From Mesorhizobium loti R88b (GTDB lineage Bacteria; Pseudomonadota; Alphaproteobacteria; Rhizobiales; Rhizobiaceae): 64,000 nt of DNA. The translations under genes were made by a program, and so were the position numbers. Each line of letters opens with the position of its first letter. Position 1 is the first letter of the stretch. The stretch spans positions 4,837,001 to 4,901,000 of the forward strand of contig NZ_CP033367.1 in NCBI RefSeq assembly GCF_013170845.1, written 5' to 3'. The notes beneath the pieces are model-generated. The model had not been told where the DNA came from. It saw only the letters and a list, made by a program, of their open reading frames with translations, and ran no database searches. Shown here piece by piece: positions 1-64,000 of the stretch.

Positions 1-93
1 GCGGCCAAAAGCGCTTTGATATACGGGCGGCATCCCCGGCCGAACGCCACGCGGGCAAGGCCGTCCCATATCCCAGCAACGAGGCATTCTTTC

Positions 94-1305
94 ATGGCGA
101 AGATCAAGGTGGCGAACCCGGTCGTCGAACTCGACGGCGACGAGATGACCCGCATCATCTGGCAGTTCATCAAGGACAAGCTGATCCACCCTTATCTCGA
201 CCTCAAGCTTGAATATTATGATCTTGGCATCGAGCATCGCGATGCCACCAACGACCAGGTGACGATCGATTCTGCCAACGCCATCAAGAAATACGGCGTC
301 GGCGTGAAATGCGCGACGATCACCCCCGACGAGCAGCGCGTCGAGGAATTCAAGCTGAAGAAGATGTGGAAGTCGCCGAACGGCACCATCCGCAACATCC
401 TCGGCGGCACGATCTTCCGCGAGCCGATCATCATGAAGAACGTGCCGCGGCTGGTGCCCGGCTGGACCAAGCCGATCATCGTCGGCCGTCACGCCTTCGG
501 GGACCAGTACCGCGCCACCGATTTCCGCTTCCCCGGCAAGGGCAAGCTGACGATCAAGTTCGTCGGCGAGGACGGCCAGGTCATCGAGCATGACGTGTAC
601 GACGCGCCCGGCGCCGGTGTCGCCATGGCCATGTACAATCTCGACGACTCGATCCGCGAGTTCGCTCGCGCCTCGCTGAACTACGGCCTGCTGCGCAACT
701 ATCCGGTCTACCTGTCGACCAAGAACACCATCCTCAAGGCCTATGACGGCCGCTTCAAGGATATCTTTCAGGAAGTCTACGAGGCTGAGTTCGAGGCGGA
801 ATTCAAGGCGAAGAAGCTGTGGTATGAGCACCGCCTCATCGACGACATGGTGGCGTCCGCCCTGAAATGGTCGGGCGGCTATGTCTGGGCCTGCAAGAAC
901 TATGACGGCGACGTCCAGTCCGACACGGTGGCGCAGGGCTTTGGTTCGCTCGGCCTGATGACCTCGGTGCTGATGACGCCGGACGGCAAGACGGTGGAGG
1001 CGGAAGCAGCGCACGGCACCGTCACCCGCCACTATCGCCAGCATCAGAAGGGTGAGGAAACCTCGACCAATTCGATCGCCTCGATCTTCGCCTGGACGCG
1101 TGGCCTCGCCCACCGCGCCAAGCTCGACGACAATGCCGAATTGAAGCGGTTTGCCGACACGCTGGAGAAGGTCTGTATCCAGACGGTCGAGAGCGGCTTC
1201 ATGACCAAGGACCTGTCACTGCTGATCGGTCCCGACCAGCCTTGGCTGTCGACCACCGGCTTCCTCGACAAGATCGACGAGAATTTGCAGAAGGCGATGG
1301 CCTGA
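94..1305 (+). CDS. icd: NADP-dependent isocitrate dehydrogenase
   Basis: Oxidatively decarboxylates isocitrate to 2-oxoglutarate in the TCA cycle, producing NADPH in the cytosol. The 403-residue product starts [20 protein letters not shown] and has the substrate-loop segment [15 protein letters not shown] and the dehydrogenase signature [18 protein letters not shown] near residue 270. Its length and sequence match the homodimeric eukaryote-like (type II) IDH typical of alphaproteobacteria rather than the E. coli type. The frame is open upstream to position 16, but the ATG at 94 gives the conserved N-terminus. It is followed after 1 base by an unrelated hypothetical gene on the same strand. 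Confidence 0.97.
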
Positions 1306-1306
1306 T

Positions 1307-2056
1307 ATGAAGATGCGGACCTTGGCAGACAAGGTCCGCATCTGTGCGGCAAACAACGCCGATCTCTACGAAGCGGTGTTTCGGGCTCACGGGTTGAGGG
1401 AACACCGAAACTTGTTCCTGTGGTGGAGCGATACGCCGGCTCCACCATACTATTCAAATATGACAACGCTGGATCCTGATGCGATCGTGCTTCAGCTCGA
1501 AGCAGTCAAGCACTTGAGTTCGGTGCTTGACGGTCCCTTTGCGGTCAAGGACGGATTTTGTCGTCTCGACCTGGCCGACATCGGGTTCAAGGTTCTTTTC
1601 GACGCAAGCTGGATATGGGCCGATCCGGACAGCGCGATCGGAAGGACCGGCGGCGGCCGGGCTGCCGGATGGCGGCGCATCTGTGATCCCGACGCGCTCC
1701 ATGCCTGGGAGGATGCATGGGCGTCAGACAACCCAACCGACCGAGGGGGGTTCCCGCCGGCGATACTCGATAACCCAAACGTTGCATTTCTAGGGCGTGC
1801 TACAACCGCTGGCTTTGACGCCGGATGCATCGTTAACCGCTCGTCGGAGGCGATGGGCCTATCGAATGTCTTTGCAACGGGTGACGACGCAGAACCCGTC
1901 TATCAAGATGCAGCGAATGCCGCCCTTACCTACGCCAACGGTCTTCCGCTCGTGGGATATGAGCGCGGTGCTGCTTTGCGGGCGGCGCGTACAGCCGGCT
2001 TCGAATCGGTCGGGAACTTGCGTATTTGGCTTCAGCTCGGCGAGGAAACAACTTGA
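1307..2056 (+). CDS. Hypothetical protein, possible GNAT-like C-terminus
   Basis: A 249-residue protein I do not recognise. The ATG lies 1 base after the icd stop, and the stop codon overlaps the next gene's TTG start (TTGA), so it looks translationally coupled on both sides. The C-terminal part (AALRAARTAGFESVGNLRIW) resembles the last strand region of GNAT-fold proteins, where a conserved 'A..R..GF...G..R.W' pattern occurs. The middle (CIVNRSSEAMGLSNVFA) would also fit. No clear acetyl-CoA loop was seen, so the assignment is a guess. Base composition looks lower in GC than icd, which may mean it was acquired. Confidence 0.7.
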   Translation: MKMRTLADKVRICAANNADLYEAVFRAHGLREHRNLFLWWSDTPAPPYYSNMTTLDPDAIVLQLEAVKHLSSVLDGPFAVKDGFCRLDLADIGFKVLFDASWIWADPDSAIGRTGGGRAAGWRRICDPDALHAWEDAWASDNPTDRGGFPPAILDNPNVAFLGRATTAGFDAGCIVNRSSEAMGLSNVFATGDDAEPVYQDAANAALTYANGLPLVGYERGAALRAARTAGFESVGNLRIWLQLGEETT

Positions 2057-2679
2057 ACAGGCCAACTCTCTACGGCGCGGACTACAGCGTTTACGTGCGC
2101 ATCGCGCGGATGGCGCTGGAGGAGAAAGGCATCGACTATGAGTTGGTGCCGCTCGACATCTTTGCCGCCGACGGCATCCCGGCCTGGTATCTCGAGCGTC
2201 ACCCGTTCGGCCGCATTCCGGCCTTCGAGCATGACGGGTTCCGGCTCTTCGAGACGAACGCGATCGCGCGCTATGTCGACGAGGCTTTCGACGGTCCGGC
2301 GCTGCAGCCCGCCGATGCGCGCGGTCGCGCCAGGATGGGCCAGATGACAGGCATGCTCGACGCCTATGGCTACCGCGCCATGGTCTGGGACGTCGCCGTT
2401 GAGCGGCTGGAGAAGGCTGAACCCGACAAGACGGTGATCGCCAACGGCCTTCGGCAGGCGGAAACGGTGCTCAGGGTGCTCACCTCACTCAAGGCTCCCG
2501 GCCCCTGGCTGCTGGGCGACCAGTTGACACTCGCCGACCTGCACGCAGCGCCGATCATCGGTTATTTTCTCAAGGTTGCCGAGGGACAAAAGCTGCTGGC
2601 GGAGTTCGCCGAGATCCAAGGCTGGTACACGCGCATTGCTAATCGTCCGAGCTTTGCCCGCACCGAGAAAGCCGAATAG
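2053..2679 (+). CDS. Glutathione S-transferase family protein
   Basis: Predicted cytosolic GST of 208 residues, conjugating glutathione to electrophiles. The thioredoxin-like N-terminal domain (residues 1-80) has YGADYSVYVRIARMALEEKG, a cis-proline segment (HPFGRIPAFEHDGFRLFETNAI) and the glutathione-binding E-T/S motif. The helical C-terminal domain includes the N-capping segment WLLGDQLTLADLHAAP. The first in-frame start giving a normal GST N-terminus is the TTG at 2053 (MNRPTLYGADYS), which overlaps the preceding stop as TTGA. An upstream in-frame start at 2026 would add nine residues. The substrate cannot be told from sequence. Confidence 0.9.
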   Translation: MNRPTLYGADYSVYVRIARMALEEKGIDYELVPLDIFAADGIPAWYLERHPFGRIPAFEHDGFRLFETNAIARYVDEAFDGPALQPADARGRARMGQMTGMLDAYGYRAMVWDVAVERLEKAEPDKTVIANGLRQAETVLRVLTSLKAPGPWLLGDQLTLADLHAAPIIGYFLKVAEGQKLLAEFAEIQGWYTRIANRPSFARTEKAE

Positions 2680-2685
2680 CGCACA

Positions 2686-3480
2686 TCAATCGGGAAGATA
2701 GATCTCGGCCTTCATGAAGGTTTTGGCGCGGCCGCTGATCAGCACGCGGTCATCGGCAAGTTCGCACAGCAAATGGCCGCCGCGCTGCGAGCACTGGAAT
2801 GCCGAAAGCCTGGTCTTGCCCAGTTTCTCCGACCAGTACGGCACCAGTGTCGCATGGATCGAGCCGGTCACCGGATCCTCGGGAATGCCCGCTGCCGGAG
2901 CGAAGTAGCGCGACACAAAATCGTGGCTGCCGCCGCACGCGGTGACAACGACTCCGAGCGGGTCGAAGGCCGCGATCTTGAACAGGTCCGGAGCGAAGGA
3001 TCGCACGGCCGCTTCATCGGCAAGCTCGACGAACAGGTTCTCGAAGTTGCGAAAGCACGCGACCGGCCGGGCCGACACGCTGTCCTGAAGCGTGCGCGTC
3101 AATTCGGCATCGAGCGGCTGCGGCGGGAAGCATGGCAGGTCAAGCCGATAGGCGCCGTCATGTCGCGAAACCCTGATCTCGCCGACCCGCGTCGCGAAGG
3201 CCATGTCGTTCGACACGTTGTAGGCTTCGGCAAGCACGTGAGCGGTGGCAAGCGTCGCGTGGCCGCAGAAATCGGCCTCATGCACCGGCGTGAACCAGCG
3301 CAGGTCCCAACCGGTGCCGTTCGGTCGTGCAAAGGCGGTTTCGGCCAAATTGTTCTCGTTGGCAACCGCCTGCATGACCTCGTCCGGCAGCCAGTCCTCC
3401 AGGATGAGGACGGCCGCCGGGTTGCCCTGAAAAATCCGATCGGCAAAAGCGTCGGCCTGATACATGGTCAGTGTCGGCAT
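2686..3480 (-). CDS. PhzF family isomerase
   Basis: A 264-residue member of the PhzF (phenazine biosynthesis-like/diaminopimelate-epimerase-fold) family. The N-terminal half has the family signature DAFADRIFQGNPAAVLILEDW and the catalytic-glutamate segment NNLAETAFA. The C-terminal half has GIPEDPVTGSIHATLVPYW, a PhzF hallmark. No phenazine genes are nearby, so the role is probably a small-molecule isomerase of unknown substrate. The ATG at 3480 (MPTLTMYQADAFAD) matches family N-termini better than the in-frame ATG at 3510. Convergent with the GST gene. Confidence 0.9.
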   Translation of the reverse strand: MPTLTMYQADAFADRIFQGNPAAVLILEDWLPDEVMQAVANENNLAETAFARPNGTGWDLRWFTPVHEADFCGHATLATAHVLAEAYNVSNDMAFATRVGEIRVSRHDGAYRLDLPCFPPQPLDAELTRTLQDSVSARPVACFRNFENLFVELADEAAVRSFAPDLFKIAAFDPLGVVVTACGGSHDFVSRYFAPAAGIPEDPVTGSIHATLVPYWSEKLGKTRLSAFQCSQRGGHLLCELADDRVLISGRAKTFMKAEIYLPD

Positions 3481-3528
3481 AATCCTTCTCCGGACCGGCC
3501 GTCGAAACATCCAGGCGGCAGGCGCGCA

Positions 3529-4008
3529 TTAGAAGCTGATTTCCGGCCGGGTCACCATCAGCCAGAGGATCGCAAGCACCGCGCCAAAGGCTGGAAAACC
3601 GCAAGCAAACCAGATGCGAAACAGGCGCTTCTCCTCAGCGGGCAGCGGCGCGTTTTCGAGAGCCGCTTGCCGCGCCAGGTTTCGTATCCGAATTTGAATC
3701 CAGACCACCGGCAGCCAGAACAGGCCGGTCACGACATAGAGCAGCAAGGACAGTACGATCCAGCCCTCGGAGAGCGGCCAACCCACTGCCCGCGCCAAAA
3801 GCACGCCAGTGATCGGCTGGACGATGACGGCCGTTGCCGTGAAGATCGTGTCGGCGATGACGACCGTGCCGGCGACATGGGCAACGAGCTCGGCGCGGCC
3901 AGTGCGTTGCGCCATCAGCATGAAGAAGGCGATGCCGGCGCCGGTGCCGAACAGAACCATGGCGCCGATGACATGCGCCCAGCGCAGGAGGTCGGCCCCG
4001 AGGCTCAT
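3529..4008 (-). CDS. DUF2269-type integral membrane protein
   Basis: A 159-residue inner-membrane protein with about four hydrophobic segments: WAHVIGAMVLFGTGAGIAFFML, a segment near residue 50, WIVLSLLLYVVTGLFWLPVVWI, and FGAVLAILWLMV. It resembles the predicted integral membrane family DUF2269 (COG5528-like). Its ATG overlaps the stop codon of the upstream SDR-DoxX gene as ATGA, so the two are almost certainly co-translated, which suggests a joint membrane role. The function is unknown. Confidence 0.8.
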   Translation of the reverse strand: MSLGADLLRWAHVIGAMVLFGTGAGIAFFMLMAQRTGRAELVAHVAGTVVIADTIFTATAVIVQPITGVLLARAVGWPLSEGWIVLSLLLYVVTGLFWLPVVWIQIRIRNLARQAALENAPLPAEEKRLFRIWFACGFPAFGAVLAILWLMVTRPEISF

Positions 4009-5318
4009 CGCTCGTCCAGGATCGCCAAGGCCACGAGAGCAAGGCAAAGTGCGGGAACAGCCTTGACCATTGCCCCCAGCGGATCGAGCCACAGGTCGGG
4101 CGCAAGCACGGTCGCCGTGCCGAGATAGGCCAAGGTGATGGCAAGCATGCCCAGCAGCGCGAGGCGCGCGAGGGACCGTACGATAATGGCGGCTCCGACA
4201 ATGATGTCGGCGAGACTTCCGGCAATGACCGCACCGAGCGCCAGGGCCGGCGACAGGCCATGTGAGACCAGAATATCCGCCGCCGCACCTTGTCTGATAA
4301 ACCCGACGATGCCGGAAACCAGCCAGAACAACGACAGGATGCCGAACACAGCCGGTTTCAGCAGCCAAAGGCGGGCGAACCAGCGTTCCTGGACATGGGC
4401 GGGCATGGCAGCCAGCGTTGCTTCCAGCGGCTGCAGTTTGTGATCGGAAATCTCGCTCCAGGATTTGGCGTTACCGGTGACGCCGCGCGCCAGCGCGGCA
4501 AGGGCTGCGCTGCGCAGAGGCGATCGCCAGCCAAGCAAGCCAAGGCCATCGGCAATGGCGCCCGCAAGCAAACCGAGCATGGACGGCATCGGCACGACGC
4601 GGGCCTGCGGCAGGCCAAGCCAGGCGCGGAAAGCAATCAGGACATCGCCGAGCGAGCGGGCATCGGCTTCGACGAGATCGACTGTAGTGCGGGGCGGCAG
4701 GGATCCGGCGACCGCGCGTGACACGGTTTCTGCAACGTCAGTGACCGCCACGGTCTGGATCGGCTGGCGTGCCATGACGGCGGGGATAAAGCCGGGGAAT
4801 GCCGCAAGCGCGCGCAGAAGTGCTGTCCCGCCATAGGCAGCAGGCGCGATCACCAGGCCCGGCCGCAGGATCGTCCACTCCAGCGAAGAGCTGGCGACTG
4901 CCTTGTCGCCTTGCGCCTTGGTGCTGAAAAAGACATTTGTCGACGCGGGATCGGCGCCGATGGCGGAGATCTGCACCAAACGGCCGACCCCGGCCTGTTC
5001 GCAGGCTGAGACCAGAGCCACGACCGAGTCCCGGTGGATGGCGTCGAGGCGGTCGCGCGGGCCGTCCTGCAGGGCGCCCGCCGCATTGACGACCGCATCC
5101 ATGCCCGCGACCATTGGCAGCCAGTCCTCAGCGGCAAGCAGTTGCGCCATGTCGGCCGCGATCCAGCCTACCGCCGGCCAGCGCCGCTTGGCATCACTGA
5201 CATCACGGCCGAGCCCAGTCACCTGATGGCCGTCGCGAACCAGGCGGCCGACGACGGCTTCGCCGATCAGCCCATAGCCGCCAAGGACGAGCACCTTCTT
5301 GCCAGGACTATCGGGCAT
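4005..5318 (-). CDS. NAD(P)-binding (NmrA/SDR-like) protein fused to a DoxX-like membrane domain
   Basis: A 437-residue two-part protein. Residues about 8-290 form an atypical SDR/NmrA-like Rossmann domain with nucleotide motif GGYGLIGEAVVGRL and segments typical of NAD(P)H-dependent epimerase-like proteins (VNAAGALQDGP, ISAIGADPAS, WTILRPGLVI). Residues about 310-437 are hydrophobic with four predicted membrane segments and resemble the DoxX-like family. The ATG at 5318 places the glycine motif 13 residues in; an in-frame upstream extension would run into alaS. It lies 10 bases after alaS on the same strand and overlaps the DUF2269 gene (ATGA). A membrane-anchored redox or quinone-linked role is inferred, not shown. 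Confidence 0.85.
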   Translation of the reverse strand: MPDSPGKKVLVLGGYGLIGEAVVGRLVRDGHQVTGLGRDVSDAKRRWPAVGWIAADMAQLLAAEDWLPMVAGMDAVVNAAGALQDGPRDRLDAIHRDSVVALVSACEQAGVGRLVQISAIGADPASTNVFFSTKAQGDKAVASSSLEWTILRPGLVIAPAAYGGTALLRALAAFPGFIPAVMARQPIQTVAVTDVAETVSRAVAGSLPPRTTVDLVEADARSLGDVLIAFRAWLGLPQARVVPMPSMLGLLAGAIADGLGLLGWRSPLRSAALAALARGVTGNAKSWSEISDHKLQPLEATLAAMPAHVQERWFARLWLLKPAVFGILSLFWLVSGIVGFIRQGAAADILVSHGLSPALALGAVIAGSLADIIVGAAIIVRSLARLALLGMLAITLAYLGTATVLAPDLWLDPLGAMVKAVPALCLALVALAILDER

Positions 5319-5328
5319 TCCGTGGCTT

Positions 5329-7995
5329 TCAGGCTGCCTCCAGCGCCGCCTTGACCGCGGCGATCGCATCATTGGCCTTCGAGGCATCCGGGCCGCCGGC
5401 CTGCGCCATGTCGGGCCTTCCGCCGCCGCCCTGCCCACCCAGGGCGGCCGAGGCCACACGCACCAGATCGACCGCGCTGAAGCGGCCGACGAGATCATCG
5501 GTCACGGCGACGACGACGCTTGCCTTGTTGTCTTCGCCGGCGCCGACGAAGACGACGACGCCGGAGCCGAGCGAGGTCTTGCCGGCATCGGCCAGCGGCT
5601 TCAGATCCTTCGGCGAGACGCCCGATACTGCCTTGCCGAGGAAACCGACACCGGCGACGATCTCATTCTCGGCCGGGGCGCCGGCAGCGGCACCGCCGCC
5701 AAGCGCAAGCTTCTTGCGCGCTTCGGTCAATTCCTTCTCGAGCTTCTTGCGCTCCTCAAGCAGCGTCTCGACACGCGCCGGTACGTCGGCGGGCGAGATC
5801 TTCAGCACGGCTGCCGTCGCCTTCAGACGCCTGTCCTGCTCATCGAGATATCTTCGTGCGGCTTCGCCGGTCAGCGCCTCGATGCGGCGCACGCCGGCGG
5901 CGACCGCGCTGTCGGAGACAACGCGCACCAGGCCGATATCGCCGGTCGCCCGGACATGGGTACCGCCGCAGAGTTCGACCGAATAGGGCCGGTTGGCCTT
6001 GGCGCCATGCAGCCCCGTGCCCATCGACACGACGCGCACCTCGTCGCCATACTTCTCGCCAAACAGCGCCATGGCACCCTCGGCGATGGCATCGTCGACC
6101 GACATCAAGCGCGTCGTCACCGGGCTGTTCTGCACGACGATTTCGTTGGCCATGCGCTCGACCTCTTCGAGCTCCTCGGCAGAGATCGGCTTGTTGTGCG
6201 AGATGTCGAAACGCAGGCGCTCGGGCGCTACCAGCGATCCCTTTTGCGCGACATGGGTGCCCAGCACCTCGCGCAGCGCCTCGTGGATCAGATGCGTCGC
6301 CGAATGGTTGGCACGCAGCCTCGTGCGGCGCGCGTGGTCGACTTTCAGCTCGACGGCGGCGCCCGTCTTGACCGTGCCGCTCGCCACCTTGCCGAGATGC
6401 ACGAACAGCCCATCGGCCTTCTTTTGCGTGTCCGAAATCTCGATCGAGAAGCCTTCGCCCGAGATGACACCGGTGTCGCCCATCTGGCCGCCGGATTCGC
6501 CATAGAACGGCGTCTGGTTGACGACGACAGCGACCGCATCGCCCTTGCCGGCGCTGTCGACGGTCTTGCCGTCCTTGACCAGCGCCTGGACGAGGCCTTC
6601 CGCGGCTTCAGTCTCGTAGCCGAGGAACTCGGTGGCACCAGCCTTTTCGCGCACCGAGAACCAGACTGTTTCGGTTGCGGCTTCGCCGGATCCCGCCCAA
6701 TGCTTGCGCGCCTCGGCCTTCTGCTGCTCCATCGCATTGGTGAAGCCGGCAAGATCGACCGAGATGTTGCGCTGACGCAGAGCGTCCTGCGTCAGGTCGA
6801 GCGGGAAACCATAGGTGTCATAGAGCCTGAAGGCCGTCTCGCCATCCAGCATGTCGCCGGCATGAAGCGTTTCCGTCGCCTCGGAGAGCAGGCCGAGGCC
6901 GCGTACCAGCGTCTTGCGGAACCTGGTCTCCTCAAGCTTCAGCGTCTCGGTGATCAACTGTTCGCCGCGCAGCAGTTCGGGATAGGCCTGGCCCATCTCG
7001 CGCACCAGCGCCGGCACCAGCTTCCACATCAGCGGCTCGCTCGCACCGAGCAACTGCGCGTGGCGCATGGCGCGGCGCATGATGCGGCGCAGCACGTAGC
7101 CGCGGCCTTCGTTCGACGGCAAGACACCGTCGGCGACCAGGAAAGAAGATGAACGCAGGTGATCCGCCATGACGCGGTAGGACGCCACGGTCTCCGCATC
7201 CGGAGCGCGCCCGAGCGCGGAGGACGCGGCATCGATCAGGTGGCGGAACAGATCGGTTTCGAAGACGCTTTCCACCCCCTGCAGGATGGACGCCATGCGC
7301 TCCAGGCCCATGCCAGTGTCGATGGACGGGCGCGGCAGGTCGACGCGCTCCTCCTTCGTCACCTGTTCATACTGCATGAACACCAGGTTCCAGAATTCGA
7401 GGAAACGGTCGCCATCCTCCTCGGGGCTGCCGGGAGGCCCACCCCAGATGTGCTCGCCACGGTCGATGAATATCTCAGAGCACGGCCCGCACGGTCCGGT
7501 GTCGCCCATCGCCCAGAAATTGTCCGAGGTCGCGATGCGGATGATGCGGTCGTCCGAGAAACCCGCGATTTTCTTCCAGAAGCCGGCAGCCTCATCGTCG
7601 GTGTGATAGACGGTGACCAGCAGCTTGTCCTTCTTCAGCCCGAATTCCTTGGTGATGAGATTCCAGGCAAGCTCGATGGCGCGCTCCTTGAAGTAGTCGC
7701 CGAAGGAGAAATTGCCGAGCATCTCGAAGAAGGTCAGGTGACGCGCGGTGTAACCGACATTGTCGAGGTCATTGTGCTTGCCGCCGGCGCGAACGCTCTT
7801 CTGGGCAGTTGTGGCGCGCGAATAGGCCCGCTTCTCCAGGCCGGTGAAGACATTCTTGAACTGGACCATGCCGGCATTGGTGAACATCAATGTCGGATCG
7901 TTGCGCGGCACAAGCGGGCTCGAGGCCACGACCTCGTGGCCCTCCTTGCGGAAATAGTCGAGAAAGGTCGACCGGATCTCGTTCACGCCACTCAT
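5329..7995 (-). CDS. alaS: Alanyl-tRNA synthetase
   Basis: Charges tRNA-Ala in the cytosol. At 888 residues it has the usual full length. The class II catalytic core begins [21 protein letters not shown] and includes [13 protein letters not shown] and the motif 2 region. The editing domain has the zinc/hydrolase motifs [12 protein letters not shown] and [13 protein letters not shown]. The glycine-rich C-Ala domain ends with [16 protein letters not shown]. The leader (7996-8264, on the minus strand downstream of recA) has a GC-rich hairpin ending 22 bases before the start codon, described separately. Confidence 0.98.
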
Positions 7996-8017
7996 GACTG
8001 CTGCCTTTTCGCGAAAA

Positions 8018-8036
8018 CCGCCGGCACGGCCGGCGG
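8018..8036 (-). promoter_or_regulatory. Perfect hairpin in the alaS leader, possible attenuator
   Basis: An 8-bp perfect stem (CCGCCGGC / GCCGGCGG) with a 3-base loop, followed on the minus strand by TTTTCGCG. It ends 22 bases before the alaS start codon. It has the outline of an intrinsic terminator inside the leader and shares the core ACCGCCGGC with the recA terminator upstream. Attenuation of alaS is inference; it could also be a dispersed palindrome or leftover terminator. Confidence 0.45.
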
Positions 8037-8158
8037 AAACTGGTCTCTGCTTTCCAGAAATAGACTTGGCCTTTTAGCGGGCAGGCCCCAGCCTGTCCAG
8101 AAACACGGAATTGGGCCAATCCAAGAGCTTGCCAGCCATCCGCGTTACCCAAAAACGA

Positions 8159-8186
8159 AAACCGCCGGCTCAAAGGCCGGCGGTTT
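8159..8186 (-). terminator. Rho-independent terminator of recA
   Basis: An 11-bp perfect stem (AAACCGCCGGC / GCCGGCGGTTT) with a 6-base loop, followed on the minus strand by a T-rich run (TTTTCGTTTTTGG). It lies about 80 bases past the recA stop codon and before the alaS leader. Confidence 0.85.
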
Positions 8187-8264
8187 GGAACGCGATACTA
8201 CGGAACTCAGTTACTTAAGCGTCAGATGATAGGCTGGATTTATGGCTGAACTCTGGCCATTGCC

Positions 8265-9368
8265 TTACATCGCGCCGGATTCTTCCTCGAAGCCATCGTC
8301 GCTTTCACCGCGCTCGGGGCCGCCATTTTCGAGGAATTTCTCGGCGATCAGACCGGCATTCTGCCTGAGCGCCAGTTCGATTTCGCGTGCCGTATCGGGA
8401 TTGTCGCGCAAGAACAGCTTTGCATTCTCGCGGCCTTGGCCGAGGCGCTGCGAATTGTAGGAGAACCAGGCGCCCGACTTCTCGACCACCCCGGCCTTGA
8501 CGCCGAGATCGACCAGTTCGCCGGTCTTTGACACACCTTCGCCATACATGATGTCGAATTCGACCACCTTGAAGGGCGGCGCCAGCTTGTTCTTGACCAC
8601 CTTGACGCGGGTCTGATTGCCGACGACCTCGTCGCGGTCCTTGACCGAGCCGATGCGGCGGATGTCGAGGCGAACCGAAGCGTAGAACTTCAGCGCATTG
8701 CCGCCCGTCGTGGTTTCGGGCGAACCGAACATGACGCCGATCTTCATGCGAATCTGGTTGATGAAGATGACCATGGTGTTGGAGCGCGAGATCGAGGCGG
8801 TCAGCTTGCGCAGCGCCTGGCTCATCAAACGCGCCTGAAGACCAGGCAACGAATCGCCCATCTCGCCCTCGATTTCGGCGCGCGGCGTCAGTGCCGCGAC
8901 CGAATCGACCACCAGCACGTCGATGGCGCCGGAGCGCACCAGAGTGTCGCAGATTTCCAGCGCCTGTTCGCCGGTGTCGGGCTGCGAGATCAGCAGGTTT
9001 TCAAGGTCGACGCCCAGCTTGCGGGCATAGACCGGGTCGAGCGCGTGTTCGGCATCGACGAAGGCGCAGATGCCGCCCTTCTTCTGGGCCTCAGCCACGG
9101 TGTGCAGGGCCAGCGTCGTCTTGCCCGAGCTTTCCGGCCCATAGATTTCGACGATGCGACCGCGCGGCAGACCACCGACGCCAAGCGCGATGTCGAGGCC
9201 AAGCGAGCCGGTCGGCACCGTTTCAATCTCGACGACCTGCTCATTGGCGCCGAGCCGCATGATCGAGCCCTTGCCGAAAGCCCGCTCGATTTGCGACAGC
9301 GCCGCATCCAGAGCCTTTGATTTGTCCACTGCCTTGTCCTCTACAAGCCGCAAAGAATTCTGAGCCAT
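8265..9368 (-). CDS. recA: Recombinase RecA
   Basis: DNA strand-exchange ATPase and co-protease for LexA in the SOS response. The 367-residue product has Walker A ([13 protein letters not shown], about residue 75), Walker B ([12 protein letters not shown]), the L2 loop region ([28 protein letters not shown]) and an acidic C-terminal tail ([13 protein letters not shown]). Start at 9368 is supported by an AAGGGGTGA ribosome-binding site. Upstream is a sigma70-like promoter with a LexA-type box inside it, described separately. A terminator follows. Confidence 0.98.
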
Positions 9369-9423
9369 GATACATCACCCCTTGGTCGTCAATGAAGGCC
9401 GGACAATCCGTAATCCCTGCCAG

Positions 9424-9452
9424 TTTGTACCTTTTTTGTTCTCATTTGGCAA
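9424..9452 (-). promoter_or_regulatory. recA promoter
   Basis: On the minus strand, -35 TTGCCA (9447-9452), a 17-base spacer and -10 TACAAA (9424-9429), ending 55 bases before the recA start codon. The proximal LexA-like box lies within the spacer and the -10, where a bound repressor would block polymerase. Confidence 0.7.
9427..9441. promoter_or_regulatory. LexA (SOS) box, proximal to recA
   Basis: Plus strand GTACCTTTTTTGTTC: GTAC-N7-GTTC with a T-rich spacer, one mismatch from the alphaproteobacterial LexA direct repeat GTTC-N7-GTTC. It overlaps the recA promoter spacer and -10. Confidence 0.75.
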
Positions 9453-9492
9453 GAGGCACCAACCAATTGAAAAACAAGTAATATCCTGATTT

Positions 9493-9507
9493 GTTCCTTT
9501 TTCGTAC
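9493..9507. promoter_or_regulatory. Second LexA-like box upstream of recA
   Basis: Plus strand GTTCCTTTTTCGTAC: GTTC-N7-GTAC, again one mismatch from the consensus and with the variant half-site at the other end from the proximal box. It lies 51 bases farther upstream and could serve recA as a second site, or the divergent psuK gene. Confidence 0.5.
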
Positions 9508-9649
9508 CAGGACATCGAGCAGAATGCCCCCATGCGTTGGGCCAGACGCTTCGTTGTTTCGATCCGCCGAATCGCCTCCCCTGCATGCGAAGCTCCGTCG
9601 CAGACCCTAGCGCTTGTGCGATGGGAATAACAAAGGTCATATCGCCGGC

Positions 9650-10594
9650 ATGGTGAAATCCGCAAAAATACTGGCCGTGGGCGGCGCTCATATCGACCGG
9701 CGTGGCCAGGTGTCCGGTGCTTACGTGCCGGCTGCCTCCAATCCCGGCACGATGCGCGAGGATGTCGGCGGCGGCGTCTTCAATGCGCTGCGCAGCGTCG
9801 TGCGGCGCGGCGTCTCGGGCTCCCTGATGTCGATGCGCGGCGGCGACGCCTCGGCCGAGACGGTTTCGCGCGCCATCGCCGAGGCCGGCATTGCCGATCT
9901 GTCGGCGGTGTTCCTCGACCGCACGACGCCGAGCTACACGGCGCTGATCGACAGCGAGGGCGAACTCATCACCGGCTTTGCCGACATGGCGCTCTACGAC
10001 CTGGCGTTTCCCAAACAACTCAGGCGGTCCAAGGTCCGCGAGGCGATCGCCGATGCCGATGCCATCCTGTGCGACGCCAATCTACCATCCTCGGCGCTGG
10101 AGCGGCTGGTCGCGCTTGCCGCTGGCAAGCCCGTATACGCCATTGCGATTTCGCCGGCCAAGGTGGTGCGGCTGATACCTGTGCTCGGGACGCTGGCGCT
10201 GGTCTTCATGAACTGGCGGGAAGCGATGGCGCTGGCCGGCGTCCACGCGAATGCCACGCCACGCGAGATGGTCGACGGCTTGAGGTGCAGCGGCCTGAAA
10301 TGCGGCCTGGTGACGGCGGGCGGCGCGCCGGTGTTGGGCTTCGATGCATCTGGCGCCTTCTCGGTCATGCCGCCTGCCCCCAGAAAGGTTGCCGACGTCA
10401 CCGGCGCCGGCGACGCACTGGCGGGAGCGACGGTCGCAGCCCTGCTGCGAGACGTACCGCTGCGCGAGGCCTTGCGCGAGGGCGTTGCGGCGGCGACGTT
10501 GGCCATCGAAAGCGCCAGCGCCGTCCCCGATTTCACCGCGGCGCGCTTCACTGAAGCGCTGGCCCTTGTGCCGGATGCCAAGGAAGTGGCATGA
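9650..10594 (+). CDS. psuK: PfkB-family carbohydrate kinase, probable pseudouridine kinase
   Basis: Phosphorylates a nucleoside or sugar; with psuG next door the likely reaction is pseudouridine to pseudouridine 5'-phosphate. The 314-residue protein has the PfkB/ribokinase fold: N-terminal substrate region (ILAVGGAHIDRRGQVSG), and the C-terminal anion-hole/catalytic-base signature VTGAGDALAGATVAALL near residue 250. The ATG at 9650 gives MVKSAKILAVGG; an in-frame extension to 9614 adds no conserved sequence. The partner psuG starts 75 bases downstream. Confidence 0.85.
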   Translation: MVKSAKILAVGGAHIDRRGQVSGAYVPAASNPGTMREDVGGGVFNALRSVVRRGVSGSLMSMRGGDASAETVSRAIAEAGIADLSAVFLDRTTPSYTALIDSEGELITGFADMALYDLAFPKQLRRSKVREAIADADAILCDANLPSSALERLVALAAGKPVYAIAISPAKVVRLIPVLGTLALVFMNWREAMALAGVHANATPREMVDGLRCSGLKCGLVTAGGAPVLGFDASGAFSVMPPAPRKVADVTGAGDALAGATVAALLRDVPLREALREGVAAATLAIESASAVPDFTAARFTEALALVPDAKEVA

Positions 10595-10669
10595 GACCGG
10601 CAAATTCATAGTGCGGCGGTGTTGCCGAGTGTCCCGATGGATGCGCCGCACCGCGCGTTGGAGATCCAG

Positions 10670-11587
10670 ATGACGCCAGAAACCGCCCGCCCCTTCATCG
10701 ACATCCACGCACCCGTGGCGCAGGCCCTGGCCGCCGGGCGGCCCGTGGTGGCGCTGGAAAGCACCATCATCACCCATGGCATGCCCTACCCCGACAATGG
10801 CGCGATGGCGGCCAATGTCGAAAAGATCATCGGCGATGGCGGTGCCGTGCCGGCCACGATCGCCGTGGTTGGCGGGCGCATCAAGATCGGTCTCTCCGAC
10901 GGCGAACGCGAATCGCTCGCCATGACCGGTGACGCGATGAAGCTTTCGCGCGCCGATCTCGGCTTTGCCGTCGCGCAAGGCCGCACCGGCGGCACCACGG
11001 TCGCCGCCACGATGATCGCGGCGCATATGGTCGGCATAAAAGTGTTCGCCACCGGTGGCATTGGCGGCGTGCATAAGGGCGCCGAAAAGAGCTTTGACAT
11101 CTCCGCCGACCTCGATGAACTGGCGCGCACGCCGGTCATCGTCGTCTCGGCCGGCGCCAAGGCCATTCTTGATATCGAAAAAACGCTGGAGGTGCTGGAA
11201 ACCCGCGGCGTGCCGGTGATCGGCCATGGCTGCGAGACGATGCCGGCCTTCTGGTCGCGGCAGTCGCCGTTCCGCGCACCGCTAACCCTGTACACGCCGG
11301 AAGACATCTCGCATTTCTACCAGGTTCGGGCTGCGCTGGGGCTCGGCGGCGGCGTGCTGGTTGCCAATCCGGTGCCGGAAAACCACGAAATCCCGGCCGA
11401 AGAGATGGCAGGCTATATCGAGGCTGCGCAGAAGGCCGCCGAGGCGCTCAATGTGACCGGCAAGGCCGTGACGCCGTTTCTGCTGGGAAAAATCCTGGAA
11501 TTGACCGGCGGTCGGAGCCTCAAGACCAACATTGCGCTGGTGGAGAACAATGCGCGGCTGGCGGCGGAGATCGCCAAGGCGCTGTAG
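10670..11587 (+). CDS. psuG: Pseudouridine-5'-phosphate glycosidase
   Basis: Reversibly splits pseudouridine 5'-phosphate into uracil and ribose 5-phosphate, the second step of pseudouridine salvage. The 305-residue sequence carries the family blocks [16 protein letters not shown], the long glycine-rich core [19 protein letters not shown] followed by [15 protein letters not shown], and [19 protein letters not shown], which supply metal- and substrate-binding residues. The ATG at 10670 has a GGAG ribosome-binding site six bases upstream; in-frame starts at 10619 and 10637 lack this. Pairs with psuK. Confidence 0.95.
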
Positions 11588-11588
11588 G

Positions 11589-11912
11589 TCAATTCCCTGC
11601 CCTTCGCCCCGCCTCATACGCCCGGCGCGCCCATACCGTCATTTCATCTGGATCATCAAACGCGTCATCGGGAATGCTCCAGTAGGGCATGGCGACCAGC
11701 TTGCCGTGACGCGTGCCGGTATAGGTCCATTGCCGGCAGCCGGCGGCTTCGAAGTCGGGTATGCTTTGCTCGTCGGCCTTGAGCAGCAATTCGCCGCGCA
11801 GCACGATGGCGACGATGACGCCGTCGAAATAGATGCCCTTGCCGCCGAACAGTCTGCGGATCGAGACCGGGCCGAGGCCGGCGAACAGTTCGGCGATGCG
11901 TTCATTGTCCAT
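11589..11912 (-). CDS. TfoX N-terminal domain protein
   Basis: A 107-residue single-domain protein resembling the TfoX/YjdI N-terminal domain: [37 protein letters not shown], then [16 protein letters not shown] and a [24 protein letters not shown] tail. Full-length TfoX regulates competence in gammaproteobacteria, but stand-alone N-domain proteins like this one are common and uncharacterised, so a competence role should not be assumed. Convergent with psuG, with one base between the two stops. Confidence 0.85.
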
Positions 11913-12003
11913 GCCGCGATCATGTCACCGCACCCAGGACTTGTCATCGCCGCAACCAAAGCCATGCTGACGGGTTGAGAGAAAAACATCGGAGTTTCCC
12001 AAC

Positions 12004-12501
12004 ATGCCGCTTCTGCTCAAGGGGTCCTGCCGCTGCAACGCCGTGCGTTTCGAGGTGGAAAGCCACACGCCGGTGCCGTTCATGCTGTGCTACTGCTCGA
12101 TCTGCCGCAAGCAGCAGGGCGGCGGCGGTTTCGCCATCAATCTTGGCGCCGACTACGAAACGCTGAACATCAGGGGCAAGCGCAGCCTCGGCGTCTTTCG
12201 CGCCGAGATCGAGGACGACGAGCATCCGCATTGCGAGGTCTCGACCGGCGAGCGGAATTTCTGCCGCAAATGCGGCTCGGCGCTCTGGCTTTACGACCCG
12301 ACCTGGCCGGAGCTGGTGCATCCCTTCGCCTCGGCGATCGACAGCGACCTGCCGAAACCACCAGAAAAGGTGCATCTGATGTTGAAGTACAAGGCGAACT
12401 GGGTCGAGCCCGACATCGGCAAGGGCGACAAGACGTTTGATGTCTATCCAGAGGAATCCATCGCGGACTGGCACAAGCGGACGGGAATGTGGGTGGAGTA
12501 G
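12004..12501 (+). CDS. GFA family (glutathione-dependent formaldehyde-activating-like) zinc protein
   Basis: A 165-residue protein of the GFA/CENP-V fold. The zinc-binding cysteine pattern is visible in order: GSCRCNAVRFEVE (C-x-C), LCYCSICRKQQGGG (C-x-C-x2-C) and NFCRKCGSALWLYD (C-x2-C). Family members include glutathione-dependent formaldehyde-activating enzyme, but most GFA proteins have unknown substrates. It is a single-gene unit on the plus strand. Confidence 0.9.
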   Translation: MPLLLKGSCRCNAVRFEVESHTPVPFMLCYCSICRKQQGGGGFAINLGADYETLNIRGKRSLGVFRAEIEDDEHPHCEVSTGERNFCRKCGSALWLYDPTWPELVHPFASAIDSDLPKPPEKVHLMLKYKANWVEPDIGKGDKTFDVYPEESIADWHKRTGMWVE

Positions 12502-12504
12502 CGC

Positions 12505-12640
12505 TCTTCGCCCCGTTTACGAGGAGAAGATGCCGGCAGGCAGATGAGGGGCGGCGCTAGCTTTGGAGAGGTTGGCGCTGCCTTTCATCCGTCACTTCGT
12601 GACACCTTCTCCCCGTGAACGGGCAGAAGGAATGGTTCGT
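12505..12640. repeat. Rhizobial-type palindromic intergenic repeat region
   Basis: Contains short palindrome-like blocks (CCCCGTTTACGAGGAGAAG near 12511 and CTTCTCCCCGTGAACGGG near 12607) separated by a GATGAGGGGCGGCGC segment. The pattern resembles mosaic intergenic elements abundant in Mesorhizobium and other rhizobia, recalled from general knowledge of such genomes. The 3' end of the frameshifted GNAT gene runs into it. Confidence 0.55.
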
Positions 12641-13125
12641 CTTTCGCCAAATCCGAGAGCGCCTCGCCGCTCAGCCGAAAGAAGACCTTGTCCGGCTGCC
12701 GCGTGCCGCCAAGACCGTCATAGAAGGTCAGCAGCCGCTCGTTGTCGCGGTCGGCGGTCCAATCGACGCGTCCATGGCCGCGCCCGCCGCGCGATGCGCA
12801 CCAGCGCCAGCAGGAGCAGACGCCCGGCACCGCTGCCGCGATAGGCCTCCGAGACAAACAGCTCTTTCAGGAAGAATCCGGTGCGCAGGCCGGGTCCCGG
12901 ATAGATCGTCGAGCAGATGGCGAAACCGATGATCCCGTCGGTTTCGGCGACCAGGATCTCAACACCGGCCGGCAGACCGGCAAGATCGGCAAGGATTGTC
13001 TCGAACGGCGGACACGGCACCCGATAGTGCCGCTGCATCTCCTCGAAGAGGCGCGCCAATGCGGCATTGTCGGCACTGACATGCGGCCGGACTGATATCG
13101 CGACGGTCACGTTTTCGACGGCCAT
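12585..13125 (-). pseudogene. GNAT N-acetyltransferase, frameshifted
   Basis: Starting at 13125, the first frame encodes an N-terminal GNAT domain (SVRPHVSADNAALARLFEEMQRHY), motif FFLKELFVSEAYRGSGAGRLLLLALVRIAR containing the acetyl-CoA loop R-G-x-G-x-G/A, and then turns to arginine-rich nonsense. The rest of a GNAT domain (GHGRVDWTADRDNERLLTFYDGLG) continues in another minus-strand frame around 12780. A one-base excess (or two-base loss) in the GC-rich stretch near 12778-12792 would explain it. The tail (LLPVHGEKVSRSDG) is encoded by the intergenic repeat. A sequencing error is possible. Confidence 0.8.
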
Positions 13126-13165
13126 CCGGTCACGGCTCGGTGCGGGGTGGATTTGAAAAGTCGGC

Positions 13166-13546
13166 TCAGGCCGAGGCGCGTGCCTCTGCCAGTGCCTTCA
13201 AGTCAGCAGGCTTCAATTCGACGGATTCGCCGCAGCCGCAGGCCGAGCTCTGGTTCGGGTTGTGGAAGGTGAAGCCGGTGCGCAGCGTCGTCTGCTCGAA
13301 ATCCATTTCGGTGCCGAACAGAAAAAGAGCGGCTTCCGGCGCGACATAGACATGGGCGCCGTCGCGCTCGATATGGTCGTCCTTGGTGTTGGGCTCGGTC
13401 ACCAGGTCGACCGTGTATTCCATGCCGGCGCAGCCGCCCTTCTTGATGCCAAGGCGGATGCCGTGCGCGTTGTCCCGGGTAGCCACGATCTCGCGCACCC
13501 GGTCAGCGGCCTTTTCGGTCATCGTGATGACGGCGAAGCGTCCCAT
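13166..13546 (-). CDS. sufA: Iron-sulfur cluster assembly A-type carrier
   Basis: A 126-residue SufA/IscA/ErpA-type carrier that takes Fe-S clusters from the SufBCD scaffold to apoproteins. The three conserved cysteines are present: GGCAGMEY in the middle and SSACGCGES near the C-terminus. The ATG at 13546 has an AGGA ribosome-binding site; an in-frame upstream ATG at 13600 would add 18 non-conserved residues. It is the last gene of the suf cluster, separated from sufT by 181 bases that carry a palindromic repeat. Confidence 0.95.
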   Translation of the reverse strand: MGRFAVITMTEKAADRVREIVATRDNAHGIRLGIKKGGCAGMEYTVDLVTEPNTKDDHIERDGAHVYVAPEAALFLFGTEMDFEQTTLRTGFTFHNPNQSSACGCGESVELKPADLKALAEARASA

Positions 13547-13622
13547 TCGTTTTCCTTCTCCATTCCATGCAGGTTCAAGGCCTGCCGAATGATTCCTCAC
13601 CTAAAATGGTGAAGTTTTATTA

Positions 13623-13640
13623 CTGGCGCAAGTGCGCCAG
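13623..13640. repeat. Perfect inverted repeat between sufT and sufA
   Basis: CTGGCGCA-AG-TGCGCCAG, eight-base arms with a two-base spacer, in the gap upstream of sufA. It could act as an mRNA processing or stability hairpin; no T-run follows on either strand. Confidence 0.5.
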
Positions 13641-13648
13641 CCTCTGCC

Positions 13649-13732
13649 TAAAGCGCGACGCGTTTTAGGTTTTTGTTTCATGCATGCCGTTGTCCCAAAA
13701 CCGAGGGTCACTTTTGGGCGACATGCATTAGT
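13649..13732. repeat. Rhizobial-type intergenic repeat within the suf operon
   Basis: An 80-base block starting AAAGCGCGACGCG, with a GCATGC-containing core, CCCAAAACCG and CACTTTTGGGCGACATGCA. It has the look of a short repeat recurring in Mesorhizobium intergenic regions (from general knowledge; only one copy is seen here). The sufT stop codon lies inside its edge. Confidence 0.5.
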
Positions 13733-14129
13733 ACCAACCCACCGCCACCTGCGCCTCTTCCGACATGCGGTCGGCCGACCACGGTGGATCGAAGGTCATG
13801 TTGACCTCGACGCCCGACACGCCCTCGACGGCACCGACGGCATTTTCCACCCAGCCAGGCATTTCGCCGGCAACCGGGCAGCCAGGTGCTGTCAGCGTCA
13901 TGTCGATCTTGACCGAGCGGTTGTCCTCAATGTCGATCTTGTAGATGAGGCCAAGCTCGTAGATGTCGGCCGGGATTTCCGGGTCATAGACCGTCTTCAG
14001 CGCCGAGACGATGTCGTCGGTCAGGCGCGCCAGTTCGTCGGCGGGAATGGCCGAAGCGGAAACCAGCGGATTGATGGCCGTTTCCGGCGCGGCCTCGGTG
14101 GTGTTGCTAGCGTCATCCATGATCGTCAC
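13728..14129 (-). CDS. sufT: SUF maturation protein SufT (MIP18/DUF59 family)
   Basis: A 133-residue MIP18-family protein implicated in Fe-S cluster maturation or transfer. The DUF59 core runs from about residue 30 (LTDDIVSALKTVYDPEIPADIYELGLIYKI) through LTAPGCPVAGEMPGWVENA, with the conserved cysteine, to NMTFDPPWSADRMSEEA. The first 29 residues are a low-complexity extension. The GTG at 14129 overlaps the sufS stop (GTGA), implying coupling; an internal ATG at 14120 is an alternative. The same position in related alphaproteobacterial operons has been called sufX. Confidence 0.92.
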   Translation of the reverse strand: MTIMDDASNTTEAAPETAINPLVSASAIPADELARLTDDIVSALKTVYDPEIPADIYELGLIYKIDIEDNRSVKIDMTLTAPGCPVAGEMPGWVENAVGAVEGVSGVEVNMTFDPPWSADRMSEEAQVAVGWY

Positions 14130-15373
14130 CCGAAGAACTTGCGCGCTTTTTCGAGCGCCTCGGCCAAAGCGTCTACTTCGGCCCTGGTATTATACATGCC
14201 GAACGATGCCCTGCATGTGGAGGTTACGCCAAAGCGTTTCAACAGCGGCTGGGCACAATGGGTGCCGGCGCGAACCGCCACGCCCTGCCTGTCTATCACC
14301 ATCGATACGTCATGGGCATGAATGCCTTGCAACTCGAACGAGATGATGGCGCCCTTGCCGGGTGCGTCGCCGAAGATGCGCAGCGAGTTGATGGCGCGCA
14401 GCCGCTCGTGGGCATAGGTCTTGAGGTCTTCCTCATGCGCGGCGATGCGCTCGCGGCCGATCTTTTCCATATAGTCGAGGGCAGCACCCAACCCGATCGC
14501 CTGGACGATCGGCGGCGTGCCGGCCTCGAAACGATGCGGTGGTTCGTTGTAGGTGACAATGTCTTCCGTCACCTCCTCGATCATCTCGCCGCCGCCCATG
14601 AAGGGTCGCATGCCCGAGAGAATGTCCTTCTTGCCGTACAGCACGCCGATGCCCGAAGGACCGTAAACCTTGTGCCCGGTGAAGACGAAGAAATCGCAGT
14701 CGAGGTCCTGGACGTCGATGGGCATATGCACAGCGCTCTGGCTGCCGTCGACGAGTACAGGAATGCCACGCGCATGCGCGATGCGCACGATCTCCTTGAT
14801 CGGCGTCACCGTGCCCAGCGCATTCGACATCTGGGTGATGGCGACAAGCTTGGTGCGGTCGGTCAGCCGCTTCTCGAATTCCTCGATGTGGAAGACGCCG
14901 AGATCGTCGACCGGTACCCAGACCAGTTTGGCGCCCTGCCGCTCGCGCATGAAATGCCAGGGCACGATGTTGGAGTGGTGTTCCATGATCGACAGCACGA
15001 TCTCGTCGCCCTCGCCGATGTTTGGCATGCCATAGCCGTACGCCACCGTGTTGATCGCCGACGTCGTGTTCGAGGTGAAGACGATGTTGTCGCTGCTCGG
15101 CGCGTTGAGGAAGCGGCGCACCGTCTCGCGCGCCTTTTCATAGGCGTCGGTCGCGGCGTTGGACAGAAAATGCAGGCCGCGATGAACGTTGGCGTATTCC
15201 TGGCTGTAGGCGTGCTGGATGGTATCGAGCACCACCTGCGGCTTCTGTGCCGAGGCGCCATTGTCGAGATAGACCAGTGGCTTGCCGTAGACTTCGCGCG
15301 ACAGGATCGGGAAGTCGCGGCGGATCGCCTCGACGTCGTAGAAATCTCCGATCTTGCCTGGAGCGTTCATCAT
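14126..15373 (-). CDS. sufS: Cysteine desulfurase SufS
   Basis: PLP enzyme that extracts sulfur from L-cysteine as a persulfide for the SUF machinery. The 415-residue class II desulfurase begins MMNAPGKIGDFYDVEAIRRDFPIL. It has the PLP lysine in FFVFTGHKVYGPSGIG and the active-site cysteine in RAGTHCAQPLLKRFG, with the cysteine near residue 370. The single base between its ATG and the sufD stop indicates tight operon packing. This is one of two desulfurases in the operon. Confidence 0.96.
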   Translation of the reverse strand: MMNAPGKIGDFYDVEAIRRDFPILSREVYGKPLVYLDNGASAQKPQVVLDTIQHAYSQEYANVHRGLHFLSNAATDAYEKARETVRRFLNAPSSDNIVFTSNTTSAINTVAYGYGMPNIGEGDEIVLSIMEHHSNIVPWHFMRERQGAKLVWVPVDDLGVFHIEEFEKRLTDRTKLVAITQMSNALGTVTPIKEIVRIAHARGIPVLVDGSQSAVHMPIDVQDLDCDFFVFTGHKVYGPSGIGVLYGKKDILSGMRPFMGGGEMIEEVTEDIVTYNEPPHRFEAGTPPIVQAIGLGAALDYMEKIGRERIAAHEEDLKTYAHERLRAINSLRIFGDAPGKGAIISFELQGIHAHDVSMVIDRQGVAVRAGTHCAQPLLKRFGVTSTCRASFGMYNTRAEVDALAEALEKARKFFG

Positions 15374-15374
15374 G

Positions 15375-16661
15375 TCACCCGTGCACTACAAACCATTCGT
15401 CGAGCTTCGCTTCCAGCGCCTCGACAATAACCTCGTCGTCCAGTTCCTCGATCACCTCGGCGACGAACGCCTTGACCAGCAGGCCCCGCGCGCTCTTCTC
15501 GTCGACGCCACGCGCCATCAGGTAGAAGAGATGGTCGTGGTCGATCTCGGTGACCGTCGCGCCGTGGCCGCAGACCACGTCGTCAGCAAAGATTTCGAGC
15601 TCAGGCTTGGTCGAGAACTCACCATCGTCCGACAAAAGCAGCGTGTTGCAAGCCATCTTGGCGTTGGTCTTCTGCGCATATTGATGGACGTTGATGCGGC
15701 CCTGGAAGACGCCGCGCGCCTTGCCTGTCACCACATTGCGAACGACTTCCGTCGACGTCGTGTGCGGCACGGCGTGGTCGAGCACCATGGTTACGTCGGT
15801 GTGGGTGTCGCCGGCCAGGAGATTGATGCCGCGCAACTTGAAGTCAGCGCCTTCGCCCGTCGTCCTGACCATGATCTCCTGGCGCACAAGCTTGCCGCCG
15901 GCGTTCATGACGAACAGCGTCAGCTTCGCATTCTTGCCGATATGGGCCTTGAACTGCGCCAGATGCGTCGCCGTTTCCGGCTGCTCCTGCACGATCAGCC
16001 ACGTCACCTCGGCGCCCTCGCCGAGCACGAGTTGGCTCACGGAACTGACCAGAGCAGCCCCGTCACCCGTCTGGCGCTCAACGATGGTCGCCTTGGCGCC
16101 CACGCCAACGCGAACGGGCAAGCGCACATGGGTCTGGCCGCCAGCCTGCAAATTCTGCAGTTCGAGTGGCTTATTGAGTTCGGCGCCGTCGGCGATGTCG
16201 ACAAAATAGCCGTCGGCGACGAAAGCGGTGTTCAGCGCACCGATCGCATCGTCGCTGCCATAGGGATCGAGCCCGGGCGCGATGCTGCCGTCGGTCAGCT
16301 TTTCCGACAGGCGCTGGACGGTGACGCCGTCAACAACAGGCGTCTTGGCGTCGGATTTGCCGTTCAGGATCGGCAGAACGGCCGAGCCTTCGACGATGGG
16401 TGCGACGGCCTTCGCGACGGCGGCCGGATCAAAGTTCGGCACCACGTTCAACAGCCGGCGCAGGTCCGTATAGTGCCAGGATTCGATGCGCCGCGTCGGC
16501 AGGCCGTGCTTGATCGCCTCGATGGCGGCGTCGCGCTTCAGCATGACAGCGCCGTCGCCCGGCAACAGCGACAGCTGGTCGCCGAACGCGTCGATCAACG
16601 CGGTTTCGGCGGGTGTCCGCTGCGGTTGTGTGTGCATATTCATCAGTCTTGCCTCTGGCAT
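15375..16661 (-). CDS. sufD: Fe-S cluster scaffold subunit SufD
   Basis: Subunit of the SufBCD scaffold complex, 428 residues. N-terminal helical region includes the conserved RRIESWHYTDLRRLL block; the beta-helix core follows, and the C-terminal part has FQGRINVHQYAQKTNAKMACNTLLLSDDGEFSTKPELEIFADDVVCGHGATV, a hallmark of SufB/SufD, with the histidine of the scaffold (CGHGA). Start at 16661 or the in-frame ATG at 16643 is possible. It lies 1 base after sufC. Confidence 0.95.
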   Translation of the reverse strand: MPEARLMNMHTQPQRTPAETALIDAFGDQLSLLPGDGAVMLKRDAAIEAIKHGLPTRRIESWHYTDLRRLLNVVPNFDPAAVAKAVAPIVEGSAVLPILNGKSDAKTPVVDGVTVQRLSEKLTDGSIAPGLDPYGSDDAIGALNTAFVADGYFVDIADGAELNKPLELQNLQAGGQTHVRLPVRVGVGAKATIVERQTGDGAALVSSVSQLVLGEGAEVTWLIVQEQPETATHLAQFKAHIGKNAKLTLFVMNAGGKLVRQEIMVRTTGEGADFKLRGINLLAGDTHTDVTMVLDHAVPHTTSTEVVRNVVTGKARGVFQGRINVHQYAQKTNAKMACNTLLLSDDGEFSTKPELEIFADDVVCGHGATVTEIDHDHLFYLMARGVDEKSARGLLVKAFVAEVIEELDDEVIVEALEAKLDEWFVVHG

Positions 16662-16662
16662 G

Positions 16663-17418
16663 TCACGCGGCTTCGCCGATCACGCCGGCATAGCCATTGG
16701 CTTCGAGGTCGAGCGCCAGCGACTTGTCGCCGGACTTGATGACCTGGCCCTTGTAGAGCACGTGCACTGTGTCGGGCACGATGTGTTCGAGCAGGCGCTG
16801 GTAGTGGGTGATGACCAGGAAGGCCCGGTCCGGCGCACGCAGCGCGTTGACGCCGTCGGAAACGATCTTCAGCGCATCGATGTCGAGGCCGGAATCGGTC
16901 TCGTCGAGCACGCATAGCTTCGGCTCCAGAAGTTTCATCTGCAGGATCTCGGCGCGCTTCTTCTCGCCACCGGAGAAGCCGACATTGAGCGGCCGCTTCA
17001 GCATCGCCATGTCCATGCTGAGCGAAGCGGCGGCTTCCTTCACGCGCTTCAGGAATTCCGGGATTTTCAGCGGCTCCTCGCCACGCGCCTTGCGCTGCTC
17101 GTTCATCGCCACTTTGAGGAATTCCATGGTGGCGACGCCCGGTATCTCCATCGGATACTGGAAGGCGAGGAAGATGCCCGACGTTGCGCGCTCGGCCGGG
17201 TCCATTTCGAGGATCGACTTGCCGTTGTAGAGGATGTCGCCCTCGGTGACCTCATAATCCTCGCGGCCGGCGAGGATATAGGAGAGCGTCGACTTGCCGG
17301 AGCCATTCGGGCCCATGATGGCGGCAACCTCGCCGGCTCTCACCGTCAGGTTCAGGCCGCGGATGATTTCGGTGCCATCATCGACGATGCGGGCGTGCAG
17401 GTTCTTGATCTCAAGCAT
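16663..17418 (-). CDS. sufC: Fe-S cluster assembly ATPase SufC
   Basis: ABC-type ATPase that drives conformational change in the SufBD scaffold. The 251-residue product begins MLEIKNLHARIVDDGTEIIRG, with Walker A GPNGSGKSTL, signature FSGGEKKRAEILQM and Walker B LCVLDETDSGLD. The ATG at 17418 is the family start; in-frame codons upstream to 17520 lie inside the small membrane gene and are not conserved. The start codon overlaps the end of the preceding small membrane-protein gene by eight bases (TTGAGATCAAG contains both). Confidence 0.97.
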   Translation of the reverse strand: MLEIKNLHARIVDDGTEIIRGLNLTVRAGEVAAIMGPNGSGKSTLSYILAGREDYEVTEGDILYNGKSILEMDPAERATSGIFLAFQYPMEIPGVATMEFLKVAMNEQRKARGEEPLKIPEFLKRVKEAAASLSMDMAMLKRPLNVGFSGGEKKRAEILQMKLLEPKLCVLDETDSGLDIDALKIVSDGVNALRAPDRAFLVITHYQRLLEHIVPDTVHVLYKGQVIKSGDKSLALDLEANGYAGVIGEAA

Positions 17419-17704
17419 TGTTCTTTTCTCTGAAATAGTCGTCGTAAGTGATCGAATAGTCGGTGTGCCGGCGCTGCAGCGCCTTGAACCACCAGAAGGA
17501 CAGGCCGAAGCCGATGGCAAAGACGGCGATGCCGACGAACAGGTTGACGAAGGCTGCTAAAAGCATGCCGGCAAATGCCGCAACAACAGTCGCGCCGGCG
17601 AATTTTGCCATGGCGATGTTGCCCTCGCGGCGGACAGCCCACAGCCGCCGCCAGCGGACGGCAAACCAGATTTCTTCTCGCGGTAGCTGCGTTGCCATGG
17701 TCAC
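17411..17704 (-). CDS. Small membrane protein in the suf operon (orf2)
   Basis: A 97-residue protein with two adjacent membrane segments (ATVVAAFAGMLLAAFVNLFVGIAVFAIGFGLSFWWF), a basic N-terminus and a polar tail (HTDYSITYDDYFREKNNA). The GTG at 17704 overlaps the stop of orf46 (GTGA); an ATG two codons later (17698) is the alternative. Its stop lies inside the start of sufC. It may be a diverged paralogue of the other small membrane gene at 17831-18118; both have the same overlap geometry with a sufC-like start. Function unknown. Confidence 0.75.
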   Translation of the reverse strand: MTMATQLPREEIWFAVRWRRLWAVRREGNIAMAKFAGATVVAAFAGMLLAAFVNLFVGIAVFAIGFGLSFWWFKALQRRHTDYSITYDDYFREKNNA

Positions 17705-17841
17705 CAGCCTACTGAACCTTCCAGCGAGATGACGATACGCTCCTGCACGCCGAAAGACCTTACGGTGCTGTTCAACCAGCGATTTATCACAGCCCCGGCC
17801 GAAACGATCCGGGTGTGCCGGTTCTTGATCTCAAACCTCAT
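17701..17841 (-). CDS. 46-codon chimeric ORF: sufC-like head, sufB-like tail
   Basis: A 46-residue ORF beginning MRFEIKNRHTRIVSAG and ending [13 protein letters not shown]. The first residues copy the SufC N-terminus (MLEIKNLHARIV); about 28 of 32 DNA bases match. The last copy the SufB C-terminus ([13 protein letters not shown]; 10 of 13 residues). It overlaps the end of the upstream small membrane gene by 11 bases and the next gene's GTG by four, so the arrangement is coupled and probably translated. It is best read as the junction of a tandem duplication rather than a functional enzyme. Whether the peptide does anything is unknown. Confidence 0.6.
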   Translation of the reverse strand: MRFEIKNRHTRIVSAGAVINRWLNSTVRSFGVQERIVISLEGSVGW

Positions 17842-18118
17842 TTTCTACTTTCGCGTTCTTGCCGCTTTCGATGGTCGATCGTTGATGGGATCTCCCCAAA
17901 AGCGCTCCTGCCAGATGGCCAGTCACGAACATCCATCCGAAAAAGCCAATCGCACCTAGACCGGCTATCGAAGCACCAATGCTCGTCACCGAACTCAAGC
18001 CGAACACCGCGCCCACCAAAGCAATCACGGCACCCCCAACGGCCACCGTCAACAAGAGCAACAAGATGATGACGATGAGGCCATCTACTCGGTCGAGAAA
18101 ACTCTGGCGCCGTTCCAT
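17831..18118 (-). CDS. Small membrane protein in the suf operon (orf1)
   Basis: A 95-residue protein with two membrane segments (LIVIILLLLLTVAVGGAVIALVGAVFG and ASIAGLGAIGFFGWMF) and a hydrophilic C-terminal tail (RSTIESGKNAKVENEV). It starts four bases after the sufB stop. Its stop codon overlaps the start of orf46 in the same way that the second small membrane gene overlaps sufC. The segments AIGFFGWMF here and AIGFGLSFWWF in the other gene suggest remote paralogy. No function recognised. Confidence 0.75.
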   Translation of the reverse strand: MERRQSFLDRVDGLIVIILLLLLTVAVGGAVIALVGAVFGLSSVTSIGASIAGLGAIGFFGWMFVTGHLAGALLGRSHQRSTIESGKNAKVENEV

Positions 18119-18122
18119 CTAA

Positions 18123-19640
18123 TCAACCCACGCTGCCTTCGAGCGAGATGCCGATCAGCTTCTGCGCTTCGACGGCAAACTCCATCGGCAGTTGCTGGAT
18201 GACATCCTTGACGAAGCCGTTGACGATCAGCGCGATGGCTTGTTCCTCGGGAATGCCGCGCTGCATGACATAGAACTTCTGGTCCTCGGAAATCTTGGAC
18301 GTCGTCGCCTCGTGCTCGAACTGCGCCGTCGAGTTCTTGGCTTCCATGTAAGGCACTGTGTGCGCGCCGCACTGGTCGCCGATCAAAAGCGAGTCACAGT
18401 TGGTGAAGTTGCGGGCGTTGGTCGCCTTGCGGTGCGCCGAGACCTGACCGCGATAGGTGTTCTGCGAGAAGCCGGCGGCGATGCCCTTGGAGATGATACG
18501 GCTCGACGTGTTCTTGCCGAGATGGATCATCTTGGTGCCTGAGTCGACCTGCTGATAACCGTTCGACACGGCGATCGAGTAGAATTCGCCTTGGGAATCG
18601 TCGCCGCGTAGGATGCAGCTCGGGTACTTCCAGGTGATGGCCGAGCCGGTCTCAACCTGCGTCCACGAGATCTTCGAGCGGTCGCCACGGCAGTCGCCGC
18701 GCTTGGTGACGAAATTGTAGATGCCGCCCTTGCCCTCGGCGTCGCCGGGGTACCAGTTCTGCACGGTCGAGTATTTGATCTCAGCATCATCGAGCGCCAC
18801 AAGTTCGACCACGGCGGCATGGAGCTGGTTTTCGTCGCGTTGCGGCGCCGTGCAACCTTCGAGATAGGAGACGTAAGCCCCCTCCTCGGCGATGATCAAC
18901 GTGCGCTCGAACTGGCCGGTGTTCTTCTCGTTCATGCGGAAATAGGTCGACAGCTCCATCGGGCAGCGCACGCCCTTGGGCACGTAGACGAAGGAGCCGT
19001 CGGTAAACACGGCCGAATTCAGCGTCGCATAGTAATTGTCGGAGGTCGGCACCACGGAGCCGAGATACTTTTTCACCAGCTCCGGATGCTCGCGGATGGC
19101 TTCCGAGATCGAGCAGAAGATGACGCCGGCCTGCGCCAGCTCCTTCTTGAAGGTGGTGACGACGGAGACGGAATCGAACACGGCATCGACGGCGACGCGG
19201 CCCGACTTGTAGACGTTGTCGCTCGGCTCCTCGAGATCAGAGGCATCCGTCTTCTGCACGCCGGCCAGGATTTCCTGTTCCCGCAGCGGAATGCCGAGCT
19301 TCTCGTAGACCTTCAACAGTTCGGGATCGACATCGCTGAGCGATGACGGACCGGGCGTGCTCTTCGGCGCCGCGTAGAAGTAGATGTCCTGGAAATCGAT
19401 CTTGGGATAGTGGACGCGGGCCCAGGTCGGCTCTTCCAGCGTCAGCCAGCGCCGATAGGCTTCCAGACGCCATTCCAGCATCCAGGATGGTTCGTCCTTC
19501 TTGGCCGAAATGAAACGGATGATGTCTTCGCTCAGGCCCTTGGGGGCCTTGTCGACAGCGATCTCGGTCTCGAATCCGTACTTGTATTGGTCGACGTCGA
19601 TCTTTCGGACCCGATCGATCGTGTCCTGCACAGCAGGCAT
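18123..19640 (-). CDS. sufB: Fe-S cluster scaffold subunit SufB
   Basis: Main scaffold protein on which clusters are built by SufBC2D. At 505 residues it is full length: [27 protein letters not shown] at the start, a central block [41 protein letters not shown] with the conserved cysteine, and C-terminal [34 protein letters not shown]. The ATG at 19640 is the family start. It lies 185 bases after sufS2; that gap contains a short AGTTT-TC-AAACT inverted repeat at 19677-19688. Confidence 0.97.
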
Positions 19641-19676
19641 ATGCGTTCTCCATCCACGCCGGGGTCAAGGCCCGAC

Positions 19677-19688
19677 AGTTTTCAAACT
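19677..19688. promoter_or_regulatory. Inverted repeat upstream of sufB
   Basis: AGTTT-TC-AAACT, five-base perfect arms, 37 bases before the sufB start codon in the 185-base gap after sufS2. It could be an operator for an internal promoter; no factor can be named. Confidence 0.35.
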
Positions 19689-19825
19689 ATGGCACCGCCG
19701 AAATGAATGCCTTGGGGCATTCGCGGCAGCGTAAGTTCCATATAGTGCGCTTCGACCGGGAATTCACCCGGCCAGCATGAAACGCACGGCTCTACCAGGC
19801 CGAAAGGCCCAAAATCGTCCTACCG

Positions 19826-21004
19826 CTACGCGGCTTCTTCTCTATCGGCCTTCGCTCTGGCGGCTTGCCTTGCGGCGATGCCCGCCAGGGCGGTGCGGAA
19901 CAGCTCGATGTCCTCAGCGCCAGTCGCCGGACCGATCGAAACGCGCAAGGCACCAAGACTGTCACCGTAACCCATGGCTTTCAGCACGTGGCTCGGCCCG
20001 ACCTTGCCCGACGAGCAGGCGGAGCCGGCCGACAGCGCCACACCGGCGAGATCGAAGGCGATCTGCGCGGTTTCGGCCTTGATGCCGGGAATAGCGAAGA
20101 ATGTTGTGTTGGCAAGCCTTGGCGCGCCGGTTCCAAAGATTTCCACCTCCGGCATCATCATTTTCAGGGTCGCATCGATCTCGTCGCGGCCATGCCGCAC
20201 CGCATCCATGGTCTGCAGTCCATTCAGGGCCTCGCGTGCGGCCGCGCCGAAACCGGCAATGGCGGCGAGGTTTTCCGTGCCCCCGCGATGGCCCTTCTCC
20301 TGGCCACCACCATTGACCAGGGGCTTCGGCATCATCAGATCGGCTGCAGCGACAATGGCACCAACACCCTTGGGACCGCCAATCTTGTGCGAAGACAGAA
20401 TCAGATAGTCGGCGTAACCCGCTGACAGATCGATCGAAACGCGCCCCGCCGCCTGAACCGCATCGACAACCAGGATGCCGCCCGCCGCCTTGACGATTTC
20501 GGCGATACGGGCGATCGGCTGGAGAACGCCGGTCTCATTGTTGGCGGCATGGATCGCCACCAGCGGTAGACCGTCGGCCTTGTCATGAGCGCCGAGTGCC
20601 GCGGCCAAGGCAGCAAGGTCGGCAATGCCGTTGGTGTCGACGCCGATCCGCGTCACCTGCGCTGCCGGGAAGCGTCCGCCATTCAACAGACAGGGATGGT
20701 CAGCCTCCGACACGTAAAGCCGGCTCATCCGCACGCTGCCGCGCCCCATCTGCCAGTCGGGTGAAAGGAGCGTCGAGGCGGCTTCGGTCGCGCCGGAGGT
20801 GAACACGACATGTTCGGGCCTGGCGTTGACCAGTGCCGCAACCTCACGCCTTGCGGTCTCGATCAGGCGGCGCGCGGCACGCCCCTCGGCATGGACAGAA
20901 GACGGGTTGGCGGTCACATCAAGCGCCGCGACCATAGCCTCGCGGGCCGCTGCAAGAAGCGGCGCACTGGCATTATAGTCGAGATAGGCGCGTTTTGCGG
21001 CCAT
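19826..21004 (-). CDS. sufS2: Cysteine desulfurase, NifS/IscS-type (SufS2)
   Basis: First gene of the suf cluster; a second PLP cysteine desulfurase of 392 residues. It begins MAAKRAYLDYNASAPLL and has HAANNETGVLQPI, the PLP lysine in LILSSHKIGGPKGVG and a catalytic cysteine loop AGSACSSGKVGPSHVLKAMG typical of the longer-loop class I (NifS/IscS) group. The ATG at 21004 gives the family start; an upstream ATG at 21034 is in frame. The order S2-B-C-D-S1-T-A matches the suf operon described in Agrobacterium. A putative Irr box lies 131 bases upstream. Confidence 0.92.
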   Translation of the reverse strand: MAAKRAYLDYNASAPLLAAAREAMVAALDVTANPSSVHAEGRAARRLIETARREVAALVNARPEHVVFTSGATEAASTLLSPDWQMGRGSVRMSRLYVSEADHPCLLNGGRFPAAQVTRIGVDTNGIADLAALAAALGAHDKADGLPLVAIHAANNETGVLQPIARIAEIVKAAGGILVVDAVQAAGRVSIDLSAGYADYLILSSHKIGGPKGVGAIVAAADLMMPKPLVNGGGQEKGHRGGTENLAAIAGFGAAAREALNGLQTMDAVRHGRDEIDATLKMMMPEVEIFGTGAPRLANTTFFAIPGIKAETAQIAFDLAGVALSAGSACSSGKVGPSHVLKAMGYGDSLGALRVSIGPATGAEDIELFRTALAGIAARQAARAKADREEAA

Positions 21005-21135
21005 TTTCGTCCGTTCAGTCCCGTCAGAAGCCATTCCGCAGTCGTATGGCGTTATTTCCTTGAAATTCCAAGGCGAGCCGTCCTATTTACGCGGCTTGCG
21101 GCGCGGGTGGCCGGGCTCGACGTCTGGCCACTCAG

Positions 21136-21152
21136 TTTTGAACAATTCTAAA
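21136..21152. promoter_or_regulatory. Iron-control (ICE/Irr-like) box upstream of the suf operon
   Basis: TTTTGAA-CAA-TTCTAAA, an inverted repeat with 6 of 7 arm matches to the ICE motif (TTTAGAA-N3-TTCTAAA) recognised by Irr in rhizobia. A perfect palindrome CTTCTAAGAAG (21157-21167) follows at once. It lies between the divergent sufS2 and hydrolase genes and could control either. Assignment to Irr is by motif similarity only. Confidence 0.55.
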
Positions 21153-21243
21153 CTAGCTTCTAAGAAGACGCTCGCCCTGCGTCAAGGCCAGAGGAATGTT
21201 CGTTCCGGGCGCCGCGCATTCGTATACGTAAGTGGAGTATTTC

Positions 21244-21918
21244 ATGCCTGAGGTCATTTTCACCGGTCCGGCCGGCCGCCTGGAGGGACGCTACCAGCCC
21301 TCGAAGGAAAAGAGCGCGCCGATTGCCATCGTGTTGCATCCGCATCCGCAGTTCGGCGGCACGATGAACAACAAGATCGTCTATGACCTCTTCTACATGT
21401 TCCAGAAGCGCGATTTCACCACGCTGCGCTTCAATTTCCGCGGCATCGGCCGCAGCCAGGGCGAGTTCGACCACGGCACCGGCGAATTGTCGGACGCGGC
21501 GGCCGCACTCGACTGGGTGCAGTCGTTGCATCCGGATTCGAAGAGCTGCTGGGTCGCAGGCTACTCCTTCGGCTCGTGGATCGGCATGCAGCTCCTGATG
21601 CGCCGGCCCGAGATCGAAGGCTTCATCTCGATCGCGCCGCAGCCCAACACCTATGATTTCTCGTTTCTGGCGCCCTGCCCGTCATCGGGCCTGATCATCC
21701 ATGGCGATGCCGACAAGGTGGCGCCGCCGAAGGACGTGCAAGGCCTGGTCGACAAGCTGCACACGCAAAAGGGCATCACCATCACGCAGAAGACCTTGCC
21801 CGGCGCCAACCACTTTTTCGCCAACGACGCCGATCTGCTGCTTGAGGAATGCGCCGACTATCTCGATCGCCGGCTGGCGGGCGAATTGTCGGATCCGCGG
21901 CCAAAGCGGTTGCGCTAA
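21244..21918 (+). CDS. Alpha/beta hydrolase (COG2945-like)
   Basis: A 224-residue cytosolic hydrolase of unknown substrate. The fold is shown by the oxyanion region LHPHPQFGGTMNNKIV, the nucleophile elbow GYSFGSWIG (G-x-S-x-G), the acid region IIHGDADKVAPP and the catalytic histidine in LPGANHFF. The ATG at 21244 has a GGAG ribosome-binding site six bases upstream; a GTG at 21232 in the same frame would remove that site. Divergent from sufS2 and possibly sharing its iron-control region. Confidence 0.88.
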   Translation: MPEVIFTGPAGRLEGRYQPSKEKSAPIAIVLHPHPQFGGTMNNKIVYDLFYMFQKRDFTTLRFNFRGIGRSQGEFDHGTGELSDAAAALDWVQSLHPDSKSCWVAGYSFGSWIGMQLLMRRPEIEGFISIAPQPNTYDFSFLAPCPSSGLIIHGDADKVAPPKDVQGLVDKLHTQKGITITQKTLPGANHFFANDADLLLEECADYLDRRLAGELSDPRPKRLR

Positions 21919-22078
21919 AACGTCAGGCAAAGGGGCTGCCTGGAGGCCGACGTCAACGAGCAGAATCTCGGGGCGGTCGCTCTTCCCGCTCATTCACAAG
22001 GCGCAACCGGACTGAGCTCGAGCTCAGGCCGGGATGAGACCGCGACCTCGTCCTGTTTCCTCCGGATTTCGCGCGCTA

Positions 22079-22933
22079 TCAGCCTGCCCAGGCGGCCGCG
22101 CCCATAGGTTCGAAATCCGTCGAGACTGCAACATCGCGCCATTGCTTCAGCATCGCTTGTGCGTCGGTGATCCGGCGTTCGCTCCGCGTGACGGTGTCGC
22201 TGCCGAGCGGCAGTCGAAACGGCGGTTCGGCCAAGTTGCCAATGTCCACGATAACCTTTGCCAGCTTGTCCGGATTTCCGGGCTGGTTGTGATTGGCGTC
22301 AATCGCCGTCTGGCGCATCGCGCCGGAAGTTTCATGGTAGTCCGCAATCCTGTTCGTGCTGGTGACAAGCGACGATGCATCGAGAAAATCGGTGCGGAAA
22401 AAGCCGGGCTCTACGACCGTGACATGGATACGGAGCGGAGCAAGTTCCATCGAAAGTGCTTCGCTCAGGCCTTCGACGGCGAATTTGGTCGAGCCGTAGA
22501 CACCCCAGCCGGAGAAGGAGGAGATGCCGCCGACGGACGAGATGTTGATGATGTGGCCCGCGCGCTCCCGGCGCATATGCGGCAGGACGGCCCGCGTTAC
22601 GGCGAGAAGGCCGAATACATTGGTGCGATAGAGCGCTTCGATCTCTTCGGCACTCGCCTCCTCGACGGCACCGAGCAGACCATAACCGGCATTGTTCAGC
22701 AGGACATCGATCCGGCCGAACTTGCGGACCGCCGCGTCGGCTGCCGCGCGCGCCTGCGTCTCGTCGGTCACGTCGAGGGTGACCGGCAGAAGATTGGAGC
22801 GATCGCCAAACCGTTCGACAATCTTTTGCGAGTCGCGAGCAGTGGCGACCACGGCGTCGCCGTTTGCCAGCGCACGTTCGGCCACGAGGGCACCGAAACC
22901 ACGCGAGGCACCAGTGATGAACCAGACTTTCAT
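22079..22933 (-). CDS. Short-chain dehydrogenase/reductase
   Basis: A 284-residue classical SDR with cofactor motif TGASRGFG, NNAGYG, catalytic serine region ISSVGGISS and the YGSTK active-site pair. The sequence is close to the oxidoreductases commonly found beside LysR regulators in rhizobia. It is divergent from a LysR gene across a 116-base gap with a clear inverted repeat, so LysR probably controls it. Convergent with the hydrolase gene. Confidence 0.92.
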   Translation of the reverse strand: MKVWFITGASRGFGALVAERALANGDAVVATARDSQKIVERFGDRSNLLPVTLDVTDETQARAAADAAVRKFGRIDVLLNNAGYGLLGAVEEASAEEIEALYRTNVFGLLAVTRAVLPHMRRERAGHIINISSVGGISSFSGWGVYGSTKFAVEGLSEALSMELAPLRIHVTVVEPGFFRTDFLDASSLVTSTNRIADYHETSGAMRQTAIDANHNQPGNPDKLAKVIVDIGNLAEPPFRLPLGSDTVTRSERRITDAQAMLKQWRDVAVSTDFEPMGAAAWAG

Positions 22934-23030
22934 GAGGCATTTCCTTTGTTGGGCACCGGCGGTCCCGCCGTTGTCCTAACGATCTAATTTTTCTCCGCTG
23001 CTGAGAGTAGAGCCTGGATTTTTCATGAAG

Positions 23031-23049
23031 TGCTGAGCATAATTCAGCA
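23031..23049. promoter_or_regulatory. Candidate LysR operator
   Basis: TGCTGA-N7-TCAGCA, a perfect inverted repeat ending on the base before the LysR ATG. A further TGCTGA half-site lies at 22999-23004. The site fits the T-N11-A form of LysR boxes and could mediate autorepression and control of the divergent SDR gene. Confidence 0.6.
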
Positions 23050-24030
23050 ATGGCGCGCGTTGAGCCCAATGACCTTTCGGTTTTCCTGACAATTGCCCGT
23101 CATCGAAGCATTCGAAAGGCAGCCGATGAGATGGGTGTGACGCCGTCGGCCCTCAGCCATGCCTTGAGGGGACTGGAAGAGGATCTGGGCGTTCGGCTTT
23201 TCAACCGCACGACGCGCAGCGTGGCGCCGACGGAAGCCGGAGAGCGGCTCCATGCCCGCATCGCGCCGGCCTTTCGAGACATCGATGATGCACTCGAAGA
23301 CCTCAACAGCTTCCGCGACATGCCAACCGGAACGCTTCGCATCAATGCTTCACGCGCCTCGGCGGAAATTATCCTTTTGCCGATCGTGACCCGCTTTCTT
23401 GCCGCCTATCCAGGGGTCAATGTCGATATCGTCGCCAACAACGCCTTCGTGGATATGGTTTCGCAGGGTTTTGATGCCGGAGTTCGCTTTGGAGAGGTGA
23501 TTGCGCAAGACATGATCGCGGTGCCGCTAGGGCCTCCGCAGCGCACCGCCTATGTCGCCTCTCCCGATTTCTTTCGACGATATCTCAAGCCGACGACGCC
23601 GGACGAATTGAAGGGCTTGCCCTGCATCCGCTTTCGTTTCGAAAGCGGCCGTTACTACGCATGGGAGTTCGAGCGCGACAACGTTGAACTGTCCGTAGAG
23701 GTCAATGGGCGACTGACGCTCGGTGAGCAGGATCTTGCCGTACAGGCCGCACTCGATGGCGCCGGGATCGCCTTTGCCTTTGAAGCACAAGTCAAGGACT
23801 TCATCGAACAAGGCCGGCTTGAGCGAGTGCTCGAGGACTGGTGCCCGCACTATCCGGGCTTCTATCTCTATTATCCGAGCCGCAGGCAGTTGCCAGCGGC
23901 GCTACGGGCCTTCGTCGATTTTGCAAGGGGATCCATTTCGCGCGGGAATGACGAAATAGGCGCGCCGATGGTAAGGTCGTCCGGAAATCAGCACAGTACG
24001 ACAGCGAACCAGGAAATTGACGATGTATGA
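23050..24030 (+). CDS. LysR family transcriptional regulator
   Basis: A 326-residue regulator with an N-terminal winged helix-turn-helix (residues about 6-65: NDLSVFLTIARHRSIRKAADEMGVTPSALSHALRGLEEDLGVRLFNRTTRSV) and a LysR substrate-binding domain. The sequence resembles the subgroup that controls adjacent oxidoreductases. The start at 23050 gives the common MARVEPNDL N-terminus and abuts a perfect inverted repeat. The stop overlaps the PaiB-like gene's ATG by eight bases, so the two may be cotranscribed. Confidence 0.93.
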   Translation: MARVEPNDLSVFLTIARHRSIRKAADEMGVTPSALSHALRGLEEDLGVRLFNRTTRSVAPTEAGERLHARIAPAFRDIDDALEDLNSFRDMPTGTLRINASRASAEIILLPIVTRFLAAYPGVNVDIVANNAFVDMVSQGFDAGVRFGEVIAQDMIAVPLGPPQRTAYVASPDFFRRYLKPTTPDELKGLPCIRFRFESGRYYAWEFERDNVELSVEVNGRLTLGEQDLAVQAALDGAGIAFAFEAQVKDFIEQGRLERVLEDWCPHYPGFYLYYPSRRQLPAALRAFVDFARGSISRGNDEIGAPMVRSSGNQHSTTANQEIDDV

Positions 24031-24673
24031 GCCTCCTCACTTCAAGGAAACACGCGCGGATGTCCTGCACGGGCTGATCCGGGCGTATCCACTTGGCATG
24101 TTGATCTCCAACGGCCCCGATGGGCCGGAAGCCAACGCCATCCCGTTCCTGCTCGATGCGGCTGTGTCTGCGAATGGCAGGTTGCGCGCTCACATGGCCA
24201 AGGCCAATCCGCAATGGAAGCTCATCGCTGAGAACCCGTCATCGCCCGTGCTTGTCGTCTTCCAGGGCACCGATGCCTATGTGACGCCGTCCTGGTACGA
24301 AACCAAGCGCGAGACCGGCAAGGTGGTGCCGACCTGGAACTATGCCATCGTGCAGGTGCGCGGCACGGCAAAGGTGATCGACGATCAGGACTGGCTGGCG
24401 CAGCAGATTGCCGACCTGACCGCCTCCCAGGAAGGCCCCCGCGCGGCGCCATGGGCGGTGACCGACGCGCCGGCGCCCTTTATCCAGTCACAGATCAAGG
24501 GCATCATCGGGCTGGAGATCGAAATCAGCGAGATCCACGGCAAGTGGAAGGTCAGCCAGAACCGTCCTGTCGCCGACCGCGCCGGCGTTGCGCAAGGACT
24601 TGAAAGCGAGACCGCCAATTCGTCCGACATGGTCCGCCTGGTCAGGTCCTACGGCGGGCTGGACGGCAACTAG
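24023..24673 (+). CDS. FMN-binding PaiB-like protein
   Basis: A 216-residue PaiB-type FMN-binding protein. It begins MYEPPHFKETRADVLHGLIRAYPLGMLI and has the split-barrel flavin-binding features HMAKANPQWKLI, FQGTDAYVTPSWYETK and VVPTWNYAIVQVRG. Bacillus PaiB is a negative regulator of sporulation and protease genes, but the proteobacterial relatives may be flavin oxidoreductases; the family name should be read loosely. AGGAAA lies upstream as ribosome-binding site, and the start overlaps the LysR stop. Confidence 0.9.
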   Translation: MYEPPHFKETRADVLHGLIRAYPLGMLISNGPDGPEANAIPFLLDAAVSANGRLRAHMAKANPQWKLIAENPSSPVLVVFQGTDAYVTPSWYETKRETGKVVPTWNYAIVQVRGTAKVIDDQDWLAQQIADLTASQEGPRAAPWAVTDAPAPFIQSQIKGIIGLEIEISEIHGKWKVSQNRPVADRAGVAQGLESETANSSDMVRLVRSYGGLDGN

Positions 24674-24693
24674 CGCCCGTATCCTGTGTCGAC

Positions 24694-25509
24694 CTATCCT
24701 GCCGGCGCAATCAGCCGGAACGATGCCTTGCGGACCGGCAATCCTGACGGTGTCGGACGGAAAATGAAGCCGAGCCGGGCAAACACCAGCCCGCAGGCCA
24801 GCGCAAAGGCGCAGCCGAGGCCGAAGCCGGCGACAGTGTCGCTTGGATAGTGCGCGCCGACGAAAACCCGGGTCGAGGCGAAGCAAGCGGTGACCACCAG
24901 GGCGATATACCAGCGCCGCGGAAACAGAAGCAGCAGCACACCGAACACCGCGCCCATCGTCGTGGCGTGGCCGGACGGGAAACCGGCAAAGCGCGCATCA
25001 AAAGCGAAGGGATGCAGGGCCAGGACACCGAAATCCTGGAAGTAGAGCGGGCGAGCCCTGCCGATCGCATATTTCAACACATTGACCAGCAGACCGGACA
25101 GGCCAACGGAACTCAACACCAGGAAAGCCAGGCAGGTCCAGTTGTAGACCAGCATCAGCGACCGCCGTGAAAGGCTTCGCCAATCGATCAGATTGGCCGC
25201 GACGAGCAAAAGCGCTGAAGGAATGAGATACCAACCGCCGAGAGCGAACTGGGTCAGGAATTCGGCAATCCTGGCCCCCGACCACTGGCCATGCAGCACC
25301 CCTGCCGGTGTGTCGAGGCGAACAAAGGCGGCGGCCGTCAGCAACAGCCAGACCGCGACCCAAACCGGCCATGCGATGTTGGGGTAACGCGCTGGACGAA
25401 CGGCAAAGCGCCTTCTGACGATCTGCATCGTGTCGCGAAAATTGTCCAGCGATCGGCCCCCCACTCCGAGGACCCCGCTGGAAACAGAAGGACGCGATTT
25501 CACGAGCAT
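24694..25509 (-). CDS. PAP2-family membrane phosphatase
   Basis: A 271-residue inner-membrane phosphatase with about six membrane segments. The three PAP2 motifs are intact: KYAIGRARP (K-x6-RP), FPSGHATT (PSGH) and STRVFVGAHYPSD (SR-x5-H-x3-D). Such enzymes dephosphorylate lipid phosphates such as undecaprenyl pyrophosphate, phosphatidylglycerol phosphate or lipid A (LpxE-like). Its position after glycosyltransferase genes of a lipid-modification cluster favours a lipid A or lipid carrier substrate. The start may be the internal ATG at 25428. It lies 30 bases after the GT39 gene. Confidence 0.9.
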   Translation of the reverse strand: MLVKSRPSVSSGVLGVGGRSLDNFRDTMQIVRRRFAVRPARYPNIAWPVWVAVWLLLTAAAFVRLDTPAGVLHGQWSGARIAEFLTQFALGGWYLIPSALLLVAANLIDWRSLSRRSLMLVYNWTCLAFLVLSSVGLSGLLVNVLKYAIGRARPLYFQDFGVLALHPFAFDARFAGFPSGHATTMGAVFGVLLLLFPRRWYIALVVTACFASTRVFVGAHYPSDTVAGFGLGCAFALACGLVFARLGFIFRPTPSGLPVRKASFRLIAPAG

Positions 25510-25539
25510 TGGAATTTCGCCCCTGTCACCGACAAGCCG

Positions 25540-27189
25540 TCATGGGGCCACACGATAAAGGCCGAGCGACATCTTGTCTCCCGACGAATAGTTGAGACCA
25601 TCGATCTCGGCGAGACGCTTCACCGATTTGCCTCGCACCGACAGCATGCCATTCAATTTCTGCTCGTCGCCGACCGGCGCCAGCCCCAAAGCGCAGGCGG
25701 GATCGGCAAGCAGATGTTCCGCGACACCACCGATATTGGTCAACACCGTTTTCGTACCGACCAGGAAGACCAGGCTCGGTTCCTGATACTGCGACGAGGC
25801 CAGCACCGTCGTGTCGCAAGGCTTGTTGGCAAGCACTGCCGCCTTGATCGCCGGGCTCAGCCAGATCGGCTTCAGCGAAGGGGCGATGACCCCGAACAGC
25901 AAGGCATAGGTGATGCCGGCACAGGCGGCGGTGGCGCCGATACGGGGCAGCGGCACCTGCAACTGCCGCGAAAAGGCGAAGTAGCCGGTGCCAAGCGCTG
26001 CCGCGGCGGCCGGAATGCTCCACCACGAGAAAGTGTGGGTGATGTAGATCGGTGCCCCGATGCAGACCGCGGCCAGGCCGAGGCTGACTACGACCAGGCC
26101 GAAGGCGGTCGACCACCACAACCATTGCTGCCAGCGTTTGAGCGGCGCATTGGCATCCTCGGGCTGCAATGTCAGCATCCAGCCGATCAGCAGCGCCATG
26201 CCGGGATAGGCCGGCAGGACATAGTGCGGCAGCTTGGTCGGGATCAGCTCGAACACCAACCAGAACGGGATGTACCAGGCGAGGCAGAAGCGCAGCCTGA
26301 CATCGTCACGCATACGGTTGAGAGCCTGCAGGCCAGCGCCGACCGCGATCAGCCCGAACGGCCACATGAACAGCGAATAAGTCAGCATGTAGAAGCCGGG
26401 CGGGAGGCCGTGCGATTCCTCGCCCGAGGCGACCTTGCCAAGCATGTCCTTGCCAACGGCTTGCTGCAGAAAAGCGCCGTGGCTCTTCCAGGTGATCGCG
26501 GCAAGCCAGGGCAGCGCAATGATCACGACCAGCAGCAGGCCGCGTCCAATCCGGAGTTTCGACAGCCAGCGCCCGTCGCGCTCGAAGGCGAACAGCACCG
26601 CGATGGTCAGCGCCGATAGCAGCGGCGCAATGGGCCCTTTGATGAGGATCGCCGCGCCTTGCGCGATCCAGAAGATCCACCAGAGATGACCGGCAACCGG
26701 TCCGTTGCGGCGCGATGCCAGATAGATCTGCGCCAGCGCACCTTGTGCCGCGACGCAGCAGGCGAGCAGCATCGCATCGGTCTTGGCATCGCGCCCCTCG
26801 AAAGCGGTGGCGAAGATAGCGGCCATCACCAAGCCCGCAGCGATACCGGCATTGGCGCCAAAAAGATTGGTGCCCGTCCAGGCGATCGCCAGCACCGCAA
26901 TGGCAATGCCGAGCGCCGAGATCGTGCGGTAGACCCAGATCGGCGCTTCGGCGCCTTGCCCGCTCAGCTTCACGGCCGCCGATTGCAGCCAGTAGATGCC
27001 GACCGGCTTCTGGTAGCGCGACGCGTCCTGGAAGCGGATATCGACATAGTCGCCGCTCTCCGCCATCTGCTTGGTTGCCTGAACGAAACGCGACTCGTCG
27101 CGGTCGATCGGCGGCAGGGATGCCAGTCCCGAAACCGTCATCACCAGGCTGAACAGGAAGAGAAGAATGTAGTTCCTGTTCAAAGCCAT
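25540..27189 (-). CDS. GT39 family glycosyltransferase (ArnT/RgtA-D-like)
   Basis: A 549-residue polytopic membrane glycosyltransferase using a polyprenyl-phosphate sugar donor. The N-terminus has a membrane segment followed by the acidic periplasmic motif PPIDRDESRFVQATKQM (D-E pair of the GT39/ArnT active site), and QKPVGIYWLQ. About ten further membrane segments follow, then a C-terminal soluble domain. In rhizobia, members of this family add galacturonic acid to lipid A or core. No arnA/B genes are present here, so the donor is unlikely to be L-Ara4N. Same strand as the GT2 and LAB-N genes. Confidence 0.85.
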   Translation of the reverse strand: MALNRNYILLFLFSLVMTVSGLASLPPIDRDESRFVQATKQMAESGDYVDIRFQDASRYQKPVGIYWLQSAAVKLSGQGAEAPIWVYRTISALGIAIAVLAIAWTGTNLFGANAGIAAGLVMAAIFATAFEGRDAKTDAMLLACCVAAQGALAQIYLASRRNGPVAGHLWWIFWIAQGAAILIKGPIAPLLSALTIAVLFAFERDGRWLSKLRIGRGLLLVVIIALPWLAAITWKSHGAFLQQAVGKDMLGKVASGEESHGLPPGFYMLTYSLFMWPFGLIAVGAGLQALNRMRDDVRLRFCLAWYIPFWLVFELIPTKLPHYVLPAYPGMALLIGWMLTLQPEDANAPLKRWQQWLWWSTAFGLVVVSLGLAAVCIGAPIYITHTFSWWSIPAAAAALGTGYFAFSRQLQVPLPRIGATAACAGITYALLFGVIAPSLKPIWLSPAIKAAVLANKPCDTTVLASSQYQEPSLVFLVGTKTVLTNIGGVAEHLLADPACALGLAPVGDEQKLNGMLSVRGKSVKRLAEIDGLNYSSGDKMSLGLYRVAP

Positions 27190-27228
27190 TTCTGAGCCTC
27201 TCTGATCATTGCTTGACGGGTGGGCCGC

Positions 27229-27564
27229 TCAATCGACCTTGGTCATCGCCGCCGCCTTGCGCTCATTGGCGATCAGCCAGAGATTTCTGACATAGATGAA
27301 CATGCCCATGGCCTGGCCGGCGATGAACACCGGATCCTGACGCACGATGGCATAGATCAGCAGCAGGCCGCCGCCGAACAGGGAAAAGAACCAGAAGGCG
27401 ACGGGCACCACGCTGCGCTTGGCCTTTTCAGAAGCCAGCCACTGCACGACGAAACGCATGGTGAAGAAGAATTGGGCGATGAACCCCAGCAGGATCCACG
27501 CGTCGAATTGCTTGACAAAAACCTGATGAAGCCAGGTTCCCAATTCCTGAAGCACGTTAACCAC
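27229..27564 (-). CDS. Lipid A biosynthesis N-terminal domain (LAB-N) protein
   Basis: A 111-residue inner-membrane protein with three hydrophobic segments (ILLGFIAQFFFTMRFVVQWLASEKAKRS, VVPVAFWFFSLFGGGLLLIYAIV, FIAGQAMGMFIYVRNLWLI) that matches the LAB-N family. Such proteins pair with GT2 dolichol/dodecaprenyl-phosphate glycosyltransferases in many Gram-negatives and may be membrane partners. Its start overlaps the GT2 stop by eight bases, and the GT39 start lies 39 bases downstream. Confidence 0.9.
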   Translation of the reverse strand: MVNVLQELGTWLHQVFVKQFDAWILLGFIAQFFFTMRFVVQWLASEKAKRSVVPVAFWFFSLFGGGLLLIYAIVRQDPVFIAGQAMGMFIYVRNLWLIANERKAAAMTKVD

Positions 27565-28291
27565 GGCTGATTTCCTCTACTTTTGGCATTCTGCGTCGCC
27601 TGCGCCGCAGCCACCAGACACCGCCAAGATCTAGCGCGCCCTGCAGGCCGCGGTCGAAAATGCCGTAGTTCGACTTGCCGTGGCGACGCGAGCGGTCGAC
27701 GACGTCGCAATGCACGACGCGATAGCCTTCCTGGATAACCAGGGCCGGGACGAAACGATGGGTGCCATCGAAAAACGGCAGTTTGCGCAGGATATCGGTG
27801 TGGACGGCCTTCAGGCCACAGCCGGTATCACGCGTCTCGTCATGCAGGATGGCGTTCCTCAGCCAGTTGGCGAAGCGCGACGCGAGCTGCTTGACCTTGC
27901 TGTCGCGGCGCTTGAGGCGCTGCCCTTGTGCCGCGCCGAAATCGGGGCCGGCCTGACGCAAGGCATCAACCAGCACCGGAATGTATTGGGGGTCGTTCTG
28001 GCCGTCACCGTCGATCGTGGCGACGATGCTGCCGCGCGCCGCCCAGGCACCGGAACGCACCGAAAGGCTCTGTCCGGCCGATTTCTGGTGCCGCAACTCG
28101 CGCACCGGAAACGGCCGAAGCGCCGTCTGCTCGGCAAGCACGGTCGCCGTCTCGTCGGTCGAGCCGTCATTGACGATGATCAGTTCGAAGTCGCGCCCGG
28201 TCATCGCCGCCTCGATCTCATCGATCAGCAGCGGCAGGTTTGCCGCCTCGTTCCTGCAAGGAATGACGATGGATATCAATGCGTCCGGCAT
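27557..28291 (-). CDS. GT2 polyprenyl-phosphate glycosyltransferase
   Basis: A 244-residue GT-A fold transferase with N-terminal ISIVIPCRNEAANLPLLIDEIE, the IIVNDGSTDET metal/nucleotide site and VATIDGDGQNDPQYIPVLVD (DGD motif), then KAVHTDILRKLPFFDGTHRFVPALVIQEG, as in dolichol-phosphate-mannose synthase-like enzymes. It probably loads a sugar onto a lipid carrier for the GT39 transferase; in Rhizobium a related enzyme, RgtE, makes dodecaprenyl-phosphate galacturonic acid. The ATG at 28291 gives the family start; in-frame upstream ATGs at 28324 and 28450 are not conserved. Confidence 0.87.
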   Translation of the reverse strand: MPDALISIVIPCRNEAANLPLLIDEIEAAMTGRDFELIIVNDGSTDETATVLAEQTALRPFPVRELRHQKSAGQSLSVRSGAWAARGSIVATIDGDGQNDPQYIPVLVDALRQAGPDFGAAQGQRLKRRDSKVKQLASRFANWLRNAILHDETRDTGCGLKAVHTDILRKLPFFDGTHRFVPALVIQEGYRVVHCDVVDRSRRHGKSNYGIFDRGLQGALDLGGVWWLRRRRRRMPKVEEISRG

Positions 28292-28658
28292 GTCGCGTCG
28301 GGGCTCTGTCGTCGGATATGGCATTTTGTGGATGCCGTGCGGTGCCGCTCGAGGTCGTGGGCTGCAAGAACCTTTGGCGCGGCGCCTCATTACGCCAGCC
28401 GAAACAATGACGCAAGCATTCGTGCCGGACGGCTCGTCGCACCGTTCCAAGAGGGGATGATCACCCGGACATGTTGTAATCCCTGCGGATGGGCATCCGA
28501 CGCAAAACCGGATTCCACTTTTGCTAATCGCGGGCTCTTGGTTGGCGCGCGATCCAGCGCAAAACCGGATTCCACTTTTGCTGATCGCGCTTGGATGCTA
28601 AACGCGCCCGTTCACATATGCCCGCGCCGGACGGCCGGACGCTTTTCGGGAAGAAACC
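28292..28658. other. Gap between divergent GT2 and tyrS genes
   Basis: 367 bases without a supported gene. It holds two near-identical 31-bp repeats (28502 and 28559), described separately. The stretch 28292-28500 shows no clear RNA gene or promoter. Confidence 0.6.
28502..28589. repeat. Two direct copies of a 31-bp palindromic repeat
   Basis: Copies at 28502-28532 and 28559-28589 differ at one base (30 of 31 match), spaced 57 bases apart. Each has GCAAAA ... TTTTGC arms around CCGGATTCCAC and ends ATCGCG. The type resembles a dispersed intergenic repeat of rhizobia; the second copy lies about 70 bases before tyrS. Confidence 0.65.
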
Positions 28659-29912
28659 ATGCCTGCCTTCAAATCCGATTTCCTGCGCACGATGAGCGAG
28701 CGCGGCTTCATCCACCAGATTTCGGATGAAACCGGCCTCGACCAGCTTTTCGCCAAGGAAACGGTCACCGCCTATGTCGGCTACGACGCCACCGCCACCA
28801 GCCTGCATATCGGCAATCTGATCTCGGCGACCATGCTTTACTGGCTGCAGGAGACCGGGCACCGGCCGATCGCGCTGATGGGCGGCGGCACGTCGATGAT
28901 CGGCGACCCGTCTTTCCGCGACGACCAGCGCAGCCTTTTGACGCCCGAGGCGATCGCCACCAACATCGAAGGCATAAAGCGCATCTTCGGCCGCATCCTG
29001 CGTTTCGGTGACGGCCCGAGCGACGCCGTCATGGTCAACAATGCCGACTGGCTGATGAAGCTCAACTATGTCGAGTTCCTGCGCGATGTCGGCCGGCATT
29101 TTTCCGTCAACCGCATGCTGACCTTCGACAGCGTCAAGCTGCGGCTCGACCGCGAGCAGTCGCTGTCGTTCCTCGAATTCAACTACATGATCCTGCAGGG
29201 CTACGATTTCGTCGAACTCGCCCGGCGCCAGAACTGCCGCCTGCAGATGGGCGGGTCGGACCAGTGGGGCAACATTATCAATGGCGTCGATCTCGGCCAT
29301 CGCATGGGCACGCCGCAGCTTTACGCCCTGACCACGCCGCTGCTCACGACATCGTCCGGCGCCAAGATGGGCAAATCGGCAAAGGGTGCGGTCTGGCTCA
29401 ACGGTGATCTCTTCTCGCCCTATGATTTCTGGCAGTACTGGCGCAACACCGAGGATGCCGATGTCGAGCGCTTCCTGAAAATATTCACCCGCCTGCCTCT
29501 CGATGAGATCGCGCGCCTGGCAGCACTTGGCGGCTCCGAGATCAACGAAGCCAAGAAGGTCCTGGCAACGGAGACGACGGCGATCGTCCATGGTCGTGAC
29601 GCGGCGAACCAGGCCGAGGAAACCGCGCGCAAGACGTTTGAGGAAGGCGTGACCGCCGAAAGCCTGCCGACCGTAGAGATCGACGGGGCGGCGCTGGACG
29701 CCGGCGTCGGCATCCTGTCGCTGCTGGTCACTGCCGGGCTGGCATCGTCCAATGGCGAAGCGCGGCGGCACATCCAGGGCGGTGCCGTGCGCATCAACGA
29801 CCAGTTGGTCAGCGATGATCGCCGCATGGTGACGCTTCAGGATTTGAGTCCGGAAAACGTCGTAAAGCTTTCACTCGGCAGGAAAAAACACGTCCTGGTG
29901 CGGCCGGCCTGA
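28659..29912 (+). CDS. tyrS: Tyrosyl-tRNA synthetase
   Basis: Charges tRNA-Tyr. The 417-residue class I synthetase has the HIGH-like motif TSLHIGNL near residue 48, the tyrosine-binding segment [17 protein letters not shown], the KMSKS-type loop AKMGKSAKG and a C-terminal S4 RNA-binding domain ([23 protein letters not shown]). Start ATG at 28659, with no overlapping neighbours. A 31-bp repeat pair lies in its upstream gap. Confidence 0.97.
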
Positions 29913-30025
29913 GGCGGTTTACCGGTATCGGTTCCGCGTTAGTTCGGCCGGTTGAGGCACTGGCGTTCTGCCCCGCTTTGCTGAATTGCCAGGACTGTGG
30001 TTTCCCTGAGTCACAAAACCGACGG

Positions 30026-31789
30026 TTATTGCCTTGTGGCATAGTCGCGCAGGTTGAGCTCTTTTCGAGCCTCGCGCAAATCGATCTTCGCACTGTACCC
30101 ATGCTTCTCAAGAAGATGCAGCAGGTTGGCGCCGGTTAAAAGTGTGATTGGCTTTCCTGCCGCAAATTTGTGCGCGTCAGGGCCATAGTCAGCAGTTGTA
30201 ATAAGGAGCCCGCGAGATGCACCTTCGTGCTGCATAGTTCCGTAGAGGTCGCGAACGGCTGAAACGCCGACCGTTCGGGTATATCGCTTGGCCTGGATCA
30301 CGATCTTCCCACCAGTAATCGGGTCGGGGTCGAAAGCTACAGCGTCAACACCTCCGTCACTGCTCGACTGTGTGACCTTTACCTCGCCTCCGCGGGAGGC
30401 AAATTCCCTTTCGAAGAGTTCGCGTACGAGGTGTTCGAAATCCTCCCAATCCATCGACGCCAAATTCATTGCTGTATCAAGCGTGTCCGCAATCATGCGG
30501 GGGTCAATAAAACGCCTGTCTTCCTTGTTCAGGACCATAACGGGAGGGATAGGTGCCAGTGCTGCAAGTGAGGACGCAGACACCCCCTTGAGGTTTTTGA
30601 AGCAAGCTTTGGGATCGACGCGGCTAAGGTCGATTTTTAAGAAGTCCTCGCGGTTGACCAAAATCGACATAATGCACGATGTCGTATCCAGACCTGTTGT
30701 CCGATCGATGAACGTTGATATTCCGTTGAACAACACCCTCTGCAGATTGTCATACTCGTCTGCTTCCAAGAGCTCATGTATGGTCCGCAGGCATATCTGG
30801 TAGCAGACCGAGTCGTAATTGGCCTTCTGCTCTTTCTCTGAGATATGTGCATCTTTGAGTTCGCCGGTCGCGGCGATGAAGCGAACGGATTTGACCGTCG
30901 GCATTTTATCTGGCGACGGCAACTGGTACTCGAGCATCAGAGTTTTTGAGTTTGAAGCGTATTCGATTGCGTAAGATTTTTCAAAAAGATCGTCATATTT
31001 TGAGGCGTCGAGAACCAACATGGCGTGCTCGATTACCGCCTGCGGATCGCCTTCTGCAACATTCGCAGCCAAGACATCAACACGCTGATTGGTCGCAGCT
31101 TGCCGATCTAGAAATTCGCGCATCTGTCGCTCACCAGCTGCTTCAAATTCTGCTTTTTCGGCAGTCCATTGAGCTATCGATTGATTGAGCTTCCGGCTCT
31201 CTTTCTGCTCAGTAATAAGCCAATCGGATTTCTCTTGCTCAAATCTCGCCTGAGCATCTGCCTGTCGATGCTTTGCTTTGCCGAATAACTTATCGAAGAA
31301 TGAGATTTCCGGCGGCGTAAGGTGGGGTTCAGGACGTTTCACGCGTTGGGGTATGGCCCTTTGGAACTTCGTAGCGCCGTCATAGGTGCTGTGATCCTTA
31401 AGGGCATTCCAATCAACGCGGTCATTAACCGTGAGTGTGTGGTTTAGGATTTGATGCAGTCTTTCGAGCCGGATCGTTGCATCAAGTGTATCTTTCTCGG
31501 CCTGAGATTTGCTGGCGAACACTTTCAATTTTTGATGCTGTTGATCCGCCCTTTCATCCCATTGCTCCATCAGCGCATCGATCTTGTGTTGAAGCATGAA
31601 CAGTTCCGGTGCACTCAACTCCTTATGCACGTGGAGCAACTTATGCCGGAAGTCGATATACCAGCGTAGGATACGTGAGCCGTCTGCACTGAATTTTGCA
31701 GTAAGTTCGCCGCTTTCGATAGCGCTCCGATATTTTGAGCGCCAAGTGACGTTGGCCTCCTGTACCATTTGTCCTAAATCCTCCCCCAA
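30026..31789 (-). CDS. Mrr-type restriction endonuclease with long N-terminal region
   Basis: A 587-residue protein whose last about 130 residues form an Mrr_cat-like domain: MDWEDFEHLVRELFEREF, VTQSSSDGGVDAVAFDPDP, IVIQAKRYTRTVGVSAVRDLYGTMQHEGASRGLLIT. The D...Q-x-K pattern (SSDGGVD and QAK) matches the Q-variant of PD-(D/E)xK nucleases. The N-terminal 240 residues are charged with probable coiled coil (about 180-235: ADAQARFEQEKSDWLITEQKESRKLNQ and following). A middle region (about 290-440: YLQ-type beta, LFNGISTFIDRTTGLDTTSC) has no function I can assign. Base composition is lower in GC than its neighbours, and it stands alone between tyrS and the AsmA-like gene. A defence role is inferred. 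Confidence 0.9.
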   Translation of the reverse strand: MGEDLGQMVQEANVTWRSKYRSAIESGELTAKFSADGSRILRWYIDFRHKLLHVHKELSAPELFMLQHKIDALMEQWDERADQQHQKLKVFASKSQAEKDTLDATIRLERLHQILNHTLTVNDRVDWNALKDHSTYDGATKFQRAIPQRVKRPEPHLTPPEISFFDKLFGKAKHRQADAQARFEQEKSDWLITEQKESRKLNQSIAQWTAEKAEFEAAGERQMREFLDRQAATNQRVDVLAANVAEGDPQAVIEHAMLVLDASKYDDLFEKSYAIEYASNSKTLMLEYQLPSPDKMPTVKSVRFIAATGELKDAHISEKEQKANYDSVCYQICLRTIHELLEADEYDNLQRVLFNGISTFIDRTTGLDTTSCIMSILVNREDFLKIDLSRVDPKACFKNLKGVSASSLAALAPIPPVMVLNKEDRRFIDPRMIADTLDTAMNLASMDWEDFEHLVRELFEREFASRGGEVKVTQSSSDGGVDAVAFDPDPITGGKIVIQAKRYTRTVGVSAVRDLYGTMQHEGASRGLLITTADYGPDAHKFAAGKPITLLTGANLLHLLEKHGYSAKIDLREARKELNLRDYATRQ

Positions 31790-31976
31790 GCTACTTCCGA
31801 TCTAACCTTCTTTCGGCAAGACTCACAAGCTCCAGCTTGACAACACGGTTGCTGGCAAAAAATGCACCGCGCTCTCAACACTTCGAAAAATATTAATCAA
31901 GGCCTCGTCGAGGTTACACCTCACCGACTTATAGACTCTGGGTCATGGGCCTTATGCGACAGCTGATTGATCGGTC

Positions 31977-34900
31977 TCACCGGTACTCGAAGATCGACCG
32001 GAATATGCCTGGCGCGATCACCGACAGCGGGTTGACGTCGAGCACCGGTTTGTTGGCATTGCCCCTGAGCCGGTAGGTGACGCCGATCAGGCCACGGTCG
32101 CGGCCATTGCCGAGCAGCGCGCCGACGATGGGCAGTTCGCCGAAGATGCGGTTGAGGCCGTAGACCGGCATGAAGGTGCCGGTCATGTCCATGTTGTTGT
32201 TCTGGTCGTAGAGAATGCCCTGGAACGTGGTGCCGATGCGCGGGCCGCGCAGCACGCCATTGGCCAGTTTCAGATAGCCGCTGCCCTTGTCGATCTCGGC
32301 GTAGCCGCGCTCGAACTTGACCCGCGAGGTGTCGAGATTGCCCTTCACCGCCTGGTTAAGGCTGCGGCTGTCGCCGGTCGGCGTGGTCGAGACGATGGAG
32401 GCCAGTTTCGGTTCGTTGACGATGAAGAAGTTGCTGGTATCGACCTTGCCCTTCATCGGCCCGTCGCTGGTTCCCGACAAGGCCAGCGTGATCGCGCCGC
32501 CTTCCATGTGCTCGTAGACGTTGAGGAACCTCAATATGGCGCCGGCGTCCGCCGATTGCACGTTAAGCGAGCGCCTGCCGTCGCCGGTGGTGTTGCTGAT
32601 GGTTATCGCGGCGCCAGAACTCGCGGTCGCGCTAACCTTCAGTCCGTTCACCCGCGAACCGGCGGCACTGTAGTCCAGCTTCAGATTGGACAGTTGCTCG
32701 TCGTGGAAACCGGTCAGCTGCTCGACGTCGGCGCTGACGGAAATGTTGTCGGTTCCGGTCGTCTTGGTTGCGGTGTCCACATCGGACGTGAACTGCTTGA
32801 CCAGCGAACGAGCATCGAGCGCATTGCCGGAGATGTCGACCGCATAGCCCTTGCCTGATCGCTTCACCGACACGGAAACATCGTCACCCCTGTTCAACGT
32901 AACTTTGCTAAATTTGGCCGAAGACAGGGCGCCATTGACCAGCACGATGCTGCCGCCGACGGAGAAGGTTTTGCCTTCGAGGTCGAAGTCGGACAGCGTC
33001 GTGGTGTCACCGGCCTTGGTCATGACAAAGGTGACGTTGGCGGGAACCCCTGCCCCCTTGGTCCAGCCGGCCCAGGGAATGTCCAGCCTGGCATTGGTCA
33101 GATCGGCCGACACGTTCTGGTTGCCATCGCCGCTCTTGTCGATCGCGACCTTCACCGTTCCGCCCAGCAAAGGAGTGAGGCCGGGCATGGCGGCGGCGCG
33201 GATCTTGTCGTCCAGCACCAGCTCCACCTTGCGGCTGCGCGCCGGCCCATCATCCGCCAACGGTTCGACAAGGTCGAGTTCGGCCGGAATGCCATTCAGC
33301 GATGCCTTGGCGGAGATCACTGCCTTTTGCGGATCGACCGTGATCGAACCGTCGGCATTCGTCACGCTCTGCCCCTCAAACTGCTTGGCCAGCGACAGGC
33401 CGGTGTAGTCGAGCGACACCAGCCAGTCGAGCTTGGAAGTGTCGACGCCGGACTGTAGCGGGATGTCGGCCCTGACATGGCCGGTAACGCTGCCGGACAA
33501 GTCCTCTGGCAGGAAGCCGACATGGCGCATGGCATTGATCGGTTCGTAGGAGGCGAGTTCGGCGACGGCCGCCGCGTCTCCATCGACGTCGATATCGAGC
33601 GCGCCGATGACTGGCGGATGGTTCGCCGCCTTTATCGTCAGTGTCCCATTGCTGGCTGCGACAGTGCGGCCGCTGGGCATGAAGACAGTGCCCGATGACA
33701 GCGAAATGTCGACGTCATTGGCGTGAAATGCGACCATGCCAACCGCGTCGCGTATCGGCGGAATGCGGCCGGCCGTATCGAAGCGCGATCCTTCGATCTT
33801 GAAAGTGCCGAATACTTCGTCGGCAGAAAGCGGCACGCCATTGCCGAGACGGTCCGGCACGACGTGGAACTGGAGGTTGGCGTCGACGACCCGGCCACCG
33901 AACAGGTTGGCCAGCACCCAAAGCCGGGCGTTACGGGCTGAAAACCAAGGCCATAGCTGCTTGACATGCGAAACCTGCATATTGTGGACGTTCAACGCCA
34001 CATTGATCCCGGGCGCCTTGCCCTCGACGAACTCGACCGCCGCGGTTCCCATCACCTCGCCGCTCGAATCGGAACGAAGTGCGATCTCCTCGGCCACCAG
34101 CTTGTGACTTGTGGGTTGATAAACGCCGGCAATACGGGCGAGGAAGGTCAGCGCTGGCTCAGGCGATTCCGATGGGGCCAGGGTCGAACCGTCGCTGGTC
34201 AGGTCGTAACGATAAGAAGGCTCCTCGCCCGCCGCCCCTGTCGCGGGCTTTGGCCCTATCGAGCCGCCGAAATTGAAAGAAGACCGGCCAGTTTTCAGCA
34301 GCAGTCTGTCCACCTGGATCTTGTTGCTGCCATCGACAAGCGTGGCATCGACATCGACGTCGGCCGGCAGCAGCCCGCGTGCACCGAGATCAAGCACGGA
34401 ACCCGTCGACGACAGGACGGCCGTCAGGCGTGACCCGTTCGTGCCGGATCCCTCCGATCCTGTCAGCTTCAACGCGAAAGCACCCAACTTCCCGCCGTCG
34501 GCCGTGGTTTCGTCGGCAGCCGCCAGATCAATGCTCGCATTCAGCGCCGTCACGCGGTGCGCCGCGACATCGCGGGCGGCGGAAGCGGCAACGGTGACCT
34601 TTCTGCCATCGACATCCGCCTCGGAGGAAAACGCCATGCCGCCCGGCCCCGACTGAACGACCGTGGCATTGGCGATGGTGACCAGTTTGATCGCTCCGGT
34701 TTCGGGCAGCACGAATTCGACATTGTCGAGATCGATCCGGCGCAGCGAATCTTCCCGCACGGCGTCGAGCGCGCGGTGGATGTTGCCGAACACTGCCTCG
34801 GACAATTTCTCCGGATCGACGAGGCCGTCCTCATTGCGCAGCGCGGCGGTCCAGTCGCCGCCAGACGGCATCGCCGCGACAACGATGTGTGCATCGGAAA

Positions 34901-35357
34901 TCCTGGCGCTGGTCAACCGCACCTCTCCCCACAACAGCGGGACGAGGCGCACACCGAAGCGCACGCGGCCGGCGTCGGCCATGGGTTTGCCGTCCGATGT
35001 CTTCAGGCTGACATCACTGACCTGGAGAGCGACGAAGCTTGAACTGTCGAGCGTGATGCGGGCAGGCCCGACGGCGACATGGACATCGACACCGGCGAGT
35101 TTCTCGATGGCGGCTTCCGCCTCGATGCGCAGTCGGTCTGCGCCGATGCCGGAAAGGCCGATGAGATAGACAGCCATAGCTGCCAGCAGCAGGAGCGCGA
35201 CGATGCCGGCAAAGACGCGCGAAAGGATGCGGAAACCGCGGCCGATCGACGCCTGGCCGAGCGGCGGGACACGGCACGCGGACGGAAAGGCGCCCAGGTC
35301 GGTGATCTCGTCACGCCTGAACCTGATCTTTTCGTGCTGCGGTTGCTCCTGATCCAC
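31977..35357 (-). CDS. AsmA-like / YhdP-type large envelope protein
   Basis: A 1126-residue protein with one N-terminal membrane anchor (VFAGIVALLLLAAMAVYLIGL) followed by a very long beta-rich periplasmic part. The sequence resembles AsmA/DUF3971 and the AsmA-like C-terminal domain (GLSLAKQFEGQSV..., GVLRGPRIGTTFQGILYDQNNNMDMTGTFMPVYGLNRIFGELPIVG), related to YhdP and TamB proteins implicated in lipid traffic and outer-membrane homeostasis. The GTG at 35357 (VDQEQPQHEKI) has a GGAAG ribosome-binding site; upstream in-frame codons to 35519 run into the divergent bcp gene. Convergence of function with the neighbouring lipid genes is possible but not shown. Confidence 0.85.
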   Translation of the reverse strand: MDQEQPQHEKIRFRRDEITDLGAFPSACRVPPLGQASIGRGFRILSRVFAGIVALLLLAAMAVYLIGLSGIGADRLRIEAEAAIEKLAGVDVHVAVGPARITLDSSSFVALQVSDVSLKTSDGKPMADAGRVRFGVRLVPLLWGEVRLTSARISDAHIVVAAMPSGGDWTAALRNEDGLVDPEKLSEAVFGNIHRALDAVREDSLRRIDLDNVEFVLPETGAIKLVTIANATVVQSGPGGMAFSSEADVDGRKVTVAASAARDVAAHRVTALNASIDLAAADETTADGGKLGAFALKLTGSEGSGTNGSRLTAVLSSTGSVLDLGARGLLPADVDVDATLVDGSNKIQVDRLLLKTGRSSFNFGGSIGPKPATGAAGEEPSYRYDLTSDGSTLAPSESPEPALTFLARIAGVYQPTSHKLVAEEIALRSDSSGEVMGTAAVEFVEGKAPGINVALNVHNMQVSHVKQLWPWFSARNARLWVLANLFGGRVVDANLQFHVVPDRLGNGVPLSADEVFGTFKIEGSRFDTAGRIPPIRDAVGMVAFHANDVDISLSSGTVFMPSGRTVAASNGTLTIKAANHPPVIGALDIDVDGDAAAVAELASYEPINAMRHVGFLPEDLSGSVTGHVRADIPLQSGVDTSKLDWLVSLDYTGLSLAKQFEGQSVTNADGSITVDPQKAVISAKASLNGIPAELDLVEPLADDGPARSRKVELVLDDKIRAAAMPGLTPLLGGTVKVAIDKSGDGNQNVSADLTNARLDIPWAGWTKGAGVPANVTFVMTKAGDTTTLSDFDLEGKTFSVGGSIVLVNGALSSAKFSKVTLNRGDDVSVSVKRSGKGYAVDISGNALDARSLVKQFTSDVDTATKTTGTDNISVSADVEQLTGFHDEQLSNLKLDYSAAGSRVNGLKVSATASSGAAITISNTTGDGRRSLNVQSADAGAILRFLNVYEHMEGGAITLALSGTSDGPMKGKVDTSNFFIVNEPKLASIVSTTPTGDSRSLNQAVKGNLDTSRVKFERGYAEIDKGSGYLKLANGVLRGPRIGTTFQGILYDQNNNMDMTGTFMPVYGLNRIFGELPIVGALLGNGRDRGLIGVTYRLRGNANKPVLDVNPLSVIAPGIFRSIFEYR

Positions 35358-35452
35358 GCAATCTTCCGTTGTACAAATTCGCTCGTGGACGAATCCCCGG
35401 TCGACACTATATCGGTGTGGCTTCGCGCGTAACCTCAAACAAGGGCATCGAT

Positions 35453-35920
35453 ATGGCTGACCTCGACGTGGGCGATCCAGCGCCGCAATTCGATTTACCG
35501 CGGGACGGTGGTGAATCAATTAGCCTTGCCGCATCCGCCGGCAAGCCCGTGGTGCTCTATTTCTACCCGCAGGACGACACGACAAGCTGCACGCAGGAAG
35601 CGATCAGCTTTTCACAACTGAAACCGGAATTCGAGAAAGCCGGCGCCGTGGTGATCGGCCTGTCGCCTGATAACGCCAAGAAGCACGACAAGTTCAAATC
35701 GAAATACAACCTCACCATCGACCTCGCCGCCGACGAGGAGCGCAAGGTGATCGAGGCCTACCATCTGTGGGTCGAGAAATCGATGTATGGGCGCAAATAC
35801 ATGGGCGTCGAGCGGGCGACGTTCCTGATCGGCGGCGACGGTCGGATCGCCCGGATCTGGCGCAAGGTCCGCGTCAAGGGCCACGCTGAAGAGGTGCTGG
35901 AGGCTGTTCGCGCGCTTTGA
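35453..35920 (+). CDS. bcp: Bcp-type peroxiredoxin
   Basis: Atypical thiol peroxidase (peroxiredoxin Q/BCP) reducing hydroperoxides. The 155-residue protein begins MADLDVGDPAPQFDLPRDGG and has the peroxidatic cysteine in DDTTSCTQEAISFSQL. The usual nearby resolving cysteine position is occupied by alanine (CTQEA), as in the one-Cys-like or C-less BCP variants. It ends with VERATFLIGGDGRIARIWRKVRVKGHAEEV. The ATG at 35453 is the family start; an upstream in-frame ATG at 35369 overlaps the AsmA-like gene's divergent promoter region. Confidence 0.93.
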   Translation: MADLDVGDPAPQFDLPRDGGESISLAASAGKPVVLYFYPQDDTTSCTQEAISFSQLKPEFEKAGAVVIGLSPDNAKKHDKFKSKYNLTIDLAADEERKVIEAYHLWVEKSMYGRKYMGVERATFLIGGDGRIARIWRKVRVKGHAEEVLEAVRAL

Positions 35921-35941
35921 TCGTGCCGAAATGAAGCGCCC

Positions 35942-37084
35942 TTACTCGTCTGGCGTTTCCGCCTTCGGCTGCCGCCGCGCCCGCCAGGATTTCGAAACAT
36001 GGTTCGCACGATCGGCCATCGCGGCGAGATGACCGCGCAGACCGCGCGCCCCCATCACCGACGACAGCGTGACTGATTGCGTGGCAAAGCGCCGCTTGAA
36101 ATCCTCGCCGCCGCAGAGAAAATCCACTTTGGCCAGGCCACGGTCGAGCGACCACTGGATATAGTCCATCATCAGCACCATGCCCGGCGAGGCGCGCTCG
36201 TATTCGGGATCATAGGTGGTGACGAAAGCCATCATCGTGCCGTGCTGCTCAAAATTGATCGAGACGGCGATGATCGCACCGTCAAGCTCAAGCACGAAGA
36301 TGCGCAACAGCCCGAGTTCGGCCAGCACCGAAACGAGCGCAGCAAGAACGGGCGAGCCCTTGTCAAACAGGTCCGAAACGCGGCCATGCCTGACAAGCCA
36401 GAGGCGCTTCAGCACCGCAACCCGGGCGAGCACCGGCTCGCGCGGCTCGTCCGCATCGAGCAGGCGGAAACGCAATGCACCGCCTTCTTCCAGGAACTTG
36501 CGGCCACGCCGGTAGTTCTGCCGGCCCTTCTTCGACAGCGTCTCGAACCACTCCTCCCCGCGCTGCCAGGGGCCCGCAACACGGTAGCTGATCTCACTGC
36601 GATGGTTGGGCCGAAGCGCCTTGCCGTGGCGCGCGGCGGGGTCCAGCAGGGCATGAACCCCGGCATCCGGCAGCAGACGGTTGAGATAGATGAGGTCGAA
36701 GCCGCCCTGATCGAAAACATGCTGCCAGAGGCGGGAGATCGCCTGCGGATCGCTGTCGGGCGCAACCAGCGCATCGCCATAGTCGCTGTGATCCTTCGCC
36801 GCCCATTCGAGCATGCGGATGCCGGAGCGCTTGAAGGTGGCGAGCGCTATCACGCCATCGAGCCGGTCGCCGTTCCAGGCAAGCCCGATCCTGAGTGTGC
36901 GCCGCTCCTGATGCGGGGTGGTGCGCCACCAGGCCGTGATCCAGTCGGGGTGCTGGAAGACAAGCCCGCCGGCTCGCTGCCAGAGCGCGCTCCAGGCCGG
37001 TGCGATCTCGGCCAGGCGCGCCGCCGATGTCACGACTTCGAAGGTGCGTGTGCGCGGTATCGCGAGCACGAAGGGAGCGTTCAT
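35942..37084 (-). CDS. CelD/BcsL-like GNAT acyltransferase
   Basis: A 380-residue protein of the Acetyltransf_6 (CelD/BcsL) family, FemAB-related. It begins MNAPFVLAIPRTRTFEVVTSAARLAEIAPAWSALWQRA and has VFQHPDWITAWWR, LRIGLAWNGDRLDGVIAL and the second half FVLELDGAIIAVSINFEQHGTMMAFVTTYDPEYERASPGMVLMMDYIQWSLDRG, matching the GNAT acyl-CoA region. The ATG at 37084 overlaps the stop of the fatty acid hydroxylase gene upstream (ATGA), so the two act together. Substrate unknown; a lipid or polysaccharide acceptor is inferred from the pair. Confidence 0.85.
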   Translation of the reverse strand: MNAPFVLAIPRTRTFEVVTSAARLAEIAPAWSALWQRAGGLVFQHPDWITAWWRTTPHQERRTLRIGLAWNGDRLDGVIALATFKRSGIRMLEWAAKDHSDYGDALVAPDSDPQAISRLWQHVFDQGGFDLIYLNRLLPDAGVHALLDPAARHGKALRPNHRSEISYRVAGPWQRGEEWFETLSKKGRQNYRRGRKFLEEGGALRFRLLDADEPREPVLARVAVLKRLWLVRHGRVSDLFDKGSPVLAALVSVLAELGLLRIFVLELDGAIIAVSINFEQHGTMMAFVTTYDPEYERASPGMVLMMDYIQWSLDRGLAKVDFLCGGEDFKRRFATQSVTLSSVMGARGLRGHLAAMADRANHVSKSWRARRQPKAETPDE

Positions 37085-38088
37085 GGCCGTGTCCCTTCCG
37101 ATGGTCGCGAGGTCCGTGGTTTTCCAGGCCGGATGCGCCTGGCAATATGCCCCCACATCCGCTTCAGCGGCATGACATAGAGGCCGGCAAGCGACTGGTA
37201 GTCACGCACATCGCGGTCGACCAGTCCGAATTTGAAGTCCTCGTCGGGCTTCGGCACACACAATGTCCCGAAGAGCCGATCCCAGAACGAGAACAGCAGC
37301 CCGAAGTTCTTGTCGTAGTGGAGCGGATCGACGCTGTGATGCAGCTGGTGCCAATGAGGACAAAGGACCACATGATTGAGCGGGCCGAACGAGATCTTGA
37401 AATGCGTGTGCCTGACGAAGTCCATCATCAGGATGTTGCGCATGACATAGACGTTGACGCCAAAGACGGTCAGTTCGACAAGGTTCAGCGAAATCAGCGA
37501 CCAGATGCCGAAGCAGACGCCCACGACGACGCCATCCCAGGCCCTGTTCATCAGCTCGTCGAGCGGGTGGACGCGGTCCTTGGTGATCCCGACCATCACC
37601 TCCGCCGAGTGATGCACCTTGTGCAGCTCCCAAAGCACGGGATAGCGATGCTGAGCGACGTGATAGAGATAATAGGAAATGTCGTAGGCGAGCAGCATGG
37701 TGATGGTGAAGATCAGCACCGTCACCGGCCCTGCCGGCGCCTCGATCAGAGGCGGCTGGAACTGGAACAGTGTCGAAAACAGCCAGTTGGTTGCGTAGCC
37801 CACCGCCGTGACGAAGACAATTCCGGCGGGCAGCATCAGGAAGGGCATCAGTGCCTTCTTCGTCACCCAGAACATCAGGTCGGCCTTTGCCGAAGGGTGA
37901 GTGATGACCTCACGCGGGATGACGAACTCGAAAAACTCCTTCCAGTTCTTCTGTTCGACCGTGCGCCAATAGGCCACGAGCGCGCTGACAAGGGCAGTCA
38001 ACAGCAAAAGCCCGGTCGCCAGCAGACTGGTGCCCGAGATCTTGTCGAGGATCTTGCCAACCAGATCGCCCAGCATTCCTGTTGCCAT
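37081..38088 (-). CDS. Sterol desaturase/fatty acid hydroxylase family membrane oxygenase
   Basis: A 335-residue di-iron membrane oxygenase. The histidine clusters characteristic of the superfamily are visible: LYHVAQHRYPVLWELHKVHHSAE (H-x4-H... H-x2-HH) and HWHQLHHSVDPLHYD. Three or four membrane segments precede and separate them. Members hydroxylate or desaturate sterols, fatty acids or lipid acyl chains, including ornithine-lipid hydroxylases in rhizobia; the substrate here is not known. The ATG at 38088 (MATGMLGDLVGKI) is preferred over the longer in-frame start at 38205. Coupled to the acyltransferase gene by an ATGA overlap. Confidence 0.88.
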   Translation of the reverse strand: MATGMLGDLVGKILDKISGTSLLATGLLLLTALVSALVAYWRTVEQKNWKEFFEFVIPREVITHPSAKADLMFWVTKKALMPFLMLPAGIVFVTAVGYATNWLFSTLFQFQPPLIEAPAGPVTVLIFTITMLLAYDISYYLYHVAQHRYPVLWELHKVHHSAEVMVGITKDRVHPLDELMNRAWDGVVVGVCFGIWSLISLNLVELTVFGVNVYVMRNILMMDFVRHTHFKISFGPLNHVVLCPHWHQLHHSVDPLHYDKNFGLLFSFWDRLFGTLCVPKPDEDFKFGLVDRDVRDYQSLAGLYVMPLKRMWGHIARRIRPGKPRTSRPSEGTRP

Positions 38089-38381
38089 AGTGAATCCCAA
38101 ATCCCGGCAGGCTTTTACTCGAAAACCGTCAATTAAGAGCAATCGAAGACAGTTAAGAAACTGGACCTGATCCGACAACGACAGGCCGTTCTCCCGGTAG
38201 CACATTGGTGCTCATGGCTGATGATCTCGCGACAGGGTGGCCGGTACTCGGCAATTTTCGTGCAACCTCTTGCCCGCGCCGCTTGCATTCGTTTCCGCTG
38301 ATGTAAATCCGGCAAGCCTTTGTTAACCCTAATAATGTGTAATCAAGCTTGTCGTGGTGTCGTAAACGAAAGCTTGGTCCC

Positions 38382-39686
38382 GTGAACGCAACCGGTCAGT
38401 CCGCAATCTTCGGCAGGCGCAAGGAACCCCACACGGTCATCATCGCCCGGGGCAATGAGATCCGGCACTTCACGATCCGGCCCTGGCTCGCGGCATTCAT
38501 CGGTTCAGCATTCGCCGCCATCGCCATCGGTTACCTCCTGGCCACGTCCTATCTCGTGCTGCGCGACGACCTCATCGGCGCCACCACGGCGCGCCAGGCG
38601 CGCATGCAGCAGGCCTACGAGGACCGCATTTCAGCGCTTCGTGCCCAGGTCGACCGCATCACCAGCCGCCAGTTGCTCGACCAGCAATTGATGGAAACCA
38701 AGGTCAGCGAACTGATCGAGCGTCAGAGCCAGTTGAGCCAGCGCCATGGCCGTCTCGGCCCGCTGCTTGAGCGCGCCGAGAATGAGGTCGGAACGGCGCC
38801 TACTGAGGATCCGGCCGCGACTGCCAAGCCCGACAAGCACGCCGACGTGACCGGCAGCATTAACCAGCCGGCGCAGAATTACGCGGTCGCCAGTCTCAGC
38901 GCCGATCTCGGCGCCGCCGACACCAGGCCATTCTCGTTGTGGTCGACCCGCAGCGATCCACTGCCCAACGATTCAGCCGCCGATCGCGCCGACAAGCTGT
39001 TCGTTTCGATCAACCAGTCGCTGAAATCCATCGAGAACGAGCAGCTTACCCGCATCAACACGCTTGCCGACAATGCCTACAAGAGCGCCGACGCGATCAC
39101 TCAGGCGCTGCAGGCTGCCGGCCTGCCGGTCGACAGTGATTTCGGCAAGAATGAGAGCGATGTCGGCGGACCGCTGATCCCGCTCGACAGCTCGATGATC
39201 TTCGATAGCAAGGTCAAGGAACTGGACGAAGCGCTGGATACGCTTGACCATCTCAAGAAAGAAGCCCGTCAGTTGCCGCTGGCCAACCCGGCTCCCGGCC
39301 ACTCCGTCACCAGCCCATTCGGCGTGCGCACCGACCCCATTCTCGGGACCGCCGCACTGCATTCCGGGATGGATTTCAGAGCGCCCATCGGTATGGACGC
39401 CAAGATTACGGCGCCTGGCATCGTCATCAAGGCCGGCTGGAACGGCGGTTATGGCCGCATGGTCGAGGTCGACCACGGCAACGGGTTTTCGACCCGCTAC
39501 GGGCATCTCAGCGAAATCGACGTGACCGTGGGCGAAAAACTGGATGCCGGCGCCATCATCGGCAAGACCGGCAGCAGCGGCCGCTCGACCGGCCCGCATC
39601 TGCACTATGAAGTCCGCCACAATGGCGAAGCGATCGATCCGTTGCGCTTCCTTACCGTCGGCAAGAAGGTCGCCCAGTTTCTCTGA
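38382..39686 (+). CDS. M23 family metallopeptidase, membrane-anchored
   Basis: A 434-residue protein: an N-terminal membrane segment (PWLAAFIGSAFAAIAIGYLLATSYLVL), a coiled coil (about residues 70-130: RMQQAYEDRISALRAQVDRI...) and a C-terminal LytM/M23 domain. The zinc and catalytic residues are present: HSGMDFRAPIG (H-x3-D), GHLSEI and PHLHYEVRHNG (H-x-H). It is likely a peptidoglycan endopeptidase or an activator of amidases. The start is uncertain; the GTG at 38382 is used, with a TTG at 38349 as an alternative. It ends 6 bases before a hairpin. Confidence 0.85.
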   Translation: MNATGQSAIFGRRKEPHTVIIARGNEIRHFTIRPWLAAFIGSAFAAIAIGYLLATSYLVLRDDLIGATTARQARMQQAYEDRISALRAQVDRITSRQLLDQQLMETKVSELIERQSQLSQRHGRLGPLLERAENEVGTAPTEDPAATAKPDKHADVTGSINQPAQNYAVASLSADLGAADTRPFSLWSTRSDPLPNDSAADRADKLFVSINQSLKSIENEQLTRINTLADNAYKSADAITQALQAAGLPVDSDFGKNESDVGGPLIPLDSSMIFDSKVKELDEALDTLDHLKKEARQLPLANPAPGHSVTSPFGVRTDPILGTAALHSGMDFRAPIGMDAKITAPGIVIKAGWNGGYGRMVEVDHGNGFSTRYGHLSEIDVTVGEKLDAGAIIGKTGSSGRSTGPHLHYEVRHNGEAIDPLRFLTVGKKVAQFL

Positions 39687-39691
39687 GCCCC

Positions 39692-39712
39692 GCCAGTCCT
39701 GACCTGACTGGC
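39692..39712 (+). terminator. Hairpin after the M23 gene
   Basis: GCCAGTC-CTGACCT-GACTGGC, seven-base perfect stem five bases past the stop codon. There is no T-run, so it may be a weak or Rho-assisted terminator. Confidence 0.4.
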
Positions 39713-39861
39713 ACCCAATAGCCCTCAAACCGGATCTGCCCCGTTTTGGAAGCAATCCGGGGCCGGGTAATCGCTATCCGTGTCGGCCACGACTGCCCGC
39801 CGGCCGCTTAACTTCCTATGCCAGCAAGGCGACTTGTCCACGGCCGTTCGGCCTGCCGGTG

Positions 39862-39890
39862 TTGACACAATTCGAGTTGTAGGATGATAT
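39862..39890 (+). promoter_or_regulatory. Promoter for the GlcD-type operon
   Basis: TTGACA (39862-39867), a 17-base spacer and TGATAT (39885-39890): a near-consensus sigma70-type promoter. It places transcription near 39897, which rules out the in-frame ATG at 39884 and supports the start at 39929. Confidence 0.65.
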
Positions 39891-39897
39891 GTATAAC
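39876..39897. promoter_or_regulatory. Possible GntR (FCD) operator over the -10 box
   Basis: GTTGTA-N10-TATAAC, arms matching 5 of 6, covering the -10 element. The operon's third feature is a GntR/FCD regulator that could act here. Weak by itself. Confidence 0.35.
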
Positions 39898-39928
39898 CAT
39901 ACGCCGCAACACCAACGCCGACCCTGTA

Positions 39929-41371
39929 ATGACCATCCACCGCATTTCATCTGACGTTCTTACCGCCCTGGAGCATCTCCTGGGGCAAGGCGGCGTGGTC
40001 GCCGACGCAGCCGACATGGCGAAATACCTCGTGGACTGGTCCGGCGATCACCACGGCGGCGCACTTGCGGTGCTGAAACCAGCTTCGGTCGCCGAGGTTC
40101 AGGCCGCGGTTCGGCTGTGCGGCACGCTCGGACAGGCGATGATCCCGCAAGGCGGCAACACCGGGCTTGTCGCGGGCGCGATCGACATCGGCACAGCCGC
40201 CCACGGCGCGGTGATCATCAGCCTGGAGCGGCTGAACAGGATCCGCGTCGTCGACGCCGACAATTTCACCCTGCAGGCTGATGCCGGCTGCATCCTGCAA
40301 CACGTCAAGGATGCTGCCGAGGATCAGGATTGCCTGTTTCCGCTGGCGCTAGGCGCTCAAGGCAGCTGCCAGATCGGTGGCAATGCCGCCAGCAATGCCG
40401 GTGGCGTCAATGTCCTGCGTTACGGCATGGTCCGCGATCTCATTGTCGGCCTGGAGGTGGTGCTGCCGGACGGCGAATTGTGGAACGGCTTTTCCGGCCT
40501 GCGCAAGGACAATCGCGGCTACGATCTGAAGCAGCTTTTCATCGGCGCGGAGGGCACGCTGGGCATCATCACAGGTGTCGAGGTCAAGCTGTTTCCGAAA
40601 CCCGGCAAGGTCGAGACGGCGTATCTGGGCCTTCGCTCATTCGAAGCGGCGATCGCGCTGTTCAGGCAAGCCCGGCGCGGATGCTCCGACCTTATATCCG
40701 CCTTCGAGATCATTGGCGCGGAATGCATGGACCTTGCACGCCTTGTCGACCCGAACACCGTCGTCCCGGTGACAGCCCCTGTTCATGTGCTGATCGAACT
40801 TTCTTCAGGCGCCGTGGTCGACCTCCGGACGCTGCTGGTCGACTTTCTTGCCAACGCGATGGAAAACGAACTCGTCGCCGATGCAGTGCTGGCCGAAAGC
40901 GGCGCGCAGGCACGGGCTTTCTGGGCCATTCGCGAAGGGCTGGTCGAGGGTCAGGCCAAGCGCGGCTATCACGTGCGCACCGATCTCTCGGTGCGCATCT
41001 CCGACATTCCTACCCTCATCGCCCGAGCCCGCGACTTTGTTGCGCGGGATCATCCAGGCTGGCTGTCGGCTGCCTACGGCCACGCCGGCGACGGCAATAT
41101 CCATTTCAGCGTCCTGCCGCCGCTCGGCCTTGCCGAACCCGACGCGCGCACCAGGGGCGCCGCCATCACCACCGGGCTGTACGACATCACCAATGCGCTT
41201 GGCGGCTCGATCAGCGCCGAGCACGGCATCGGGCGCACCCGTAGCCGCGTCTATTGGGCGGGAATGTCTCCTGTCCACCGCCGGCTGGTCGGCACGCTGA
41301 AAGACGCGCTCGATCCGAACAGGCTTATGAACCCCGGCTGCCTCTTTCCAGCGACGGAGACCCTTTCATGA
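39929..41371 (+). CDS. FAD-linked 2-hydroxyacid oxidase (GlcD-type)
   Basis: A 480-residue flavoprotein of the vanillyl-alcohol-oxidase/GlcD family, oxidising a 2-hydroxy acid such as glycolate, D-lactate or 2-hydroxyglutarate. The FAD-binding half has PQGGNTGLVAGAI and GGNAASNAGGVNVLRYGMVRDLIVGLEVVLPDG. The C-terminal half has YGHAGDGNIHFSVLPPLG and the signature GSISAEHGIGRTR. The start at 39929 is chosen because a strong promoter lies at 39862-39890; the in-frame ATG at 39884 would precede transcription. Its stop overlaps the regulator gene's ATG. Confidence 0.88.
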   Translation: MTIHRISSDVLTALEHLLGQGGVVADAADMAKYLVDWSGDHHGGALAVLKPASVAEVQAAVRLCGTLGQAMIPQGGNTGLVAGAIDIGTAAHGAVIISLERLNRIRVVDADNFTLQADAGCILQHVKDAAEDQDCLFPLALGAQGSCQIGGNAASNAGGVNVLRYGMVRDLIVGLEVVLPDGELWNGFSGLRKDNRGYDLKQLFIGAEGTLGIITGVEVKLFPKPGKVETAYLGLRSFEAAIALFRQARRGCSDLISAFEIIGAECMDLARLVDPNTVVPVTAPVHVLIELSSGAVVDLRTLLVDFLANAMENELVADAVLAESGAQARAFWAIREGLVEGQAKRGYHVRTDLSVRISDIPTLIARARDFVARDHPGWLSAAYGHAGDGNIHFSVLPPLGLAEPDARTRGAAITTGLYDITNALGGSISAEHGIGRTRSRVYWAGMSPVHRRLVGTLKDALDPNRLMNPGCLFPATETLS

Positions 41372-42108
41372 AACAACGACTAGCTGCCATCGGCACTGTC
41401 GAGGCGCTACCGCACCGCGTTGCCGCCTTCCTCAGCCGCGAGATCGAGTCTGGCGACCTCAATCCGGGCAGCCTGCTGCCGACGGAACAGCAGCTGTCGG
41501 AGAAATTCGGCGTCAGCCGCAATGTGGTGCGCGAGGCGATCGCGCAATTGCGTGCCGACGGCATGGTGGAGGCGCGGCAAGGCATCGGCTCCTTCGTCCT
41601 CGCCCCGGAACAGCGTGCGTCGATCCGCATCGACCGCGAGACGCTGAAGGAGGGGCAGAACATGGAGCGGCTGTTCGAGCTGCGCTGCATCCTCGAGGCC
41701 GAGTCCGCCGCGCTTGCCGCCGAGCGGCGCGACCAGGAACACCTCGACGCCATCAAGGCGGCACTCGACCGAATGAGCGGTGAAGAGCGCTGGGAGGACG
41801 GCAGCATCGACGCCGATCTTCTGTTTCATCGCGAAATCGCCCGGGCTACGGGCAACAGCTACATCCACACCTTCATTTCCTTCGTCTGCGAGCAGATCCG
41901 CCGCTCGATCTATTACGCACGGCAGACCAACCCCTTGCACGATCTGGTTGAAGTGAATGTCGGCGAGCATGTGCGCATCTACGAGGCGCTGGTCGCCGGC
42001 AACCCGGCAGAAGCCGAGGCGGCGATGCGCGCGCACATCATCGGTGCGGCCGACCGTGTCGGCGTCAAGCTGCCGTTGCGCACCCAGCGTACCGAGGAAG
42101 GGAAATAA
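41368..42108 (+). CDS. GntR family regulator, FadR/FCD subgroup
   Basis: A 246-residue regulator with an N-terminal winged helix (LPHRVAAFLSREIESGDLNPGSLLPTEQQLSEKFGVSRNVVREAIAQLRADGMVEARQGIGSFV) and a C-terminal FCD ligand-binding domain (FELRCILEAESAALAAERR... ; DADLLFHREIARATGN; a metal-type HxxD/H pattern). Such regulators sense organic acids or sugar acids. The ATG at 41368 overlaps the stop of the upstream oxidase gene (ATGA) with a GGAGA ribosome-binding site, so it is probably autoregulated with the operon. Confidence 0.93.
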   Translation: MKQRLAAIGTVEALPHRVAAFLSREIESGDLNPGSLLPTEQQLSEKFGVSRNVVREAIAQLRADGMVEARQGIGSFVLAPEQRASIRIDRETLKEGQNMERLFELRCILEAESAALAAERRDQEHLDAIKAALDRMSGEERWEDGSIDADLLFHREIARATGNSYIHTFISFVCEQIRRSIYYARQTNPLHDLVEVNVGEHVRIYEALVAGNPAEAEAAMRAHIIGAADRVGVKLPLRTQRTEEGK

Positions 42109-42110
42109 TC

Positions 42111-42548
42111 ATGTCGCTCGGGACTGCATATCGAATTTCCGACGTCTGCCTTCTCGTCGAGGATATCGGGCGGACGGTGGAGTTCTATGTCAACAAGCTC
42201 GGCTTCCGGCTGCGCCGCCGTGCCGAGGGTTTTGCCGACTTCCACAGCGAGGGCGTGACACTGGCCGCCTGGGAGATCGACCATATCGGCCAGCATGCCG
42301 GCGTTTCGAAACTGCGGTCGCCGCGCCATGCCCACAAGGTCTGTGTCGCCGTCCAGCTCGACGCGCCCGGCGACATCGACCGGCTGCACGCCGAGCTGAC
42401 GGCAAAGGGCGTGCCGTTCTATGGCCCGCCCGAAAACTATGTCTGGAACGCGCGCTGCGCCTATTTCACCGACCCGGACGACACGCTTTGGGAACTCTAC
42501 GCCTGGCTCGACGGCGGCCCCGGCGACTACCACGACGAACAGCCGTAG
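42111..42548 (+). CDS. VOC (glyoxalase/bleomycin-resistance fold) protein
   Basis: A 145-residue vicinal-oxygen-chelate protein, residues 6-140 covering the fold: YRISDVCLLVEDIGRTVEFYVNKLGFRLRRR, with LAAWEIDHIG and the C-terminal FTDPDDTLWELYAWLDGG (E ligand). Possible isomerase, dioxygenase or lyase of unknown substrate. It starts two bases after the regulator stop, in the middle of an operon. Confidence 0.9.
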   Translation: MSLGTAYRISDVCLLVEDIGRTVEFYVNKLGFRLRRRAEGFADFHSEGVTLAAWEIDHIGQHAGVSKLRSPRHAHKVCVAVQLDAPGDIDRLHAELTAKGVPFYGPPENYVWNARCAYFTDPDDTLWELYAWLDGGPGDYHDEQP

Positions 42549-42613
42549 ACCACCCGCGCCAAGGGAACGGCGCGCAATGAAGAGACGAGACAGTCTTGCA
42601 ACAGGAGCGAAAA

Positions 42614-43666
42614 ATGAATGGGAACAAAGACTACGACATGAACCGCCGCAGCTTCATGAAGTCCGGCCTGGCAGCTGTTGCCGTGGCATCGGGCGGCATG
42701 CAATTGCTGCTGACGCCGGGCGCCAAGGCTGCCGGAAAGGTCGTCATCCAGTATGACTGGCTGATGTCCAACGGACAGATCGGCGACATTGCCGCCGTCG
42801 CCAATGGCTACTTCAAGGATGCCGGGCTCGACGTGGAATTCAGCCCGGGTGGCCCGAACGCCTCGACCGTGCCGCCGGTCATTTCTGGCTCGGCACAGCT
42901 TGGCCAATTCTCCGAAACGCCGCAGCTCTATGCCGCGCGCGCCAGCGGCGTGCCGGTGAAGATCATCGCCTGCGGTTTCCGCACCGGCCCCTATGCGCTG
43001 ACCTCCAAGGCCGCCAACCCGATCCGCAATGTGGCCGACCTCAAGGGCAAGAAGATCGGCATCCAGCCGACGGCGCGTTTCGTCATGGATGAGATCCTAG
43101 CCAAGAACGGCTTGAGTGCGTCCGACCTCACCGTCATCAATGTCGGCTTCGACAAGGGGCCCCTGGTGCGCGGCGATGTCGACGCCATTGGCGGCTGGAT
43201 CACCAACACGCAGGCGCTGAGCGTCGTCGGCGACGACCGCATCGACCTTCTGGTGCGTGATCTCGGCTTGAACTCCTACGCCGATGTCTATTTCGCCACC
43301 GATGCGGCAATCGAGAAGGACCCGGACACGCTGGCCAAATTCATCGGCGCGGTCGCCAAGGGCTGGGGCTGGGTGCACGCCAACCCGCAGGAGGCGGTGA
43401 AGAAAATGGTCGCGGCCTATCCCGAAATGGACCTTGGCTGGGAACAGAAGACCGTCAACCTCGTGCTGAAACTCTCCTTCGACGGTGCAACGGCCAAGGA
43501 CGGCTGGGGCACGTTCGATCCCGCCTCGATCGAAGAGCAGCTGGCATTGCTCGACAAGGTCGGCCAATACCCGAACGGACGTCCGAAGGCGGCCGATGTC
43601 TACACCACCAAGATCCTCGAACTTTCGGCTGCCGAGCGGCCGAAGCTCGACGCGCCCGCCGCCTGA
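42614..43666 (+). CDS. ABC substrate-binding protein, NitT/TauT (SsuA/ThiY-like)
   Basis: A 350-residue periplasmic binding protein with a twin-arginine-type leader (MNRRSFMKSGLAAVAVASG...) and cleavage likely near residue 40. The fold shows VIQYDWLMSNGQIGDIAAVANGYFKDAGLDVEFSPGG, typical of NMT1/SsuA-like proteins that bind nitrate, taurine, sulfonates or thiamine precursors. The ATG at 42614 has AGGAG six bases upstream. Its stop overlaps the ATPase start. Ligand unknown. Confidence 0.9.
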   Translation: MNGNKDYDMNRRSFMKSGLAAVAVASGGMQLLLTPGAKAAGKVVIQYDWLMSNGQIGDIAAVANGYFKDAGLDVEFSPGGPNASTVPPVISGSAQLGQFSETPQLYAARASGVPVKIIACGFRTGPYALTSKAANPIRNVADLKGKKIGIQPTARFVMDEILAKNGLSASDLTVINVGFDKGPLVRGDVDAIGGWITNTQALSVVGDDRIDLLVRDLGLNSYADVYFATDAAIEKDPDTLAKFIGAVAKGWGWVHANPQEAVKKMVAAYPEMDLGWEQKTVNLVLKLSFDGATAKDGWGTFDPASIEEQLALLDKVGQYPNGRPKAADVYTTKILELSAAERPKLDAPAA

Positions 43667-44439
43667 TGGCGAACGCGATCGAAGCCAGCAGGCTGGATGT
43701 CGGCTATGGCGCGCGCCAGGCGACCGTCAAGGTGCTTTCCGGCCTCGACCTCAGCGTCGAGGCCGGCTGCTTCCTGTCGATCCTTGGACCGTCCGGCTGC
43801 GGCAAGTCGACCTTGCTGCGTGTGGTCGCCGACCTGCTCGATCCGCTCGGCGGCACGATCAGCGTGCTTGGCGATACGCCGCATGCGGTGCGCTCGCGCC
43901 GCGATGTCGGCTTCGTGTTCCAGGATTCGACCCTGCTGCCCTGGCGCACGGTGCGCGACAATGTGCGTTTGCCGCTTGGCGTCGGGCAAGGCAGTCTGAC
44001 GCGCAAGATCGAGGACCGCAGCGACGAATTGCTGGAGCTGATGGGGCTTGCCGGCTTTGGCGAACGCCTGCCGCATCAACTCTCCGGCGGCCAGCGCCAG
44101 CGTGTGGCCATCGCCCGCGCCTTGCTTGGCCATCCGAAGCTGTTGCTCATGGACGAACCGTTCGGGGCGCTCGACGAGATCACCCGAGACCGGCTCAACG
44201 ACGAGCTTCTCAACCTGTGGCGGCGCACCGGCACGACGAACCTGTTCGTCACCCATTCGATCGCCGAAGCCGCCTATCTCGGCGAGCGAGTCATCGTTCT
44301 CGCCGCCAATCCGGGGCGGCTGGTCAAGGATTTGGACCTCAGGCCGCTCAAGCAGGATGGCAATCGCTGTTCACGCGAAGACCCGGCAATCGTCGCCGCC
44401 ATGGCCGAGTTGCGCAGCGCGCTGGAGCAGGCATCATGA
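43666..44439 (+). CDS. ABC transporter ATPase (NitT/TauT type)
   Basis: A 257-residue ATPase with Walker A LGPSGCGKSTLLRVV, Q-loop VFQDSTLLPWRTV, signature LSGGQRQRVAIARAL and Walker B LLLMDEPFGALDEITR, plus H-loop THSIAEAAYL. The motif TVxxxNVxxPL (TVRDNVRLPL) is typical of the nitrate/sulfonate/taurine class. Start overlaps the SBP stop; the end overlaps the permease start. Confidence 0.94.
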   Translation: MANAIEASRLDVGYGARQATVKVLSGLDLSVEAGCFLSILGPSGCGKSTLLRVVADLLDPLGGTISVLGDTPHAVRSRRDVGFVFQDSTLLPWRTVRDNVRLPLGVGQGSLTRKIEDRSDELLELMGLAGFGERLPHQLSGGQRQRVAIARALLGHPKLLLMDEPFGALDEITRDRLNDELLNLWRRTGTTNLFVTHSIAEAAYLGERVIVLAANPGRLVKDLDLRPLKQDGNRCSREDPAIVAAMAELRSALEQAS

Positions 44440-45191
44440 GGCCGGCGCCGCTCTCGCCGCAATTGGCCATCGCCCTGCCCGTTCTCGGCGCGGCGTCGCT
44501 CCTGCTTGCCTGGCAATATCTGCTGCCGCTGCTCGGCGTGCCGGCCTATATCGTGCCGACGCCGACCGCTATCTTCGGTGTCTTCCAGAAGAATTTCGCG
44601 CTGCTCATGGACAATTTGAGGCCGACGCTGATCGAGGCGCTGGCGGGATTCGTCATCGGCAATCTGGCCGCCGTGCTGCTGGCTGTTCTGTTCGTGCACA
44701 ACCGCATCCTGCAGGCGACCTATTTTCCGATTGTGCTGTTCTTCAACACCATCCCGATCCTGGCGCTGTCGCCGATCATCATCCTGATCTTCGGTCTCGG
44801 CATGACGCCGAAGATCGTCATCGCGGCGGTGATCTGCTTCTTCCCGACGCTGGTGAACATGATCCGCGGCCTGGACTCGGCTGGCGATAACGAGCACGAG
44901 CTGTTCCGCGTTCTGTCGGCGACACGCTGGGAAATCTTCTGGGGCCTGCGCCTGCCGCGCGCGCTGCCGATGCTGTTTTCCTCGCTCAGGATCGCCTCGG
45001 CAACGGCGGTGATCGGCGCCATCGTCGGCGAATGGATCGGCTCGGACAATGGCCTCGGCGCGCTGATCATCCAGGCGAGCTTCAACTACCAGTCGGACCG
45101 GCTCTACGCCGCGATCGTGCTGTCGTCCTGCCTGTCGATCGTCCTGTTTTGCGCCGTGGTGCTGGTCGAGCGCCGGGTCATCAAATACTGA
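44436..45191 (+). CDS. ABC transporter permease (NitT/TauT type)
   Basis: A 251-residue inner-membrane permease with about five or six membrane segments and the binding-protein-dependent signature (SATRWEIFWGLRLPRALPMLFSSLRIASATAVIGAIVGEW). The ATG at 44436 overlaps the ATPase stop (ATGA). Its stop lies 10 bases from the convergent M20 gene. Completes the SBP-ATPase-permease importer. Confidence 0.94.
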   Translation: MRPAPLSPQLAIALPVLGAASLLLAWQYLLPLLGVPAYIVPTPTAIFGVFQKNFALLMDNLRPTLIEALAGFVIGNLAAVLLAVLFVHNRILQATYFPIVLFFNTIPILALSPIIILIFGLGMTPKIVIAAVICFFPTLVNMIRGLDSAGDNEHELFRVLSATRWEIFWGLRLPRALPMLFSSLRIASATAVIGAIVGEWIGSDNGLGALIIQASFNYQSDRLYAAIVLSSCLSIVLFCAVVLVERRVIKY

Positions 45192-45201
45192 ACTGCTTTG
45201 A

Positions 45202-46425
45202 TCAGCCAGCGCTTTCCGGTTGCGTCGACAGAAATCTTGTCGCCGCCACAACCAGGGTCGCCGCGCCAACCTTCAAAGCGGCCTCATCGACGCGAAATTT
45301 GGGATGGTGAAGCGGAAAGACCGAGCCGACCGCCTCATTGCGGATACCGAGCCGGAAATAGACCGATGGACGCTTCTCGCTGAAGTAGCCAAAGTCATCC
45401 GCAATGGTCCATCCGGGTGTGTCGAGGACATTGTCGGCGCCGACGCAGGCCTTGCCGCTGGCGGCGATCAGCTCCGCCATCTCGCCATCGTTGACGACCC
45501 CCGGTTCACCCCTGTGAATGTCGAGCTGCACGCTGGCGCCGTGGCTTGCAGCTATTCCCTCCAGGATTTCACGAACGCGCCGCCACGCCCGCTCGCGGGT
45601 TGCGTCGCTGCCGCTGCGGATTGTCCCTTTCAGGGCGACCTTGCCGGCGATCACATTGTAGGCGCTGCCGCCATTGATGCCGGTGACGGAAATGATCAGC
45701 GGATCGTAAGGGTCGATCTCGCGCGAGACGATCTTCTGCAATTCGCTCACCATGGAGCAGGCCACGGCAATCGCATCGACGCCCTCATAGGGCTTTGCCG
45801 CATGCGCCGCCTCGCCGATGACAATTGCATCGAATGTGTCGCACGCCAGCGTGTAAGGGCCTGAACGGACAGCGATCTTGCCGGATGGCGTATAGGGATC
45901 GACATGAAGGCAGATCGCGGCATCGATGTCGTCGAGAAGGCCCTCTTCCACCACACGTTTACCGCCCGAGGGCGAGTCTTCCTCGGCCGGCTGGAAGATG
46001 AGGCGAACTGTTCCGCCAAAATCGGCCCTCGATCGATGAAGATGCGCGGCGACAGCAAAGCCCATCGAAGCGTGGGCGTCGTGGCCGCACGCATGCATCA
46101 CGCCGGGATTGGTCGACGCATAATCGACGCCGGATTCTTCTTCGATGGGCAAGGCATCGATGTCGGCGCGGATGGCAATCTTTCGGTTCGACGGCTTGCC
46201 GGTGCCGACAATATCGACGGCCAGGCCAAAGCCCGCGACGTCGCGAATATCGGTGATTCCCTCGCCGGCCAGCATTTGCCTGAGATAATTCTGCGTGTTG
46301 GCTTCGCGGTTCGACAGTTCCGGATTGCGGTGCAAATGGCGGCGGATCTCGATCATCTGCTGGAGAATCCGGGCGTCGATATCGACTGCACCGGCTGTCA
46401 CCGTCGAATCCTCAGGATTTGACAT
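45202..46425 (-). CDS. M20 family amidohydrolase/peptidase
   Basis: A 407-residue M20D-like metallo-amidohydrolase (hippurate/IAA-amino acid hydrolase or carboxypeptidase group). Features: MIEIRRHLHRNPELS, HACGHDAHASMGFAVAAHL (metal site), QPAEEDSPSGGKRVVEEGLLD (catalytic E) and VEFLVINGGSAYNVI-type dimer interface GGSAYNVIAGKVALKGTIR. It cleaves N-acyl or amide bonds on a small substrate. Its start overlaps the M24 gene by 14 bases, so the two hydrolases are co-translated and likely act in sequence. Confidence 0.9.
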   Translation of the reverse strand: MSNPEDSTVTAGAVDIDARILQQMIEIRRHLHRNPELSNREANTQNYLRQMLAGEGITDIRDVAGFGLAVDIVGTGKPSNRKIAIRADIDALPIEEESGVDYASTNPGVMHACGHDAHASMGFAVAAHLHRSRADFGGTVRLIFQPAEEDSPSGGKRVVEEGLLDDIDAAICLHVDPYTPSGKIAVRSGPYTLACDTFDAIVIGEAAHAAKPYEGVDAIAVACSMVSELQKIVSREIDPYDPLIISVTGINGGSAYNVIAGKVALKGTIRSGSDATRERAWRRVREILEGIAASHGASVQLDIHRGEPGVVNDGEMAELIAASGKACVGADNVLDTPGWTIADDFGYFSEKRPSVYFRLGIRNEAVGSVFPLHHPKFRVDEAALKVGAATLVVAATRFLSTQPESAG

Positions 46426-47590
46426 GGATCTCTCGCGGGAACTTCGTCAGCGTTTCATGGCCGGTTTCAGTAACCAGAATGGTCTCGCTGATCTCAATGC
46501 CCCAGCCGTCCATCCACATGCCGAGGATGGAGTGCACGACGTTGCCGGGCTGAAGCACCGTCTTGTCGCCTGGCCGCAGGCTGATCGTGTGCTCGCCCCA
46601 ATCCGGCGGATAGGCGACGCCGATGGAATAGCCGATGCGCGATTCCTTCTTCAGTCCGTAGCGCTGGATGACTTTGCGCCATGCACCTTCGACCGCTTCG
46701 GCAGTGGTTCCAGGCCTCACCGCATCGAGCACCGCGTCCATGCCCTCGATCACCGCTCTTGCCGTATCCGCGACACGCGTCGGCGTCTTACCGAGCTGCA
46801 TGGTTCTTGCCAGCCCGGCCGCATAGCGGCGGCAGACGCCAGCGAGTTCCAGCGCAATCGTCTCGTCGGCTCCAAACCGCCGGTCGCTCCACATGATGTG
46901 CGGTGCGGAGGCATTCTCGCCGCCGAGGATTGTCGGCGGAAGAGCGGTGATGTCGCCGGCGAAGTCCGGGCTGCCGGCAATCTGCGCCGCCTGGATCGCG
47001 GCAATCGCATCGCACTCACGCACGCCGGGCGCGATAAACTCGTAGGCCCGCGCCACTGCCGCCTCGGCCAGGGTCGACGCCTTGCGCAGATAGGCGATCT
47101 CGGGCGCCGATTTGACCGCACGGATCCAGTTCACCAGCAGATCGGCGTCGTGCCATTTCGCATTGGGAAGTCCGGCGACCAGCCGGGCATGCGCTTTGGG
47201 CGAGAAATAGTAGGCTTCGAGTTCGATACCGATGTGCCTGACACCCCAGCCCCTGGCGACGATCCAGCTCGCGATCCAGTCCATGGGATGGCGATCGGCC
47301 CGTTGAACATGATCTTCCGGGAAACCGACTACGTTTTCGGGCTTCATCCAGGCGGTCAGTAGACCGCCGGCCGCATCCATGGCCCGCCCGATCCAGACCG
47401 GCTCGACGTCCTCGATCGGAATCAGCACCACCTGCGGCGTGTAGAATGACCAACCATCATAGCCGGTGATGTAGTGCTGGTTGGCAACGTCGTTGACGAT
47501 GAGGAGTTCGAGACCGCGCTTCGCCATCTCGGTGCGGATCTTGTGAAGCCGCTGCTGGTATTCGTCGCGGGCAAACGGCAGTTCGATCAT
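46412..47590 (-). CDS. M24 family hydrolase, ectoine hydrolase (EutD/DoeA)-like
   Basis: A 392-residue creatinase/aminopeptidase-P fold enzyme. The N-terminal domain MIELPFARDEYQQRLHKIRTEMAKRGLELLIVNDVANQHYITGYDGWSFYTPQ and the C-terminal block VAYPPDWGEHTISLRPGDKTVLQPGNVVHSILGMWMDGWGIEISE closely follow the ectoine-hydrolase EutD/DoeA pattern. Yet the rest of the ectoine catabolism set (ehu transporter, eutABC, the M14-type DoeB) is not in this window, so the substrate may be another cyclic amidine or amide. The start at 47590 has a conserved N-terminus. Divergent from the ROK regulator across 221 bases. Confidence 0.85.
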   Translation of the reverse strand: MIELPFARDEYQQRLHKIRTEMAKRGLELLIVNDVANQHYITGYDGWSFYTPQVVLIPIEDVEPVWIGRAMDAAGGLLTAWMKPENVVGFPEDHVQRADRHPMDWIASWIVARGWGVRHIGIELEAYYFSPKAHARLVAGLPNAKWHDADLLVNWIRAVKSAPEIAYLRKASTLAEAAVARAYEFIAPGVRECDAIAAIQAAQIAGSPDFAGDITALPPTILGGENASAPHIMWSDRRFGADETIALELAGVCRRYAAGLARTMQLGKTPTRVADTARAVIEGMDAVLDAVRPGTTAEAVEGAWRKVIQRYGLKKESRIGYSIGVAYPPDWGEHTISLRPGDKTVLQPGNVVHSILGMWMDGWGIEISETILVTETGHETLTKFPREIHVKS

Positions 47591-47740
47591 CTCTACTCCA
47601 TGCCTTGGTGGGTCAACGGTTACGAGGTTCGCTCACCCTTTAAGCGGTTTTGTCATGGCGGCAATCGGCCAAGGGCGACAGGTGAACAGGTCCTGGGCCG
47701 GTGCGACCTGTGGCTTCCCGGGGTCGGCAGGTGACACTCA

Positions 47741-47773
47741 ATTTATTTTTGAATTCCATTTGACTGAATAAAT
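47741..47773. promoter_or_regulatory. Candidate ROK operator
   Basis: ATTTATT (47741-47747) and AATAAAT (47767-47773), seven-base perfect inverted arms with a 19-base spacer, in the AT-rich gap 39 bases before the ROK start codon. ROK repressors use AT-rich inverted repeats of this general form. Confidence 0.5.
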
Positions 47774-47811
47774 CTTTGATGCGAACCTAACGTCAACTGG
47801 GGGCGCAAGGC

Positions 47812-48978
47812 ATGGCATTGCGAGGGACCAATCAGGAGTTCGGGCGGCCGTACAACCGGCGCATCGTGCTTGAGTCCATCCGCCTGCATGGACCGATCGC
47901 CCGTGGCGAGATCGCCAGCCGCGTCGGGCTTACCGTCCAGACAGTATCGACCATCGTTCGCGAACTGGAAGAACAGGGCTACATTCTCTCGCTCCGCGAA
48001 GAGCCGAAAGGGCGCGGGCTGCCTCCGGCGACGCTGCGGATCAATCCCGAGGGCGGCTATGCCGTCGGCATCCACATCACCCCTCTCGGCATCAATGCCG
48101 CCTTGATCAATTTGAGCGGCGACGTGATCGAGAGCACCTATCGCGAGGCCCCGAACCCGACGCCTGACCATGCCTTCGACCTGATCGGCGCGATGGTGAT
48201 CGAATTGACCAGGTTGCGGGCTGGAGGACGCGTTCTTGGGGTAGGCCTGGCCCTGCCCGGTCCGTTCGGGGTCGAATCCATGAGTTTTGTCGGCCCGACC
48301 ACCATGACCGGCTGGAAGGATGTGGCGCTGCGCGAGCGGCTGGCGGCCTCGACCGGACTGCCGGCCTTCTTCGAGACCGATATGGCGGCGGCGGCCATGG
48401 GCGAGCGGCTCTACGGCCTCGGTGCCCAGTTCTCTGACTATTACTATCTCTATTTCGGCGTCGGCCTTGGTGGCGCCATGGTGCATGACGGCAGCGTGCA
48501 GCGTGGCGCTTGGGGAAATGCCGGTGAGGTCGGGCATATCCCTGTCGTTCCCGGCGGCGAAGCTTGCCCTTGCGGCAACAGCGGCTGCCTCGAAAGATAT
48601 CTCTCGCTCGAAGCGCTCCGGCGCTGGAACGGCTCAGAGGCCGATTGGGTCGCGGACGTCGCGCCGATCTTTCACAATGCCATCGCCGTCATCGAAAACC
48701 TGTTCGACCCTGAAACGGTCATCCTCGGCGGGCTGGCGTCATTCGATCTGCTCGAACGGCTGGCGGGCTCGACTGAGCACCTGCACAACTCCGTCTCCGC
48801 ACGCAAGGACCGCACGACGCCCCGGGTCATGGTGGCGCGCGGCGGGCAACATTCGGTGTTGCGCGGCGCCGCCGCTCTTGCGGTTTCGGGCGTGCTGTCG
48901 CCGCGCTTCGGCCAGATGTTCGCGGCCGAGCGCGAGCGCGGTCGCGATCCCCTCGCGGCCAAGGAGATTGCCGCATGA
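47812..48978 (+). CDS. ROK family transcriptional regulator
   Basis: A 388-residue ROK repressor. The N-terminal helix-turn-helix (residues about 20-65: HGPIARGEIASRVGLTVQTVSTIVRELEEQGYI) precedes a sugar-kinase-like ROK domain with VGLALPGPFG, YLYFGVGLGGAMVHDG and the zinc motif CPCGNSGCLERY. It probably senses the sugar taken up by the transporter that follows; its stop overlaps the ATPase start (ATGA). Confidence 0.95.
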   Translation: MALRGTNQEFGRPYNRRIVLESIRLHGPIARGEIASRVGLTVQTVSTIVRELEEQGYILSLREEPKGRGLPPATLRINPEGGYAVGIHITPLGINAALINLSGDVIESTYREAPNPTPDHAFDLIGAMVIELTRLRAGGRVLGVGLALPGPFGVESMSFVGPTTMTGWKDVALRERLAASTGLPAFFETDMAAAAMGERLYGLGAQFSDYYYLYFGVGLGGAMVHDGSVQRGAWGNAGEVGHIPVVPGGEACPCGNSGCLERYLSLEALRRWNGSEADWVADVAPIFHNAIAVIENLFDPETVILGGLASFDLLERLAGSTEHLHNSVSARKDRTTPRVMVARGGQHSVLRGAAALAVSGVLSPRFGQMFAAERERGRDPLAAKEIAA

Positions 48979-49739
48979 GCGAACCGCTGCTGGTGCTCGA
49001 CAACGTCACCAAGAACTATGGCGCGATCGAAGCGCTTAAGGGGATCAGCTTCTCCATCGGCAAGGGCGAGGTGGTGGCGTTGCTGGGCGATAACGGCGCT
49101 GGTAAGTCGACGCTGGTCAAGATCATCGCCGGTGGGCTTGAGCCGACCTCGGGCCGCATGCTGTTCGAGGGCAAGGAATTTCTGGCGAGGTCGCCGGCCG
49201 AGGCCAAGGCGGCGGGCATCGAAACCGTCTACCAGGACCTGTCGCTCTGCACCAATGTTGACGTGGTCGCCAATTTCTTCATGGGCCGCGAGATCACCAG
49301 GAAGGTTCTGGGCATTCCGGTGCTCGACGAGCGCGCCATGGAGGCGGTCGTCGAAAAGGCGCTGGCCAGCGCCGGCACCCGCATCCCTTCCCTGCGCACC
49401 AATGTCGAGCATCTCTCGGGCGGCCAGCGGCAGGCTATCGAGCTCAATCGCTTCGTGCATTGGGGCGGCAAGCTGGTGCTGCTCGACGAGCCGTTTGCTG
49501 CCCTTGGCGTCGAGCAGACGCGGCGCGGTCTCGACATGATCCGCCAGGTGGCGAGCCAGGGCATCGGCGTCGTCATCATCACCCACATCATGCAGCAAGC
49601 TTTCCAGGTCGCCGACCGGATCGTGGTGATCCGGCAAGGCGTCGTGGCGGGCGATGTCGCACGCAACAAAACAAGTCCCGATGCGGTGATCAACATGATC
49701 ACCGGGGAGACGCTTGCCGGTGCCGGACCGGCAGGCTGA
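48975..49739 (+). CDS. Sugar ABC transporter ATPase, single-domain (FrcA-like)
   Basis: A 254-residue ATPase of the ribose/fructose class with Walker A LGDNGAGKSTLVKIIAGG, signature LSGGQRQAIELNRFV and Walker B LVLLDEPFAALGVEQTR. Most ribose-type ATPases are double-length (about 500 residues); this single-domain form resembles FrcA of the rhizobial fructose transporter. The signature differs from the usual LSGGQRQRV by having QAIEL. Confidence 0.93.
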   Translation: MSEPLLVLDNVTKNYGAIEALKGISFSIGKGEVVALLGDNGAGKSTLVKIIAGGLEPTSGRMLFEGKEFLARSPAEAKAAGIETVYQDLSLCTNVDVVANFFMGREITRKVLGIPVLDERAMEAVVEKALASAGTRIPSLRTNVEHLSGGQRQAIELNRFVHWGGKLVLLDEPFAALGVEQTRRGLDMIRQVASQGIGVVIITHIMQQAFQVADRIVVIRQGVVAGDVARNKTSPDAVINMITGETLAGAGPAG

Positions 49740-49779
49740 GGGACAAAAGAGGGGTCCGGCTTAACAGGGAGCCAACGAC

Positions 49780-50820
49780 ATGAAGCGAATACTTCTTGCT
49801 GTCTTCGGCATCCTGGCACTGGCCTTTGCCACGCTCACGCCGGCATTCGCCCAGTCCAAGGGTGTCGTCTATTACATGGTGCCGACATTGCTCGACGAGT
49901 TCCAAACCGGCTCGGTGAGCGCGCTGGAGCTGTTCCTCAAGCAGACCGGCTATGAGATGAAAACGCTGAACGCCGATAACAAGACCGACGCGCAGCAATC
50001 GCAGATGAACGACGTCATCGCGCTCAAACCGGCGGCGATCATCCTGGCCGCCGTCGATTTCAACGCGCTGAAGCCGTCCATCGAGGCCGCGCGCGCCGCC
50101 GGCATTCCGGTGGTTGAATTCGACCGTCAGATCACCTCGACGCCGTCCGACTTCACCTCGGTCGCCGGAACGGTCGAGATCGGCTATGTCGCCGCCGACC
50201 AGGCGGAAAAACTGCTGAAAGCCAAGAACGGCTCGGTGAAGGGCAAGGTGCTGCAGGTGCTGGGCGACCCCGGCGACCCCTACACGCTCGACATCCAGAA
50301 GGGGTTCGAGGAGAAGATGAAGGCGTTTCCGGACGTCAAGATCATCTCGCTGCCGGCCATGCAGTGGGAAGCGAGCAATGCCGGCACCATCGTTGCCGAC
50401 CAGATGCTGGCCAACCCCGACATCGACCTGATCTTCAGCCATGCGGCGCACCTGTCGGTCGCTGCCGTCGCCTCGCTCGAGGCCGCCGGCAAGAAGCCGG
50501 GCGACGTCATGCTGATGAGCTCGAACGGCGCGCCGGTCGGCCTCGACCTGATCCGCAAGGGCTGGCTCAACGTCGAAGTCGAACAGCCGCTCTACGCCCA
50601 GGCCGCAGCCGTCGCCATGTTCATGGACAAGGTGGTCAAGAAGCAGGAAATCAAGCCTGGCGAATATGATGTGCTTGGCCTGAAATCGACCGTCACCAAG
50701 GAAACCTGGGGCCCGAACATCAAGATCCCGGGCGCAGCCATCACCAAGGAAAACGTCGACAATCCGGCCTTCTGGGGCAACCAGAAGCCGCCGACGGACA
50801 CCGTCAAGTCAGTCGAATAG
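49780..50820 (+). CDS. Sugar-binding periplasmic protein (ribose/fructose class)
   Basis: A 346-residue binding protein of the Peripla_BP_4 type. Signal peptide [26 protein letters not shown] with cleavage after AFA. The mature part shows [66 protein letters not shown], the D-ribose-binding-like layout, and [32 protein letters not shown]. Part of the ROK-controlled operon; it is followed by a 10-bp hairpin. Sugar unknown. Confidence 0.93.
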
Positions 50821-50836
50821 GCACATAGCCTGAAAC

Positions 50837-50861
50837 GCTCCGGGCCCTCTCGGCCCGGAGC
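50837..50861 (+). promoter_or_regulatory. Intercistronic hairpin after the sugar-binding protein gene
   Basis: GCTCCGGGCC-CTCTC-GGCCCGGAGC, ten-base perfect stem, 16 bases past the stop codon and without a T-run. A typical spot for an mRNA-stabilising hairpin that raises binding-protein over permease expression. Confidence 0.55.
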
Positions 50862-50918
50862 CAATCCTGCGCAATTCCAAACCACGCATGACTTCGAAAA
50901 TCGAGAGGATTTTCGGAT

Positions 50919-51935
50919 ATGCGCCAGCCGGATCAGCCCATGAACCCCCGCACCCGCCATGCCCTGGAGTTCGTTCTCGATAACCTCGTCTGGTTCATGC
51001 TGCTGTTCGTGCTGGTGGTGTTTTCCATCTTCATTCCGAACTATTTCCAGCTCGGCATCTTCGCCAACATCATCGAGGCTTCGAGCGTGCTCGGCGTCAT
51101 GTCGATCGGCTTGGCGCTGGTCATCATTGCCGGCCACATGGACCTGTCGGTCGAATCCGTAGCCGCGCTCAGCGCCATGGCGGTCGGCATCCTGTTCTGC
51201 TCGTCGGGCATCGGCATGGGCGTCCAACTGCATCCGGAATGGCTGATGGTTCCGGTGTCGCTGCTGCTGGCGCTGGCCGTCGGCGGCCTGATCGGCGCCT
51301 TCAACGGCTATCTGGTGGTCAAGGTGAAGATGAGCGCCTTCATCATCACGCTGGCGTCCTACATCTGGGTACGCGGCCTGGTGCTGGTGATTTCGGGCGG
51401 CCGCTCGGCGCAGGATCTGGCACCTGCCATCCGCTGGTTCGGCATCCAGCGGCTGATCGGCCTGCCGCTCACCGCCTGGATCGCCATCGCCTGTTTCGTC
51501 GTTTTCTCGCTGATCATGGCCAAGACGCCCTTCGGCCGGCACCTCGTGATGATCGGCGGCAACGAAACCGCGACCTTCCGCGCCGGCATCCGGGTAAACC
51601 GCAACCTCATCATCGCTTTCGTGCTTGCCGGCGCCATTGCCGGCCTCGCCGGCTGGCTGCTGGCCATCCGCACCTCGGGCGCCAGTGCCAATCTCGGCAC
51701 AGGGTTCTTGTTCAACGCCTTTGCCGCCGTCGTCATCGGCGGCGTCAGCCTGAAAGGCGGCGTCGGCACCCTGCCCGGCGTTTACGCCGGCGTGCTGCTG
51801 CTGTCAGCCATCAACACCGCGATCAATCTTATGGGGCTGCCGGCTAATTTCACCCTAGTGATCCACGGCCTGCTGGTGCTGGCCGCCGTGCTGCTCGACG
51901 CATTCAAGCAAACCATTCGCCAAAGACTCGCATGA
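50919..51935 (+). CDS. Sugar ABC transporter permease (ribose/fructose class)
   Basis: A 338-residue permease of the BPD_transp_2 family with about nine hydrophobic segments, including the conserved block VSVEALSALSAMAVGIL-type region SVESVAALSAMAVGILF and GGNETATFRAGIRVNRNLIIAFVLAGAIAGLAGWL. Start 50919 (MRQPDQP) with a second in-frame ATG at 50940. The stop-codon region is duplicated (see repeat). Completes the ROK-controlled importer. Confidence 0.92.
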   Translation: MRQPDQPMNPRTRHALEFVLDNLVWFMLLFVLVVFSIFIPNYFQLGIFANIIEASSVLGVMSIGLALVIIAGHMDLSVESVAALSAMAVGILFCSSGIGMGVQLHPEWLMVPVSLLLALAVGGLIGAFNGYLVVKVKMSAFIITLASYIWVRGLVLVISGGRSAQDLAPAIRWFGIQRLIGLPLTAWIAIACFVVFSLIMAKTPFGRHLVMIGGNETATFRAGIRVNRNLIIAFVLAGAIAGLAGWLLAIRTSGASANLGTGFLFNAFAAVVIGGVSLKGGVGTLPGVYAGVLLLSAINTAINLMGLPANFTLVIHGLLVLAAVLLDAFKQTIRQRLA

Positions 51936-51957
51936 CAGGACGACTCGCATGACAGGA
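51925..51957 (+). repeat. 16-bp tandem duplication over the permease stop and next gene's leader
   Basis: GACTCGCATGACAGGA occurs at 51925-51940 and again at 51942-51957, one base apart. The first copy holds the permease stop (TGA); the second lies nine bases before the SDR ATG at 51966 and repeats the AGGA that can act as its ribosome-binding site. It looks like a recent slippage or replication duplication. Confidence 0.8.
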
Positions 51958-51965
51958 AGGCGGGC

Positions 51966-52736
51966 ATGACCGGACGACTGAAAGACAGAGTGGCGCTGAT
52001 CATCGGCAGCGCGCGCGGCATCGGCAAGGGCATTGTGCTGCGCTTCGCCGAAGAGGGCGCGAGACTGGTGCTCGCCGACACCGAGGCCGAGGCCGGACAA
52101 GCGACCGCCAGCGAACTCGGCGTCCCCTTCATCCGCACCGACATCTCCTTGATGGCCGATGCCGAAGCGGCCGTAGCGCTGGCGCTCGAACAGCACGGCC
52201 GGCTCGACATCATCGTGCAGAATGCCGGCATCTATCCCTGGCAGTTGATCGAGAACACCAGCGTCGATGATTGGGATCGCGTCATGGCGGTCAATCTGCG
52301 CGGCACGTTCAATGCCACCCGCGCGGCACTGGTGCCGATGAAGGCGCAGCGCTACGGGCGCATGCTCTACACTTCCTCGATCACCGGGCCGCATGTCACC
52401 AGCCCGGGCCATGGCCACTACGCGGCGACCAAGGCCGGCATCAATGGTTTCATCCGTTCGGCGGCGCTCGAATTCTCCGGCTATGGCATAACCGTCAACG
52501 GCGTCGAGCCAGGCAACATCCTGACCGAAGCCATCCAGCAGCATCGCGGCGCCGCCTACATCAAGAATATGGAGGATTCCATCCCGCTCGGCCGGCTCGG
52601 CAGCCCGCGCGACGTCGCCAATGCCTTCCTGTACCTCGCCTCCGACGACGCAAGCTACATCACCGGCACGACCATTGTCGTCGACGGCGGACAATTGCTG
52701 CCCGAGGGCAAGGATTTTCGGATGGCGCCGCCGTGA
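51966..52736 (+). CDS. Short-chain dehydrogenase/reductase (sugar locus)
   Basis: A 256-residue classical SDR with GSARGIGKG (cofactor), NAGIYPWQLI, catalytic serine block SSITGPHVTSPGHGHYAATKAG (Y-x3-K) and a C-terminal VDGGQLLPEG. Position after the sugar transporter implies oxidation of an imported sugar, polyol or sugar acid. The ATG at 51966 follows a duplicated AGGA element. It is the last gene of the operon. Confidence 0.93.
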   Translation: MTGRLKDRVALIIGSARGIGKGIVLRFAEEGARLVLADTEAEAGQATASELGVPFIRTDISLMADAEAAVALALEQHGRLDIIVQNAGIYPWQLIENTSVDDWDRVMAVNLRGTFNATRAALVPMKAQRYGRMLYTSSITGPHVTSPGHGHYAATKAGINGFIRSAALEFSGYGITVNGVEPGNILTEAIQQHRGAAYIKNMEDSIPLGRLGSPRDVANAFLYLASDDASYITGTTIVVDGGQLLPEGKDFRMAPP

Positions 52737-52873
52737 TCCTTGCGTCACGGCCACGAAAAGGCTGATTCAGCGCTCCGCATAGTGGCTGGCAAGCATTCCC
52801 TCATAGGTTGCATGGAACGCAAGCGCCCCTCAAGGGTTGTTTATCAAGTGCTAATCAAGGGAGGGACTTGAGA

Positions 52874-53104
52874 ATGGCCAACAGACTCAGAACCGATCAT
52901 ATCTATCAGCGGGCTCATGCTTTGGCAGAGGGTGGTGTTCACCAGTCTCCAGCCGAGATCGTTGCAGCGTTGTTGGCCGAGGGCTACCCGGAAGCGGCCG
53001 AGTTGTTGAATTCCGAAAACATCCGTGCCGACCTTCGCCGGGTTTGTGGTGCGGCGACTGCCAGCGGTCAGCAATGCGCCACAAATCTGGGGCTTCGTTA
53101 TTGA
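52874..53104 (+). CDS. Small hypothetical protein
   Basis: A 76-residue protein, MANRLRTDHIYQRAHALAEGGVHQSPAEIVAALLAEGYPEAAELLNSENIRADLRRV..., not recognised. It looks alpha-helical with a basic end and could be a small DNA-binding or regulatory protein. The ATG at 52874 has a GGGAGGG ribosome-binding site. In-frame codons upstream to 52808 lack one. No membrane segment. Confidence 0.6.
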   Translation: MANRLRTDHIYQRAHALAEGGVHQSPAEIVAALLAEGYPEAAELLNSENIRADLRRVCGAATASGQQCATNLGLRY

Positions 53105-53177
53105 CGCTCATAGGGCGGCATCGGCGAATTTCGGCCGACCAACGCGCCTCACGGCTGGCTGCCGCCGACGGCCTTGA

Positions 53178-53999
53178 TCAGCTGGATTTCTTGTACAACA
53201 GCAATTCGGGCCGGTATTCGAAATGCATGGTGTCGTAGTGATACCAGCGGCCACCCCAGATGAAGCCGTTTTTCTCGAACAGTTCGACGATCGCGAGCGG
53301 AATGCGATTCTTGAAGGGAATGTGTGCCTTGGGGTTGGCTTTGTTTCTGTTGTTGTACCAGTAGTCGGAGAAGCCGACATTGATATCGAAGGCTGCGCCG
53401 AAAGAGTGGACGCTCAACCGGTCTGTGCCGGCGATGGGCCGCCAGACGAAGCCGCCTCCGGGCTTGAGCCCGTAACGGCTTAGCTCCGCGGGCATGACCT
53501 CAAGCGCGTCGGAGACTTTTCCCAGCCGGTCGCTGATGCCAAAAACCCTGGTGACCTGCGCAGTCTTCTTGCCGAGTTTCGGCAGCCATTTGACGCTGGC
53601 TATGTGCTTGCCCACTTCAGCGGCGCTTTTACCGTAGAGCTTCTCGAAGAAGGCCTCGTTGCGGATACGGCCGGGATCGAAATCCTCAGCCGGGACCAGC
53701 GCGCCCTCGACTGCCGTGGGATAGACGTAGCGAAACATGTCCTCGATGTCGGGGGTCTCCAGCAGCGCGTCGGCGTCGCGCGCCTTGCCGTCGTCCCACA
53801 CCATCGTGGTGCCGTCGGTCCAGGTCAGGACATTGCCCGAGATGGTGAACAGCCCGGGGTAGGCCTTGAGCAAGGCGGCCTTGGCGGCCGGCTGGTCCAC
53901 CCCATCGCCGGCATCTGTCGCATAGGCCAAGCGCCCAGTACCGCTGATTGCCAACGCAATCACCAGCCGCAGCAACAGGCGTCCTGGATACCTGATCAT
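53178..53999 (-). CDS. M15 family metallopeptidase (VanY/DD-carboxypeptidase-like)
   Basis: A 273-residue secreted protein with signal peptide (MIRYPGRLLLRLVIALAISGTGRLAYA). The C-terminal M15_4-type domain has the zinc motif SVHSFGAAFDINVG (S-x-H-x6-D) and the second histidine region FIWGGRWYHYDTMHFEY with E/H ligands. Likely trims peptidoglycan D-Ala or L-Ala-D-Glu-type peptides in the periplasm. The ATG at 53999 gives the signal peptide; an in-frame ATG at 54035 is not needed. Confidence 0.88.
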   Translation of the reverse strand: MIRYPGRLLLRLVIALAISGTGRLAYATDAGDGVDQPAAKAALLKAYPGLFTISGNVLTWTDGTTMVWDDGKARDADALLETPDIEDMFRYVYPTAVEGALVPAEDFDPGRIRNEAFFEKLYGKSAAEVGKHIASVKWLPKLGKKTAQVTRVFGISDRLGKVSDALEVMPAELSRYGLKPGGGFVWRPIAGTDRLSVHSFGAAFDINVGFSDYWYNNRNKANPKAHIPFKNRIPLAIVELFEKNGFIWGGRWYHYDTMHFEYRPELLLYKKSS

Positions 54000-54049
54000 T
54001 GTCCTGCCTCCCGGGAGGGCCAATCGCACTTTCAAGACGACGCTGGAAT

Positions 54050-54125
<76 letters not shown>

Positions 54126-54341
54126 CTCCGGCGCGGACCTTTAAGCGGTCGGGACCGGCTTCGCAAGGCCAAATGAGCGCGGGTCGCGCTGGTTGTGGGC
54201 CGTATTTGCGAACAAAACGCCAGCTGTCAAAAAACCTTCTCCAGTTTGCTGTTATGATGGTTTGGTGCGCTTGACACCCGGTGGCGAACCCCTTATCCAG
54301 CGGCCCAACGACGAACACGGCTGACACGTGCTCGTCAATGC

Positions 54342-54418
54342 GCGGGTGTAGCTCAGTTGGTTAGAGTGCCGGCCTGTCACGCCGGAGGTCGCGGGTTCGA
54401 GCCCCGTCACTCGCGCCA
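54342..54418 (+). tRNA. tRNA-Asp (GTC)
   Basis: Cloverleaf with acceptor GCGGGTG / CACTCGC (one G-T pair), D-arm AGCTCAGTTGG, anticodon stem CCGGC / GCCGG with loop CTGTCAC (anticodon GTC), T-arm GGTTCGAGCC, discriminator G and encoded CCA. Confidence 0.95.
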
Positions 54419-54456
54419 TTTCTCCTAAGGGTTTCAAACCCTTGGCTTCGGAGAAA
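54419..54456 (+). terminator. Two-layer hairpin directly after tRNA-Asp
   Basis: Outer arms TTTCTCC (54419-54425) and GGAGAAA (54450-54456) enclose the perfect hairpin AAGGGTTT-C-AAACCCTT (54427-54443). It begins on the first base after the tRNA CCA. It probably terminates or helps process the tRNA transcript. Confidence 0.6.
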
Positions 54457-54625
54457 TGTCGACGTTGAATGTCAGAATGTCTCCCTTTCGAAGGCATGAA
54501 ATAGCGCAGGTATCTTCGGTATCTGGGCTCAACTTCTCATGCACATCGGCAAGGCGTCGATAGCCGGAATCCCGGGGCCAAGGGTCGAACCGCTCGGCCT
54601 CTCATCCCAACGGTCCGGACCGGAA

Positions 54626-55555
54626 TCAGGCCTTTGCCAGCAACGCCTCGACCTCCCGCAGCGTCGGCATCGACGGCGCCGTGCCCGGACGCGTCACCGA
54701 AATGCCGGCGACGGCGCAGGCGAAGCGCACCGCCTGCAGCGGCTCCACGCCTCGCGACAGTGCTGCTGCGAAGCCGCCGTTGAAGGCATCCCCTGCACCG
54801 GTGGTTTCGACCACTGGCCCGGCACTGATGGCGGGAACATGTTCGGAGCGGCCCTTCGTGTGCAGTAGCGCTCCCTTGTCGCCCAGCGTGATGATGACCG
54901 TGCCGACGCCCTTTTCGAGCAGCTTGTCGGCGGCGCGGCGCGCCTCGTCCACCGAGGAGACTTTCAGTCCCGTCAATTCCTCCGTCTCGGTCTCGTTGGG
55001 CGTGAGATAGTCGCAGAGCGTGTAGATACGGTCGGGAAGCTTTGCCGCGGGCGCGGGGTTGAGGATGGTCGTCACCCCTGCCGCGCGCGCGATCTCCAGC
55101 GCCCGAAGTGCTGCATCGATCGGCTGTTCGAGCTGCGTGACAAAAACGCCGGCACCGCTGATCAGATCCCTGTTGGCTTCGATATCCTCCGGCGAAATCA
55201 GCATGGCCGCACCAGGGCTGACGATGATGGCGTTGTTGCCGCTTGCCTCCTCGACGAAGATGTAGGCGGCGCCCGTGTAGCTGTCCGGCGTGTCGATGAC
55301 GGCGCTCTTCACGCCGGCATCCTTCCAGGTCCGCTTGGCCATGTCGGCGAAGGCATCGACACCAAGTCGGGTCAGGAAGGTGGTATCGGCGCCGAGCTTG
55401 CCGGCCGCCACCGCCTGGTTCGACCCTTTGCCGCCTGGCCCCAGCTTGAACGAATTGCCGAGGATCGTCTCGCCCAGGCGCGGCTGGCGATCGGCGCGAT
55501 AGGCGGTGTCGGCGACGAAGACGCCCAATATGACGACAGGCTTTCCGGCTGTCAT
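54626..55555 (-). CDS. rbsK: Ribokinase
   Basis: A 309-residue PfkB-family sugar kinase with GPGGKGSNQAVAAGKLGADTTFLTRLGVD and the anion-hole/catalytic signature TTGAGDAFNGGFAAAL. It probably phosphorylates ribose or a related pentose brought in by the adjacent ABC system. The ATG at 55555 gives MTAGKPVVILGVFVADTAYRA; in-frame codons upstream to 55639 overlap the FucU gene. It lies four bases after the mutarotase gene and ends the minus-strand set. Confidence 0.92.
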   Translation of the reverse strand: MTAGKPVVILGVFVADTAYRADRQPRLGETILGNSFKLGPGGKGSNQAVAAGKLGADTTFLTRLGVDAFADMAKRTWKDAGVKSAVIDTPDSYTGAAYIFVEEASGNNAIIVSPGAAMLISPEDIEANRDLISGAGVFVTQLEQPIDAALRALEIARAAGVTTILNPAPAAKLPDRIYTLCDYLTPNETETEELTGLKVSSVDEARRAADKLLEKGVGTVIITLGDKGALLHTKGRSEHVPAISAGPVVETTGAGDAFNGGFAAALSRGVEPLQAVRFACAVAGISVTRPGTAPSMPTLREVEALLAKA

Positions 55556-55559
55556 ATCG

Positions 55560-56012
55560 CTACTCCGCATCCGGCGGGATGACGCCCTTGCGGAAGGCGA
55601 AGCAGCCGTAGAATCGGCGCTCGCCGGTCTGGATGACACAATAGGCCTGTTTGGCGCGCTCGTAGAAGGCGTAACGCTCGACGGAAATCATCGGCCAGGC
55701 CTTGCCTTCGGCCTTGTCGATCTCCTTTTGCACTTCCTTCTGCACTGGCGGGATCTCGTCCGGCTTGCCGACGATTTCCATGCGCGCGGCCGAGTCATCG
55801 ACGAATGTGTCCAAGGGGTAAAGCGACAGCACCGCCTTCACCACCTCGGCGGCCGATGCATCGATGCGCAGCAGCTTGCCATGCACGGTCTGCTTCGCCA
55901 CCGAATCGGCCGGGAAGTTGGTGTCGGCGATGATCAAATCGTCGCCATGTCCCATCGCCCGCAATGCCTGCAGCACGTCGGCATTGAGCAACGGATGGAT
56001 CCCTTTGAGCAT
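55560..56012 (-). CDS. RbsD/FucU family sugar mutarotase
   Basis: A 150-residue mutarotase of the RbsD/FucU family, interconverting pyranose or anomeric forms. Family features: MLKGIHPLLNADVLQALRAMGHGDDLIIADTNFP with the conserved H/D residues, and CVIQTGERRFYGCFAFRKGVI at the end. The E-R-x-A-F-Y segment (VERYAFYERAKQ) and length fit the FucU side more than RbsD. It lies 27 bases after the MalK-type gene in the same direction. Confidence 0.9.
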   Translation of the reverse strand: MLKGIHPLLNADVLQALRAMGHGDDLIIADTNFPADSVAKQTVHGKLLRIDASAAEVVKAVLSLYPLDTFVDDSAARMEIVGKPDEIPPVQKEVQKEIDKAEGKAWPMISVERYAFYERAKQAYCVIQTGERRFYGCFAFRKGVIPPDAE

Positions 56013-56039
56013 GATAGTCCTCGTGAAATCGGTTTGAGG

Positions 56040-57095
<1,056 letters not shown>

Positions 57096-57192
57096 GTACT
57101 CCCCTTCCGGCTCCCAACGCCGTAGGCGCAGAAGCTAACCAACGCGACCGGTCAGGGCAAGTCGGTCCCTTATAGATAAAAACCCGTTCTCG

Positions 57193-57221
57193 TTGACACG
57201 GCATCCGGTTGTGAGAATAGT
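57193..57221 (+). promoter_or_regulatory. Promoter for the carbohydrate-uptake operon
   Basis: TTGACA (57193-57198), 17-base spacer and AATAGT (57216-57221). It would give an untranslated leader of about 157 bases before the binding-protein ATG at 57385, which has a GGGAGGA ribosome-binding site. Confidence 0.6.
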
Positions 57222-57384
57222 GACAGCGCTGGTCCAAATGTCGGAGCCAATCCGCAATCGGAACTTAAATCGAGCAGGTGGGGTCCTGCATAATTTCGTC
57301 TACGAGCCGGAAGAACCGCTGGCGCTCCAGCGTCCGACAGGTTGGTCACATCCATTCACACTGATGTTCTGGGAGGAATAGTCG

Positions 57385-59049
57385 ATGAGAGCAGATATTT
57401 ACGAGAAACTGGTTCGTCTCGGTGCTACGAGGCGCGACGTACTGAAAGGCGCGGCCAGCATGGCCGCGGTCGCAGCGGCGTCCGGCGCGGGCCTAGGCGC
57501 CTTCACGCGTCCTGCCTCCGCGGCAAGTGAACTTCGTGCGAAAATCCTGCAGATTCCCGGCGTTGGCAAGGGCCAGCCGACCGATGCGGATTTCCAGAAG
57601 GTCGGCGAGCTCTGCCTCGATGCGACCAAGGCAAATGTCAAGGAAGGCGAGTTTGCCGGCGTCGAGCTCAAGTTCATGGGCCTCAACAACCAGAACCTGC
57701 ACAATGTGCTGTTCCGCGGCTTCCTGAAGCCGTGGGAAGCCTATACCGGCGCCAAGATCAGCTGGATCGACCTCGCCCAGGCCGACTACAACGCCCGCCT
57801 GCAGCAATCGATCGCCACCGGAACCGTGGACTTCGACATTGCCGAGATGGGCGCGCCTTTCGAAGGCGATGTCTGCGGCAAAGGGCTCACTTCGGAAATG
57901 CCCGACTGGGTCAAGAAACAGATCGATATCGACGACCTCGTCAACTATCTGAAGCCTCCGGTCGGCACCTGGGATGGCAAGCAATATCGCGTGACGATTG
58001 ACGGCGACACGCACAATTTCAACTACCGCACCGACGTCTTCGCCGACGCGGATCTCGCCAAGCAGTGGAAGGACGGCGGCGGTGCCGGCGAATGGGGGGT
58101 GCCGAAGACCTGGCAGCAGGTCCAGGCCGTGACAAAATTCCTCAAGGGCAAGAAATTCAAGGGTCAGGATGTCTACGGCTATCTCGACGCACCCAAGCCA
58201 TGGGGCGGTTTCGGCTTCTACTTCCTTGGCAGCCGCGCCACAGCCTACGCCAAGCATCCTGACGACAAGGCGTGGCTGTTCGACGCAGATACGATGAAGC
58301 CGCGCGTCAACAACCCGGCCTGGGTGCGCGCCATCCAGGACGTGATCGACGCCTTGCCGTCCGAACCCGCCGACCAGATCAATGCCGATCCGAACACCAC
58401 CGGTTTCCAGCAGTTCCTGGCCGGAACCGGTTCAATGATCCCCTGGTGGGGCGACATCGGCTCGAACGTGAAAACCAACGACTCTTCTGTCATTGGCGAC
58501 CTTTGCGGCTTCGACATCCTGCCAGGCTCGGATGACGTCTACAATTCCAAGACCGGCAAATGGGACAAGCTGCCAAGCGGACCGAACTACGCGCCGAACC
58601 TCGCCTATCTCGGCTGGGGCGTCTATGTCATGGCTCGCGTCGACAGCGATCCGAAGAAGCAAAAGGCTGCCTGGAGCGCCGCGGCGCATCTCGGCGGCAA
58701 GGATCTGGCGATCTGGACGGCGATGTATCCGTCCGGCTTCCAGTGCTACCGCAACAGCCAGCATGACATCGACGAATGGGTGGCCGCCGGTTACGACAAG
58801 GCGTTCATCACGAATTACCTCGATTCCCAGTTCAACTCCTACAACCATCCGAACGGTGCGATCGAGCCGCGCATCCCCGGCATCTTCCAGTATTACAGTG
58901 CTGCCGAGGACATCCTGGCCAACACCTTCGCCGGCAAGATGAAGGCGCAGGAAGGCGCTGATGCCATTGCGGCAGCCTGGGAAAAGCTGACCGACCAGAT
59001 CGGTCGCGAAAAGCAAGTCAAGCTCTACAAGGCCTCGCTCGGCGTGTAG
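57385..59049 (+). CDS. Carbohydrate ABC substrate-binding protein, Tat-exported
   Basis: A 554-residue periplasmic binding protein, longer than the 400-450 residues usual for CUT1 proteins. The leader MRADIYEKLVRLGATRRDVLKGAASMAAVAAASGAG has a twin-arginine motif (TRRDVLKGA) and a hydrophobic core. The mature part shows LRAKILQIPGVGKGQPTDADFQKVGELC, VELKFMGLNNQNLHNVLFRGFLKPWEAYTGAKISWIDLAQADYNARLQQSIATGT and DIAEMGAPFEGDVCG, consistent with an extracellular solute-binding protein. Followed by a perfect hairpin (59065-59090) and the permease genes. Confidence 0.9.
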   Translation: MRADIYEKLVRLGATRRDVLKGAASMAAVAAASGAGLGAFTRPASAASELRAKILQIPGVGKGQPTDADFQKVGELCLDATKANVKEGEFAGVELKFMGLNNQNLHNVLFRGFLKPWEAYTGAKISWIDLAQADYNARLQQSIATGTVDFDIAEMGAPFEGDVCGKGLTSEMPDWVKKQIDIDDLVNYLKPPVGTWDGKQYRVTIDGDTHNFNYRTDVFADADLAKQWKDGGGAGEWGVPKTWQQVQAVTKFLKGKKFKGQDVYGYLDAPKPWGGFGFYFLGSRATAYAKHPDDKAWLFDADTMKPRVNNPAWVRAIQDVIDALPSEPADQINADPNTTGFQQFLAGTGSMIPWWGDIGSNVKTNDSSVIGDLCGFDILPGSDDVYNSKTGKWDKLPSGPNYAPNLAYLGWGVYVMARVDSDPKKQKAAWSAAAHLGGKDLAIWTAMYPSGFQCYRNSQHDIDEWVAAGYDKAFITNYLDSQFNSYNHPNGAIEPRIPGIFQYYSAAEDILANTFAGKMKAQEGADAIAAAWEKLTDQIGREKQVKLYKASLGV

Positions 59050-59064
59050 GCTGCGCTATGAACC

Positions 59065-59090
59065 GTGGTCCGGCGGCAACGCCGGACCAC
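59065..59090 (+). promoter_or_regulatory. Perfect hairpin after the binding-protein gene
   Basis: GTGGTCCGGC-GGCAAC-GCCGGACCAC, ten-base perfect stem 15 bases past the stop codon. It favours binding-protein expression over the permease genes. Its place makes an ATG at 59058 unlikely and supports the permease start at 59139. Confidence 0.6.
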
Positions 59091-59138
59091 AGCCTCCGGC
59101 TCCGGCTCCAACAGGGGCCTTCCAAACGGGCGAGATTT

Positions 59139-60260
59139 GTGGCTGACCAGACTTCGACCGCAAACCAGTGGCCGGCAGATGCCGCCCCCTACGATCTGAT
59201 TTCGCCAGCCCGCAAACGGCTCGGCTGGGCGCTGATGGCTGCTGCGACGCTCGGCCTGCTGGCGACGATCGTGGTTGAGATCCTGTACAAGACCGATACC
59301 GACACGATCGGCTTCGAGACCTGGCGTCCTGTCGTCTATGCCTATGTACTGTGGGGCGTGGCAATCGGCATCGGCCAGGTGCTGACGCGCGGCGAGGACG
59401 GCCAGCGTGCGCTGTTCCTGCTGCCGGCGCTGCTGTTCACCATCGCCATGGTGATCTTTCCAACGCTGTTCGGCTTCTACATCGCGCTCACCGACTGGAA
59501 CCTGAGTTCGTTTTCGGGCCGCAAGTTCAACGGGCTCGACAATTTCTGGCAGATGCTGGGCGACCCCTACTACCGCAATGCGCTGTTCAACATGGTGCTC
59601 TATGTGCTAGCGGTGCTGGTCGAATATGTCATCGCTTTTGGCCTGGCGCTGTTGCTCAACGCGCAGATCCGGGCGCGAAAATTCTTTCGTGTCGTGTTCC
59701 TGATGCCGCTGATGCTGTCCCCGGTCGCGGTGTCGTGGATGATCGGCAAATCGCTCATGGAGTACCGGTTCGGGCCGGCGGCAACGCTGGCGCGCCATCT
59801 CGGCTGGGAGAATCCGGCGTTCTTCTCGGACCCGATCACCGCGCGCATCTCGGTCATGATACTGGATGCCTGGACCTTCATTCCGTTCATGATGATCATG
59901 CTGCTGGCCGGCCTGCAGGCGATGTCGCGCGAGGTGCTGGAGGCGGCGCGGGTCGACGGCGCCAATGCCTGGCAGACCTTCTGGCAGGTCACCTTTCCGC
60001 TGATGCTGCCGGTTTCGGTGACGGCGGTGATCCTGCGCATCATCTTCAAGCTGAAGCTTGCCGACATCATCATCACGGTGACCTCGGGCGGGCCTGGTGG
60101 CGCCACCGATTCCGTGTCGAGCTTCATCTACCGCGAATACCGCGACCGCTCGAATGTCGGCTACGGCACCATGCTGGCGATGGCCTATCTCGTCATCATC
60201 GTCGTGTTCGTGACCTGGCTCTTGAAATTCGCCAATCGCTTCGTGCGCAACGTCAACTGA
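59139..60260 (+). CDS. Carbohydrate ABC permease (MalF-type)
   Basis: A 373-residue inner-membrane permease with eight or so hydrophobic segments and the EAA loop EAARVDGANAWQTFWQVTFPLMLP, as in CUT1 MalF-like proteins. The GTG at 59139 is chosen because the frame before it (from 59058) covers a perfect intercistronic hairpin. The start site is not certain. An intergenic repeat follows before the second permease. Confidence 0.88.
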   Translation: MADQTSTANQWPADAAPYDLISPARKRLGWALMAAATLGLLATIVVEILYKTDTDTIGFETWRPVVYAYVLWGVAIGIGQVLTRGEDGQRALFLLPALLFTIAMVIFPTLFGFYIALTDWNLSSFSGRKFNGLDNFWQMLGDPYYRNALFNMVLYVLAVLVEYVIAFGLALLLNAQIRARKFFRVVFLMPLMLSPVAVSWMIGKSLMEYRFGPAATLARHLGWENPAFFSDPITARISVMILDAWTFIPFMMIMLLAGLQAMSREVLEAARVDGANAWQTFWQVTFPLMLPVSVTAVILRIIFKLKLADIIITVTSGGPGGATDSVSSFIYREYRDRSNVGYGTMLAMAYLVIIVVFVTWLLKFANRFVRNVN

Positions 60261-60330
60261 GCAATTCCAGGAAAAGTGTGAAACGGTTTTCCGTCCGGAA
60301 TTGCGTTAAAATAAAGAGTTAGAGCGGCCG
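60261..60330. repeat. Rhizobial-type intergenic palindrome between permease genes
   Basis: Outer arms GCAATTCC (60261-60268) and GGAATTGC (60297-60304); inner arms GGAAAA (60270-60275) and TTTTCC (60287-60292). Then TAAAATAAAGAGTTAGAGCGG. The sequence type (AATTCCAGGAAAAGTGTG...) is, from general knowledge, a very common short repeat in Mesorhizobium and relatives. Here it splits two permease genes of one operon. Confidence 0.7.
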
Positions 60331-60335
60331 GGATC

Positions 60336-61253
60336 ATGAGCGTTCAAACCACCGAATACACCGTTTCCGAAATCCGCTCTCCGGCGAGCTTCATTACCAG
60401 CCGTATCTTCATCTATGGCGCGCTGGTGTTCTGGGCCTTCATCTGCCTGTTTCCGATCTACTGGACGATAACCACCTCGTTCAAATCGGCGGTCGACGTC
60501 ACGCAGGGCCATCTCATCCCCTTCATCGACTTCCAACCGGACTGGAAGGGCTGGCGATCGCTCGGCCTCTCGCCGGACTCGATCTTCCAAACCTCCACGG
60601 TGCGTGACGAGTTCTTCAAGCGCTTCATGAATTCGGTCATCACCTCGGTTGGGGCGTCGAGCCTCGCCATCGTCATCGGCAGCCTCGCCGCCTACGGCCT
60701 CACACGCTATCGCTATCACTTCGCCTGGTTCAAGAATGAGGACATCTCGTTCTTCTTCCTGTCGCAGCTGATCCTGCCGCCGGTCGTGCTCGCCTTGCCC
60801 TTCCTGGTGCTCTACCGGGAAGTCGGCCTGCTCGACACGCGCATCGGGCTGATCCTGCTCTACACGCTGATGGTGCTGCCGATCGTCATCTGGATCATGC
60901 GCGACCAGTTCAACTCGATCCCTGTCGAGCTCGAGGAAGCGGCCCTCGTCGACGGCCTGTCGATCTGGGGCGCGTTCTTCCGCATCGTCATGCCGATCGC
61001 GCTGCCGGGCATGGTCGCGGCCTTCATCCTGGCGATGGTGCTGTGCTGGAACGAGTATTTCTTCGCCGCCCTTCTGACGTCGACAGATGCCAAGACCATT
61101 CCCGTCATGGTGGCGAGCCAGACCGGCTCGCAAGGCATCAACTGGTGGTCGATGGCAGCGCTTGCCACGGCGGCGATCGCGCCACTGGCCGTTATCGGCA
61201 TCGCGCTGGAACGCTATCTCATCATGGGCATGACCGCGGGAGCCGTGAAGTAG
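60336..61253 (+). CDS. Carbohydrate ABC permease (MalG-type)
   Basis: A 305-residue permease with six predicted membrane segments (IYGALVFWAFICLFPIYWTITTSFKSAVDVTQG at the start) and the EAA loop EAALVDGLSIWGAFFRIVMPIALPG. Pairs with the MalF-type permease. The start lies 75 bases after the first permease, with the intergenic repeat between. Its stop is two bases before the small membrane gene. Confidence 0.93.
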   Translation: MSVQTTEYTVSEIRSPASFITSRIFIYGALVFWAFICLFPIYWTITTSFKSAVDVTQGHLIPFIDFQPDWKGWRSLGLSPDSIFQTSTVRDEFFKRFMNSVITSVGASSLAIVIGSLAAYGLTRYRYHFAWFKNEDISFFFLSQLILPPVVLALPFLVLYREVGLLDTRIGLILLYTLMVLPIVIWIMRDQFNSIPVELEEAALVDGLSIWGAFFRIVMPIALPGMVAAFILAMVLCWNEYFFAALLTSTDAKTIPVMVASQTGSQGINWWSMAALATAAIAPLAVIGIALERYLIMGMTAGAVK

Positions 61254-61255
61254 TC

Positions 61256-61570
61256 ATGGCCGGCCCATATTGGTTCGCGCGCAATATCCGGGTCGGTTAT
61301 GTCGGACGCGACCGCTACGGCAAGGGCGTGATGCCGATCGCCTGGCAGGGCCGCGCGGTCATTGCCGGCTTTGTGCTGGCGATGCTGCTTGGCGGGCTGA
61401 GCATGCTGCTGATCGGCTTGTACACGCGGTTTTTTCCGCTCGGCATTGCAATCTTCGTCACCCTGGCCTTTGGCGGCGCCGGCACCTTCCTCTGGGCGGT
61501 GGTCACCAAAAGCGATCCGAACAAATCGATCGCCGACTACCAGGCGGAGCGGCAGAAAAACCGGGCTTAG
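61256..61570 (+). CDS. Small membrane protein of the carbohydrate operon
   Basis: A 104-residue protein of unknown function beginning MAGPYWFARNIRVGYVGRDRYGKGVMPIAWQGR, then two membrane segments (AVIAGFVLAMLLGGLSMLLIGLY, FPLGIAIFVTLAFGGAGTFLWAVV) and a charged tail (TKSDPNKSIADYQAERQKNRA). It follows the permease by two bases and so belongs to the operon. It overlaps the creatininase-family gene's stop by four bases in convergent orientation. Confidence 0.75.
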   Translation: MAGPYWFARNIRVGYVGRDRYGKGVMPIAWQGRAVIAGFVLAMLLGGLSMLLIGLYTRFFPLGIAIFVTLAFGGAGTFLWAVVTKSDPNKSIADYQAERQKNRA

Positions 61571-62310
61571 GCTTTCAGGGTCGCCCGCAGGTGGTCCATG
61601 ATCATGGCAACGCCCTTCTGCCCGAATTCCGCAGATGCATCCCTAGCACTTGCCGTATACCAGCCGGTGTTATCTCCGAAGTGAGCTGCATCAACAGCCT
61701 CCGGGCATAGCGCCAGCATCAGCGATGTCTCGCCAACACCGGCATGGTCGAACGGGTACTTACCGTTCATCGTCGCCGGCATCAGCGGATGCACCTGCAC
61801 CCAGTTGAAGAAGTTTTCTCCCGCTGCATGTCCGGCATAATAGTCGGCCATGTCCTTGGAGCCCCACCAGCCCTCGCCGCGCTGCTTCTCGAGGAAGCGG
61901 AAGATCGCCTGGCGGCCGGCGGTCTTGAAGGCAAGGTCGGTCGGCATGCCGGCGGCAAAGTTCTCGGTCTGGTGGTGGATGATGGCATGGATGTTGCGGA
62001 AGCCGATGCGCAGCAGGCTGTAGAACAGCTCCTCGCCGAACGGCGCCAGTTGATTGCCGCCGACCTGCACCGAGCCGTTGCCTTCCGGCGCAGCCACCGC
62101 GTAGCTCGCCGCGCCATAGTAGAAGGGCGGCAGGATGACGATGTCCCTCTCCTTCTCCAACAGCTCCAACGTCTTGATGACGGCCAGCGTGTCCATGCCG
62201 ACGGCCATGTGCTCGCCATGGTATTCAAGCACGCCGAGCGGCAGGGCGACCGGCCAATTCTGCGCGATCGCCGTGCGGATCTGGTGCGGCAGCATCAGTT
62301 CATATCGCAT
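61567..62310 (-). CDS. Creatininase family protein
   Basis: A 247-residue metal-dependent amidohydrolase of the creatininase fold. Metal-binding residues are visible: LGVLEYHGEHMAVGMDTL (E, H, D), HAIIHHQTENFAAG (E) and the C-terminal FDHAGVGETSLMLAL (H, G-E). Creatinine has no place in this locus; family members act on varied amides and lactam-like rings. It is in the same direction as the SIS gene, three bases downstream of it, within an otherwise sugar-directed locus. Confidence 0.88.
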   Translation of the reverse strand: MRYELMLPHQIRTAIAQNWPVALPLGVLEYHGEHMAVGMDTLAVIKTLELLEKERDIVILPPFYYGAASYAVAAPEGNGSVQVGGNQLAPFGEELFYSLLRIGFRNIHAIIHHQTENFAAGMPTDLAFKTAGRQAIFRFLEKQRGEGWWGSKDMADYYAGHAAGENFFNWVQVHPLMPATMNGKYPFDHAGVGETSLMLALCPEAVDAAHFGDNTGWYTASARDASAEFGQKGVAMIMDHLRATLKA

Positions 62311-62313
62311 GAT

Positions 62314-62940
62314 CTATTCCATGTTGGTGTGGCGGGCGCGCATGGCTTCTGGCGACGCGCCGGTCAGGGATTTGAGCTTCAGCACCATCACCTCGAACAG
62401 CAGGAACAGCGCCCCTTCGAACACCGATCCCATCGGCAGCACTGACGTTTTCCGCGCTCCCTGGTCATTGGCCATGGTCTGCGCCGGGATGAGCAGCGTG
62501 AAATCCGCGCGCTTCGCTGCGCTGCTTTCGGGTTGAGCGGTCAGCAGCAGGTTGGCGGCGCCTGCATCGTGTGCAACCTGCATCAAGGTGAGCACGGTCG
62601 AGGTTTCTCCCGGTCCGGAGCTGGCCAGGAAGACATCGTGCCGCCCCAGAGGTGGCGTGTTCATGTCGCCGACCACGGAGACCGGCAGGCCCAGATGATA
62701 GAGCCGCATGGCAAAGCCCTTGACCTGCAGGGCTTCACGGCCGCAGCCATAGACAACAATCTGCCCGGCATCGGCCAGCATCTTGCAGGCAGTGTCGATG
62801 CGCCCTTCATCCACGCGCGCCAGCACGCCGCCGAGCTCGTCGAGAGCGGTCTTGAACAGATTTTCGTTCTTGTCGCTCACCGCAAACCCGCCCTCGAAAT
62901 CGTCCTCGGATTTTTCCACGAACAGCTTGATTTCGTTCAT
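62314..62940 (-). CDS. SIS-domain sugar-phosphate isomerase/binding protein
   Basis: A 208-residue SIS-fold protein. Residues about 55-170 hold the fold: QIVVYGCGREALQVKGFAMRLYHLGLPVSVVGDMNTPPLGRHDVFLASSGPGETSTVLTLMQVAHDAG, in the pattern of phosphohexuloisomerase-like or GmhA/HxlB-type proteins, and ends with FLLFEVMVLKL. It could isomerise or bind a phosphosugar. It lies three bases upstream of the creatininase-family gene, and divergent from the AKR gene. Confidence 0.87.
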   Translation of the reverse strand: MNEIKLFVEKSEDDFEGGFAVSDKNENLFKTALDELGGVLARVDEGRIDTACKMLADAGQIVVYGCGREALQVKGFAMRLYHLGLPVSVVGDMNTPPLGRHDVFLASSGPGETSTVLTLMQVAHDAGAANLLLTAQPESSAAKRADFTLLIPAQTMANDQGARKTSVLPMGSVFEGALFLLFEVMVLKLKSLTGASPEAMRARHTNME

Positions 62941-63011
62941 GCTAGCAACCGCGAAAATGCGTGTCCAATGCCACGCTGCGCTTTTGCCTGATCACAGGCA
63001 TGATAGTGTCA

Positions 63012-63020
63012 TGTCAGACA
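63012..63020. promoter_or_regulatory. Candidate GntR-type operator between SIS and AKR genes
   Basis: TGTCAGACA, a nine-base palindrome (TGTC-A-GACA) in the 120-base divergent gap, with a half-site TGTC five bases before it. The form fits GntR/FCD operators, but no such gene is in this locus. Confidence 0.35.
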
Positions 63021-63060
63021 AATCAGCCCATACACATCAACCCTTGGAAAATTGCAGGAC

Positions 63061-64000
63061 ATGAAGACACGGCATTTCGACCGCATCGGCAATGGCGGCA
63101 TCACTTTCACGGAACTCGGCTTTGGCACGGCACCGCTCGGCAATCTCTACCGTGCGGTTTCGGACGAGGACGCCAATGCCACGCTGGAGGCCGCCTGGAC
63201 GACCGGCTGCCGCTACTACGACACCGCGCCGCTCTACGGGCTCGGCCTGTCCGAAACACGCCTCAATCCGTTCCTGCGCGGCAAGAAGCGCGACGACTAT
63301 GTGCTGTCGAGCAAGGTCGGCCGCCTCATGCGCGCCTGTCCGCCGGAGGAGCGCACCGGCATCGGCAAGTTCTTCGACACGCCAACGCGGCGCGAGGTCT
63401 ATGACTACAGCTACGATGGCGTCATGCGCTCCTTCGAAGCCTCGCTGGAGCGCCTCGGCGTCGACCGGATCGACATCCTGTTCGTGCACGATGTCGACAT
63501 CTTTACCCATGGCAGCAAGGAGGCGTCCGACCGGCGCATCGAGGAGTTCATGCGGTCGGGCTATTACGGGCTGCTGTCGCTGCGCGACCAGGGCGTGATC
63601 AAGGCGTTCGGCGGCGGCATCAATGAATGGCAGGTTGCCCAGACGCTTGCCGAGCGCGGCGATTTCGACCTGTTCCTGCTTGCCGGGCGCTATACGCTGC
63701 TGGAACAGGAGGCGCTGACATCCTTCCTGCCGCTCTGCCAGAAACGTGGCATCGGCATCGTCCTTGGCGGCCCCTACAATTCCGGCATCCTGGCAACGGG
63801 GCCGAAGCCCGGCGCTTACTACAATTACTCCGAAGCGCCGCAGGACGTGCTCGACCGCGTGGCGCGCATCGAGGCGGTCTGCAAGCGCCACGGCGTACGG
63901 CTGATCGAGGCGGCGCTGCAATTTCCGCTGCTACATCCGTCGGTCGTGTCGGTGATCCCTGGCGGCCAGCGGCCCGCGGAAGTGGAGAGCAACCGCGCGC
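63061..64000 (+). CDS. Aldo/keto reductase (partial, runs off the window)
   Basis: Open from the ATG at 63061 to the last base, 313 codons so far, with no stop inside the window. It begins MKTRHFDRIGNGGITFTELGFGTAPLG and has the AKR tetrad: D and Y in CRYYDTAPLYG, K in LSSKVGRL and H in LFVHDVDIF. The sequence layout (YDTAPLYGLGLSE) suggests the D-threo-aldose/L-fucose dehydrogenase group. With mutarotase, kinase and transporter nearby, oxidation of an aldose to its lactone is a reasonable guess. The C-terminus is missing. Confidence 0.9.
   Translation, partial: MKTRHFDRIGNGGITFTELGFGTAPLGNLYRAVSDEDANATLEAAWTTGCRYYDTAPLYGLGLSETRLNPFLRGKKRDDYVLSSKVGRLMRACPPEERTGIGKFFDTPTRREVYDYSYDGVMRSFEASLERLGVDRIDILFVHDVDIFTHGSKEASDRRIEEFMRSGYYGLLSLRDQGVIKAFGGGINEWQVAQTLAERGDFDLFLLAGRYTLLEQEALTSFLPLCQKRGIGIVLGGPYNSGILATGPKPGAYYNYSEAPQDVLDRVARIEAVCKRHGVRLIEAALQFPLLHPSVVSVIPGGQRPAEVESNRA

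Follow-up and report, generated by a model that had tools for sequence, protein, structure and literature searches.

The junction between sufB and sufC is a polymorphic gene slot, and in Mesorhizobium loti R88b that slot most likely holds two alleles joined head to tail, an incoming sufB-X1-sufC piece having been added to a resident sufB-X2-sufC. The window analyzed here is a stretch of 64,000 nucleotides, and the order on its minus strand is sufB, X1, ORF46, X2, sufC (Table 1). The stop codon of X1 lies within the start of ORF46, the stop codon of ORF46 lies over the GTG of X2, and the stop codon of X2 lies within the start of sufC. No promoter-like site was found between positions 17300 and 18300 (0.3 in shuffled sequences), and one terminator-like site was present there (1.0 in shuffled sequences). 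We note that X1 has a G+C content of 0.545, compared with 0.601 for sufB and 0.620 for sufC, and that the X1-type intervals of six other genomes have values of 0.52 to 0.54.

Table 1. Features of the sufB-sufC region, in positions of the window
Feature	Coordinates	Strand	Description
sufB	18123..19640	-	505 aa, Fe-S assembly scaffold; Pfam SUFBD_core, E 9.2e-78
X1-type patch, last 36 coding bases of sufB	18126..18161	-	Mismatch pattern against sister G026
X1	17831..18118	-	95-aa membrane protein, upstream slot occupant
ORF46	17701..17841	-	46 codons; chimeric joint, SufC head and SufB tail in one frame
sufC 5'-end copy in ORF46	17759..17834	-	76-column match, score 26 against shuffle maximum of 16
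sufB 3'-end copy in ORF46	17717..17753	-	78% to 18136-18172; DNA score 21 against shuffle maximum of 18
X2	17411..17704	-	97-aa membrane protein from GTG (ATG at 17698), downstream occupant
sufC	16663..17418	-	251 aa, Fe-S assembly ATPase; Pfam ABC_tran, E 8.8e-22

ORF46 is a chimera of the two flanking genes, as had originally been predicted from the sequence. It starts with about 26 to 28 codons of SufC head and continues in the same frame with 13 codons that match the SufB tail; the alignments of both halves exceeded shuffled controls. The DNA match to sufC is ungapped over 76 columns and outscored the best of 1,000 codon-shuffled controls, and the protein match to SufC scored 68, against 41 for the best of 2,000 shuffles. 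The SufC copy is present but extends beyond the 11 residues first quoted for it, with 16 of 26 residues identical to SufC; the earlier count of 28 matching bases out of 32 in the sufC head and the coordinates given for it were right when inspected by eye. The SufB half, found also by a repeat search that paired 17717-17753 with 18136-18172, is the weaker one when taken alone. Its DNA score is above the shuffle maximum, and its 13-residue protein match scored 42 (p = 0.0015 in 2,000 shuffles, the best of which reached 49). Moreover, when sufB tails and sufC heads from 144 genomes were used as queries against 54 filled intervals, matches occurred only in the window (sufB tail, E 3e-9; sufC head, E 4e-8) and in one other genome, G103.

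The joint also has the predicted order, sufC head and then sufB tail, between two units of sufB tail, small gene, and sufC head. The stop codons of X1 and X2 were said to sit at the same place inside TTGAGATCAAGAACC, and by eye they do, because a sufC head stands at both places: the stop is a TGA in the +2 frame of the sufC opening, ATGCTTGAG. Chance resemblance might be invoked for the sufB-tail half, which is short on its own, or the whole arrangement might be an assembly artifact, but each half exceeds chance and the two stand in the proper order. Moreover, the two copies have diverged from their neighbors by 22% (over 37 nt) and 36% (28 of 78 nt), a divergence that an assembly error would not create, and entries for the X1 protein come from two contigs. 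We give chance or artifact next to no credence.

We make no claim of selection on ORF46. Between 15 and 16 of 26 residues are kept, whereas random change would leave 10 to 12 (p 0.001 to 0.06, depending on the ancestor assumed), but the synonymous excess may stem from an unknown donor. Overlapping starts and stops had suggested that ORF46 is still translated, but a 26-codon copy altered at random would retain an open frame in about 65% of cases, and no candidate emerged when ORF46 was used as a protein query.

The slot in which ORF46 lies is variable across the genus. SufB was located in 144 of 146 genus genomes, and all 144 were examined for the content of the sufB-sufC interval. The gap between the sufB stop and the sufC start was 24 to 49 nt in 90 genomes and longer in the other 54, one measuring 82 nt and the rest 207 to 886 nt, and most of the longer gaps hold small genes. 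The sufC-sufD junction, used as a control, spanned -14 to +25 nt and was unfilled in all 141 of the 144 genomes in which it was measured. Occupants were sorted by eye into ten kinds, with kinship tested for X1 and X2 only: X1 with its shorter cousins, X2, X3 (GDKWFRPKRFGYGATP...WRWRWH), D46, E54, a GIY-YIG protein, and proteins of about 204, 139, 127, and 214 aa. Two kinds occur together in 9 of the 54 filled slots (G000, G004, G019, G034, G102, G103, G104, G121, and G138). The intervals of G012, G060, and G096 contained no ORF of 35 codons, and that of G060 later yielded an E54 cousin. At least 51 changes of slot state are required on a maximum-likelihood tree built from parts of sufB and sufC, a figure that serves as a guide, as sufB and sufC themselves recombine and many forks in the tree are weak.

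Slot families are mostly confined to the slot. Among genus genomes with a match to a given family, the match lay inside the slot in 13 of 13 for X1, 11 of 14 for X2, 11 of 13 for X3, 4 of 4 for E54, and 12 of 12 for D46, or 51 of 56 for the five families together (by eye, from positions beside sufB). The five matches elsewhere are 36 to 39% identical, and the three for X2 contain stops. Homologous recombination in the conserved flanks is the probable route by which slot alleles spread, and it would account for the families keeping to one place. Outside the genus, 68 of 146 family genomes were read, the nearer ones rather than a random draw; the gap was 21 to 99 nt in 37 of them and 167 to 856 nt, with varied ORFs, in 31. 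By eye, the longer gaps outside the genus include cousins of X2, X3, and E54, those of the 54-aa E54 protein lying in the sufB-sufC intervals of other family genera at L198 (G200), L241 (G284), and L242 (G148).

X1 and X2 are not paralogues, as judged by sequence and profile comparison. The original prediction held that one unit of sufB tail, membrane gene, and sufC head had been duplicated in tandem and that the two membrane genes had then diverged, and the joint does have the order that such an event leaves. The two proteins, however, resemble each other no more than random sequences do (p = 0.50), and the profile comparison that had been proposed as a check, with 15 and 18 sequences, gave an hhalign probability of 0.2%. 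Moreover, in other genomes, closer relatives of X1 and of X2 each occupy the slot by themselves. Relatives of X1, 66 to 71% identical, are the sole occupant in six (G001, G021, G032, G084, G113, and G145), and relatives of X2, 81 to 94% identical, are the sole occupant in six others (G010, G022, G026, G059, G108, and G115). Relatives with a single unit therefore exist, as was expected of a duplication, but different relatives carry different units, either X1 or X2. Tandem duplication with divergence is largely refuted, and we consider it highly improbable.

The flanking genes bear on how the two alleles were joined. By its flanks, the sister of the window is an X2 strain, G026 (support of 99, and of 100/99 in a second tree). 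Bases 1350 to 1425 of the window sufB are 99% identical to G026, whereas its last 15 nt match G026 at 67% and an X1 allele, that of G145, at 100%. The final 36 nt contain 8 mismatches with G026, compared with 56 in the remaining 1,479 nt (Fisher p 8e-5, with the border of the 36-nt patch chosen after looking). Judged by these matches, the sufB end is X1-type and the rest of sufB is like that of the X2-type sister. Against this assignment, the sufB end of G057, which is not an X1 genome, matches that of the window at 40 of 42 positions, equal to the X1 genomes G021 and G001 (40 of 42 each). Farther downstream, ORF46 begins with the pattern in which an X1 stop overlaps a sufC start (ATGAGGTTT in the window and ATGATGCTT in 4 of 6 X1 alleles), and its end runs into an X2 leader with the X2-type serine codon. 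Together, the X1-type sufB end, the start pattern, and the X2 leader indicate that a unit of X1 type precedes one of X2 type.

The remnants within ORF46, when compared with other genomes, fit this arrangement less well. Three positions consistently separate the sufB ends of the six X1 alleles from those of the six X2 alleles; the sufB remnant has the X2 base at two of them and the X1 base at the third. Overall, it is closest to G125, a genome with an empty slot (35 of 42; the best X2 allele reaches 34). The sufC remnant has 24 differences in 78 sites to G112 and 28 to the X1-type G113; X1 alleles are not the nearest, and the attempt to name its donor failed. No exact donor allele was found among the genomes searched, the window X1 being only 66 to 71% identical to the others.

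We favor a model in which an X1 allele was fused to an X2 allele by a one-sided event. A donor strain with an X1 allele would have supplied a piece that ran from the sufB end through X1 to about codon 28 of sufC, and the recipient chromosome would have carried X2. The incoming sufB end would have recombined by homology, and illegitimate joining would have linked the other incoming end, inside sufC, to the sufB tail already present. The resulting order would be sufB with an X1-type end, X1, the sufC head/sufB tail joint (ORF46), X2, and sufC. The process was probably homology-facilitated illegitimate recombination: the X1-like patch at the sufB end is consistent with an anchor of homology at one end, and the other joint is nonhomologous, connecting the sufC head to the sufB tail in the window and to X2 in G103. 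Joints of this process carry short shared bases or a G+C-rich patch, and the joint in the window is too decayed to be placed exactly.

G103 carries a second scar, of the same kind as that of the window but fresher. About 406 to 605 nt after the sufB stop (L088), a 127-aa gene is followed by 63 nt of sufC head (97%) and then abruptly by the 3' part of X2, and a further 48-aa ORF precedes sufC. The 127-aa gene is the sole occupant in G051, and in G103 it meets the sufC head as the G051 gene meets sufC. The interval search found no sufB-tail copy in G103. Because this scar joins two other genes, duplication of a single unit does not give it, and a one-sided illegitimate joint does.

Two further routes would lead to the order seen in the window. 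An X2 unit might have been duplicated in tandem and its upstream copy then swapped for an X1 allele by ordinary homologous recombination, and slot alleles do exchange. Two events are required, however, no genome among the 144 has X2 on both sides of a joint, and G103 is left unexplained; we think this route unlikely. Alternatively, a circular or concatenated molecule of sufB tail, X1, and sufC head might have entered through a single crossover in the sufB end, in the manner of Campbell, which would also account for the duplicated sufB tail. Such integration needs an excised circle, of which there is no sign, and G103, whose joint lies beyond both homologous flanks, yielded no sufB-tail copy; we rate it as a very slim prospect.

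The one-sided fusion of X1 and X2 alleles may be old. The sufC remnant differs from the window sufC at 28 of 78 sites, and synonymous divergence between the window and G026 is 0.175 for sufB, 0.198 for sufC, and 0.342 for X2. The remnant is more decayed than the sister divergence predicts, and thus the timing needs further exchange. The X2 tree rejects a grouping of the window with G026 (AU p 0.026) and conflicts with the flank tree. Perhaps the composite formed in another lineage and was then exchanged whole; it may be older than the split of the window and G026, an age that rests on short sequences.

Neither X1 nor X2 had a match above the cutoff in Pfam or any match in PADLOC, and when one representative of each of nine slot kinds was searched along with X1 and X2, the GIY-YIG domain alone exceeded the Pfam cutoff. 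PADLOC gave no match for 9 of 10 proteins, and a Cas8a identity for the 127-aa slot protein, from a weak match (E 0.0026), was not trusted. AlphaFold predicted a two-helix hairpin of modest confidence both for X1 (pLDDT of 72.5) and for X2 (pLDDT of 71.0). Protein searches returned 9 entries for X1, that of the window included, and 21 for X2, and the entries with a printed organism name were all Mesorhizobium. Values of dN/dS between the window and its relatives were 0.10 to 0.28 for X2 (six relatives) and 0.29 to 0.40 for X1 (four relatives), and X2 at least is under purifying selection.

Some occupants merit separate mention. The GIY-YIG slot proteins are found at L038 (G138) and L096 (G131), with a PF01541 E value of 1.3e-10 for the G138 protein, and ORF pieces with PRDKPEDDG-like repeats adjoin both. 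In G019 (L056), X2 is shortened to 46 aa by an in-frame deletion within it; this form lies 586 to 726 nt after the sufB stop and is preceded by a 204-aa protein, a relative of which is alone in the slot of G057. Two 60-aa relatives of X2 in other Mesorhizobium entries may resemble the shortened X2 of G019.

Slot occupants are probably cotranscribed small membrane proteins that spread via recombination in the flanks, and they may have a role with SUF. We speculate, with considerable doubt, that sufB-sufC is a selected cassette slot in which interchangeable small membrane proteins are made in step with SUF and act either as alternative SUF partners or as strain-specific membrane factors. Diversifying selection would then keep many versions in the family, fused alleles would give the cell two, and the frame of ORF46 would be preserved as a bridge for translation.

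Neither variable slots nor one-sided illegitimate joining is a new idea, but a slot, once complete, seldom reveals how its contents entered. In the window, remnants of both flanking core genes survive in the joint next to the two alleles, and a fresher joint is seen in G103. Because the slot lies in a conserved housekeeping operon and its families are mostly confined to it, allele exchange via the flanking genes can be traced by ordinary comparison. Why small membrane proteins recur between SufB and SufC is the question raised. Among papers on sufB and sufC in Mesorhizobium and rhizobia, no title or abstract opening concerned a variable gene between them, and a literature search on insertions within operons found nothing.

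Homology-facilitated illegitimate recombination has been proposed for type VI immunity-gene arrays of Vibrio cholerae (PMC5361080), and those arrays are like the window in that one end is anchored by homology, the other is joined without it, and the earlier occupant is retained in a downstream position. The arrays, however, are effector-immunity modules of evident use, whereas the window has single small membrane genes in a housekeeping operon and, unlike the arrays, retains pieces of both flanking genes in the joint. Gene-turnover hotspots exchanged through flanking core genes have been described in 80 species (PMC5635113), and they combine high turnover with an absence of recognized mobile elements, explained by conserved-flank recombination; turnover in the slot is likewise high, with 54 of 144 genomes filled and at least 51 changes. 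Hotspots hold many accessory genes, whereas the sufB-sufC slot holds one or two genes inside an operon, of families that are mostly confined to it. Finally, small variable segments, or microdiversity, including dimorphic short loci, have been attributed to homology-assisted illegitimate recombination (PMC2884548) and share with the slot short alternative contents at one site. Those loci are DNA segments that vary within a species, whereas the contents of the slot are coding genes, they vary across a genus and its family, and the joints reveal a fusion of two alleles. We conclude that the window is a variant of known systems, one distinguished by a one- or two-gene slot in a core operon, by mostly slot-bound families, and by a legible joint.
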